A stretch of 41,518 nucleotides of DNA, taken from assembly GCF_030851345.1 (NCBI RefSeq), contig NZ_JALPNU010000030.1:1-41518 (forward strand). Direction: 5' to 3'. Below the pieces are notes generated by a model. The model was not told where the DNA came from, did no database searches, and was given only the letters and a program-made list of their open reading frames with translations. A program made the position numbers and the translations under genes. The stretch comes from Marinifilum sp. D714. Lineage in GTDB: Bacteria; Bacteroidota; Bacteroidia; Bacteroidales; Marinifilaceae. This document shows, piece by piece, positions 1-41,518 of this stretch. The first letter of the stretch is position 1; each line of letters opens with the position of its first letter.

Positions 1-95
1 CGATATACTATCTACAAAAAGTGGCACAACTTAGACCGAAATCAGTGGCACACTTTGCTCCGATATGAGTGGCATAAGTTCGAGCGATTTATCCA
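1..95. mobile_element. IS21-like terminal repeat remnant
   Basis: Three copies of GTGGCA lie exactly 24 bp apart (starting at 21, 45 and 69), each followed by a related stretch ending in CGAAAT or CGATAT. Multiple direct repeats of this kind at the ends are typical of IS21-family elements, and the AGTGGCACA wording is familiar from Bacteroidota members. No istA/istB coding sequence is inside the window, so this is either the right end of an element lying to the left or a solo remnant. The family assignment is inference from the repeat pattern. Confidence 0.45.
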
Positions 96-197
96 GATTA
101 AAGTTACCAATAAAATAAACTATTGAATAATTAAAATTCCTAACTTGTTATTCAACCTTTTTAGTAATTACTACTGAAAGTAAAAGCTTAACATATC

Positions 198-650
198 GTG
201 AAGGAGATTTTAATAATTTTTTTTAGTAGTTGGAAATTTGCCGCAGTTTTTCCAATTGCCATATATGCATTTGACATGTCATTTTTTGAGACGATACTTT
301 ATACCAATATTGGAGGGATAGTTGGACTTGTATTGTTTACTTTTACTTCTAAAGGTCTAATTAAAATTTATGATATTTTATTACCTGCTATATTCAGAAA
401 TAGGATAAAACCTAAAAGAATATTTACAAAAAGAAGAAGGCAGATTATAAAATTTAAAGCGAAGTACGGATTGCCAGGAATAGTTCTACTCACGCATGTG
501 GTTTTGTCTATTCCTATTGGGGTTTTCCTAACCACAAAATATTTCGGGAATAAAAAATATAGCTACTTGTATATGTTTTTGGGTCAAGTTACCTGGTCAT
601 TTATTTTTACACTTTTTTACACAGAGGTGAAGACTGTGATTCAGATATGA
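198..650 (+). CDS. small integral membrane protein, unknown function
   Basis: This is a 150-residue hydrophobic protein with an apparent GTG start; the first in-frame ATG (residue 27) would remove the first membrane segment. Predicted membrane segments lie near residues 5-24, 30-52, 92-114 and 122-141. A strongly basic loop (residues about 66-88, rich in Arg and Lys) separates the two helix pairs. The second half, with YGLPGIVLLTH and IPIGV, faintly recalls small DedA-like or small-export membrane proteins, but I do not recognise a specific family. It sits between an IS21-like end and an attC-like hairpin, so it is probably accessory DNA. Function unknown. Confidence 0.6.
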   Translation: MKEILIIFFSSWKFAAVFPIAIYAFDMSFFETILYTNIGGIVGLVLFTFTSKGLIKIYDILLPAIFRNRIKPKRIFTKRRRQIIKFKAKYGLPGIVLLTHVVLSIPIGVFLTTKYFGNKKYSYLYMFLGQVTWSFIFTLFYTEVKTVIQI

Positions 651-1088
651 CAATAATTTTTAGTACATACTGAGTGACTATATAAGAGTCGTTTTTTTAT
701 CTATAAATGATAATTGTTGTCTCTTCTTTTACTATCAAATATACCGTTGTCTAATCGGTCGTAGAATTATTGCACAGATAGTATAAGTTTAACAACATGA
801 AATTTAATAAGCGGCTTCGCAAGTGCTTTTCAATGCCCTATGTTTCTTATTATCGCCGTTAACTATCTAAATCCCAACGGGGAGTAAATTAGGGTAAATC
901 ACTTAAGTGTTATTCTTGTAAATTGCATAAAAATAGATATCTAGGTGGAGGTATGAAGGTTCTGGTGGGGCTACAAATAAATTTAGTATTTAGGTGTGAG
1001 TCATACCCTAAAGAGTAACGTTAACAATTATAATTAGTAATTGTTTGGTAGTTTTTTGAATAAATTAAAGAAAACTTAGTTCTCAGAT
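651..1088. other. gene-poor intergenic region with one attC-like hairpin
   Basis: There is no credible ORF in either direction in these 438 bases. The only structured element seen is the imperfect hairpin at 787-864, described separately. The rest is AT-rich DNA without clear repeats or promoter boxes. Confidence 0.5.
787..864. repeat. attC-like imperfect hairpin
   Basis: GTTTAAC (787-793) matches the integron R-double-prime consensus RYYYAAC. GTTAACT (858-864) is one base off the R-prime consensus GTTRRRY. Inside these, TAATAAG (805-811) pairs with CTTATTA (846-852). The overall length of 78 nt is within the attC range. Only one copy is visible and no integrase is present, so this is a weak call; an unrelated structured repeat is the alternative. 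Confidence 0.3.
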
Positions 1089-1427
1089 TTATCTCTTATT
1101 TCCTGTTGGTGTAAATATTATTTTAGTGTAAGATGGTTTCATTTTGATTTCTTTCAACACCTTCTTCTTGATAGAAAGAAATTGGTTGCCACATTTATTC
1201 AATATTTCATTCTTTAATTCAGGATTATCTAGGTTAAATTTTTCATGTAAGTATAAAAGATCATTAGCTGTTGTATATTTTTCCTTGACTCTTTTATTTC
1301 GTCTTTTTGCCAACAATTTTTTGGATTTTTTACCGGTACTATTATACCTTTCCGCTTGCTCTTTAGAGTTTATTACTCTCTTTTGCAAATCGGCAAGTTC
1401 TTCTAATGGTCTTTTTTTAACTTTCAT
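1089..1427 (-). CDS. hypothetical Lys-rich protein
   Basis: The likely ATG is at 1427; the longer reading frame would need a TTG at 1478. It gives 112 residues, with a basic N-terminal half (RPLEELADLQKR, then KKSKKLLAKRRNKR) that is probably helical. No membrane segment, signal peptide or known motif is visible. The opposite strand also has an open frame (1144-1560), but that frame is Phe/Leu-rich, as expected for the shadow of a Lys-rich gene. It lies in accessory DNA upstream of the HxlR gene. It could be a small DNA- or RNA-binding cassette protein, but nothing shows that directly. Confidence 0.4.
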   Translation of the reverse strand: MKVKKRPLEELADLQKRVINSKEQAERYNSTGKKSKKLLAKRRNKRVKEKYTTANDLLYLHEKFNLDNPELKNEILNKCGNQFLSIKKKVLKEIKMKPSYTKIIFTPTGNKR

Positions 1428-1650
1428 TATTAATCGATTAACATTAAAACTACCTACCAATTCCCGGATTACTAACAATCCTCTTCATCGTATCAAAAAA
1501 TGCCTGATAAAAGGCTTCATCTTTAGCGTAGAGTTTGTACAATTAAATAATATAAAGTAAAAAGTTTGATCTGTTGTTTTACTTTGCACTGTATAAAAAC
1601 TATCTATGTTTTTCTTTATTATAAGTGACGCAAAGGAATTAGGATCACAA

Positions 1651-2016
1651 TTATGACTCAAACTTAACTCTTGATTCCATTATAGCTTCCATATTTTCTT
1701 CTGCCCAATCCACCAAATTGTTGATATGTACTAATAATGATTTTCCTCTTTCTGTAATTTCATATTCTACTCTTGGTGGGATTTCAGGAAATACAGTTCT
1801 TTTTATTAATCCATCAGCTTCCAATGTGCGAAGAGTGACGGTAAGCATTTTTTGCGATATGTCACCAATGGTTTTGTGTAATTTATTAAAACGCATATTA
1901 TCTACTTCACCTAAAACCAGAAGTATCAATACAGACCATTTATCACCACACCTGTTTAAAACCTTCCTTACGGGACATTCCTCAAAATGAGAAAATATTT
2001 CTAGTTTTTTTTCCAT
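1651..2016 (-). CDS. HxlR-family winged-helix transcriptional regulator
   Basis: At 121 residues it has the usual size for a DUF24/HxlR protein. The hallmark N-terminal block CPVRKVLNRCGDKWS is present (residues 14-28). It includes the conserved Cys14 that acts as a thiol sensor in YodB/HypR-type members. A recognition-helix region follows (ISQKMLTVTLRTLEADGLI), then the wing (PPRVEYEITERGKSL) and a C-terminal dimerisation helix. It is divergent from the cupin-BFD gene, 176 bp apart. That gap contains a TTACTT-GA-AAGTAA palindrome and a second AAAGTAAGT box, so it probably controls its neighbour and itself. The signal it senses cannot be read from sequence; an electrophile, thiol stress or redox cue is likely from family precedent. 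Confidence 0.92.
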   Translation of the reverse strand: MEKKLEIFSHFEECPVRKVLNRCGDKWSVLILLVLGEVDNMRFNKLHKTIGDISQKMLTVTLRTLEADGLIKRTVFPEIPPRVEYEITERGKSLLVHINNLVDWAEENMEAIMESRVKFES

Positions 2017-2042
2017 TTTATCATCTTGGTTTTCAATATTAG

Positions 2043-2058
2043 TTACTTGAAAGTAAGT
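2043..2058. promoter_or_regulatory. candidate HxlR operator palindrome
   Basis: TTACTT-GA-AAGTAA (2043-2056) is a perfect inverted repeat followed by GT. The 9-mer AAAGTAAGT (2050-2058) recurs at 2119-2127. HxlR-family operators in other bacteria are often built from AAGTAA/TTACTT-type halves. This one lies 27 bp upstream of the regulator's own start codon, suggesting autoregulation. Confidence 0.5.
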
Positions 2059-2078
2059 ATCTCACTTTGCTGTAAGTT

Positions 2079-2127
2079 CTTGTAATATAGATACTATGCA
2101 ATTAGCTTTGACGCACTAAAAGTAAGT
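2079..2127 (+). promoter_or_regulatory. promoter of cupin-BFD gene with overlapping operator box
   Basis: A Bacteroidota-type -7 box TAGCTTTG (2103-2110) matches TAnnTTTG exactly. A weak -33 box CTTG (2079-2082) is 20 bp upstream. The predicted transcription start, near 2117, abuts the second AAAGTAAGT box (2119-2127). A regulator bound there would block initiation. Confidence 0.5.
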
Positions 2128-2192
2128 TAAAATACATTAGTTATCAAGAATTATCAATTTGGTTTAAACCTAAATTATAGATATTAGTTATT

Positions 2193-2756
2193 ATGGATTT
2201 AAGTACTATTGAAAAAGCTATTGATACAAAAGTATATCATATTCATTCCGATATGAAAGTACCATATCATGAACATGCAGCTCAAGATGAAGTATTCTAT
2301 TGTATAAAAGGAGAAGGTATTGGTATAGTAGAAGGAAAAGAAGTAGAGCTAACCGTAGGAAGTGTTTTAGTTGCTCCTGCAGGTTCGATGCATACTCTTA
2401 AAACTGATGGAGAATTATACGTAACAGCTTTATTGATTCCTGTAAATAGAATTATCTGTCACTGCAAACAAGTGACCTATGGTGATATTAGGATGGCTAT
2501 GGTTAATGGAGCTCGTACCTTAGAAGAAATAAAAGAGATTACAGGAGCAGGTACCGGTTGTGGGAACTGTATTGATGATATAAAAAAAATATTGGGATTA
2601 GCTTGTGGTTGTAAGATGATTACCATGGAAGCTGTTGCTGATGCTGTAAAAGACGGAGCAAATACCATTGACAAGGTTGGAAAGGTAACAGGGGCATGTA
2701 CAGATTGTGGCAAATGTAAGTCATTAGTGCAAAGTGTAATAAACGATGAGAGATGA
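2193..2756 (+). CDS. cupin fused to two BFD-like [2Fe-2S] domains
   Basis: The 187-residue protein has three parts. Residues 20-83 form a cupin with both signature motifs: H26-x-H28-x4-E33-x6-G40, then G56-x5-P62-x-G64-x2-H67, so the metal ligands H26, H28, E33 and H67 are all present. Residues 86-135 are a BFD-like [2Fe-2S] domain with C89-x-C91 and C123-x2-C126. Residues 136-183 are a second one with C138-x-C140 and C172-x2-C175. The spacing is identical in both (31 residues between the Cys pairs), which points to tandem duplication. BFD domains normally dock to redox partners such as bacterioferritin or nitrite reductase. Here they follow a small-molecule or metal-binding cupin. The gene is monocistronic, divergent from an HxlR regulator and closed by a strong hairpin. 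A redox-sensing or iron-sulfur electron-transfer role is inference; no substrate is evident. Confidence 0.85.
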   Translation: MDLSTIEKAIDTKVYHIHSDMKVPYHEHAAQDEVFYCIKGEGIGIVEGKEVELTVGSVLVAPAGSMHTLKTDGELYVTALLIPVNRIICHCKQVTYGDIRMAMVNGARTLEEIKEITGAGTGCGNCIDDIKKILGLACGCKMITMEAVADAVKDGANTIDKVGKVTGACTDCGKCKSLVQSVINDER

Positions 2757-2780
2757 TTTGAAAATATTCTTTTGAGAAAC

Positions 2781-2819
2781 ACCTAACCCAATTTCAATAT
2801 TATTGAAATTGGGTTAGGT
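2781..2819 (+). terminator. hairpin terminator after cupin-BFD gene
   Basis: A perfect 18-bp stem (2781-2798 with 2802-2819) closes a 3-nt loop. There is no long T-run, so it may act as an mRNA 3'-end stabiliser as well as a terminator. Confidence 0.6.
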
Positions 2820-2932
2820 TAAGTAATAAATATGCTTATTAATTGAACTTCAAGTTCATTAATTTGTGAATTGATAAACATTGCTGATGTATCTTTTTTT
2901 ATAAGTTTGTTAATCAACATTAAGCAAAAAAT

Positions 2933-4123
2933 ATGTCTTTAATTCAAGATTCTCTTTCTCCTGATCAGGCTAGAAAATTGGTATTGTTGTCTCAAAAGTT
3001 GCCACCTGTAAATACAAAGGGGAGAGCAATTCAAAATACACTTCATGCTATCGAGCATTTGGGCTACATTCAAATCGACACCATTTCGGTGGTTCAGCGC
3101 GCGCATCATCATACTTTATGGGCTCGAAATCCTAAATATCAAGCTTCACATCTCGACCAGTTGCTTGCGGATAAAAAGGTATTTGAATATTGGTCGCATG
3201 CAGCGGCATATCTGCCTATGCGCGATTTTCGTTTTAGTTTGATACGAAAGCATGCAATAGCAAGTGGAGCTCAAAATCACTGGTACGAAAAAGATGAGAA
3301 ATTGATGAAAGCCATCATGAAGCGAATTGAGCTTGAAGGTCCTTTGATGGCAAAAGATTTTGAGAATACGGATAAAAGAAGAAGAGATTGGTCGAGTAAG
3401 CCTGCCAAAAGAGCCTTGGAAAATCTTTTTATGCAAGGCGATTTAATGATTCCTGGCAGAAACAATTTCCATAAGATTTATGACCTAACCGAAAGGGTCA
3501 TTCCAAATGATATCAATACTTCAGCACCAACGGAAGAAGAATACGTTCGTTTCCTAATTGTTCGTTACCTGGAGGCAAATGGCTTGGGCTTGGCATCGGA
3601 AATGGTCTACCTGTTGAAAAATACCAAATCTTTAGTGGAAAAATACCTGAAAGAGATGCACATAAGCGGAGAGCTACTGAATATCAAAGTAGGAGAGATG
3701 AATTATTACGCTTTGCCAAATGCTCTTGACCTATTGAATAAACCTTTGTCGCGTAGCAAACTCAAAATTCTTTCCCCTTTCGATAACCTATTAATCCAGC
3801 GAAAGCGGATGCAAGCAATTTTCGATTTCGATTACCAAATTGAATGCTACGTTCCCGAGGCCAAACGCAAATTTGGATATTTTTCCTTGCCAATTCTTTG
3901 GGATGGAAAGTTAGTGGCCCGAATGGACTGCAAGGCAGACAGAAAGACATCTGTATTGCATGTCAATCATTTGGCATTGGAAACGAACCTTAAGAAAACA
4001 GATGCTTTTTCCGAAGCCTTATCGAAAGAGTTGAAAGCTTTTATGAGTTTTAATGATTGCAACCAGATTGAGATACACAGGACAACACCTGATTCATTTC
4101 ATTTTGCAATGGATAAGTTTTAA
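2933..4123 (+). CDS. YcaQ/AlkZ-like winged-helix DNA glycosylase (HTH_42)
   Basis: The 396-residue length is normal for the HTH_42 family. These monofunctional DNA glycosylases unhook alkylated bases, including interstrand crosslinks. The N-terminal block GYIQIDTISVVQRAHHHTLW (residues 44-63) carries the catalytic QxD signature (Q47, D49) typical of the YcaQ subfamily; AlkZ enzymes have QxQ. Also visible are the family's FEYWSHAAAYLP segment (residues about 83-94) and the ILSPFDNLL segment in the C-terminal half. The protein has no signal peptide, so it is cytoplasmic. It stands alone, 92 bp upstream of a PAPS-reductase-like gene. Function is by family; I cannot tell from sequence which lesion it prefers. 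Confidence 0.88.
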   Translation: MSLIQDSLSPDQARKLVLLSQKLPPVNTKGRAIQNTLHAIEHLGYIQIDTISVVQRAHHHTLWARNPKYQASHLDQLLADKKVFEYWSHAAAYLPMRDFRFSLIRKHAIASGAQNHWYEKDEKLMKAIMKRIELEGPLMAKDFENTDKRRRDWSSKPAKRALENLFMQGDLMIPGRNNFHKIYDLTERVIPNDINTSAPTEEEYVRFLIVRYLEANGLGLASEMVYLLKNTKSLVEKYLKEMHISGELLNIKVGEMNYYALPNALDLLNKPLSRSKLKILSPFDNLLIQRKRMQAIFDFDYQIECYVPEAKRKFGYFSLPILWDGKLVARMDCKADRKTSVLHVNHLALETNLKKTDAFSEALSKELKAFMSFNDCNQIEIHRTTPDSFHFAMDKF

Positions 4124-4215
4124 AAGTACTTATTCTTTGTTTTAACATTTTGAAGCAGATTTTTTTATAATTTCGTCCGTACAAATCAGAAAATAAACGA
4201 TTAATATAGATAAAA

Positions 4216-4824
4216 ATGGATATTAAAGCACTTAATGAGGAATTGAGAGGTAAAACTCCAAAAGAGATTATTGAATGGGCAATTGCATATGGAAAAAAGG
4301 CTGTGGTTACCACAAACTTCAGACCATACGAAGCTGTAATTTTGCACGCTTGTGCCGAAGTGAAGAAAGATATTCCAGTAATTTGGTGTGATTCAGGATA
4401 CAATACTTCCAATACCTATCGTCATGCTGAAGAAACCATTAAGCAATTGGACTTAAATGTAAAATTGTATGTGCCTAAGCAAACAGCTGCACATCGCGAT
4501 GTGGTTATGGGTATTCCTGATATCAACGATCCTAAACACAAAGAATTTACCGAGCAGGTAAAAATGGAGCCTTTCCGTAGAGCAATGGAAGAGCACAAGC
4601 CAGATGTTTGGTTCACAAACTTGAGAAAAGGTCAAACTGCTTTCCGCGATTCTATTGATATTCTTTCTTTATCGGCTGATGGAATGCTTAAAGTAAGCCC
4701 GTTTTACAACTGGAGCGATGAAGAAATGGACAAATATCTTGCTGAGCACAATTTGGGAATTGAAACCAAGTATTTCGATCCAACAAAAGTTCTTGGTAAC
4801 CGCGAGTGTGGATTACACGGATAA
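4216..4824 (+). CDS. PAPS reductase (CysH)-like protein
   Basis: This 202-residue protein aligns with adenylyl/phosphoadenylyl-sulfate reductases. It has a PP-loop-like nucleotide-binding region (VVTTNFRPYEAVILH, residues about 30-44), IPVIWCDSGYNTSNTYR, then VWFTNLRKGQTAFR. It ends in the active-site signature ECGLHG (Cys200), the cysteine that attacks the sulfonucleotide. The CC...CxxC iron-sulfur ligands of APS-type enzymes are absent, so a thioredoxin-dependent PAPS-type reaction is more likely. It is shorter than E. coli CysH (about 240). No cysDNIJ genes are nearby, so a role outside assimilatory sulfate reduction is possible. Confidence 0.85.
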   Translation: MDIKALNEELRGKTPKEIIEWAIAYGKKAVVTTNFRPYEAVILHACAEVKKDIPVIWCDSGYNTSNTYRHAEETIKQLDLNVKLYVPKQTAAHRDVVMGIPDINDPKHKEFTEQVKMEPFRRAMEEHKPDVWFTNLRKGQTAFRDSIDILSLSADGMLKVSPFYNWSDEEMDKYLAEHNLGIETKYFDPTKVLGNRECGLHG

Positions 4825-4863
4825 TCTATTTCAGTAGACTTATCTAAAGTTTGCTAAAAAAAT

Positions 4864-4904
4864 AAAAAGACGCTTTCGTCCCTGTGTGGATGAAGGCGTT
4901 TTTA
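4864..4904 (+). terminator. terminator of the CysH-like gene
   Basis: A GC-containing stem (ACGCTTTCGTCC with GGATGAAGGCGT, including G-T pairs) is flanked by A- and T-rich runs, 40 bp after the stop codon. Confidence 0.75.
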
Positions 4905-4938
4905 TTTGCGCTACTATAAAATCTCTTGCGGGTATATA

Positions 4939-5167
4939 AAACCAACTTCGGAGGCATAAAACCATTGGCGGAAACGAATCTACGTGCGCAGAGACCATCC
5001 GAAGAGGTAAATCATTGATTTTACCGATTGATTTGCCAATTCTACCGCAAGATTTGTCGATTTTGAGCTGGCGGAATCAATTCTACCGACCAAAATGTCG
5101 ATCCTACCAATAGCAAAGCCAATTCGAAGCATGATTTATCAATCCGAGCATTGAATTAAGCCAATCG
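4939..5167. repeat. degenerate 21-bp tandem repeat array A
   Basis: The intergenic DNA divides into units of 20-21 bp. The clearest are at 5023, 5044, 5065, 5085, 5106, 5127 and 5147, several starting ACCG/ACCA and ending CCAATTC or TCGATTT. Looser units run back to 4939. Units differ at about half of the positions, so this is an old or relaxed array. It fills the space between two convergent genes. The period equals that of the array at 39649-40152. Confidence 0.6.
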
Positions 5168-5173
5168 AAAGCT

Positions 5174-6397
5174 TTACACTGCATAAAAACCTTCTTTCTT
5201 AAACTCCTCCAACTTCTTTTCGAATAGTACTGAGAAATTACTCAGTTCGGCTTTGTGTTTATCTGCAAAAGAAAAGCGGAAAGGAGAGTGGCGTTCACAT
5301 TGCTGGATAAATTCAGGACTAAAATCTTTAGGATTGCTAACAACCGATGATCCGAATAACAATCCAAAACTACGTTTAATCAATCCCTGGAATGCAATTT
5401 CGTTTGGATAAATTTTCTTCACGGTTGCCAAAACCTCTTTTCCCAAGTGATAGGTTTTACACAACATTTTATCGAGAAATTGTGAATGCAGGTTTTTAGA
5501 GAAACAGGTAAAGACTCCTTCATACAAATCATCTCTGGCATCTTGTAAATCGTCTAATATCTGCAAATATGCACCATACTCGTAGAGAAAATGAAGCTGA
5601 TCGTAGTTCAATTCTCCTGCAATTAAATACCCATCGGCAATAACTGATGTTGCACCTTTGGTAACGGCAATTTCGAAGCATTCGATATCACTCATAAGCG
5701 TGTTTTTGGTCAATGCAATGCTTCGGGTTTGGGCATGGTGAATATCCAGTAAACTTTCGTGCACTTTGGGATAATTGTTTCGGTCATAATCATCCTCTAT
5801 CATTCCAACCAATTGATAGATTTTTTCTTCAGCCTCGCTTTTAGCCATTACCTCTTCGCCTTTTAATCTCAGCTCAAAACGTTTCGAAAATTCAACTTTA
5901 TCTTGATGAGAGATCCTTCGGGAATCGATAAAATTATCTGTATACGGATAAAGAAGGCTATATGCCAATGTTGATGAGGTGGTTTGAACAGGATGGCCAA
6001 ACAAGGATTGAAGACCAAAAACAATCCACTGGTTTCTTAATGCCTGAAAAAGTTCCTCATTGCCCAAATTCGAGTCAAATTGAAGAGCTTTTCGGATGAA
6101 ATCTTTGGTCGCATGAATCATATCATCCGAAAAAATCAATTGCAATTGATCATTGGAGTACGATAACTCATCTTTAAAGAAGGATTTACACTTTTTAAAA
6201 AGCAATTCATTTTCGAGGTTCTCTTTTTTGCTGTTCGATTTTACAAAGCTGAGAAATCGTTCACATTTTAACTCCCAAATGTATTTCTCAATAAAAGAGA
6301 ATTTTGGCTTGTTGGCAGGAAATTCTTCTGAGCAATTTAGCCATTTGTTTATGAATTGATTTAAAAACTTGTTGTATGCTTTTGTGTGGTCAATCAT
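5174..6397 (-). CDS. class I isoprenoid-synthase-like protein
   Basis: This 407-residue, largely helical protein lacks a signal peptide. Its C-terminal half contains YGAYLQILDDLQDARDD (residues about 274-290). D282-D283-x2-D286 looks like the second Asp-rich, Mg-diphosphate-binding motif of trans-prenyltransferases and phytoene/squalene synthases. Upstream, YPYTDNFID (D154, D158) could be a degenerate first motif. The N-terminal 100 residues have no recognisable domain. Orphan proteins of this kind in Bacteroidota are usually called 'class 1 isoprenoid biosynthesis enzyme'. No terpene or carotenoid genes are adjacent. The start codon is the first ATG of a long open frame. Substrate and even catalytic activity are uncertain. 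Confidence 0.6.
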   Translation of the reverse strand: MIDHTKAYNKFLNQFINKWLNCSEEFPANKPKFSFIEKYIWELKCERFLSFVKSNSKKENLENELLFKKCKSFFKDELSYSNDQLQLIFSDDMIHATKDFIRKALQFDSNLGNEELFQALRNQWIVFGLQSLFGHPVQTTSSTLAYSLLYPYTDNFIDSRRISHQDKVEFSKRFELRLKGEEVMAKSEAEEKIYQLVGMIEDDYDRNNYPKVHESLLDIHHAQTRSIALTKNTLMSDIECFEIAVTKGATSVIADGYLIAGELNYDQLHFLYEYGAYLQILDDLQDARDDLYEGVFTCFSKNLHSQFLDKMLCKTYHLGKEVLATVKKIYPNEIAFQGLIKRSFGLLFGSSVVSNPKDFSPEFIQQCERHSPFRFSFADKHKAELSNFSVLFEKKLEEFKKEGFYAV

Positions 6398-6659
6398 CTG
6401 GTAATTTGTTCATTTACTGATACAAATTCAGAAAAATAATTGAAGCATGAAATTTAAATCGTTCAAAGCCAATAATTGCCTGCTGAATGCATTTTTTACA
6501 CAGCTATGGCAGGATATCAGCCCTTAATTCATTGATTCTGAAAAATGAAATCTTTACTTTAGCAGTCTCATGACCTTAAAAAGTCTGGAATAGTCCTGAA
6601 AAGTATAATAATCAATAGTAACTGTTCACTGCTAACTGTTTACTGATAATTGTCAAAAT

Positions 6660-7604
6660 ATGAAATACACAATACTTGAACCAATAGGAATGACCGCCTG
6701 TAAATATGGTCAACTTAAAAAAGAATTCGAAGAATTGGGACACGAGTTGGTGTTCTTTGGAGATCGAAATGAGGACGAACAAGAGCTAATCAAAAGAGCA
6801 GAGGGAGCCGATGCGATTGTAGTCAGCAATATTCCAATTACCAAAAAAATTATTGATGCCTGTCCAAAGCTTTCTATGATTTCAGTTGCCTTTACTGGTG
6901 TTGATCATATCGATATGCAGGCATGTAATGATCGAAACATTTTGGTTTCCAATGCTGCCGGGTTTTCGAATGAATCGGTTGCTGAACTTGCCATTGGTAT
7001 GATTTTGTCGGTATATCGCAAGATTGTTGGAGGCGATGCCATGACTCGTTTTGGTGGTGATCGTGGAGGTTTTTTAGGAACAGAGCTCAATGGAAAAACT
7101 TTGGGTATAATTGGAGCTGGCGAAATAGGCCTTAGAGTGGCCGAAATTGCCAAGGTTTTCAATTGTAAGGTTCTTGCTTATAGCCGAAGCAAAAAGAGCG
7201 TAGAAGGCGTTAAATTTGTTGATAAGGAGACTTTATTGAAGGAGTCGGACATTGTATCATTGCATGTGCCATTAACTCCGGAAACAAAAGGATTAATGGG
7301 CAAAGATGAATTCAAATTAATGAAACCTGAAGCAATTCTAATTAATACTGCTCGTGGACCTGTTGTTGATAGTGATGCATTGTGTTGGGCCCTTGACGAA
7401 CACGAAATTGCTGGAGCAGCTGTCGATGTTTACGAAAAGGAACCACCATTGGACAAAGAACACATCTTGTTTACTGCACCAAACTTGATTATGCTGCCGC
7501 ATATTGCTTATGCTACCAACGAATCGTTCGAAAAACGAATCGATATCGTGATGGAAAACATCAGATTGTGGTTGCAAGGCAAACCAAGAAATATAATGAA
7601 CTAA
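6660..7604 (+). CDS. D-isomer-specific 2-hydroxyacid dehydrogenase
   Basis: The 314-residue NAD(P)-dependent oxidoreductase interconverts a 2-oxoacid and its D-2-hydroxyacid. The Rossmann motif GAGEIG is at residues 152-157. The catalytic Arg232 sits in NTARGPVVD, Glu261 in DVYEKEPP and His281 in LPHIAYAT, so the Arg-Glu-His triad is intact. The N-terminal substrate domain carries the usual FTGVDHID and NAAGFSNESVAELA segments. It is close in layout to glycerate/phosphoglycerate-type dehydrogenases of anaerobic Bacteroidota. It is monocistronic and convergent with the TapB-like gene; substrate not predictable. Confidence 0.9.
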   Translation: MKYTILEPIGMTACKYGQLKKEFEELGHELVFFGDRNEDEQELIKRAEGADAIVVSNIPITKKIIDACPKLSMISVAFTGVDHIDMQACNDRNILVSNAAGFSNESVAELAIGMILSVYRKIVGGDAMTRFGGDRGGFLGTELNGKTLGIIGAGEIGLRVAEIAKVFNCKVLAYSRSKKSVEGVKFVDKETLLKESDIVSLHVPLTPETKGLMGKDEFKLMKPEAILINTARGPVVDSDALCWALDEHEIAGAAVDVYEKEPPLDKEHILFTAPNLIMLPHIAYATNESFEKRIDIVMENIRLWLQGKPRNIMN

Positions 7605-7606
7605 TT

Positions 7607-7662
7607 AAGTATAAAGTTAAAAGGAGGAAGTAAGATGTAGTAATACTTTCTCCTTTATACTT
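7607..7662. terminator. bidirectional hairpin between convergent genes
   Basis: AAGTATAAAG plus AGGAGGAAGTA (7607-7632, with a 5-nt bulge) pairs with TACTTTCTCCTTTATACTT (7644-7662). It lies immediately downstream of both converging genes. Confidence 0.45.
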
Positions 7663-7670
7663 TGAACTTT

Positions 7671-8366
7671 TTACTTTATAATCTTCACCAACTGTGTAAT
7701 TCCTGTTAACTTTCCTTTCTTGTTGTAGGATTCACTTCGAATGGTCCCAACATCTTTTGAAATCCACATTATATTGCGGATGGTAACATTCACAAAGCCA
7801 GTTTTGCTTTGAACCTCTTCAGAAAGTTTATAGCATTTAAAATTACCCGCGGGTGTATCCATATTTTCCAAAGCTTCAACCTTTCGATTAACAATATTGG
7901 TGGTCATATTCATGTTCATTACACCACCTTCAATCGAAATGGTAATTGATCCATCTTTTAGCGATTGTCCAGGCTTTAAATTTTGGGGATACATCAAATC
8001 ATCCGTGGTAATTTTAACTTCCATATTCTGGAAAGCTTCCATTTGTTTTTGATTGAGGTATTTGTCCATGTCGATATAGAACTCATTTCCTTTGCAGCGA
8101 AATGTAATGGTGTCCGACAGAATAACTTTGTCTTTTGAATCTTTATCCATTGTGGTTTGCAACATGGAGTAAATGGTTTCACCACCTTTGTTTTTAATCG
8201 ATAGTAGTTTTTGGGTATACGAGCCTAGTACTTTTCCTTTCTGATTAGTCATTTCATAGTGCAACTCGGTTCCAACCGTGTTGGGAATGTAAATGCTGCA
8301 TTCCTGGGCAATTACAATATTTAAGCTCAAGAATAGAATAAGAATCAGATAAAATATCTTTTTCAT
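7671..8366 (-). CDS. TapB / DUF3108-like secreted protein
   Basis: The 231-residue precursor has a clear Sec signal peptide (residues 1-20, cleavage probably before Gln21). The mature part is predominantly beta and resembles the DUF3108-like/TapB family of periplasmic proteins. Typical phrases are GTELHYEMTNQKGKVLGSYT near the N terminus and TPAGNFKCYKLSEEV (residues about 176-190), followed by a WISKDVGTIRSESYNKKGKL ending. Members are usually single genes of unknown function in the Bacteroidota envelope. No operon partner is visible. The assignment rests on overall pattern rather than a catalytic motif. Confidence 0.7.
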   Translation of the reverse strand: MKKIFYLILILFLSLNIVIAQECSIYIPNTVGTELHYEMTNQKGKVLGSYTQKLLSIKNKGGETIYSMLQTTMDKDSKDKVILSDTITFRCKGNEFYIDMDKYLNQKQMEAFQNMEVKITTDDLMYPQNLKPGQSLKDGSITISIEGGVMNMNMTTNIVNRKVEALENMDTPAGNFKCYKLSEEVQSKTGFVNVTIRNIMWISKDVGTIRSESYNKKGKLTGITQLVKIIK

Positions 8367-8718
8367 GATAATTAAATTGTGGCCTAAAGCCGCGGTTTAA
8401 AGTGAAATGGTACAAGTCGCCGAATGGCAACTAAGAGAGTTTGTGGGAACTTTTAATAGATTGTCTAATTTAACAAATTATGATGGGTGAGAAAAATAAA
8501 TTTTATCAGGAATCTGGAAATTTAAGAGTGATTGGTCTTTTTTTTAATAAAGCAGTAGCGATTTAGAAAATCTTTGATACTTTTAAGTTTAAATCAAATA
8601 ATAATATGAAACGTCCATGAGTAAATAATTATTAACTCGCACATGAGAATGGTTATTTGCGAATGGTAATCCCGATAGTTATCGGGACCATCTTACAAAT
8701 GGAAAAAATTATAAACAG
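8367..8718. other. intergenic region with one palindromic repeat
   Basis: The 352-bp gap between two divergent genes contains no ORF. The only distinct element is the palindrome at 8670-8687. No clear TTTG/TAnnTTTG promoter pair was found for the globin gene. Confidence 0.5.
8670..8687. repeat. CCCGATAG palindrome, copy 1
   Basis: TCCCGATAGTTATCGGGA is a near-perfect 18-bp palindrome. A perfect version, TCCCGATAGCTATCGGGA, is at 36422-36439. Both are intergenic. Confidence 0.65.
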
Positions 8719-9150
8719 ATGAAACTGGAAATAAAAGAATATCAATTTGGTGAACGTCCACAGGTAACCAGACCTAATAGAGAAATATTAACAATTTTGG
8801 GTGAAGAAGGAATCAGAAAATTAGTAGACGATCATTACAATCTTTTGCGAGAAAGTGAAATAGGGGCTTTGTTTCCCCCCGATGATAAAGAATTTGAAGC
8901 AGCCAAGTTGCGCTCATCAGATTTTTTTATTCAAATTTTAGGCGGACCACAATATTTCAATCAGAATCGAGGAGAGCCTATGTTGGTGCGTCGTCACAAA
9001 CCATTTAAAATTACGACTGAAGGAAGGAAAATCTGGCTTGAATGCTATCAGAAATTATTACCAGAACTTGGGCTCTCAGATGAACTTTTAATGTCTTATT
9101 GGGACTATCTGAATGTGTTTTCAAGCTGGATGGTAAATACCGAGGAATAA
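8719..9150 (+). CDS. truncated haemoglobin (group II-like)
   Basis: This 143-residue 2-on-2 globin carries the proximal haem ligand His93 in RRHKPFKIT and the trHb2 hallmark Trp106 (KIWLECY). It also has the LGGPQYF segment (residues 74-80) and a Tyr40 in the B-helix (DDHYNLL), probably at position B10. It binds haem and O2 or NO in the cytoplasm. Physiological roles in the family include NO detoxification and redox chemistry. The first 20 residues precede the globin fold and are not conserved in my recollection. It is a single gene sharing a bidirectional terminator with the TM2 gene. Confidence 0.88.
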   Translation: MKLEIKEYQFGERPQVTRPNREILTILGEEGIRKLVDDHYNLLRESEIGALFPPDDKEFEAAKLRSSDFFIQILGGPQYFNQNRGEPMLVRRHKPFKITTEGRKIWLECYQKLLPELGLSDELLMSYWDYLNVFSSWMVNTEE

Positions 9151-9182
9151 AAAAAGAGATCTGTTTTTGCAGATCTCTTTTT
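9151..9182. terminator. bidirectional terminator (globin / TM2)
   Basis: A perfect 13-bp stem (AAAAAGAGATCTG with CAGATCTCTTTTT) has a 6-nt loop between convergent stop codons and T-runs on both strands. Confidence 0.85.
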
Positions 9183-9195
9183 AGTTATTTACTAT

Positions 9196-9420
9196 TTAGT
9201 TCTTAATATAGCGTCCTTCTTTGTCTTTAAAGCTTCCTACGGCAATGATGATTAAATCAATTAGAGTCCAGATTCCTAATCCACCTAAGGTTAATAGCAT
9301 TAATACTCCGGTTCCAATTTTACCAGCATAAAAACGGTGAATTCCTAGGTTTCCTAAGAAAAGACACAATAGTATCATTGCAACAAAATTCTTGTCGCTT
9401 CTTTCTACAACAACTTCCAT
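9196..9420 (-). CDS. TM2 domain-containing membrane protein
   Basis: The 74-residue protein is essentially one TM2 domain. It has two membrane helices (residues about 12-30 and 37-60) joined by the family signature LGNLGIHRFYAGK. GIWTLIDLI lies in the second helix and a charged tail follows. The function of prokaryotic TM2 proteins is not established. It is monocistronic with its own promoter at 9443-9472. Confidence 0.88.
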   Translation of the reverse strand: MEVVVERSDKNFVAMILLCLFLGNLGIHRFYAGKIGTGVLMLLTLGGLGIWTLIDLIIIAVGSFKDKEGRYIKN

Positions 9421-9442
9421 AGTTAAATTTTAATTTGTTAAA

Positions 9443-9472
9443 CGAATATACAAAATAGCAAAAATTATCAAA
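9443..9472 (-). promoter_or_regulatory. promoter of the TM2 gene
   Basis: On the minus strand, -33 TTTG (9472-9469) and -7 TATATTCG (9450-9443, one mismatch to TAnnTTTG) are 18 bp apart. This puts the transcript start near 9436, just upstream of the ATG. Confidence 0.5.
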
Positions 9473-9494
9473 CCCAATGCTAATGCTACATAAA

Positions 9495-9526
9495 AAAAGC
9501 TGATGATTAATGAATCACCAGCTTTT
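9495..9526 (-). terminator. terminator of the ftsX-queA operon
   Basis: A 14-bp stem with one mismatch (9495-9508 with 9513-9526) and an AATG loop lies 23 bp past the queA stop. It is followed on the minus strand by a T-rich run. Confidence 0.8.
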
Positions 9527-9548
9527 GCAAAGTATTTTATAGATTGTC

Positions 9549-10598
9549 TTAGATGATTAACATTGCATCACCGTAGGTTCCAAATCTGTATTTTTCTTTA
9601 ATTGCCTCTTCGTAAGCAGCCATTACATTTTCGTAACCTCCAAATGCACAAACCATCATCATTAAAGTAGAAAGTGGCAAGTGGAAGTTGGTAATCATTC
9701 TGTTTGGTACATGGAATTCGTAAGGAGGGAAAATAAATTTATTGGTCCATCCTTCAAATGGTTTCAAAGTTCCCATTGTTGATACCGAACTTTCAAGAGT
9801 TCTCATTACGGTTGTACCAACTGCACAAACATTTTTCTTTTTCTTTTTAGCCGAGTTTACTTTCTCAACCGCTTCTTCTTCGATAAAGATTTGCTCAGAA
9901 TCCATTTTGTGTTTGGTCAAATCTTCTACGTCAACAGTACGGAAATTACCCAAACCAACATGTAATGTTACTTCAGCAAAATCGATACCTTTAATTTCCA
10001 AACGCTTCATTAACTCACGGCTAAAGTGCATACCTGCTGTTGGAGCAGCAACTGCACCTTCGTGTTTTGCAAAAATGGTTTGGTAACGATCAGCATCTTC
10101 AGGCTCAACCGAACGATCGATGAATTTTGGAAGTGGAGTTTCTCCTAATCCGAAAAGAGTTTTCTTGAATTCATCGTATGGTCCATCGTATAAGAAACGA
10201 AGTGTTCTACCTCTTGATGTTGTATTATCAATAACTTCGGCAACCAACAAATCGTCATCACCAAAGTACAATTTATTACCAATTCTGATTTTACGAGCCG
10301 GATCAACCAAAACATCCCAAAGTCTTTGTTCGCGATTTAATTCGCGCAACAAAAATACTTCAATTTCGGCACCTGTTTTCTCTTTGTTACCATACAAACG
10401 AGCAGGAAATACTTTGGTATTGTTGAACACCATAACATCTTCATCATCGAAATAATCGATTAAATCTTTAAAGATTTTGTGCTCAATTTTACCTGTATCT
10501 TTGTGAAGTACCATTAAACGAGATTCATCTCTGTTATAGGCTGGATGTAAAGCAATAAGTTCTGTAGGTAATTTATACTTAAACTTAGATAACTTCAT
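9549..10598 (-). CDS. queA: S-adenosylmethionine:tRNA ribosyltransferase-isomerase
   Basis: This 349-residue QueA transfers and isomerises the ribosyl moiety of SAM onto preQ1-tRNA to form epoxyqueuosine at wobble position 34. The conserved blocks are all present: [20 protein letters not shown] near the N terminus, [12 protein letters not shown], then [14 protein letters not shown] (residues about 190-203), [12 protein letters not shown] and [12 protein letters not shown]. It is the last gene of the ftsX-DUF3098-uppP-truB-queA run, 83 bp after truB, and is closed by a terminator. Length and motifs are normal. Confidence 0.97.
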
Positions 10599-10681
10599 AA
10601 GGCTGACTGACTTTTAAAAATATATTTTTTTGTTACTGCAAAAAGCGAAGCTTTCCTTTTTACGAAAAAGTTGCAAGATAG

Positions 10682-11386
10682 TTATAAATTTTCTAAGAAT
10701 TTTATAAAATCTTCAATTTCAATAGCATCGTCGATTTTGAAATCGCCAATTTGAGTGCGTTGCAGAGCTGTTAAATGAGCACCGCTATTTAAAGCCTGAC
10801 CAATGTCACGTGCTAAAGCTCTGATATAGGTTCCTTTACTGCAAACCACTCTAATCTTCAGAACATTTTTGGCAAATTCGAGAACTTCGATTTCATCGAT
10901 CACCAAAGTTTTCTTCTTGATTTCGACCTCCTGACCTTTTCGGGCATATTCGTAGGCACGTTTACCGTTTACCTTAACTGCCGAATAATCTGGTGGTCGT
11001 TGCTCAATACTTCCAATAAAACCTTTTAATGTTTCATCAACCAGTTCACGAGTAATGTGTTCTGTTGGATATTCCTGATCGATTTCTGTTTCCAAATCGA
11101 AGGAAGGAGTGCTTGCTCCCAATTGCAAAGTGGCAATGTATTCTTTCACCTGCGATTGATAAGTATCAATCTTTTTGGTATATTTTCCAATGCATACAAT
11201 CATCAATCCGGTAGCCAAAGGATCCAATGTTCCGGCATGACCAACCTTAATTTTTTTCACACGAAGCTTGTGTTTGACTTTGAACTTTACTTTGTTCACC
11301 AAATCAAACGAAGTCCATTTGTATGGCTTATTCAGCAGAATAAAAGCCCCTTGTTGAAAGTCATTATCGGTTTCGAATCGAATCAT
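10682..11386 (-). CDS. truB: tRNA pseudouridine(55) synthase TruB
   Basis: The enzyme makes pseudouridine 55 in the T-loop of tRNAs. The ATG at 11386 gives MIRFETDNDFQQG and 234 residues. A longer reading to 11431 would overlap the end of uppP and adds unconserved residues, so I prefer 11386. The catalytic Asp55 lies in GHAGTLDPLATG. Further TruB blocks are RPPDYSAVKVNGKRAYEYAR and CSKGTYIRALARDIG. The gene sits between uppP (25 bp upstream) and queA, the usual Bacteroidota order. Confidence 0.96.
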   Translation of the reverse strand: MIRFETDNDFQQGAFILLNKPYKWTSFDLVNKVKFKVKHKLRVKKIKVGHAGTLDPLATGLMIVCIGKYTKKIDTYQSQVKEYIATLQLGASTPSFDLETEIDQEYPTEHITRELVDETLKGFIGSIEQRPPDYSAVKVNGKRAYEYARKGQEVEIKKKTLVIDEIEVLEFAKNVLKIRVVCSKGTYIRALARDIGQALNSGAHLTALQRTQIGDFKIDDAIEIEDFIKFLENL

Positions 11387-11411
11387 TAGAAGTGATTTGC
11401 CATTTTTACAA

Positions 11412-12200
11412 TTAGGCTGCAAAAATAGCAATTACTCCGATAATCAGGCAATAAATGGCAAAATAGATTAATTTTCCTTTCTTAACCAACTTAATCATCC
11501 AGCTGCAAGCCAGTAATCCGGAAACAAAAGCTGCAATAAAACCTACAATTAGAGGAGTAACTTCAATGTTGCCATGCGAAGTTAATTCACCACTAGCCAA
11601 ACTCAGAATATTTTCTCCTATAATAGGGACTAATACCATTAAGAATGAGAATTTTGCAATGTCTGCTTTTCGGTTGCCAAGCAGCAATCCTGTTGCAATG
11701 GTAGCTCCAGAACGCGAAATACCGGGTAGAATGGCAAATGTTTGTGCCAAACCAATGATTAAGGCATCCTTAAAGGATATTTCTTTGTCCTTTTGTTTTG
11801 CATAGTAGGTAAATCCCAGTAAAGTTGCTGTTACCAATAACATGCATCCTACCAAAAGCAGAATACCATTGTTATCAAAAAGCTCTGATACTTCATCTTT
11901 AAAGAAAACACCAACAATTCCGATTGGAATCATAGATATGGCAATTTTAAATAAATATTGTGTGGATTCGTTCCATTGAAAAAGAAAAACATCCTTAAAA
12001 AGAGCAAGAATATCTTTTCTAAAAACGATAATGGTACTAAGTACTGTTGCTCCATGAACGATTACAGTAAATGCAAGATTATTTTCAGCATCGACCCCTA
12101 AAAGAGCTTTTCCCAATTCTAAGTGTCCACTGCTACTAACAGGCAAAAATTCAGTAAGTCCCTGGAGTAATCCAAGGATTAAGGCTTCAATCCAATTCAT
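11412..12200 (-). CDS. uppP: undecaprenyl-diphosphatase (BacA/UppP)
   Basis: This 262-residue inner-membrane enzyme dephosphorylates undecaprenyl pyrophosphate to recycle the lipid carrier for peptidoglycan and O-antigen. The two signature regions are intact: [18 protein letters not shown] (residues about 14-31) and [18 protein letters not shown] (residues about 158-175). About seven to eight hydrophobic segments cover the rest. It lies downstream of DUF3098 and upstream of truB in a conserved operon. Bacitracin resistance is a known consequence of overproduction in other species. Confidence 0.97.
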
Positions 12201-12255
12201 AAAATTAAGTAGTATGTTTTTCCGATATTTAAATCGGAATCAGATAGGTGTTATG

Positions 12256-12501
12256 CTATTTATCTTCTTTGGGTTTCTTCATAATGGCATAAATTTCGAA
12301 AGCAAATCCGAACAATACCACCAATGGAGCAAGCGTAATCCTTCTAAAACTGAAAATGCTTTCGTCGAATACATTAGGATCATCAGACCCACCACCCATC
12401 ATAAGCAAAAATCCAATAATGATAATTACAAAACCAATCAGAAGAAGTTTGTAATTTTCTTTGCCAAGAGCGAAACCTGGTTTGTTATTTTGTTTGTTCA
12501 T
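12256..12501 (-). CDS. DUF3098 small membrane protein
   Basis: The 81-residue protein has two membrane helices (residues about 18-36 and 57-74). The GFALGKENYKLLLIGF N-terminal phrase and GGGSDDPNVFDESIFSFRRI loop are characteristic of the DUF3098 family. That family is restricted to Bacteroidota and almost always lies between ftsX and uppP, as here. The linkage suggests a role in the cell-envelope or division process, but none is established. Confidence 0.9.
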   Translation of the reverse strand: MNKQNNKPGFALGKENYKLLLIGFVIIIIGFLLMMGGGSDDPNVFDESIFSFRRITLAPLVVLFGFAFEIYAIMKKPKEDK

Positions 12502-12602
12502 GTTTTCAAAATTTATCCGTGTTCGGAAATCAATGCCAAATTTACAATAAATTTTACTGAATCAGCATTTAAAATGTCTTAAGTTTTGTTAACTCCTAAT
12601 CT

Positions 12603-13475
12603 TTAGTACAATGATCTTGATTCCAATCGCAAGTACTTATTCACCGCAAATAAGGTAGAAATCCAGGTGATAAATAAACCAGTTAGAATAATCAGTAAAA
12701 ATAATACTCCTACCAGCTCGGTATTGTTAAAAGTAATTACTTGTCTGAGTTCTTGTTGCGAAATGTATATAACACCAGACAACATTGCGTTTGCAATCAA
12801 TGCGCCTAAAAATCCGTGAAGAAGCCCTTTGCCTATAAATGGTTTACGAATGAAACCTCTGGTGGCACCAACCAACTGCATGGTGTTTATAATTAAACGT
12901 TGTGAATAGATTGATAATCGTATGGTATTGTTGATTAGTGTAAACGAAATAATAAATAAAATGGCACTAAAGCATAAAAGGATTAAACTGATTCTTTTTA
13001 CGTTATCGTTTACCAAATGAACCAATGATTTTTGATAGTAAACCTCTTGCACTTGCGAGTATCTGGTAAAATCTTTTTCGATAACGGCTATGCTATCAGG
13101 ATTGGCATACTCGGCATACAGTTTTACGTCGATTGTAGCTTTTAGTGGATTGTAGCCCAAAAAAGAAATGAAATCTTCACCTAACTCTTCCTGTAGCTCT
13201 TTTGCTGCAGTTTCCTTATCAACAAATTCGGTTGCTTTTACAAATTCTGTTGCATCCAGGTTCTTTTGTAAACGTCTTATTTCAACTTCTTTCACATTGT
13301 CTTTTAGAATGATTGAGACTCCAATATTCTCTTTCACATAGTTTGAAAGCTGATTTGCATTTAAAATTAGTAAACCTGTTAGTCCCAACATGAAAAGAAC
13401 CAGAGAAATACTGATAACTGAAGTAATATAAGAGGAGCGCAAACGGCGCTTCGAGCCTTTTTCTTTTTGTGCCAT
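12603..13475 (-). CDS. ftsX: cell division permease-like protein FtsX
   Basis: The 290-residue FtsX is the membrane subunit of the FtsEX complex, which activates cell-wall hydrolases at the septum. A basic cytoplasmic start (residues 1-16) precedes membrane helix 1 (about 17-39). A periplasmic domain (40-165) and three C-terminal helices follow, with the family phrase INTMQLVGATRGFIRKPF between them. It heads the ftsX-DUF3098-uppP-truB-queA run. ftsE is not adjacent, which is common in Bacteroidota. The first ATG fits the usual length. Confidence 0.93.
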   Translation of the reverse strand: MAQKEKGSKRRLRSSYITSVISISLVLFMLGLTGLLILNANQLSNYVKENIGVSIILKDNVKEVEIRRLQKNLDATEFVKATEFVDKETAAKELQEELGEDFISFLGYNPLKATIDVKLYAEYANPDSIAVIEKDFTRYSQVQEVYYQKSLVHLVNDNVKRISLILLCFSAILFIISFTLINNTIRLSIYSQRLIINTMQLVGATRGFIRKPFIGKGLLHGFLGALIANAMLSGVIYISQQELRQVITFNNTELVGVLFLLIILTGLFITWISTLFAVNKYLRLESRSLY

Positions 13476-13665
13476 ATGTTAGCTTGTTTTAAACCGATTA
13501 GGATCAATATTAATTGGTCACTTGCGAAAATACAATTTTTAAACAAAAGGAGAAAGTTTCCGCAAGTCTAGTCAAAGCACATTCACAATTTCATTCATTT
13601 ACACATTCACTAAACCTTTTTTGTTAAATTTGTGATTGTATCACTACCAAATAGACAATTGCACA

Positions 13666-15138
13666 TTGGGAATTATTCGACAACAAACCATTAAGGGAAG
13701 TTTCGTTTCGTATATCGGAGCGATTTTGGGATTTATAAATACAGGTATATTGTATCCCAGTTTTTTTGCGACCGATCAGATTGGATTAATTGCCTGGTTG
13801 GGTGCGATTACTACTGTTGCCGCGCAATTTTCCACGCTCGGCTTCAACAATGTTACTGCACGTTTGTTTCCTTATTTCCGTAACGAGAATGTAAACCACA
13901 ATGGTTATTTGTTTATTTTGTTTTGGGTGGGAATGGCTGGTTTTGCACTTTCTCTAATTGCATATTTTATTCTGCAGCCGATCGCTGTAGAAATGTACCA
14001 GGAGGAGACACCGCTGTATTTGAATTACCTGATCTATTTGATTCCACTAGTGTTTTTCACCCTTTTCTACAATTTGTTTGAGGGGTACAACAGAGTAATG
14101 TACGACGCAGTTTCAGGTACATTTTTCAGAGATATAGTTTTTAAGGTTCTAAACCTCACTTTCCTGATTTTGTTTTGGCAAAATGTGATTGATTTTTCCC
14201 AATTCATATTATTGTATGTATTGGCCTACTGTTCTCCAACGGTATTTCTCTTTATTTTACTTTGGGTACGTGGGCAAATTTCTTTTGCATCCAATTTAAA
14301 GTTTGTTACACCAGAATTGCGTAAGTCAATGACAAGTGTTTCCTTATTCGGGATATTGAATGGTTTAAGTGATAAGTTGGCCAACCAGATTGATAGGGTG
14401 ATGATTGTTAGCTATGTTGGCCTTGGACCAACGGGGATTTTTGCAACCATGACCAACTTTGGAAGCTTGGTTTCTATGCCTTCAAGAAGTCTAAAAAAAA
14501 TTGCAAGTACGGTTATTGCCGAGGCATGGAAAAAGAAAGATTTAAAAACCATTAGTCAGATTTATTCCCAAAGCGGATTACATCAATTTATGGTAGGATG
14601 CCTGTTGTTTATTGGCATCTGGATCAATATTGAGAATATTTTTGAAATTGTATCTGATCGATTTATTGATGGGAAATATGTTGTGCTTTTTATTGGTCTA
14701 GGTCATGTAATTCAGATGGCATCAGGAGTGAGTGGCGTTATTATTCAGTCATCGCCATACTATAAAATGCAAGCTGTATTCATGACTCTATATGGTCTTC
14801 TGGTAATTATTACCAACCTTATCATGATTCCGATTTGGGGAATTATTGGAGCTGCCGTTGCATCTGTTACAGCAACTTTCTTCTTTAACCTATCCAAATA
14901 TCTATTTTTACTAAAGAAGTACAAATTCCAACCCTTTAATTATCGATATCTAATGGTAATGCTGGTTGCTGCCACAGCTTATTATGTCGGAACACTTTTA
15001 CCAAAAATGGATTGGTTTGTATTCGATATTGCAATTAGATCATCAATAGTTGGCGGAGTTTACCTTTTATTATCTTTCGCCTTTAAAATATCAGCAGATT
15101 TCAACCAGTTTGTTAAAAAGTACATGAAGCTTGGTTAA
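13666..15138 (+). CDS. Wzx-type polysaccharide flippase (oligosaccharide exporter)
   Basis: This MOP-superfamily membrane protein has about 12-14 helices and is expected to flip lipid-linked glycans across the inner membrane. The conserved N-terminal phrase GIIRQQTIKGSFVSYIGAIL opens the family. I place the start at the TTG at 13666, which yields M-GIIRQQTIKG. The open frame extends to a TTG at 13636, but a -7-like TAAATTTG at 13625-13632 would put the transcript start near 13639, downstream of that codon. No ATG is available before residue 66. It is convergent with the acyltransferase gene, and the two stop codons overlap by 3-4 bp. Confidence 0.85.
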   Translation: MGIIRQQTIKGSFVSYIGAILGFINTGILYPSFFATDQIGLIAWLGAITTVAAQFSTLGFNNVTARLFPYFRNENVNHNGYLFILFWVGMAGFALSLIAYFILQPIAVEMYQEETPLYLNYLIYLIPLVFFTLFYNLFEGYNRVMYDAVSGTFFRDIVFKVLNLTFLILFWQNVIDFSQFILLYVLAYCSPTVFLFILLWVRGQISFASNLKFVTPELRKSMTSVSLFGILNGLSDKLANQIDRVMIVSYVGLGPTGIFATMTNFGSLVSMPSRSLKKIASTVIAEAWKKKDLKTISQIYSQSGLHQFMVGCLLFIGIWINIENIFEIVSDRFIDGKYVVLFIGLGHVIQMASGVSGVIIQSSPYYKMQAVFMTLYGLLVIITNLIMIPIWGIIGAAVASVTATFFFNLSKYLFLLKKYKFQPFNYRYLMVMLVAATAYYVGTLLPKMDWFVFDIAIRSSIVGGVYLLLSFAFKISADFNQFVKKYMKLG

Positions 15139-16016
15139 TGACAAATTTCATGATCTTGCTTTTGTAACTTCCATCTTTTGTGGCTCCATAGCCAATATTC
15201 AGGATGTTGTTTGATTTGATCTTCGAGTAGTTTGGTATGTTGCTTTGTAATGCTTCCATATTTAGCTTCTCTGGGATTTTCTTCAATGATCTTTAATTCT
15301 ACATCGTAATATCCTCGTTTTCGTCGAGTGATGTATAAAAACACGACCGCATAATCGTAATCTGCAGCGTATTTTTCAGTACCAAACATTATTGCAGTAT
15401 CCTGATTTAAAAATTTTGTCCAAAACAGGTTTTTCTTTTTTCGATTGGGTGATTGGTCACAACCAAAACCTACCAAATATGCTTTGTCTTTTTTCTCTTC
15501 TAAAAATGTCTTTGTTTCACTCTTAGGAACCAATTGTAAACTCGATTTTCCTCTGGTTTCTCTGAATTTCTTGTCAAAAAAATTGTTTGATAACGGTTTG
15601 TAAATAGCGCTTGTTTTGTGCTTTAACGAGCTGCCTAAAGCCATTGCAACCATTTCCCAATTGTTGTAATGCCCAAAGGCCAAAACGATGCTTTTTTTCT
15701 TTTTGTGAAGTTCATCTAATACTTCAGGATTTATGGCTTTACAACGCTTAAGAGCTTCTTTGTTATTCATACTGAAGCATCGAATACTTTCTACTATAAA
15801 ATCACAAAAGAAACGATTAAAATCTCGTGCAATTTTTTTGTGTTCCTTATCGCTTTTTTCAGGAAATGAGTTTTGAATGTTGTTCAGAATCAGCTTTTTT
15901 CGATACCGAAAGACATAATGGTTTAAAACAAAAAGTAGATCTGATATCAAATACGAAACACGAAGTGGTAGTAGAGAAATTGGTTTAAGAAATAGGTAAT
16001 ACAATAGTGGTGTCAT
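15135..16016 (-). CDS. LpxL/HtrB-like lysophospholipid (lipid A) acyltransferase
   Basis: This 293-residue membrane-associated acyltransferase carries the catalytic HX4E motif H116-YNNW-E121. Around it are SIVLAFGHYNNWE and further downstream GFGCDQSPN and WLWSHKRWK, as in late acyltransferases of lipid A. An N-terminal hydrophobic segment (residues about 3-34) anchors it. It is the last of a minus-strand set yfhO-tagF-like-tagF-like-tagD-like-acyltransferase, 78 bp after the TagD-like gene. Lipid A acylation is the expected role; another lipid acceptor is possible given its neighbours. Confidence 0.88.
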   Translation of the reverse strand: MTPLLYYLFLKPISLLPLRVSYLISDLLFVLNHYVFRYRKKLILNNIQNSFPEKSDKEHKKIARDFNRFFCDFIVESIRCFSMNNKEALKRCKAINPEVLDELHKKKKSIVLAFGHYNNWEMVAMALGSSLKHKTSAIYKPLSNNFFDKKFRETRGKSSLQLVPKSETKTFLEEKKDKAYLVGFGCDQSPNRKKKNLFWTKFLNQDTAIMFGTEKYAADYDYAVVFLYITRRKRGYYDVELKIIEENPREAKYGSITKQHTKLLEDQIKQHPEYWLWSHKRWKLQKQDHEICH

Positions 16017-16094
16017 GCATAATATATTGGTGGTTCGGGCACAAATATAGAAGCATTCCGGGAAAATAAAATTTGAGTTTGATAAAAGGAAAAA

Positions 16095-16484
16095 TTATTC
16101 CTTGATAATTTCAATAATCTCAGTAGTTGAAATAGATGGAGTTCGTTCAAGATATACAACTTCGCAAAGCGATTTGAATTCATCAAATCTTCCTTCCCAG
16201 TCGTTACCCATAACCAAAACATCGGCATTGTATTTCTTTATATATTCGCCTTTTAACTCCAAAGATTCTTCGTAGAACACTTCGTCAACCACTTTTAAAG
16301 ATTCAATGATTCTCATTCTATCTTTCTCGGTGTAGATAGGGTTCTTTTGCTTTTTAGAGAAGTTTAAAGCATCGGTAGAGATTCCAACAATTAGATAATC
16401 ACCCTGTGCTCTGGCACGTTCTAAAATTCTTAAATGTCCGATGTGAAATAAATCAAAAGTACCAAAAGTGATTACGCGTTTCAT
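16095..16484 (-). CDS. TagD-like cytidylyltransferase (adenylyltransferase/cytidylyltransferase family)
   Basis: From the ATG at 16484 the protein has 129 residues, the normal size for glycerol-3-phosphate cytidylyltransferases. A TTG- or ATG-extended version to 16517 adds an unconserved tail. The nucleotidyltransferase signature GTFDLFHIGH is near the N terminus and the C-terminal RTPSISTTEI corresponds to the RTxGISTT motif. It would make a CDP-alditol such as CDP-glycerol. It stands directly downstream of two CDP-glycerol-using glycerophosphotransferase-family genes (36 bp), which supports that activity. FAD synthetase or PPAT-like specificity is less likely. Confidence 0.82.
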   Translation of the reverse strand: MKRVITFGTFDLFHIGHLRILERARAQGDYLIVGISTDALNFSKKQKNPIYTEKDRMRIIESLKVVDEVFYEESLELKGEYIKKYNADVLVMGNDWEGRFDEFKSLCEVVYLERTPSISTTEIIEIIKE

Positions 16485-16520
16485 ATGATTGTTGTTTGTC
16501 TTTTGTTGGCTGTTCATTGT

Positions 16521-17750
16521 TTACTGGCGAAGATAGTGTTCTTGAATGAAATTAAAAATTCTCTCAGAAGCTTTATCATCAATGTGATCGTATGATTTTT
16601 GAATGATTTCTTCTCGCTTGCCCATAAAGTTATCTGCATTACCTAAATTCTCTATCAAATCTTCCTGCAGTTTTTGTTGGTTGGTAGAAATTGGTCCAAC
16701 AATAAAATCGTTAAAGAAAGTATGCAATTCACGATCTTTGGTTTCATACTTTTCACGATCGTAAAGCAAGAAGAAAATTGGTCGATTCAACAAGATATAA
16801 TCCATGTAAATGGAAGAATAATCGCTAATCATGGCATCCGTTTCCGGAAGGAAAGGGTAAACATCCTTTACATTATCGTACCATAGAATTCTTTCAAAAT
16901 CATCGCTTATGCTTTGATATTGTGGCAGTGGATGCAGTTTAAACACAAATACCAAATCGTTTTGCAAGGCAAATTCGTTAAGCGATTTTAGATCAAGAAT
17001 TCCATCGGAAATCCCATCGCCACCCGTATCGCGAAAAGTTGGAGCATATAAAACCGATTTGATTCCATTTTTACGCATTTCCGCTACTTTACTGATGGTC
17101 TTTACATCCGAATATAAAAGTGCATTCTCGTACTTTTCAGGATTTACAATGATGTCGTTTCTAGGATAACCCGTATCAATAAAATGATCGCTTATAAAGG
17201 CCGGTTTAAAGAATTTTTCGGTAAAGAACTTGCCAGTTGAAATAAGCGCTTGATATTTTGGCAATTTACCCACAAAGTTAAGAATGAATCTGCGATATAA
17301 TGAGCTGGTTTCCTGAATAAAAAACTTATTGCTGCGTTGAATTTTCTTGAAGCCAATGCCATGCCATATTTGAACAATTTTTGCTCTCCAGAACAACTGA
17401 AAACGACAATTGTCCATCCACGAAAAATTATCAACTACAAACACTTTACTTCTCAGCATAATCCAATATGCTTTACATGAAGGATAGTAAAGAATATTGT
17501 CGTATTTCTGATTCAGTTCATTGAAAATCTCCCTGTTTGCAGTTAGTAGGTAGAATTCCTGATCTGGTTTTTCCTCAGCCAAATAAAGAAAAAAGAATTT
17601 TACATTGTCGTTAAAGAATCCATCTTTGGCGCCCATTAAAACCATCAGGTTTTTCTTTTTGGGAATCAGGTAGCTTAACGGAACAAGAAAAATCCACCCC
17701 AAAAGAGTGGTGAAGAATATAACAGGTTTGGAGTGTTTATTTAGGTTCAT
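16521..17750 (-). CDS. CDP-glycerol glycerophosphotransferase family protein (1)
   Basis: This 409-residue TagB/TagF-type transferase has an N-terminal membrane segment (residues about 9-29). Conserved blocks of the family are IWHGIGFKKI (about residues 132-141), VLYAPTFRDTGGDG (about 238-251) and AMISDYSSIYMDYILLNRPI (about 305-324). The last of these corresponds to the nucleotide/phosphate-binding region. The enzymes polymerise glycerol-phosphate or ribitol-phosphate on a lipid or glycan acceptor at the cytoplasmic face. The stop of the next upstream gene (2) directly abuts this start, indicating cotranslation. Acceptor and polyol are unknown. Confidence 0.88.
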   Translation of the reverse strand: MNLNKHSKPVIFFTTLLGWIFLVPLSYLIPKKKNLMVLMGAKDGFFNDNVKFFFLYLAEEKPDQEFYLLTANREIFNELNQKYDNILYYPSCKAYWIMLRSKVFVVDNFSWMDNCRFQLFWRAKIVQIWHGIGFKKIQRSNKFFIQETSSLYRRFILNFVGKLPKYQALISTGKFFTEKFFKPAFISDHFIDTGYPRNDIIVNPEKYENALLYSDVKTISKVAEMRKNGIKSVLYAPTFRDTGGDGISDGILDLKSLNEFALQNDLVFVFKLHPLPQYQSISDDFERILWYDNVKDVYPFLPETDAMISDYSSIYMDYILLNRPIFFLLYDREKYETKDRELHTFFNDFIVGPISTNQQKLQEDLIENLGNADNFMGKREEIIQKSYDHIDDKASERIFNFIQEHYLRQ

Positions 17751-18977
17751 TTATTGATTCAATTTTCGAATTTCGTTGTAAACTCTTTCGCAACTGCCAT
17801 TATCCTGATAAGTGTGGTACATGTCGCGAATTTTTTTGCGCCACTTGGCATGTGTCAATGGTTGATTGAAATAGCGTTTCAAGTGAGTGATAAACTCTTT
17901 TTGGCTTTCTGATTTTGCACCAGGACTGTTCTCATCAAAGTTGATAAAAAACCCTTTGTACTGACTGTATTCTTCCAAATCGTAAGGAAGAAAAATAACT
18001 GGTCGATCAAGCAAAAGATAATCGATCCAAAGCGATGAATAATCGGTAACCAGAATATCCACGTAAGGGAGCAAATCATATACATCTGCAAACCTGTCCT
18101 GATCGGCTTTTATGACTCTTTCGATTGAAAAGAAATCGTGTGTTTTATGAACAGATTTGCGTTTGATATCCTCTTTGTGGCCGCGAACTAAAATGTATGC
18201 ATCTTCTTTCTCTAGAAATTTGGAAAGTTGATCGGCATTAAAATCTTCGAAAGGGAAGAAATGGGTTTTGTGTCCTTCTTCGCGCCAGGTTGGAGCGTAA
18301 AGTATAATTTTTCGATCCAGAAATGGATTTTTAAGGAGCAAATCGGTATTTAAATGTTCCGGATCAGTCAAGTAATCGTTTCGTGGCAAACCAGTTACCC
18401 AAACATCATTCATGTCCATATTAAATCCGGCAGCATGGATGATTTGCTCTAAAGGCGAACTTCCTACCATATAGGAATAGCCCTGAAGTTGCTTTTGCTT
18501 TCCATATTTTCTCCATACGGCAGTTTGTAAACCCATCTTTTTCATTGGAGTTCCATGTCCCAGATAGATGATATTTTTACACTTTGTATGCAGGTAATAT
18601 GGGGCAAAAGCAGCAGCACTAATTCCATAGGAAATAATAACATGCTTGCTTCGTAAAAACAGTCTAAAACCCTTAAAAGACCAGGCGTAAACTACTTCGC
18701 CCGGAAATTTCTCTTGCAATTGCTTGTATAATGCTTTGTGTGGCGTAAACAAAATGCTGTTGAAATCGTTCTTCACCCTCATGTACTCAAACAGGTATTT
18801 CGAATTGTCGAAATAGTTCTTTTCGGTCAAAAAGAAAAGTGCAATTCTTTTGTTTTTAGGAACTAACTTCTCCAAAAAGAAATAGAACCAACGTAGAAAA
18901 AACAGCACGATATGCAGAAAAACGATTTTCTGCATAAAGTTTACAAATTGTTGTGTTTTATTGTATCCGCTATGCAT
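17751..18977 (-). CDS. CDP-glycerol glycerophosphotransferase family protein (2)
   Basis: This is a second TagB/TagF-type protein, paralogous in layout to its downstream neighbour. Its signature blocks are YLGHGTPMKKMGL, ILYAPTWREEG and ILVTDYSSLWIDYLLLDRPV. I choose the ATG at 18977 because it overlaps the yfhO stop codon as ATGCATAG, a classical coupling arrangement, and gives 408 residues. The open frame continues to 19025 but would intrude into yfhO. An N-terminal hydrophobic stretch (FLHIVLFFLRWFYFFLE) should bind the membrane. Two such enzymes side by side suggest primer and polymerase functions, as for TagB and TagF; this is inference. Confidence 0.87.
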   Translation of the reverse strand: MHSGYNKTQQFVNFMQKIVFLHIVLFFLRWFYFFLEKLVPKNKRIALFFLTEKNYFDNSKYLFEYMRVKNDFNSILFTPHKALYKQLQEKFPGEVVYAWSFKGFRLFLRSKHVIISYGISAAAFAPYYLHTKCKNIIYLGHGTPMKKMGLQTAVWRKYGKQKQLQGYSYMVGSSPLEQIIHAAGFNMDMNDVWVTGLPRNDYLTDPEHLNTDLLLKNPFLDRKIILYAPTWREEGHKTHFFPFEDFNADQLSKFLEKEDAYILVRGHKEDIKRKSVHKTHDFFSIERVIKADQDRFADVYDLLPYVDILVTDYSSLWIDYLLLDRPVIFLPYDLEEYSQYKGFFINFDENSPGAKSESQKEFITHLKRYFNQPLTHAKWRKKIRDMYHTYQDNGSCERVYNEIRKLNQ

Positions 18978-21579
18978 TTTCCTTTTTGTAGTTTTTGATT
19001 GCAAAAGCAATTGCGCCCAATGCAAGAACGAAGAACAGAATCATACTTGTAAGAGATATTTTCTCTCCTATGTAGTATCCTTTCGGCTCAAATTTAAACT
19101 CTACTTTGTGATTTCCTGCTGGCAATTTCATAGCACGAAGCACATAGTTTGCTCTAAAGTGTTTTGCTGGTTTTCCATCGATATATGCATTCCAACCAGG
19201 CTGATAATAAACTTCAGAGAAAACAGCCAGTTGTTCTGTGTTTGCTTGATATTTGTAGCTAATCTGATTTGGCGAATATTTTGTCATTCGAATATTGGCA
19301 GTTGAATCAGCAATAATATTGAAACCATTCAGCTGATCTTTAAAACGCTGATCAACAATTGCTTCTTTAGCCGGATCAAAGCCATTTAAAAGCATGATTT
19401 CTTCATTGGCATCTTTAACCAATTTATAAGAATCCACAAACCATGCGTTTCCAAGTGCGTTTGGATTAATGCTTACCTGAGCTCCTTTTTCTCCCTGGCT
19501 AATGATGTATTTCGCATTCAACATATCCAAAGCCTTCATGTTGCCTTTGTCGATATGATATTCGTACAATTCCTGAACACGACGCAATTTTGCTCCATGA
19601 TAACCTCCAATGGATTTGTGGAAGTAGGATGGACGTGCATTTTGGAAAGGACCACCGATTTGTTCAAACACCCTGTAATTGGTGTTGTAGGTAACGGCCC
19701 AAAGTTGTGCTGCTACTTTTTCGTAATCGCTGGCTTTTCTGTTCTTTCTGGTGTAATCTTTTACTGCCTGATCTGCAATTGCCTTTAATTCAGGGTTATT
19801 TTTTAGCTCGTTCTGCAGAATTTGAAAATCTGCCATATTAGGCATGTATGCCAGGTTCAATTCTTTCTTTTCTACAAATGCATCATTGGTAGTAAAGCGT
19901 TTGTTTACCGGATACAAATCAACTAAAATTAAAACAATTACCGCTGGGATAAAGAATTTTGCTTTCAGATAATCTTTAGAATATGCCCAAACCAAAGCTG
20001 CACCAACTAAAATGAACAAGAAGCTTCTTAGGGCATCAGCTCTAAACATATCGATACGAGCATTGACCAAATCGTTCTGAATTTGAGCAATGAATGAAAC
20101 TGCATTCGGGTTGGAAGCACTAATCTGGGTAAAATAGTTTTGCTCTACATCACTTAAGAAATCCAAACCAAAAGTTGGGATAAGATAAAGAAGAAGGGCA
20201 ACACCTCCTGTTAATGCAAATGGCAGAACCAAAACATTTATGTTTAGAGAAGCAAACTTCACTTTTTTCTTCAGTACCTCTGGTTCATCAATTAGCTTTT
20301 TAAGCGCTAAAATGGCCAATAGAGGAATACACAGCTCAACTATAATTAGGATGGATGATACTGCTCTAAACTTGTTATAAAGTGGTACGTAGTCGAAGAA
20401 CAGGTTTGTAAGGGCAGTAAAGTTATGTCCCCAGGATAGCATGATTGCCAAAATGGTAGCTGTTAGCAATCCCCATTTTAGGCGACCTGCCACAATAAAT
20501 AATCCCAAGAAGAACAGAAACAAGATAAATGCACCTACATAAACAGGACCAACTGTAAACAATTGATTCCCCCAGTAATGGTGGTTTTTCACCTGCTCCA
20601 TATTGTAATAGTTAGCAACCGAATTTATTTGTCCACCATTCACATAGTTCAAAACCTGAATGCCTTCTTGTGGAGATCCACCGCCACCTTTGGCATTAGG
20701 AATCAATAAGCTTAAAGTTTCCTGGATTCCGTAACTCCACATGGTTCCGTAATCTTTATCTACTCCAGTGGTTTGGTTGTCCTTGTTACCCAAACTCAAT
20801 TCCGATTTACCTCGAATTGTGGATTTACTGTATTCGTATGAGCTATATAAGTTTGTAAAGTTAACGCCCAAAGCAATAATCGAAGCTATGGCAAGCACTC
20901 CTATGGCTTTAAAGAAATGTTTAAGGTTCTTTTCTTTAAACTGGTGATAGAATTCGTAGATCAGAATACAAATAACCGTAAGTATAAAATAATAAGTCAT
21001 TTGTATGTGGTTGGAATACAATTCCATGATCAGGAAAAATGCAGTGATAATTCCACCCCAAAGATATCGTCCTCTTAGAACCATTAAAATTCCACCAAGG
21101 GCGGGAGGGATGAAAGCTAAGGCATTTACTTTCCACAAGTGACCTGCACCAATAATAATGATGAAATAAGTGGAAAATGCATATGCAATGGAACCTGCTA
21201 TGGAAAGCCATGGATTAACTCGTAAACTAATGAGAAGGATATAAAAACCAAGCATGTACAGAATGATGTACTTCACAGGATCGGGAGTATAAAGCTCCAT
21301 CATTTTTTTGAAAGTATACATGTCTTTCGCCTGGTAATCAACATTAATTTGGTAAGATGGCATTCCTCCAAACATAGAGTTGGTCCACAAGGCATCTTCT
21401 CCAGTCTTTTTGCGAAAATCAATAATTTCTTTTTTGGCACCCCACGCGTGAATAGAGTCACCCTTTTTGTATTGTTTTCCCTCCAATGCTGGCTGGAAGT
21501 ACATAAATGCTACAATTAAAAATACCAGGATTGATACCAGGTGGGGTAATGCGGACTTAAATATCGACTTAAAACTCAT
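18970..21579 (-). CDS. YfhO-family membrane protein
   Basis: This 869-residue polytopic membrane protein has a GT-C-like layout. Helix 1 (residues about 12-30) is followed by a first extracytoplasmic loop containing the GDSIHAWGAKKE and TNSMFGGMPSYQ phrases, then about ten more helices. A long soluble region (about 560-840) precedes a final helix. In Bacillus, YfhO is implicated in glycosylating lipoteichoic acid or other surface polymers. Here it begins a tightly packed set with two TagF-like genes and a TagD-like gene. A transfer of sugar onto the polymer those genes make is therefore a sensible inference. Confidence 0.85.
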   Translation of the reverse strand: MSFKSIFKSALPHLVSILVFLIVAFMYFQPALEGKQYKKGDSIHAWGAKKEIIDFRKKTGEDALWTNSMFGGMPSYQINVDYQAKDMYTFKKMMELYTPDPVKYIILYMLGFYILLISLRVNPWLSIAGSIAYAFSTYFIIIIGAGHLWKVNALAFIPPALGGILMVLRGRYLWGGIITAFFLIMELYSNHIQMTYYFILTVICILIYEFYHQFKEKNLKHFFKAIGVLAIASIIALGVNFTNLYSSYEYSKSTIRGKSELSLGNKDNQTTGVDKDYGTMWSYGIQETLSLLIPNAKGGGGSPQEGIQVLNYVNGGQINSVANYYNMEQVKNHHYWGNQLFTVGPVYVGAFILFLFFLGLFIVAGRLKWGLLTATILAIMLSWGHNFTALTNLFFDYVPLYNKFRAVSSILIIVELCIPLLAILALKKLIDEPEVLKKKVKFASLNINVLVLPFALTGGVALLLYLIPTFGLDFLSDVEQNYFTQISASNPNAVSFIAQIQNDLVNARIDMFRADALRSFLFILVGAALVWAYSKDYLKAKFFIPAVIVLILVDLYPVNKRFTTNDAFVEKKELNLAYMPNMADFQILQNELKNNPELKAIADQAVKDYTRKNRKASDYEKVAAQLWAVTYNTNYRVFEQIGGPFQNARPSYFHKSIGGYHGAKLRRVQELYEYHIDKGNMKALDMLNAKYIISQGEKGAQVSINPNALGNAWFVDSYKLVKDANEEIMLLNGFDPAKEAIVDQRFKDQLNGFNIIADSTANIRMTKYSPNQISYKYQANTEQLAVFSEVYYQPGWNAYIDGKPAKHFRANYVLRAMKLPAGNHKVEFKFEPKGYYIGEKISLTSMILFFVLALGAIAFAIKNYKKENA

Positions 21580-21676
21580 ATTGAATTATGAATTAGGAGT
21601 TTTGAATTATGAGTGAATCAATTCATAATTCATCATTGATAATTGATAATTTTAAATTCAGGCTCTAAAATACAAA

Positions 21677-21704
21677 AAGCACAGAACAATATTGCCCTGT
21701 GCTT
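21677..21704 (-). terminator. terminator after C45-like gene
   Basis: AAGCACAG (21677-21684) pairs with CTGTGCTT (21697-21704) around a 12-nt loop. A T-run follows on the minus strand. Confidence 0.75.
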
Positions 21705-21733
21705 CACTTAATGTTTTCCAATTGTTTATTTCA

Positions 21734-22966
21734 TTACAAACTCTGGTACTTTTGGATGTCAAGCATGCCATTGTAAGTTTTGTAAGTGTAATCATCCAAC
21801 CAATGGTAGAATTCTTCAATCTCTTTTTTATTCACTTTAGCCGAACGCCATTTCTTTAGGTGCTCTTCTGTGTTTTTGAAAAGTTCTTCTTCAGCTTTTT
21901 CAAGTTTTTGAATAATACCTGTCTTTTCAGCATTGATTAATTCTGATACTTTTAAGTATTTGTATCCAGCCGAACGTGAAATTGGGTAGCAGTGGTCTTT
22001 CAATTCCATAGCCATAGCATTTAAAGGGCAGTTCTCTTTTCCATCAGCCAATAATACTTTAGGCAAATTTTTACCACCTTTTACCCAAACAGGTAATGCA
22101 ATTGAGGTATTTGGGAATCCAACTTGAGTCCAGATCGTTGCCATATCTTTGTCTTCACCTTCTTTCACACCTTCTATCATGATCATTGATGATGATCCAT
22201 GGCGCGTAATTAAATCTCCTGAATTCACAAAGTTTTCTCCGTAAGGTACAGTTTCAAACTCTTTTCTGAAGTCTCTTTTCAAAACAGGGTGCTTTAAACA
22301 TCGTGAGAAGTCCTGAATTACAGTTTTTGCATTCATATTGCCACAAGCATCGGCTTGGTAGAAAATATCCTGAGCTGTTTGGAAACGAATAAATCCGTAA
22401 CCAATATCTTTTTTACCTGTAAAGGAGTAATTGGTTCTTAAAATGTAGCCATTTGGAGCTTGGGCAGGATCGTTAGCGTCGAATTTGGTAAATGTATGGT
22501 TGTTTACCTCATAAAAAGCTACATTTCCATCAGCATCCAGTACACCAAAGTGAGCAGCCAATCCCATTGGTTTAGGTGTATCTTTCAGCAATTGCTCAAA
22601 CTCTTCAAGGTTTGCACACTGTTGCAAGGCCAATTTCATAAAGCGTCCTTCCTGATCTTTCGATGAAGTTGTATCCTGCATGTTTACATTGAACGATGCA
22701 GAGTTCATGATTGCAAAGCCCATTGAGTTCGATCCACCCCAAACTTGTTCCCCTTTTGCGTCGTTGGAATTGATCATTCCGATGTATGGATATTTGCCAT
22801 CGGTGAAATACATCATTTTGTTTTCAAAACTTTCTGTGTCGCGTAGTTTCCATATGATTGGTCGACCATCTTTTGTGTACTTGCCGGAAATCACGGCAGT
22901 TGTGCAGGCATGCGATTGCCATACGCTTACCACTGCAAGTAGCAGTAGGCTTACTAAATGTTTCAT
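21734..22966 (-). CDS. Ntn hydrolase, C45 / isopenicillin-N acyltransferase-like
   Basis: The 410-residue precursor has a signal peptide (residues 1-20, AVVSVWQSHA end). Predicted cleavage exposes Cys21 in CTTAVISGKYTKDGRPIIW, exactly where a N-terminal-nucleophile hydrolase needs its catalytic cysteine. The following motifs (KLRDTESF, WGGSNSMGFAIMNS and HFGVLDADGNVAFYEV) resemble the carcinine hydrolase / isopenicillin-N N-acyltransferase and choloylglycine-hydrolase group, which cleave amide bonds of N-acyl compounds. It is exported, so the substrate is periplasmic or external. It lies 51 bp downstream of a nitrilase-family gene. The two amide hydrolases are probably cotranscribed and end at the terminator at 21677. 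Confidence 0.8.
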   Translation of the reverse strand: MKHLVSLLLLAVVSVWQSHACTTAVISGKYTKDGRPIIWKLRDTESFENKMMYFTDGKYPYIGMINSNDAKGEQVWGGSNSMGFAIMNSASFNVNMQDTTSSKDQEGRFMKLALQQCANLEEFEQLLKDTPKPMGLAAHFGVLDADGNVAFYEVNNHTFTKFDANDPAQAPNGYILRTNYSFTGKKDIGYGFIRFQTAQDIFYQADACGNMNAKTVIQDFSRCLKHPVLKRDFRKEFETVPYGENFVNSGDLITRHGSSSMIMIEGVKEGEDKDMATIWTQVGFPNTSIALPVWVKGGKNLPKVLLADGKENCPLNAMAMELKDHCYPISRSAGYKYLKVSELINAEKTGIIQKLEKAEEELFKNTEEHLKKWRSAKVNKKEIEEFYHWLDDYTYKTYNGMLDIQKYQSL

Positions 22967-23017
22967 GTGTTAGTTAGTGGTTTAGTTGTGTTATCCTTTA
23001 AGAAGCCTCTAAATTAA

Positions 23018-23818
23018 TTAATAATTCTTTTTTCGGTCATTTCTAAATTGATATTCGTCACGAACTGTACCAATAACATCTGTATCTATTTCGCCAATCA
23101 TTACCTCCTCTTGTTCTTTAAGAATGGTAGGAGAGGTGTTGTAATCCATCCAGGGAGGACAGAAAATAGAAGAGCCATATTCTTCTCCGGCTCGGTTCAA
23201 ACTCAACACGTAAATTTGATTTTCTAATGCTCGGGTAATCACAAAATGATGCCAGCTTGGAAAACTGTTGTCCTTGTAAAAAGCCACCTGATGCAGCAGA
23301 AAATCAATTTCATGATCTAAGGCCAGAGTTCTTGTTAATTCAGGAAATCTCATATCGTAACAGATAATAATGCCAATTTTAACGCCATTGATCTCGAAGC
23401 TGATGGTGTCTTCACTTTTTTGGAAATACTCCTTTTCCATAGAGTTTCCGAATTGAGCCATGTGTTGCTTGCTATAAATGGTTTCCGTTTTACCTTTAGG
23501 ATTGACAACGGCTTGCGAGATAAAGAAACCATCTTCTGTTTTCTGAGGAAAACCATAACAAATGTAACAGTTTTTATTTTGGGCTAAATCAGAAAAGAAC
23601 TGAAAGCTTTTGCCATTTACACCTTCAGCTAATTCGCCTAATTGCACGAATGTTTTCCCGGAATATCCACTTGTGAAAAGCTCTGGCAGAACAATTAGAT
23701 CAACCACTTCTAATTCATCAATGATTTTTTGAGCATGAAGCAGGTTAGCATCTCGTTCCTCGATGGACTTTGCATCACAATTGTTGATTTGTATGGCAGC
23801 AAATTTAAGCTTGGGCAT
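23018..23818 (-). CDS. nitrilase-superfamily carbon-nitrogen hydrolase (omega-amidase-like)
   Basis: This 266-residue cytoplasmic C-N hydrolase has the complete Glu-Lys-Cys catalytic set. Glu46 lies in IVLPELFTSGY, Lys117 in YSKQHM and Cys153 in GIIICYDMRFPE. Size and motif spacing fit the omega-amidase/YafV group, which hydrolyses short omega-amides such as alpha-ketoglutaramate. Alternatively it is a general amidase. It is followed 51 bp later by the exported Ntn hydrolase. No upstream promoter box was identified. Confidence 0.9.
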   Translation of the reverse strand: MPKLKFAAIQINNCDAKSIEERDANLLHAQKIIDELEVVDLIVLPELFTSGYSGKTFVQLGELAEGVNGKSFQFFSDLAQNKNCYICYGFPQKTEDGFFISQAVVNPKGKTETIYSKQHMAQFGNSMEKEYFQKSEDTISFEINGVKIGIIICYDMRFPELTRTLALDHEIDFLLHQVAFYKDNSFPSWHHFVITRALENQIYVLSLNRAGEEYGSSIFCPPWMDYNTSPTILKEQEEVMIGEIDTDVIGTVRDEYQFRNDRKKNY

Positions 23819-24099
23819 AAGTGTAGGGATTAAAAGATAAGATTAAAGATAGTGAAATTGAAAATACCTCATCAAAGGTGATTTTCCATGCTCTGACTTT
23901 AAGCAAGCTGTAAATGTCAGGGTATGACTATGTGGGGCTTATTTTATTGAGAGCCTTACTTAGGGGGAGCCCCTCAAATTGCAGAATTATTTTTTTGCAG
24001 CTCTTTTTCCTTGCCCTAAAGGAGAAGGTTAGGATGAGGTGAAAACAAAAAAAAAGCCATCCTCAAACGAGAATGGCTTTCCTATATTTTGAAATTCGC
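23819..24099. other. intergenic region with degenerate repeat remnants
   Basis: This holds a small palindrome, AGGGG-GAG-CCCCT (about 23961-23973). A GCCCTAAAGGAGAAGGTTAGG-like phrase near 24014-24034 recalls short repeats scattered in Bacteroidota genomes. The glyS terminator is at the right end. No ORF. Confidence 0.35.
24053..24080 (-). terminator. terminator of glyS
   Basis: A 12-bp stem with one mismatch (AAAGCCATCCTC with GAGAATGGCTTT) has an AAAC loop, 19 bp past the glyS stop. A T-run follows on the minus strand. Confidence 0.8.
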
Positions 24100-25653
24100 T
24101 TATTTCAATTTCTTGAATAAAGATTTCATGCTAACATGTGAATCTAAGATTTCAGCTAGTTTAGAAATCTCGATACGCTCTTGTTCCATGCTATCGCGAT
24201 GACGAATGGTAACGGTGTTGTCTTCCAATGATTGGTGATCAACAGTTACACAGAATGGAGTACCAATAGCATCCTGACGACGGTAACGCTTACCAATTGA
24301 GTCTTTCTCATCGTACTGACAGTTGAAATCGAATTTCAAGTCGTTGATGATTTCACGAGCTTTTTCAGGAAGACCATCTTTCTTTGTTAATGGCATAACT
24401 GCCAACTTGATTGGAGCCAAAGCAGCAGGTAGTCTTAATACAACACGTTCGTCGGTTTTTCCATCTTCTTTCTCGATTTTCTCTTCTGCATAAGCTTCCG
24501 ACATAATCTGAAGGAACATACGGTCAACACCAATCGAGGTTTCCACTACGTAAGGAACATAGCTCTTGTTCAGTTCAGGATCGAAATACTGAATTTTCTT
24601 TCCTGAGAATTCCTGATGCTGGCTTAAATCGAAATCGGTACGAGAGTGAATTCCTTCCACCTCTTTAAATCCGAATGGGAATTTAAATTCAACATCGGTT
24701 GCAGCGTTAGCGTAATGAGCCAACTTATCGTGATCGTGGAAACGGTATTTGTCTTCAGAGAAACCTAAAGCTTTGTGCCAGCTCATACGCGTTTCTTTCC
24801 ATTTGTCGAACCATTTCATTTCTTCTCCCGGACGAACAAAGAACTGAAGTTCCATTTGTTCGAACTCACGCATGCGGAAGATGAACTGACGAGCTACAAT
24901 CTCGTTACGGAATGCCTTACCAATCTGAGCAATCCCGAAAGGAATCTTCATACGACCAGTTTTCTGAACATTTAGGTAGTTTACGAAAATACCCTGTGCA
25001 GTTTCCGGACGAAGGAAAATTTTGCTACTTCCATCGGCAGTAGAACCCATTTCAGTTGAGAACATCAAATTGAACTGACGAACATCAGTCCAGTTCTTGG
25101 TACCTGAAATCGGACAGGCAATCTCATTATCGATAATGATTTGCTTTAATTCCTCAAGGTCGTTCTTGTCCAAAGCCTCAACAAAACGTTTGTGTACCGC
25201 ATCCATTTTTTCCTGGTTTGCTTTTACACGAGGGTTGGTTGCTCTGAATTGCTCTTCATCGAAAGAGTCTCCAAACTTTTTCTTCGCCTTAGCAACTTCC
25301 TTATCCATTTTAGCCTCAAACTTGGCCATCAAATCCTCGATTAAAACATCAGCACGGTAACGTTTCTTCGAATCTTTGTTATCTATCAAAGGATCATTAA
25401 AAGCATCAACGTGGCCCGATGCTTTCCAAATGGTTGGGTGCATAAAAATAGCGGAATCAATCCCTACTACATTTTCGTGCAATTTTACCATTGAATCCCA
25501 CCAATACTTTTTGATGTTGTTTTTCAATTCAACACCCAATTGTGCGTAATCGTAAACAGCACTTAGTCCATCGTAAATCTCCGACGACTGAAATACAAAA
25601 CCGTATTCCTTACAATGGGCAACCAGTTTCTTGAAAACATCTTCCTGAGCCAT
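24100..25653 (-). CDS. glyS: glycyl-tRNA synthetase, dimeric (alpha2) type
   Basis: This 517-residue class II aminoacyl-tRNA synthetase charges tRNA-Gly. It is the single-chain alpha2 type found in eukaryotes, archaea and Bacteroidota, not the alpha2-beta2 GlyQ/GlyS. The N terminus has EYGFVFQSSEIYDGLSAVYDY. The catalytic core includes FLRPETAQGIFVNY, FRNEIVARQFIFRMREFEQ (motif 2) and VVETSIGVDRMF (motif 3 region). A C-terminal anticodon-binding domain (from about residue 410) ends the protein. A TATTTTTG sequence (minus strand, 25704-25697) could be its -7 box. Single gene with its own terminator. Confidence 0.97.
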   Translation of the reverse strand: MAQEDVFKKLVAHCKEYGFVFQSSEIYDGLSAVYDYAQLGVELKNNIKKYWWDSMVKLHENVVGIDSAIFMHPTIWKASGHVDAFNDPLIDNKDSKKRYRADVLIEDLMAKFEAKMDKEVAKAKKKFGDSFDEEQFRATNPRVKANQEKMDAVHKRFVEALDKNDLEELKQIIIDNEIACPISGTKNWTDVRQFNLMFSTEMGSTADGSSKIFLRPETAQGIFVNYLNVQKTGRMKIPFGIAQIGKAFRNEIVARQFIFRMREFEQMELQFFVRPGEEMKWFDKWKETRMSWHKALGFSEDKYRFHDHDKLAHYANAATDVEFKFPFGFKEVEGIHSRTDFDLSQHQEFSGKKIQYFDPELNKSYVPYVVETSIGVDRMFLQIMSEAYAEEKIEKEDGKTDERVVLRLPAALAPIKLAVMPLTKKDGLPEKAREIINDLKFDFNCQYDEKDSIGKRYRRQDAIGTPFCVTVDHQSLEDNTVTIRHRDSMEQERIEISKLAEILDSHVSMKSLFKKLK

Positions 25654-25708
25654 AAATCTTATATTTTGAGTTTATTATTTTAATTTGAACGAAACACAAA
25701 AATACAAA

Positions 25709-25729
25709 AAAAGCCATTCGATGGCTTTT
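25709..25729 (-). terminator. terminator of the DUF4834 gene
   Basis: AAAAGCCAT-TCG-ATGGCTTTT stem-loop lies between the DUF4834 stop and the glyS start and is followed by a T-run on the minus strand. Confidence 0.75.
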
Positions 25730-25817
25730 CCATATCATTAATTTCTAGTGTTTTTGATAATTTATTTGCTGGATAGTGTAATACTATCGTTTGCGTAGCA
25801 GAAGATTAAAAAAATAA

Positions 25818-26063
25818 TTAATCCACTTCTTCGAAATCCACATAATCACCTACATCCTTTTTGTTTGGATTGGATTTGGTATTTGAATTTTTATCGATGG
25901 TAACTTCACCTTCTCGCTTTTCTTGTTCTTGTTGCTGTCTGTTGGCCTCTTTTTGCATTTTATCAAAAGTTTTCTGCACCAAAAAAGGGAACATTGCACG
26001 AATGATCAATTTTAGCAGGTAATAAATACCGACAGCAATAATGATAAACTTTATAAATGCCAT
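25818..26063 (-). CDS. DUF4834 small membrane-anchored protein
   Basis: The 81-residue protein has one N-terminal hydrophobic helix (residues about 3-28). A Lys/Gln/Glu-rich cytoplasmic region follows, probably a short coiled coil (residues 34-52). The acidic end GDYVDFEEVD matches the C-terminal motif of DUF4834. The family is Bacteroidota-specific and of unknown function. A CAAAGATA at 26083-26090 reads TATCTTTG on the minus strand, an exact -7 box, but its -33 partner is not clear. Confidence 0.85.
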   Translation of the reverse strand: MAFIKFIIIAVGIYYLLKLIIRAMFPFLVQKTFDKMQKEANRQQQEQEKREGEVTIDKNSNTKSNPNKKDVGDYVDFEEVD

Positions 26064-26167
26064 ATTCTTATAATTTGAATGACAAAGATAACAGAATTAT
26101 AACGAATGAGTAAATAGGAGCATATGAATTGGTATGCTATAGGTGTTGAGACTGATATTGATTTATG

Positions 26168-26263
26168 CCAAAGAAAAATCCCGAACTCGCAAGTTTGGGA
26201 TTTTCTTCTAACCACTATTTACTAACCTAAATCTAATTCTATGAAAAAACTTCTCTGTTTTGT
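26168..26263 (-). ncRNA. candidate antisense small RNA 1
   Basis: On the minus strand a TACATTTG box (26277-26270) matches the Bacteroidota -7 consensus TAnnTTTG. About 70-95 nt downstream the hairpin at 26204-26175 ends in a T-rich run, as an intrinsic terminator would. The enclosed RNA of about 96 nt is complementary to the leader and start codon on the plus strand. A matching -33 TTTG at the right distance is missing, so the promoter is weak. Confidence 0.3.
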
Positions 26264-26285
26264 ACATTACAAATGTAGGTTGTAA
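26241..26285 (+). CDS. 14-residue ORF, truncated leader of a TonB-receptor-like gene?
   Basis: ATG at 26241 to TAA at 26283-26285 encodes MKKLLCFVHYKCRL. The MKK-hydrophobic opening, and the leader in front, look like the start of a SusC/TonB-dependent receptor gene that stops early. I infer this from memory of such gene starts and cannot verify it. An identical ORF lies in unit 2 (26425-26469). Confidence 0.25.
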   Translation: MKKLLCFVHYKCRL

Positions 26286-26351
26286 ATGTGCTAAATGGTT
26301 TAAACAAAAGTTAATAAAGTTTAAAAGTGCATTTTAGTGTTCGATTTATAC

Positions 26352-26447
26352 CAAAGAAAAATCCCGAACTTGTTCAGTCCGGGATTTTCTTCTAACCATT
26401 ATTTACTAACCTAAATCTAATTCTATGAAAAAACTTCTCTGTTTTGT
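26352..26447 (-). ncRNA. candidate antisense small RNA 2
   Basis: This has the same arrangement as candidate 1: TACATTTG on the minus strand (26461-26454), about 95 nt complementary to the leader/ATG, then the hairpin at 26388-26358 with a T-rich tail. Evidence is the conserved box and terminator in both units; no expression data. Confidence 0.3.
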
Positions 26448-26469
26448 ACATTACAAATGTAGGTTGTAA
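26425..26469 (+). CDS. 14-residue ORF, second copy
   Basis: Identical in sequence to the ORF at 26241-26285 (MKKLLCFVHYKCRL). Because the surrounding DNA is also identical, conservation of the peptide itself cannot be distinguished from recent duplication. Confidence 0.25.
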   Translation: MKKLLCFVHYKCRL

Positions 26470-26655
26470 ATGTGCTAAATGATTTAAACAAAAGTTAATG
26501 AAACTTAAAAGTGGATTGTCGTATCTATTTTTATTTAATACTATTTTGATAATGAGTTAAGCACCTGGTATAATGCCAATAGATTAATGACAGCGTTAAA
26601 TGCAAAACAAATTTAACCCTAAGGTCATTAATGAATCAGTATAAAACAAGTAAAA

Positions 26656-26671
26656 ACGCACGGCCGTGCGT
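26656..26671. repeat. 16-bp GC palindrome
   Basis: ACGCACGGCCGTGCGT is a perfect palindrome in AT-rich DNA just before the operon terminator. It may be an extra terminator hairpin, or an operator. Confidence 0.5.
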
Positions 26672-26685
26672 CTTTACATAAAAAA

Positions 26686-26746
26686 GGACTACCCACAGAA
26701 GGTAGCCCGGAATTTAAATTGATGTAAACACTCTGTTCACACAGAG
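26686..26746 (-). terminator. terminator of the DUF5723 operon
   Basis: On the minus strand GGCTACC...GGGTAGTCC (about 26708-26686) is followed by six T residues. Just before it lies a second small hairpin, CTCTGT-TCAC-ACAGAG (26731-26746). Confidence 0.75.
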
Positions 26747-26763
26747 CAATATAAAGTTACAAC

Positions 26764-28236
26764 TTATTTGTATAATGGTTTCTTTTTATTTCCTAATGGC
26801 TCAAACCAAGAGCATTCGTCCTTCTTTTTGTTTTTATCCTTACAGCCAAACAATAGGTTAAAGCCAAAGCGCACATTGGCAACTTGAGCACTGTTTGGTC
26901 GAATTGCTGCCAATACATTATCGGTAATGGTATAAAATTGCACAGGACCAAGTTTAGCGGCTACTCCAAATCCTATATTATTGTAAGAATTGTTTACAGC
27001 AGTATAGCTTAAGCTTGTACTTAGGTTTCTAAAAAATCTTGCATTAGCCGATAAAGTTAGTGATGATTGAACCTTGCCATTGAAAATCTCTGTTCGACTT
27101 AAAGCTCCTAAATTTACCCTATTATGAATTTGATGCGAACCTCCCAAGTAAATCTTGGTTGGTAAGCCCACAGAGTAAGAGCCAGTTAAATCTGACACAC
27201 GAAACTCGTCTTCGATATCGTCTACCAAATCATCAAAAACATCTTCTATTTCCCTATAGTTCGGATCGTTTGAATTTCCCGATTGTGACCAGTCTGCACC
27301 ATTGTAGGTGAATGATCCATCTTGAACAAACTCATAGCCGTTCGATTTCCAAGTAATGCCTCCAATATCAAGTACACTTGCGTAAAGTGTGGTTTTCTCA
27401 TCCATTTTGTAAGTCATACCCAAGTCAACAGCAAAACCTTTGTTATCGGTATTCAAGAAAAAATCTTCATCGAAATCATCACTACTAAAATTGATGTCAT
27501 CAACAAAACCATTGGCATCGTAAGTAATCTGATTGATTGGAACAGATGCTCTTAATCGATGCTTAGAGTTTAATATCACTTGATCGCCAGTTAAGGATGT
27601 AAAAACGGACATGTCTGACTCTTCCATATGAAGATTGGCAATACCAAAAAGAACTTTCCCTTTTACGCCAACAGTCCACTTGTCGTTGATTTTCTTCGAA
27701 ACTCCCAAGGCAATTTCATGATATGTATTGGCATCAACGCCTAATCCACCCCAATTGGCAGTTCGTCCTCTAAAGTCATAATTACCATTCTTTAAAAAGG
27801 TAATCATCTCCTTGTCGAAACTAAAGCGCGAGTCTTCTTTCTCGATTACATCAAGAGTGAAATAGAAGTCTTTTGCTCGAATTCCCAAAGCAAAAAGTGT
27901 CAATTCAAATTGCTGAGAAAGAAAGTTTGTGGTTTTTAATGCATCGTGAAAGCTATTCACATTTACTACCAATGAATCGCTTCTAATGCCTGTTCCATCG
28001 GTGATTATATCATTGTAAGCAAAGCTGCTATTGCTGTAATTAAAATAGATGGAACTAAGAGCCGGGAAGCCAACAAAGACTTTACACTCTGGCTGTATGG
28101 CTGGATTTACTTGGTTTGATTGAGGTACATTTTGCATTAAATACAAAGTGTTGTTCAGTTTTTGAGCCACACCGTTCATATTCGAAATCAAAAAAATTAA
28201 TCCTGCTAGAGATATCTTGGTTAAAAATCTTGTCAT
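26764..28236 (-). CDS. DUF5723-family outer-membrane beta-barrel protein
   Basis: The 490-residue precursor has a signal peptide (residues 1-24, ending NGVAQ). The mature protein opens with NTLYLMQNVPQSNQVNPAIQPE, typical of DUF5723 and PorV/FadL-like barrels in Bacteroidota. It continues with many alternating beta strands to a terminal RFGFNLLFGC. Acidic loops (residues about 225-245 and 325-340) are probably extracellular. It follows a lipoprotein gene by only 25 bp, so the two are cotranscribed and may form a surface complex. The substrate is unknown. Confidence 0.85.
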   Translation of the reverse strand: MTRFLTKISLAGLIFLISNMNGVAQKLNNTLYLMQNVPQSNQVNPAIQPECKVFVGFPALSSIYFNYSNSSFAYNDIITDGTGIRSDSLVVNVNSFHDALKTTNFLSQQFELTLFALGIRAKDFYFTLDVIEKEDSRFSFDKEMITFLKNGNYDFRGRTANWGGLGVDANTYHEIALGVSKKINDKWTVGVKGKVLFGIANLHMEESDMSVFTSLTGDQVILNSKHRLRASVPINQITYDANGFVDDINFSSDDFDEDFFLNTDNKGFAVDLGMTYKMDEKTTLYASVLDIGGITWKSNGYEFVQDGSFTYNGADWSQSGNSNDPNYREIEDVFDDLVDDIEDEFRVSDLTGSYSVGLPTKIYLGGSHQIHNRVNLGALSRTEIFNGKVQSSLTLSANARFFRNLSTSLSYTAVNNSYNNIGFGVAAKLGPVQFYTITDNVLAAIRPNSAQVANVRFGFNLLFGCKDKNKKKDECSWFEPLGNKKKPLYK

Positions 28237-28261
28237 TATAGGATGTTTTAAAGTGCTGATT

Positions 28262-29911
28262 TTAGTTGCTTAAGTCAAGTTGTGCTTGCACCGATATGGT
28301 GAACTTTAGTTCGTAATCGCCTTTTAGTTTCACCGGGATTCCTCCATTTTGGGTACTTACAATTGCATTTATAATGATGTTTTCAGTTTTGTTAAGATTT
28401 GCAATTTGAGATTGTGTTAATTTAATTTCGTGGGAAACTTCCTTAATCGAGTTCGGATCAACTACACCAATATTTGTTCCCGAAGTATAAACCGAAGCAG
28501 CATCAATTACTTCATTGTCCTTAATTTCATCAATTACATTGTAGTTGGCATCGGTAAGCTGAATGTTTTCAACGGTAACATCAAGTGGGTAACCATTTTG
28601 TGCTGTTATTACTACTGCGGCGTTCATTACCTTATCGGCATCGTCAATGTCAACACCATCAATTGTATCCTTAAGCGTTAGGTTTGTTGCGGTAAATTCC
28701 AACGGAATTTCAATTTCGATATCGGCATCAATTCTTGAACTATTGCTGACAATGTTTGGCTGAGTGGAAATGTATACCAGATCAGGATTTAAACTTACAT
28801 TGCCAAAGTAATCCAACCTGTCTGATGGAGGCAATGCCATTAAATCAACAATATCTGAATTGTTTTTATCGTATGTAATGGTTTCTTCATTAGGAGTATC
28901 TAAAACATCGGCAATGGTTTTAGGATAATTAGTGGGTTGCAATACATCCGGATTTAAATTTTGTGTAGATCCGCTTGAGCTATAACCAGTGATGTTTGCG
29001 TTTATGGCAAAAGGAACACCAACCGAATTGCGCAAGTGAACATGAATTTTAGGATCTGCAAAACGATAATCACCATCTACATCATCCCAAAAGTCAACAC
29101 CTAGGTCAATACTACCTGTTCCAATGTTAATTACTTGCTTGCCAAAATCACCTGATGCAGTTATAAAGTCGATATTCTGCACCGTTAAGTTGACTCCTAC
29201 ATCTCCGCTTCCGCTGATAGTAGTTCCATTATCACGTATGTAAACTGAGAAATCAATGTTAACTTCGTTACTGGCAGTGTACGGAGTTTTAAAATTGACT
29301 GTAGCATTGTTAAGTGTAATGCTTTCTGGTTGATTGTTAGCATTAGCCCCTACACGAAAAGTTCGAGTCACCACGGTTCCACTTTCAGTTATTCCAGGAA
29401 ATGTAACCGTTAAATCAATTTCGGTATTCAAAGGGTTGCTTAAGCTTAAATCGATAGTTGCATTTAGCTGCAAATCAGAAAGAATAATGTCTGGATTTCC
29501 GGCATCAACTGGGAATGTTTCAGAAAATGGTATTGGATTCGTAGGGATCGATGAATGTGGAACTCCCACGAAAGTACCAATTGTGATACCAAGGTTTTGA
29601 CTCACCTGATTGGGAAAGTCTAACACTTCATCCACAGCATAAGTAAAAATATCATTTTCACGATGTCTTATCACAAGGTTGTTTCCTTCCAAAAATATGG
29701 TTTGATCGTTTGGATCTAGCTCATGTTCGTTTAAAAGATACCAAAGCGTATAGGTTCCATATCCAACAGGAGCAATCATGTTTGGAGTCCATTCAACTTT
29801 ATCCGATAAGCGATCCATATCGTAATCATCAGAATCGAAGCAAGATTGTGTTGAAATGGCCAAAAGTCCACATAGTATAAGTGGAATCAGAAATCGTGAT
29901 TTAGATATCAT
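28262..29911 (-). CDS. surface lipoprotein of unknown function
   Basis: The 549-residue precursor has a lipoprotein signal peptide ending STQSC (Cys24). Right after the lipidated Cys comes FDSDDYD, which resembles the acidic lipoprotein export signal that sends Bacteroidota lipoproteins to the cell surface (SDDFE-like in Flavobacterium). The remainder is Asn/Asp/Thr-rich and beta-predicted, possibly several immunoglobulin-like or jelly-roll domains. No catalytic motif is recognised. It is 25 bp upstream of the DUF5723 barrel gene on the same strand. Confidence 0.75.
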   Translation of the reverse strand: MISKSRFLIPLILCGLLAISTQSCFDSDDYDMDRLSDKVEWTPNMIAPVGYGTYTLWYLLNEHELDPNDQTIFLEGNNLVIRHRENDIFTYAVDEVLDFPNQVSQNLGITIGTFVGVPHSSIPTNPIPFSETFPVDAGNPDIILSDLQLNATIDLSLSNPLNTEIDLTVTFPGITESGTVVTRTFRVGANANNQPESITLNNATVNFKTPYTASNEVNIDFSVYIRDNGTTISGSGDVGVNLTVQNIDFITASGDFGKQVINIGTGSIDLGVDFWDDVDGDYRFADPKIHVHLRNSVGVPFAINANITGYSSSGSTQNLNPDVLQPTNYPKTIADVLDTPNEETITYDKNNSDIVDLMALPPSDRLDYFGNVSLNPDLVYISTQPNIVSNSSRIDADIEIEIPLEFTATNLTLKDTIDGVDIDDADKVMNAAVVITAQNGYPLDVTVENIQLTDANYNVIDEIKDNEVIDAASVYTSGTNIGVVDPNSIKEVSHEIKLTQSQIANLNKTENIIINAIVSTQNGGIPVKLKGDYELKFTISVQAQLDLSN

Positions 29912-30066
29912 AGTAATGTAATTAAATAAACAATATTAGTTTTGAACCGAATTCAACACCTAAAACCCTAGCTTTAATGTTAAATATTGTCTGGATCAAA
30001 AAAACAATTAATCATGTAAGAAAATAGATTTGATACATTAATTCGTTGATATTGTTGACAAACGGC

Positions 30067-32817
30067 CTAGTGTACGGAATAGTTTAATAAGAAGTTGCGA
30101 TTATCACCTACATAAAGATTAAACGATTTGTTGCCCGCTTTGGCAAAACCAATTGAAAATTCGGTGTTGCCCTTTAACGGGAAGCCAGAATGATTATTTC
30201 CTTTCAAATCGATTAAGTAGATTTTATTTTCGTTTTCCGTGCATATGCCAATTTCTATTTTTCTTCTCGAGAACTTGTAAACATTGGGTCTGTAGCTAAT
30301 TCCAGAATCGAATTTCTTCTCTAGCTTTTGATTCCCCGATGCATCGAAAATTTTTAGGAAATTGTAATCAGCAAAAAGATATTCGTTCTTTCCATCGGAA
30401 TTTAAATCGGCTGCCGTAAAATAATGTGCTTCCGACAACTGAGTGAAAGACCTAGACTCGACCTTGCCATTAAAGTAGATGTAATGAATGTTTCCATTGG
30501 TATCACTAGTCACCAATCGATTACCTTGTTTCTCAAGATAAAAAGGATTGTTCTCCGATTTAGAGAATTGCTTTTTCAGTTTCACTCTTTCGGCACCACG
30601 ACGGTTTAAAATGTAAACTCTGTACTTATCAGCATAAGCAATGTAATCTTTGCCTCCAATTCTGAAATGTTGAATTTCGCAAGTAATCGGGTTTTCTGCT
30701 TTGGCAGGATTCCATCCCGTAATAATTTTACCCTCTTTTGAATAAGCATATACACGCTGATTCTTACAAGGAATAAAAATGCGGTAATTTTTGTTCTTGT
30801 CGTAATCGAAAATGGCTATGCCATGAGCAGCTTCTGCTTTCAGGCGAATTGGATAATTTTTTACGTAGTTTCCGTTTCTATCGATCAAGTGCAAATGATT
30901 CTTGGTTGCAAAAAGGTATTGCAGCTTGTTGTTTTTGAAATAGTCGATTTGTTCAACCTTACCGATTATCTGTGAATCCAAAGGTTTTTTCCAAAGCACT
31001 CTACCTGATGGATTTACCAGGTAAATTTGGTTTTGAATATCTTGCACAAAGATTTCATTCTCTTTGGTATAGTGGTTTTTAACCAGATATGGTTTGTGAC
31101 GGAAACAAGTATCAATTCTCGATTCCCAATCGGTTTGAGGAGCCGATTCCAGAACCGGATCATATTCAATAAACAAGTTGTTATATACCAGATTTCTGTT
31201 TGAGCTCAATTGCAAGCCAACTGCCTGAAATTTGTTAACACTTTCCTTATGGTTTCGTATTTCAGATTGTAGTTCCTCATTCAAAAAACTCGTGATAAAA
31301 CGATTTGCCTTTGGCGTTGAAGTGTAAAAGAAGAAGTTCGCTTTATTCGATAAAAACTCTTTGTTTTCCTGATAGTTTTGATTGCTGTCCAAAGTCTTAC
31401 CCAACACAGATTCCTGAATAAATTCAGACAATGCATTAATGCTTGGCCCCATTACCAAATAGTTATCGATAAAGGTAAAGTAAGCCGATGAGGCATCACT
31501 AAAGAAACTACCAAATAACTTTTCTGGTAGTCGATCTTCTGGTAATCGGTAAATGTCAAAAGAAGTTTCAGAATCGAGTTTGTAAGTCCTTTTGTAGTAG
31601 GATAGGGTTCGTTCCTGGTTTTTCGCAAAACCAAGAATTGGTTTTAGCATCTTCTCTTTTGCGATACTGGCACTCTTGGTACGGATTACAGTAAATTTTT
31701 TATCGGCATTTCCTTCTGCAAAGGCCAATCCAATTTCTTTATAAATGATCGAGAAAATGATCTCTTCAAAATCTTCACCTGTTTTCTTTTTCAGGTCATT
31801 AATGGCTTTCTGATAGTCTGAAAGTTTGCCCATCTGATCTAAAAATTTGCGGTATTTACCTTTGTGAAGCAGTGGGTCGTCTATGCCCAACACGGCCAAA
31901 ACGCCAGTTGTAGCCGGAAGAATGGATTCCATTTCCATCTTCACAGGTTCTTGCTGTAAAAACAGGTTCATCAGGTTTCCTTGACTTGGATCACTATAGG
32001 TAAATCCATTCATCAGGATAATTCTATTTCTGAAACTCAAATCTAGCTCTGTCCAGTTTCCAATATTGGTATAATTGCGAATGAATTTGCTATATTCCTT
32101 GTTTAATGAAAAGGAAATTTGTTTTGGGAAAGTCTTTAAGTTCAAGAAGATATTTGCATCGACATTTTTGCCAATGGTTCTTCTGATTTGCTCAAATCCT
32201 TTGGTTTTAGATATAGAATTATCAGTGCTTAACTGGCGAACAGAGTTTTCCAATAATAGCATCGATCTACTCGCCAGGAACAAGCCTTTTGAGAAGGTAA
32301 AGTGTAATTCTTTTTCCTTTTTGCTGGCTGCAGGAATGCTGTATAGGGTTGTGTTTTGATAGTTTCGTTCTCGCAATGCCAAGTCTGGCCCAATCCAATT
32401 CGAAACAGCAGTTTGTAGTTTCTTTTCTTCCAGATAATCCAGTATTGGCAGAATGTACAAATATTCAATGTCATTTTTTCCTTGCAGATGACTGGCCATG
32501 GTAAATGATCGGTCCAATGTAAATTGATGATCGGAATCAATCTTACTTGCCAAACTATCTATGAACTGAAGGTTCTCGTTGATTTTTGCAATTTTTTCGA
32601 ACTTGCTCAACTCTGTCCAGATGCCAGTATTGTTTTCCAATTTTGTAATGAGTTGCTCTAAACTTTCAAATTGAACGATTAATTCCGAGTTTACAGGAAT
32701 TGCTGAAAAAGGATCAACGCCTTTGTATTCCTTTTGTTTTTGAAGATATAGATAGCCTAAAACAATGATTGTCAAAAGCAAAACAATAAAGAAAGAGGTA
32801 AGTATTTTTTTCAGCAT
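30067..32817 (-). CDS. DUF3352-like protein with C-terminal beta-propeller
   Basis: The 916-residue protein has an N-terminal anchor helix (residues about 5-26). A DUF3352-like region follows (about 38-560), opening with DPFSAIPVNSELIVQFES. From about residue 590 the sequence becomes a series of beta-propeller blades (VLWKKPLDSQIIGKV, IDRNGNYVKNYPI, YSKEGKIITGWNPA, DLKGNNHSGFPLKG). It includes FG-GAP-like DLNSDGKNEYLFAD and DYDKNKNYRIFIP phrases. It is probably inner-membrane anchored with a periplasmic propeller. It is 155 bp upstream of the lipoprotein gene on the same strand with no terminator seen between, so it may start the operon. Function unknown. Confidence 0.72.
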   Translation of the reverse strand: MLKKILTSFFIVLLLTIIVLGYLYLQKQKEYKGVDPFSAIPVNSELIVQFESLEQLITKLENNTGIWTELSKFEKIAKINENLQFIDSLASKIDSDHQFTLDRSFTMASHLQGKNDIEYLYILPILDYLEEKKLQTAVSNWIGPDLALRERNYQNTTLYSIPAASKKEKELHFTFSKGLFLASRSMLLLENSVRQLSTDNSISKTKGFEQIRRTIGKNVDANIFLNLKTFPKQISFSLNKEYSKFIRNYTNIGNWTELDLSFRNRIILMNGFTYSDPSQGNLMNLFLQQEPVKMEMESILPATTGVLAVLGIDDPLLHKGKYRKFLDQMGKLSDYQKAINDLKKKTGEDFEEIIFSIIYKEIGLAFAEGNADKKFTVIRTKSASIAKEKMLKPILGFAKNQERTLSYYKRTYKLDSETSFDIYRLPEDRLPEKLFGSFFSDASSAYFTFIDNYLVMGPSINALSEFIQESVLGKTLDSNQNYQENKEFLSNKANFFFYTSTPKANRFITSFLNEELQSEIRNHKESVNKFQAVGLQLSSNRNLVYNNLFIEYDPVLESAPQTDWESRIDTCFRHKPYLVKNHYTKENEIFVQDIQNQIYLVNPSGRVLWKKPLDSQIIGKVEQIDYFKNNKLQYLFATKNHLHLIDRNGNYVKNYPIRLKAEAAHGIAIFDYDKNKNYRIFIPCKNQRVYAYSKEGKIITGWNPAKAENPITCEIQHFRIGGKDYIAYADKYRVYILNRRGAERVKLKKQFSKSENNPFYLEKQGNRLVTSDTNGNIHYIYFNGKVESRSFTQLSEAHYFTAADLNSDGKNEYLFADYNFLKIFDASGNQKLEKKFDSGISYRPNVYKFSRRKIEIGICTENENKIYLIDLKGNNHSGFPLKGNTEFSIGFAKAGNKSFNLYVGDNRNFLLNYSVH

Positions 32818-32969
32818 AGTAAACAGATTGCAAGGTATAGTGTTGCTTCAAAAATAAGAATTTATATAGTGTTTAAAAAATTATGTGAAAGGCTTTTGTG
32901 TCAATGCCTGCTTATTTCGTGAATTTAGGATTTTGCTAGGTGAAAGCTTGAGTTTTTGATACAAAAAAA

Positions 32970-32989
32970 GCCCCGACTAAAGTCGAGGC
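32970..32989 (-). terminator. terminator of the ALDH gene
   Basis: GCCCCGACT-AA-AGTCGAGGC stem is followed by seven T residues on the minus strand, 31 bp past the stop. Confidence 0.85.
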
Positions 32990-33019
32990 AAAAATGTTGA
33001 AAATCTAGTATCGGTTGAA

Positions 33020-34579
33020 TTACAGATCAAACTTGATTCCCTGAGCCAAAGGCAAATCGTTTCCAAAGTTTAGGGTGTTGGTTTGTCTTCTCATGTATGT
33101 CTTCCAGGAATCGGAGCCTGACTCGCGACCACCACCTGTTTCTTTTTCACCACCAAAAGCACCACCAATTTCGGCACCCGATGTTCCGATGTTTACATTG
33201 GCAATACCACAATCGCTACCTACGGCAGAAATAAAGGTTTGTGCTTCTCTCATGTTTAGGGTAAATATCGATGAGGATAAACCTTGAGGAACATTGTTGT
33301 GCAGTTCAATGGCTTCATCAAGTGTACTGTATTTCATGATGTACAGAACAGGAACAAAGGATTCATCCTGAACAATTTGCCAGTGGTTTTCTACCTCACA
33401 GAAAGTTGGTAATACATAGTTTCCTTCCAGTACTTTGTCGCCAAATACAATATTACCACCAGCTTTCTTCACCTCTGCAATGGCATTTTGGTAAACCTCA
33501 ACCGCTCCTTCATCAATCACTGGTCCCACCAATGTGTTTTCATCAAGCGGATTGCCAATTTTGGTCTCAACTTGCTTGTAGGCATTTAGCAATCGGTTCT
33601 TCACATCATCATAAATGCTTTCGTGAATAATCAAACGACGAGTTGAAGTACAACGCTGACCAGCTGTTCCCACCGAACCAAACACGATGCCCGGAATGGC
33701 CATATCCAAATCGGCAGTAGGAGCAACAATGATGGCATTGTTTCCACCCAATTCTGCAATGGTTCTTCCCAAACGAGCACCTACTTTTTCGGCAACTCTC
33801 TTACCAATGGCTGTCGATCCGGTAACGGAAATCAACGGAACACGCTTGTCTTCTATAAAATTATCGCCCATTACCGATGATTTTGCAACCACTAAGTTGA
33901 ATACACCTTCAGGAACGTTATTGTCTTTTAATACTTTTTGAATGATTTTGTGGCAAGCAATGGCACAAAGTGGCACTTTTGAGCTGGGTTTCCAAATTAC
34001 AACATCACCACAAACCGCTGCAATCATGGCATTCCATGCCCAAACGGCAACCGGGAAGTTGAATGCAGAAATTACACCAACCAATCCCAAGGGATGATAC
34101 TGATCCATCATTTTGTGATCTGGTCTTTCCGAATGCATGGTAAATCCGTAAAGCATTCTCGATTGTCCCACTGCAAAGTCGCAAATATCAATCATTTCCT
34201 GAACTTCGCCCAAACCTTCCTGGTAAATCTTACCCATTTCCAGGCTAACCAATTTGCCCAAATCTTCTTTGGCATCGCGTAAAGCATTTCCAATTTGTCG
34301 GACGATTTCACCTCGTTTTGGTGCTGGCATTTTTCTCCAAACCTTAAAGGCTTCCTGAGCTTTTACCAGAACTTTTTCATAATCATTCTTATTAGCATTT
34401 TTAACTTTTGCAATAAGCGATCCGTCAATAGGGGAATACGATTCTGTGATATCTCCCTTACAATCGAACCATTCAGTTCCAGTTGATACTCCGGCATTTA
34501 CATCTGCTATGCCTAGTCGATTTAGTGTTTCTTGTACTCCAAAATTCTTTTTGAGTTCTTGTGAAGTTGTAATTTCCAT
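33020..34579 (-). CDS. aldehyde dehydrogenase, ALDH7 (antiquitin / aminoadipate semialdehyde) type
   Basis: This 519-residue NAD-dependent dehydrogenase has intact catalysis. Asn174 is in SAFNFP, Glu276 in IAELGGNN and the nucleophile Cys310 in GTAGQRCTSTRR. The C-terminal phrase GTSGAEIGGAFGGEKETGGG and SDSWKTYMRRQTNTLNFG are diagnostic of ALDH7. In eukaryotes and bacteria ALDH7 oxidises alpha-aminoadipic semialdehyde during lysine degradation. It is a single gene with its own terminator; no lysine catabolic neighbour is seen. Confidence 0.92.
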   Translation of the reverse strand: MEITTSQELKKNFGVQETLNRLGIADVNAGVSTGTEWFDCKGDITESYSPIDGSLIAKVKNANKNDYEKVLVKAQEAFKVWRKMPAPKRGEIVRQIGNALRDAKEDLGKLVSLEMGKIYQEGLGEVQEMIDICDFAVGQSRMLYGFTMHSERPDHKMMDQYHPLGLVGVISAFNFPVAVWAWNAMIAAVCGDVVIWKPSSKVPLCAIACHKIIQKVLKDNNVPEGVFNLVVAKSSVMGDNFIEDKRVPLISVTGSTAIGKRVAEKVGARLGRTIAELGGNNAIIVAPTADLDMAIPGIVFGSVGTAGQRCTSTRRLIIHESIYDDVKNRLLNAYKQVETKIGNPLDENTLVGPVIDEGAVEVYQNAIAEVKKAGGNIVFGDKVLEGNYVLPTFCEVENHWQIVQDESFVPVLYIMKYSTLDEAIELHNNVPQGLSSSIFTLNMREAQTFISAVGSDCGIANVNIGTSGAEIGGAFGGEKETGGGRESGSDSWKTYMRRQTNTLNFGNDLPLAQGIKFDL

Positions 34580-34958
34580 CTGATTATGAATTTATTGTGG
34601 TATTAAGGGTTAATACTTGAGAAGAATACAATTTAATAAAACTAAATCTAAATAGTAATGATTTTTATCAGTTTATTTCAACTGTTTTGAATTCTAAGTT
34701 CTCTAATTTCAATTGGTTTGTCTTTTTATTCTCAAAAGGTATAAAATTGAAATGCCGTTGTATTCATAGTGCTTATACATGCTAAGCATATCAACAGGGA
34801 AAGCTGCTTATGTGTTCTGTTATAAGAAGCTATAAGTTTCAGGATTTAATCCTTAATACAGGAAATTTATGTGATTTTTTTCAGGAATTCAACTCACAAA
34901 AAAGCCCGAACCAAAAAATGGGTTCGGGCATGCTGTATTTAATTGAAAATAAAAGATT
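34580..34958. other. intergenic region
   Basis: These 379 bases between two minus-strand genes hold no ORF. A short ATGCT-A-AGCAT palindrome is near 34778-34788 and the terminator of the next gene is at the right end. I find no exact promoter pair for the ALDH gene here. Confidence 0.4.
34904..34929 (-). terminator. terminator of the dihydroorotate-dehydrogenase-like gene
   Basis: GCCCGAACC pairs with GGTTCGGGC around an 8-nt loop, and six T residues follow on the minus strand. Confidence 0.9.
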
Positions 34959-35954
34959 TTAGCACATAATGAAATTTCTAAAATGCTTCATAAACTGAAC
35001 TCTTTGGTAGGCAGCAGGATCATTAGCATTCGACTGACACATCTTTCCTTTAAAGTCGCGAATGTTTTCGAATCCCTGGTCTTCCATCCAAGAGTAGATT
35101 TCTTTTAATAAAATATCAATGTATTCTGGTCCGTTTTTGTAAATCACAGAAGCCAACTGAACGGCATCAGCACCAACCAAAATGTGTTTGATAATGCTCT
35201 CGGAAGTATGAATCCCGGTCGTTCCAGCCAATGAACATTTCACTCTATCCGACATGATGCCAATCCATCTTAATGAATTTTTGTAATCATCCGAATGAGA
35301 AAGAACCTGTCCGTTGGTAATACCTAGATTATGAATATCGATATCAGGACTGTAAAAACGGTTGAACATTACAATTCCATCAGCATCCATATCATCCAAC
35401 TTCTTGATCATATTGGCCAGGTTCGAATGGTAAGGACTAATTTTTAAAGCAACAGGAATGGCAACTTGGTCTTTAACGGTTTTCAAAACGTCGTAATAAA
35501 TTTTCTCGTTTTCTTCACCAGATCTGTTCATGTCAGTTGGCAAAACAAACAAGTTAATCTCTAGTGCATCGGCTCCAGCCTTTTCAATTTCTCGGGAAAA
35601 ATAGGTCCACTTTTCGGCGCTAACGCAGTTGATACTTGCAATTACAGGAATCGATACGGCGGCTTTGGCCTCTTCAATTAACCTTAAGTACTTGCGAAGA
35701 ATATCCTCATGTGGCTCTTCCTGCATGTAATCAAAAGTCTCCGGATAAACGTAAGGACGACTTGTCATGGCATGCATTTGCTCTTCCATTTCCATGATGA
35801 TTTCTTCTTCGAAAAGAGACTTTAGAACAATGGCACCCGCACCATTTTCTTCCAATTCCACTAATTTTTCTACGGAATCAGTTAAACCAGAGCTGGCAAC
35901 AATAATTGGATTCTTTAAATCAAGTCCTAGGTAGTTTGTTGTTAAGTTAGGCAT
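34959..35954 (-). CDS. dihydroorotate dehydrogenase-like flavoprotein
   Basis: This 331-residue TIM-barrel FMN enzyme resembles class 1 dihydroorotate dehydrogenases. The N terminus NYLGLDLKNPIIVASSGLT is typical of PyrD. The internal VALKISPY, GIVMFNRF and the C-terminal phosphate site region SLAGTTGIHT...VGADAVQLASV fit FMN binding. The true PyrD substrate motif is altered, and annotation pipelines normally call this group 'dihydroorotate dehydrogenase-like', so pyrimidine synthesis is not certain. The promoter at 35996-36027 drives it as a single gene. Confidence 0.85.
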   Translation of the reverse strand: MPNLTTNYLGLDLKNPIIVASSGLTDSVEKLVELEENGAGAIVLKSLFEEEIIMEMEEQMHAMTSRPYVYPETFDYMQEEPHEDILRKYLRLIEEAKAAVSIPVIASINCVSAEKWTYFSREIEKAGADALEINLFVLPTDMNRSGEENEKIYYDVLKTVKDQVAIPVALKISPYHSNLANMIKKLDDMDADGIVMFNRFYSPDIDIHNLGITNGQVLSHSDDYKNSLRWIGIMSDRVKCSLAGTTGIHTSESIIKHILVGADAVQLASVIYKNGPEYIDILLKEIYSWMEDQGFENIRDFKGKMCQSNANDPAAYQRVQFMKHFRNFIMC

Positions 35955-35995
35955 ATCAGTTAAGTTTTGTTTGTGTGATTTTATTGATTTCCTAT

Positions 35996-36027
35996 CAAAT
36001 TTAATTGGGGAAATAGTTTATTACAAA
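35996..36027 (-). promoter_or_regulatory. promoter of the DHOD-like gene
   Basis: On the minus strand TTTG (36027-36024) and TAAATTTG (36003-35996) match both Bacteroidota boxes exactly with a 20-bp spacer. The predicted start is near 35989, about 35 nt before the ATG. Confidence 0.65.
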
Positions 36028-36270
36028 TCAATAATCTTTATACTAAGATAGAAAATCCTGATGTTAATGTTCCTTCTATGGTCGTTAAAATTAAGTTTTG
36101 TGCTATAAATCAGAAGTTAAGGTAGAAATCATTAAGCAGAAAAACTGATACAGGTATGAAAAATGTAACTCTGTATCATTTATTATTGGGTAATTAAGGT
36201 TATCATTATCGACCTTTACTATCCTCCAGTTACGATTCTGGGCATTGGAAGATCAAGCTAATTAGAGGCA

Positions 36271-36389
36271 GAAAAATTTTTAGTAAGACGGGGAAGCTGA
36301 TCCCGAAATAGATTTTGTAAGCATTTGAGAAGCAAATGCAACAAAAATCATAATCGGGAGAAGATCACGCCGCCGCACTTAAATTTTTC
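36271..36389. repeat. 119-nt imperfect inverted repeat
   Basis: Two 57-nt arms flank a 5-nt loop. In register, they pair in four blocks: GAAAAATTT, TCCCGA, GATTTT and GCATTTG, separated by unpaired stretches. It lies in a 722-bp gap (35955-36676) with no ORF. A decayed MITE or a structured RNA are both possible; no clear target-site duplication is visible. Confidence 0.55.
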
Positions 36390-36421
36390 AAGTATAAATA
36401 GTTTGAACTTACACGCCCTAG

Positions 36422-36439
36422 TCCCGATAGCTATCGGGA
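36422..36439. repeat. CCCGATAG palindrome, copy 2 (perfect)
   Basis: TCCCGATAGCTATCGGGA is an 18-bp perfect palindrome, related to 8670-8687. A decayed half is at 40179-40193. It is followed at about 36446-36473 by a second inverted repeat, CATCCTTTTTC...GAAAAAGGATG. Confidence 0.7.
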
Positions 36440-36676
36440 TTTTGCATCCTTTTTCATCAATGGAAAAAGGATGAGCCATGCGGCTGGAGCACATCAAAGT
36501 ATAGAGAATAAATTATCACTCATCTTAGTTTGCAATTGTTTTGATTACCCACTGTATTTCATATAGAACCAAAAAATATTAAGCTTACAATTCTTCTTGC
36601 AGCATAATTCTTTTTTCACTTTTTTTGTGGCTTCACATGAATTGACAACAAACTAAACCAACCTTAACTGATTAAA

Positions 36677-38215
36677 ATGGAGAAGAGTGTACAGAAAAAG
36701 AAAAGTTGGACCGATAGGTTTCTGAATGTAACAGAGAAATTCGGAAATGCCTTGCCGCATCCAGCTACCTTATTTGCAATTTTTGCTGTAATGGCAATTT
36801 TATTATCGGGATTGGCATCCCTATTCGGATGGCAGGCAGTTCATCCAGGAACCAAAGAAACCATCGAGGTGGTAAATTTATTATCTATTGAAGGATTGCA
36901 TCGCATTCTGATAGAAATGGTAGATAACTTTACCGGATTTGCGCCTTTAGGAATTGTAATGGTAGCCATGTTGGGGATTGGTATTGCCGAAAGTAGTGGA
37001 TTAATTGGAACATTAATTCGCAAACTGGTATTATCGGCACCTAAAAAGATGCTAACCTTCGTATTGGTACTATCTGGTATCTTATCAAATACAGCTTCTG
37101 ATGTAGGATATGTACTTTTAATTCCTTTGGCAGGGATTATTTTCGTGGCAGTTGATCGACATCCAATTGCTGGTATGGCAGCTGCTTTTGCCGGTGTGTC
37201 AGGTGGATTCTCGGCCAACTTAATTCTGGGAACCATCGATCCTTTGATTGCAGGTCTTTCGCAAGAGGCTGCTCGCATTGTTGATCCTACGGTTACGGTA
37301 AATCCAACCGCCAACTATTACTTTATGGTGGCTTCTACCTTTGTAATTGCCATTGTGGGTACCTTGGTTACCGATAAATTAATTGAACCACGTTTGGGTG
37401 TATATAAAGATGCTGGTTTACACAAGGAAGAAATTCATGACATCACGGATTTAGAACGCAGAGGCTTGCGTTGGGCTTTGTATGTAGTGATTTTCTTAAC
37501 TGCCATTACCCTTTGGGGATTAATTCCGGAAGATGGATTCTTTAGAGGACCAGATGGTGGATTCTTAACTTCACCTTTAATTAAAGGGGTAGTAGCCTTG
37601 CTATTTTTAGGAGCAGGAGGATGTGGTATTGCTTACGGATTTGGAGCCAAAGTTTTTAAAAACGATGCAGATATCATGAAGGGAATGGCAAAATCGATGC
37701 AATCTCTTGCCGGATACTATGTACTGGTGTTTTTTGCAGCGCAATTTGTTGCCTATTTCAAATGGTCGAACTTGGGGGTAATTATGGCCATTAAAGGGGC
37801 AGGAGCATTGATGGCTGCCGAAATCGGTATGATTCCATTAATGATTCTTTTCGTGCTTCTATCGGCACTTATTAATATGCTTATGGGATCGGCATCGGCA
37901 AAATGGGCCATTATGGCACCAATTTTCATCCCGATGTTTATGCTGATGGGTTATTCGCCGGAACTGTCGCAGGTGGTGTACCGAATAGGGGATAGTGTTA
38001 CCAATGTAATTTCTCCAATGATGAGTTTCTTTGCTTTAATCATTGCTTATTTCCAGAAATACGAAAAGAATGCAGGTATTGGAACCATTATTGCTACCAT
38101 GTTGCCATATTCGGTTGCATTTTTCGTGGTTTGGGTAATTGTTTTGATGGTTTGGATTCTTCTAGGATTGCCATTGGGACCAGGAGCAGGCCTTGAATAC
38201 AGCATGCCACAATAA
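36677..38215 (+). CDS. AbgT-family transporter
   Basis: This 512-residue inner-membrane protein of the AbgT family exports sulfonamide-like antimetabolites or imports p-aminobenzoyl-glutamate. Family features include [14 protein letters not shown] near the N terminus, [21 protein letters not shown] (residues about 84-104), [17 protein letters not shown] and the hairpin region [17 protein letters not shown] (residues about 407-423). About ten membrane segments are seen. It is a single gene read away from a long intergenic region and closed by two hairpins. Confidence 0.93.
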
Positions 38216-38236
38216 AATTTTAAAAAAAAATGCTGC

Positions 38237-38260
38237 TCAAATGAAATATTTCTTTTGAGT
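38237..38260 (+). terminator. first hairpin after abgT-like gene
   Basis: CTCAAATGAAA-TA-TTTCTTTTGAG (one mismatch) lies 21 bp past the stop. Confidence 0.5.
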
Positions 38261-38271
38261 GTAAAAATATG

Positions 38272-38319
38272 AATCTCAGTACTTGTGGGGCTTTCCGCCT
38301 CATGTGCTGAGATTTTTTT
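38272..38319 (+). terminator. terminator of the AbgT gene
   Basis: AATCTCAGTAC pairs with the GTGCTGAGATT side of the element, and seven T residues follow. The GC-containing loop region GTGGGG...CCTCAT extends the stem. Confidence 0.75.
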
Positions 38320-38352
38320 ATCACTTTTTTTTCAAAAAAATGTAGTTTTTGT

Positions 38353-38383
38353 TTTGCGAGAATCAAACAAAGGTCTATATTTG
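38353..38383 (+). promoter_or_regulatory. promoter of tRNA-Leu
   Basis: TTTG (38353-38356) and TATATTTG (38376-38383), spaced 19 bp, match the Bacteroidota consensus exactly. Transcription should start near 38390, 13 nt before the tRNA. Confidence 0.75.
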
Positions 38384-38402
38384 CATCGCATTCAAAAGCA
38401 AT

Positions 38403-38484
38403 GCCCAGGTGGCGGAATTGGTAGACGCGCTGGTCTCAAACACCAGTGGGGCAACCCGTGCCGGTTCGATCCCGGCCCTGGGTA
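38403..38484 (+). tRNA. tRNA-Leu (CAA anticodon)
   Basis: This is a complete class II tRNA. The acceptor stem is GCCCAGG/CCTGGGT. The D-loop is GGAATTGGTAGAC. The anticodon stem CTGGT/ACCAG encloses CTCAAAC, giving anticodon CAA (UUG codons). The variable arm is TGGGGCAACCCGT and the T-arm carries GGTTCGATCCC. The 3' CCA is not encoded (CTA follows the discriminator A). Confidence 0.97.
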
Positions 38485-38490
38485 CTAAAA

Positions 38491-38520
38491 AAATCCTTTC
38501 GATGATATTCGGAAGGATTT
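38491..38520 (+). terminator. terminator after tRNA-Leu
   Basis: AAATCCTTTCG and CGGAAGGATTT form a stem, followed by a T-run. Confidence 0.8.
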
Positions 38521-38613
38521 TTTTTATGCCATTTTCAATGTAAATGATCTTGGTCTAAAAATATGCGAATGGCAACCGCTTGTATATTTAAATTGGCTTG
38601 TAAGACGAAACTA

Positions 38614-39327
38614 TTATTCCCCGGTACTTGTTTCCTCCACTACACTTTCTGTTTCTTCTTCTTCGCTATGCGATGTTGATTTGCTTGAACCAAACAAAAC
38701 ATAGTCATTATAGAATGCTTCGTTCTTGTGTTCCCAAATTCTTTTGCCTACATCACAAAGCTCCGAAATCATCTTATAAAGTTCGCTACCCTTATTTAGG
38801 CGTTCTAAGCTTTTTTGTTCGCGAACCGCTATGGCATCGGCCTGAGCATCTATGGCATCATCCAATGCCTTGGTAGCAGATTCGGCAGCGGTAAAATCCT
38901 CAATGGTTAAATTCCGTTTCGCCAATTCATCCGGCATTAACCTGGCGGTTTTAATTACATGCGATGCATAAGGAATTAACTCTTTATCGTTAAGTTTCTT
39001 TAAGCCAGTAAATCGAAACATTTTGTATTCTTTCGTATGCTCACCCAAAGCCAATTTCGATTTAAATGCAAACTCACCAAGAATTTCTACCAATTTGCCT
39101 TTGCAATTCTCTTTTTTGTTGGTGGCCAATACCTTTTGTCCTTCCCAAAACATGTCCGATTCTACCTCTTTAAAAGCAAGACATTTTGCGGCAACCTCTT
39201 CGTGAACATTTTCGGCATAGCCATACTTTTGAAATTCTGTGATATCGCGCTGTACAACCATAGCAACTCTATCGGCACGTTGTATTAATTCAGGATAACT
39301 TAAATTAATCGATCTGTTTTCTTTCAT
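38614..39327 (-). CDS. hypothetical helical protein
   Basis: The start is the ATG at 39327 (237 residues); the open frame reaches a TTG at 39342 but that adds nothing conserved. The protein is highly charged and helical with no signal peptide or membrane segment. It opens SINLSYPELIQRADRVAMV and ends in an acidic Ser/Glu-rich tail (SHSEEEETESVVEETSTGE). I do not recognise the family. A perfect ACAATTAT-GTA-ATAATTGT palindrome lies about 70 bp upstream (39398-39416). Downstream is tRNA-Leu on the other strand; upstream lies the 21-bp repeat array. Function unknown. Confidence 0.6.
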   Translation of the reverse strand: MKENRSINLSYPELIQRADRVAMVVQRDITEFQKYGYAENVHEEVAAKCLAFKEVESDMFWEGQKVLATNKKENCKGKLVEILGEFAFKSKLALGEHTKEYKMFRFTGLKKLNDKELIPYASHVIKTARLMPDELAKRNLTIEDFTAAESATKALDDAIDAQADAIAVREQKSLERLNKGSELYKMISELCDVGKRIWEHKNEAFYNDYVLFGSSKSTSHSEEEETESVVEETSTGE

Positions 39328-39397
39328 AGTTTTAATTTTCAATTGTAATAGTATTGATTTTTTGAAAGTATTAAGTTATTAATAAAAACCAAATTAA

Positions 39398-39416
39398 ACA
39401 ATTATGTAATAATTGT
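39398..39416. promoter_or_regulatory. palindromic operator candidate
   Basis: ACAATTAT-GTA-ATAATTGT, perfect 8-bp arms, lies about 70 bp upstream of the gene starting at 39327. It could bind a dimeric regulator; no regulator gene is adjacent. Confidence 0.3.
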
Positions 39417-39648
39417 GTGATTGATTTAGTTTTTGTGCCATTAAAACTTTGTGAAAATATTATAAAACTTATAAGTGAAAAACTATCCTTTCGTAATGGT
39501 TTAATATGCTTGGGTTTAGTTTGAGTAGGAGTTTTGGTGTATTGAGTGGGTTTAATTGTTTGAATGTAGTTTTTAATGCATTTTTGGTACATACCAAGGC
39601 ATAATTTAGTAGTTGTTTGGTATGTGATTATGAATATCAAATAAAACA

Positions 39649-40152
39649 CCTTAGAAGTAGCCAATTCCGCCTTACGATCTGCCAGCCCCGCCATAGAAGT
39701 AGCCAATCCCACCTTACGACCTGCCAATCCCATCATAGATATTGTTAAACCCGCCGTACGAACTGCCAATCCTGCCTTAGAAGTTAACAAGCTCGGCTTA
39801 CGATCTGCCAATCCTGCCTTAGAAGTTAACAAGCTCGGCTTACGATCTGCCAATCCTGCCTTAGAAGTTAACAAGCTCGGCTTACGATCTGCCAATCCCG
39901 CCATAGAAGTTAATATACCCGACGGGAATGGCAACAAATAATACGGGATTGACAGAAAATAGGGCGGGGCCAGAAGTAAGTAAGTGGGCATTGCCAGTAT
40001 CTAAGCCAAAAGTGATAGAAAATAACCCAAGAAGAGCAGAAAATACATAGGCGAGTTTAACTGGTAAGCCAAAAAGAACAATACCTAAGCCAAGGCTAGC
40101 AAAAAATAGTGCGGGAATATCAAGAAATAGGCTTGCAATGCCAGACAATAAT
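39649..40152. repeat. 24 consecutive 21-bp tandem units (array B)
   Basis: This divides without a single indel into 24 units of exactly 21 bp. Units 1-13 (39649-39921) are of one family with TGCCAATCC or GTTAACAAG ends. Near-identical pairs give a 42-bp higher-order repeat at about 39775-39900. Units 14-24 (39922-40152) share the phase but a different wording (GGGAATGxCAGAAAATA-like). The open frames covering it on the minus strand (39371-39991 and 39882-40148) encode only heptapeptide repeats (AGLADRK; LF-x-x-LG) with no start context. I treat it as non-coding repeat DNA. Confidence 0.75.
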
Positions 40153-40238
40153 GGAAAATTACTGAATGCAAAAGCCTGTCCCGATAATAGGGAAGAGATG
40201 CTCGAAGGACAGAGAGGTTTTGAATAAATGCATTAAAA

Positions 40239-40266
40239 AACCCACTCACATTATTGCAAGTGGGTT
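40239..40266 (-). terminator. terminator after the immunity-like gene
   Basis: AACCCACT (40239-40246) pairs with AGTGGGTT (40259-40266), and a T-run follows on the minus strand. Confidence 0.7.
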
Positions 40267-40349
40267 GTGTTTACATTATTTTCTTTGAAAATAGATACGA
40301 GCGGCACGCTCGCACCAGCAGTTAGTGCATACTCGGACTATTTGGGCCT

Positions 40350-40934
40350 TCACAAGCTACTTACATCTGGAGGCAATTCAATAAACGTTTCCAATAATAC
40401 TTTAAAAAAATGAATAAATCCTTCTTCTCCAATGGTCTTTTTTAAAGTGGTAATTTCAGAAAAATCGACCTTTTCTTTTCTCACCATACATGTTACAAAT
40501 ATTCTTTGATAAATTATAATTGCCTCTAGAAATAAATTGATATTAAATGCACATGTACTTTCTACATTTTGGCTTTCTCTATTCACACTCTTTATTTCAT
40601 TTGTCACAATATCTTCTGCTAAATAATATACATCATGATACCTTCCGAAAACTCTTAACCTATCATCATACTGTGTTATTTTATTATCGAAATATAAATG
40701 CCCAATAGTCTTGGAAGAGATATTTGATTGATAAATAAGATCATATAGTTTATCATTACTTGCACTAAAATCACTATTAAAAGAAATTAAGTAATCTTCC
40801 CTTAAATCTTCCGCAAATTCTTTATCAATATCTACTAGCCCATTGCTATTATTAACAATATCTTTTGCAGTAGGAGCAAGTTTGTTCATACTTACAATAA
40901 ATTCTTCAATTTTCATATTATTTGATTTTTTCAT
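40350..40934 (-). CDS. putative immunity protein of a toxin-immunity pair
   Basis: This is a 194-residue acidic cytoplasmic protein without a signal peptide. The mid-section has VFGRYHDVYYLAEDIVTNEIKSVN and then CAFNINLFLEAIIIYQRI. That layout recalls SUKH/SMI1-like immunity proteins, though I cannot confirm the fold. Its ATG follows directly on the stop codon of a toxin-like C-terminal fragment (TAAATG), the usual order and coupling of contact-dependent or Rhs toxin-immunity modules. A second ATG at residue 7 is an alternative start. It ends at a terminator 84 bp away. Confidence 0.5.
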   Translation of the reverse strand: MKKSNNMKIEEFIVSMNKLAPTAKDIVNNSNGLVDIDKEFAEDLREDYLISFNSDFSASNDKLYDLIYQSNISSKTIGHLYFDNKITQYDDRLRVFGRYHDVYYLAEDIVTNEIKSVNRESQNVESTCAFNINLFLEAIIIYQRIFVTCMVRKEKVDFSEITTLKKTIGEEGFIHFFKVLLETFIELPPDVSSL

Positions 40935-41042
40935 TTACGCTCCTATATAATTTGTGGATTTCCCTGTTTCATGATTAATTGACTTGAAGCCAGTTCCTAA
41001 GTACCCTTTACCAATGTACTTTCCAGTTTCTGGATCCCCAAC
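40935..41042 (-). pseudogene. remnant of a polymorphic toxin C terminus
   Basis: Read on the minus strand, the DNA before the immunity-like gene encodes VGDPETGKYIGKGYLG, then TGFKSINHETG and KSTNYIGA-stop. That is a compact C-terminal module with no start codon. Upstream the frame runs into a palindromic repeat (41043-41067) and hits a stop at about 41090, so the toxin is truncated. It is directly coupled to the next gene (TAAATG). The toxin family cannot be named from this fragment. Confidence 0.5.
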
Positions 41043-41067
41043 TGCCGCAAGTCTGAGACTTGTGGCA
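41043..41067. repeat. REP-like palindrome 1
   Basis: TGCCGCAAGTCT-G-AGACTTGTGGCA has 12-bp arms with one mismatch. A related copy in inverted wording is at 41232-41254. Confidence 0.7.
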
Positions 41068-41231
41068 ATAACATCAATACTTCTTAACTTTCAACAAGTA
41101 TATCTTTAAATTGAGATCTGACTCATAATTATTGTACAAATAAGGAATTACTAATGTAGCAATAATTGGTTGGTTCTGCAGTAAGTAAATTAAACCCAGC
41201 CATTTTAACAGACTTGTATGTTATGGTTTTA

Positions 41232-41254
41232 GCCACAAGTCACAGACTTGCGGC
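41232..41254. repeat. REP-like palindrome 2
   Basis: GCCACAAGTC-ACA-GACTTGCGGC has 10-bp arms, the inverted counterpart of the copy at 41043-41067. About 165 bp separate the two. Confidence 0.7.
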
Positions 41255-41280
41255 AATTTGGAATATAGTTGTATAGTAAA

Positions 41281-41312
41281 ATACCTGTCAGGTTTCTAAA
41301 ACCTGGCAGGTA
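41281..41312. repeat. ACCTG hairpin repeat
   Basis: ATACCTGTCAGGTTT pairs with AACCTGGCAGGTAT across a short loop. This wording recurs as a palindromic repeat in Bacteroidota intergenic DNA (family recollection, not verified). Confidence 0.55.
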
Positions 41313-41366
41313 TGTTAATTCATGAATACAAAAAGCCTGACATTTTTTGTAAAGCTGTAAATCAAT

Positions 41367-41421
41367 TCTCTCCTAGAGGAGAGATGTACCCCCCGCTGCC
41401 GCACGAATCCTTTCGTGTGGC
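41367..41421. repeat. two further palindromes beside the RAYT-like gene
   Basis: TCTCTCCT-AG-AGGAGAGA (41367-41384) and GCCGCACGAA-TCCT-TTCGTGTGGC (41398-41421) lie in the 60 bp before the stop codon side of the transposase-like gene. Confidence 0.6.
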
Positions 41422-41423
41422 TA

Positions 41424-41518
41424 TTACATTACAACAATAACATCTTCCAATGTTCCTTTTTCGCCTCTGTAATCTTTAGCACTGCCATAGATGTATTCTT
41501 CTGGAAATGTTACCAGTC
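41424..41518 (-). CDS. REP-associated transposase-like protein, C-terminal fragment (cut by window edge)
   Basis: The minus-strand frame encodes LVTFPEEYIYGSAKDYRG, then EKGTLEDVIVVM and a stop at 41424-41426. A (Y/S)SA-x-DY-G-x-KG ending is typical of Y1/IS200-like REP-associated tyrosine transposases (RAYTs) in Bacteroidota. The catalytic HuH and Tyr motifs would lie outside the window. REP-like palindromes sit next to it, as expected for RAYTs. Only about 30 residues are visible, so the call is provisional. Confidence 0.55.
   Translation of the reverse strand, partial: LVTFPEEYIYGSAKDYRGEKGTLEDVIVVM

Follow-up and report, generated by a model that had tools for sequence, protein, structure and literature searches.

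The direct repeat at 26192–26338 and 26376–26522 of the window (the whole 41,518-nucleotide stretch of Marinifilum sp. D714 DNA analysed here) very probably comprises tandem genes for trans-acting, FopS-like small RNAs (sRNAs), which likely block ribosome entry at susC-type receptor mRNAs. FopS is described as a set of 14 paralogous sRNAs of Bacteroides thetaiotaomicron that block translation of susC mRNAs by binding around the start codon (PMC11697453). The units of the window belong to a sequence family with multiple copies, a strand-specific promoter box, a covarying terminator and a preferential complementarity to SusC start regions.

The repeat and its two candidate RNA genes

The repeat is 147 nt long with 93% identity at a spacing of 184, and the 28-nt stretch preceding it is also duplicated (96% identity, spacing 183), which bears out the two copies about 184 bp apart given in the preliminary description. 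The shared 14-codon open reading frame noted there, MKKLLCFVHYKCRL, is encoded on the plus strand of both copies, and the exact −7 box that had been read on the minus strand, TACATTTG, is present at 26461–26454 and 26277–26270. TAnnTTTG is the −7 promoter consensus of Bacteroidetes. Along the minus strand, each copy runs from TACATTTG through about 20 nt to UUUUUUCAUAG AAUUAGAUUUAGGUUAGUAAA, followed by a linker, a hairpin and a T-rich tail. The features are listed below, where RF04319 is the Rfam model of FopS and R1 is a covariance model built from 13 own-genome copies with the promoter columns left out; copies a and b were both among these sequences, so their R1 scores are not independent of the model.

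26351–26449, minus strand: FopS-like sRNA gene, copy b; predicted transcript of about 99 nt; R1 94.5 bits, RF04319 35.8 bits
26168–26265, minus strand: FopS-like sRNA gene, copy a; predicted transcript of about 98 nt; R1 93.5 bits, RF04319 30.3 bits
26454–26461, minus strand: −7 promoter box TACATTTG of copy b, from the sequence and from TAnnTTTG upstream of most family copies
26270–26277, minus strand: −7 promoter box TACATTTG of copy a, on the same basis
26474–26498, minus strand: putative upstream promoter region of copy b (TTAAC at 26498–26494, TTTAGC at 26479–26474)
26290–26314, minus strand: putative upstream promoter region of copy a (TTAAC at 26314–26310, TTTAGC at 26295–26290)
26401–26435, minus strand: anti-start-codon seed of copy b, UUUUUUCAUAG...AGAUUUAGGUUAGUAA, from alignment to the FopS/GibS seed region and SusC-specific pairing
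26217–26251, minus strand: anti-start-codon seed of copy a, on the same basis
26357–26389, minus strand: terminator hairpin of copy b, with a T-rich tail to about 26351, from the hairpin scan and covariation across copies
26174–26205, minus strand: terminator hairpin of copy a, with one mismatched pair and a T-rich tail to about 26168
26241–26285, plus strand: 14-codon open reading frame antisense to copy a (the same in copy b at 26425–26469), not considered a gene

The 5′ end of copy b was placed 5 nt past the −7 box by analogy with FopS, and TTAAC and TTTAGC would be upstream promoter elements of both copies. A terminator scan of the minus strand listed the copy b stem (26389–26357) as terminator-like and did not list that of copy a, and the whole-RNA fold reached −18.6 kcal/mol in copy a vs −25.3 kcal/mol in copy b. 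The earlier statement that the stem was kept while the loop changed is nearly, though not strictly, accurate for copy a, in which one stem pair is mismatched and the fold is weaker. Full-length folds of both window RNAs pull parts of the seed into pairing. The upstream minus-strand gene is the DUF5723 gene at 26764–28236, and two terminator-like hairpins (26708–26686 and 26677–26650, minus strand) lie between it and the sRNA promoter, so that copies a and b are probably transcribed independently of it. A sigma-70-type promoter scan of the window was uninformative (1 found vs 4.4 expected).

Copies of the family and its probable relation to FopS

A BLAST search of the own genome returned strong further matches on seven other contigs. 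With R1, 14 copies were found in this genome at E ≤ 4.1e-6, of which 13 had been used to build the model and the 14th lies at the end of contig C51; a divergent candidate (C9:113180, 30.2 bits) was aligned once and kept out of R1. Contigs C10, C20, C25, C51 and C94 of the same assembly end inside an sRNA copy or no more than about 120 nt from one. The sRNA repeats probably break the assembly, and because these five contigs end in or near copies, the count of 14 may underestimate the true number.

Within the family Marinifilaceae, R1 matched 25 of 56 genomes at E ≤ 1e-5 (own genome included), the five Marinifilum genomes having 8 to 15 copies each, and 39 of the 149 genomes of the order, again with the own genome, had matches at E ≤ 0.001. 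A pattern scan of named genomes, which may omit records very close to the window's genome, gave 27 stretches, and each of them came from Marinifilum, Ancylomarina, Labilibaculum or another Marinifilaceae bacterium. At the window's locus, as judged by flanking DNA and model matches, there is 1 copy in M. flexuosum, 2 in both the window's genome and M. fragile, and 3 in M. breve; another array, in Marinifilum sp. N1E240, holds 5 copies, the most in the stretches examined. Six IMG/VR viral contigs also carry the seed pattern; none of the six has an R1 match at E ≤ 1e-4. A phage copy is also mentioned in the FopS paper (PMC11697453).

None of the Rfam gathering scores was reached at the repeat, the sole such match in the window being a tRNA elsewhere. 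At a relaxed threshold, the best match of both copies, end to end and on the minus strand, was FopS (RF04319), although their scores of 35.8 and 30.3 bits miss the FopS gathering score of 56 bits, as do all 33 own-genome matches. The alignment sets the FopS seed GUGUUUUUCAUgGUAUUAGAUUUAAGGUUAAuAAA against GU-UUUUUCAUAGAAUUAGAUUU-AGGUUAGUAAA of the window, which is almost identical; past the seed, the linker of the window copies is longer than that of FopS and their terminator stem differs, and the alignment suggests that these two differences account for the shortfall in score. Weak Rfam matches to ohsC, MicC, Thr leader, ctRNA and BTnc231, all far below their gathering scores, were set aside as chance. 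Across the order, RF04319 matched 33 of 149 genomes, 26 of them above the gathering score, and of 57 R1 places in genomes other than the own one, 15 are also RF04319 places, 9 of these above the gathering score (counted from result tables).

The distance between promoter box and seed, read from sequence rather than from mapped transcription starts, varies among these groups: TAnnTTTG ends 4 nt before the seed in 25 of the 26 above-cut-off FopS loci listed (by eye), and among 73 boxed Marinifilaceae copies the seed starts 25–29 nt past the box start in 58 and, in Ancylomarina and relatives, 68–72 nt past it in 11. The Ancylomarina-type copies (L178:1237–2122, L180:180–570, L166:4367–5050 and L165:2390–3180) have a longer 5′ part between box and seed, and some of them show a second TTTTTTCAT in an apparent hairpin loop (by eye), so that these may possibly be two-seed sRNAs.

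Functional sRNAs unrelated to FopS by descent, with a seed that converged on the same sequence through shared receptor start targets, would account for part of this pattern, as only the seed aligns, the terminators, promoters and 5′ ends differ from those of FopS, the Rfam gathering score is missed, and target pairing itself would impose the seed. However, seed and terminator are co-linear with FopS from end to end, the multicopy habit is common to both, and the 15 places at which R1 and RF04319 meet lie in other Bacteroidales, 9 of them above the Rfam cut-off; we regard convergence as unlikely, though it deserves consideration. The window family has a SusC-complementary R1′ seed, a 3′ Rho-independent terminator (in copy b and across the family) and multiple paralogues. 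Its members are related to FopS by seed, architecture and intermediate matches, and because the FopS gathering score is not reached and two features are absent (a seed at the very 5′ end and an RRM-1 partner), they are best filed as a FopS-like variant rather than as FopS itself.

Strand signals and pairing with SusC start regions

The −7 consensus recurs upstream of the family on the sRNA strand. In one set, comprising 62 of 63 model matches (L181 was omitted because a contig end cuts it off) and the 13 own-genome copies, TAnnTTTG was found in 73 of 75 copies; in a wider, partly overlapping set of 107 of 109 copies (two were too close to an end), it was found in 93, with 14 having no recognisable box. 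The strand test took 73 of the 75 copies with both flanks; on the family strand, 61 of these had the box no more than 50 nt away, whereas on the opposite strand a search out to 75 nt met it in 1. FopS promoters are called sigma-ABfr (PMC11697453). Upstream of the −7 box, TTAAC and TTTAGC/TTAACC are common to many Marinifilum copies (by eye, uncounted), and many FopS loci in other Bacteroidales carry a ATGTTnnATAACAT-like palindrome there instead (by eye); since these upstream sequences differ, the two sets of sRNAs may answer to different regulators.

The terminator stem covaries. In the own-genome MAFFT alignment, double changes occur in 6 of 12 pairs and 88.7% of cells pair, with 0 of 500 shuffles as high. 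Among 87 distinct Marinifilaceae copies, in an alignment fitted to the covariance model and hence leaning to the structure, 11 of 12 pairs show double changes (6 of 500 shuffles reach 11), with 190 double-change cells and 95.3% of cells paired (0 of 500 shuffles for each). By region, mean identity comes to 0.875 (seed), 0.904 (linker), about 0.73 (stem arms) and 0.35 (loop), and the open reading frame on the plus-type strand ranges from 4 to 28 codons across copies, with neither frame nor length conserved. The promoter box and the terminator are both conserved and specific to one strand, which, together with FopS as the best Rfam family, supports the proposal in the preliminary description that the units are read as antisense sRNAs from the minus strand.

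The own genome has 29 SusC genes above the curated TIGR04056 cut-off (of 56 matches), which served as the target set and include one with an in-frame stop (L083). Each gene was assumed to begin at the first ATG that follows the upstream stop, which is doubtful for some (e.g., L063, L065 and L072), and the background consisted of 286 gene starts from the window plus 20 stretches, each of 20 kb, including at least one TonB-type receptor. By duplex energies that ignore accessibility, a 48-nt stretch of copy C94a paired with SusC starts at a mean of −21.9 kcal/mol vs −15.5 kcal/mol with the 286 others (p 1.7e-10), and the window copy at −20.5 vs −15.1 kcal/mol. The observed difference of −6.5 was reached by 0 of 60 shuffled seeds, whose own difference was −0.2 ± 0.8, and genes starting with ATGAAA alone (21 SusC vs 53 others) gave −5.4, again reached by 0 of 60. 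Two own versions of the 35-nt seed gave −6.3 and −6.1 (0 of 40 shuffles each), whereas the 35-nt FopS Rfam consensus seed gave only −0.65, with 4 of 40 shuffles as good.

The pairing is concentrated at about −24 to +12, and the six best duplexes begin at −30 to −39. Single starts beat shuffled seeds (no more than 3 of 60 as good) in 22 of 29 SusC genes vs 12 of the 96 background genes drawn from the 286. When the RNA was divided into segments and set against 60 ATGA-starting background genes, the anti-AUG part and the AGAUUUAGGUUAGUAA part each had 0 of 100 shuffles as good; the linker alone was weak (10 of 100), and the 5′ extension showed no SusC pairing (90 of 100). Only 1 of 29 SusC starts (C94a seed) or 3 of 29 (window seed) lie beyond the best 1% of the 286 background starts, and 11 or 9 of 29, respectively, beyond the best 5%. 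Equally strong pairing is seen with some genes other than SusC, such as the TonB-type receptor at C10:40198. The seed pairs preferentially with the SusC starts of this genome, in agreement with the SusC link and the action in trans suggested earlier.

It had further been expected that the plus-strand leader would recur elsewhere in the genome in front of genes. For the exact leader this failed, as 9 of 9 matches in the own genome are sRNA copies and none precedes a susC gene; a looser pattern gave 14 places, 10 of them sRNA copies and 4 others (a reversed control pattern had 2 matches), and here the expectation held in part, since 2 of the 4 precede receptor genes. The targets likely carry imperfect complements and not an identical leader, which is normal for trans-acting sRNAs. 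The closest leader match outside the sRNA copies, TTACTAACCTAAC...ATGAAAAA, is at C10:40198 and belongs to a TonB-type receptor gene with an open frame of 850 aa and a weak TIGR04056 match.

These data also bear on the alternative offered at the outset, that the units are dead copies of a receptor leader (here taken as that of a SusC gene, and as including displaced copies), in which case the plus strand would be the meaningful one and the duplicates non-functional. The plus strand does resemble a SusC leader with ATGAAAAAA, and many non-identical copies exist, but no intact source gene was found among the nine exact leader matches, the stem covaries, the −7 box favours the minus-type strand by 61 of 73 to 1 of 73, the length of the open reading frame is not constant (4 to 28 codons), and conservation extends to the seed (0.875) and the linker (0.904) but not to the loop (0.35). 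We consider decayed leaders highly improbable. A MITE- or REP-like mobile repeat whose ends resemble sRNA signals by chance would be multicopy, would be found where contigs end and could differ in number at one locus between species, as observed here; it is scarcely plausible, however, given that the window repeat scan listed no inverted repeat flanking the unit, that the copies on one examined stretch share their orientation, as unequal crossing over predicts, and that the stem covaries and the seed is conserved. A leader peptide or attenuator on the plus strand, for which the ATG and 14-codon frame of each window copy might speak, can be dismissed almost entirely, as 1 of 73 copies has a −7 box on the plus-type strand, the frame and its length are not conserved, and the next gene (26764–28236) is on the minus strand and not co-directional.

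Proposed mechanism and comparison with known systems

In the tandem sRNA genes proposed here, each unit would use its own promoter and terminator, and two RNAs of about 98–99 nt would be made from the minus strand, each consisting, in order, of a short 5′ extension, a seed of about 34 nt, the conserved linker UAGUGGUUAG and an intrinsic terminator. The seed would act as the antisense of a SusC-type translation start, with UUUUUUCAU pairing with AUGAAAAAA and AGAUUUAGGUUAGUAA pairing with roughly the −25 to −7 region of the target. The RNAs would thereby most likely bind susC-type receptor mRNAs over the stretch from about −38 to +12, counted from the start codon, and keep ribosomes from entering, and 14 or more gene copies acting as one pool would hold down many receptor operons. 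Production of the RNAs, their binding and the resulting repression are inferred by analogy with FopS.

FopS is antagonised by the RRM-1 protein RbpB (PMC11697453). At E ≤ 0.01, no RRM_1 (PF00076) protein was found in the own genome or in four other genomes of the genus. Among the 56 family genomes, R1 matches occur in 25 and RRM_1 in 28, with both in one (G194) and neither in 4, so that 24 of the 25 genomes with these sRNAs are without RRM_1; one genome that has RRM_1 (G106) shows an R1 match at 1.1e-5, just past the threshold of E ≤ 1e-5. This pattern is striking, but the sRNA-rich genera probably form one clade, and it may reflect a single event. Across the order, 10 of the 26 genomes with above-cut-off FopS have no RRM_1 at E ≤ 1e-5; the protein therefore does not accompany even typical FopS in every genome, and RbpB-type binding may not define the FopS family. 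A connection of the 5′ extension with the absence of the RRM protein was unsupported, since genomes without RRM (such as G021, G025 and G041) have extension-free FopS loci, and genomes with RRM (such as G055 and G062) have extended copies. Among 52 distinct 5′ regions, the signal for a 5′ hairpin is weak, with a mean z of −1.3.

It is conceivable, although we would not put it forward as the probable course, that Marinifilum, Labilibaculum and Ancylomarina share an RbpB-free, host-tuned FopS circuit that grew in tandem, acquired a 5′ extension and a second conserved segment, and whose seed drifted along with the SusC starts. In such a circuit, the 5′ extension of many copies could form a small hairpin against the U-run of the seed, the Bacteroides seed consensus would no longer single out the SusC starts of the host, and the RRM antagonist would be absent.

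Conservation of FopS is reported within Bacteroidaceae (PMC11697453), and searches of the open full-text literature listed no description of such RNAs outside Bacteroidaceae. If the window units are FopS-like sRNA genes, pooled control of SusC-type glycan receptors by paralogous sRNAs would extend from gut Bacteroidaceae to marine relatives. Seed and terminator together would then be the central module of the circuit, with the RNA-binding protein being optional, and the family would provide a natural comparison for studying how the match between an sRNA seed and dozens of target leaders is maintained over time.

Among the known systems, GibS (RF04182) has the R1 seed in common with the window copies, which score 26.4 and 26.0 bits against its gathering score of 115; its model, in contrast, has 142 positions, most of the middle of which is missing from their alignment, and GibS is described as having a second seed, R2, and a non-canonical promoter (PMC11697453). 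DonS of Bacteroides fragilis is likewise an sRNA that represses a glycan-uptake (PUL) operon, but it is encoded divergently to one PUL (PMC11697453); the likeness is drawn from its description. Flavobacterium Rfp18 differs in its described targets, which are metalloproteases. FopS, expressed as 65–70 nt RNAs (PMC11697453), has its seed right at the 5′ end, whereas the window seed lies about 13–17 nt from the predicted 5′ end. The window copies further differ from FopS in the extra conserved linker UAGUGGUUAG and an unrelated terminator sequence, in the tandem arrays (up to 5 copies) and different upstream promoter sequence of Marinifilum, in that no RRM_1 protein was found in the Marinifilum sp. 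genome, and in that the FopS consensus seed has at most a weak preference for the SusC starts of this genome. Shared with FopS are a near-identical seed over the susC start codon, a 3′ intrinsic terminator, a canonical −7 box, many paralogues (14 per B. thetaiotaomicron genome vs 14 found here) and the predicted block of SusC translation, and by this analogy the RNAs of the window likely work as FopS does.
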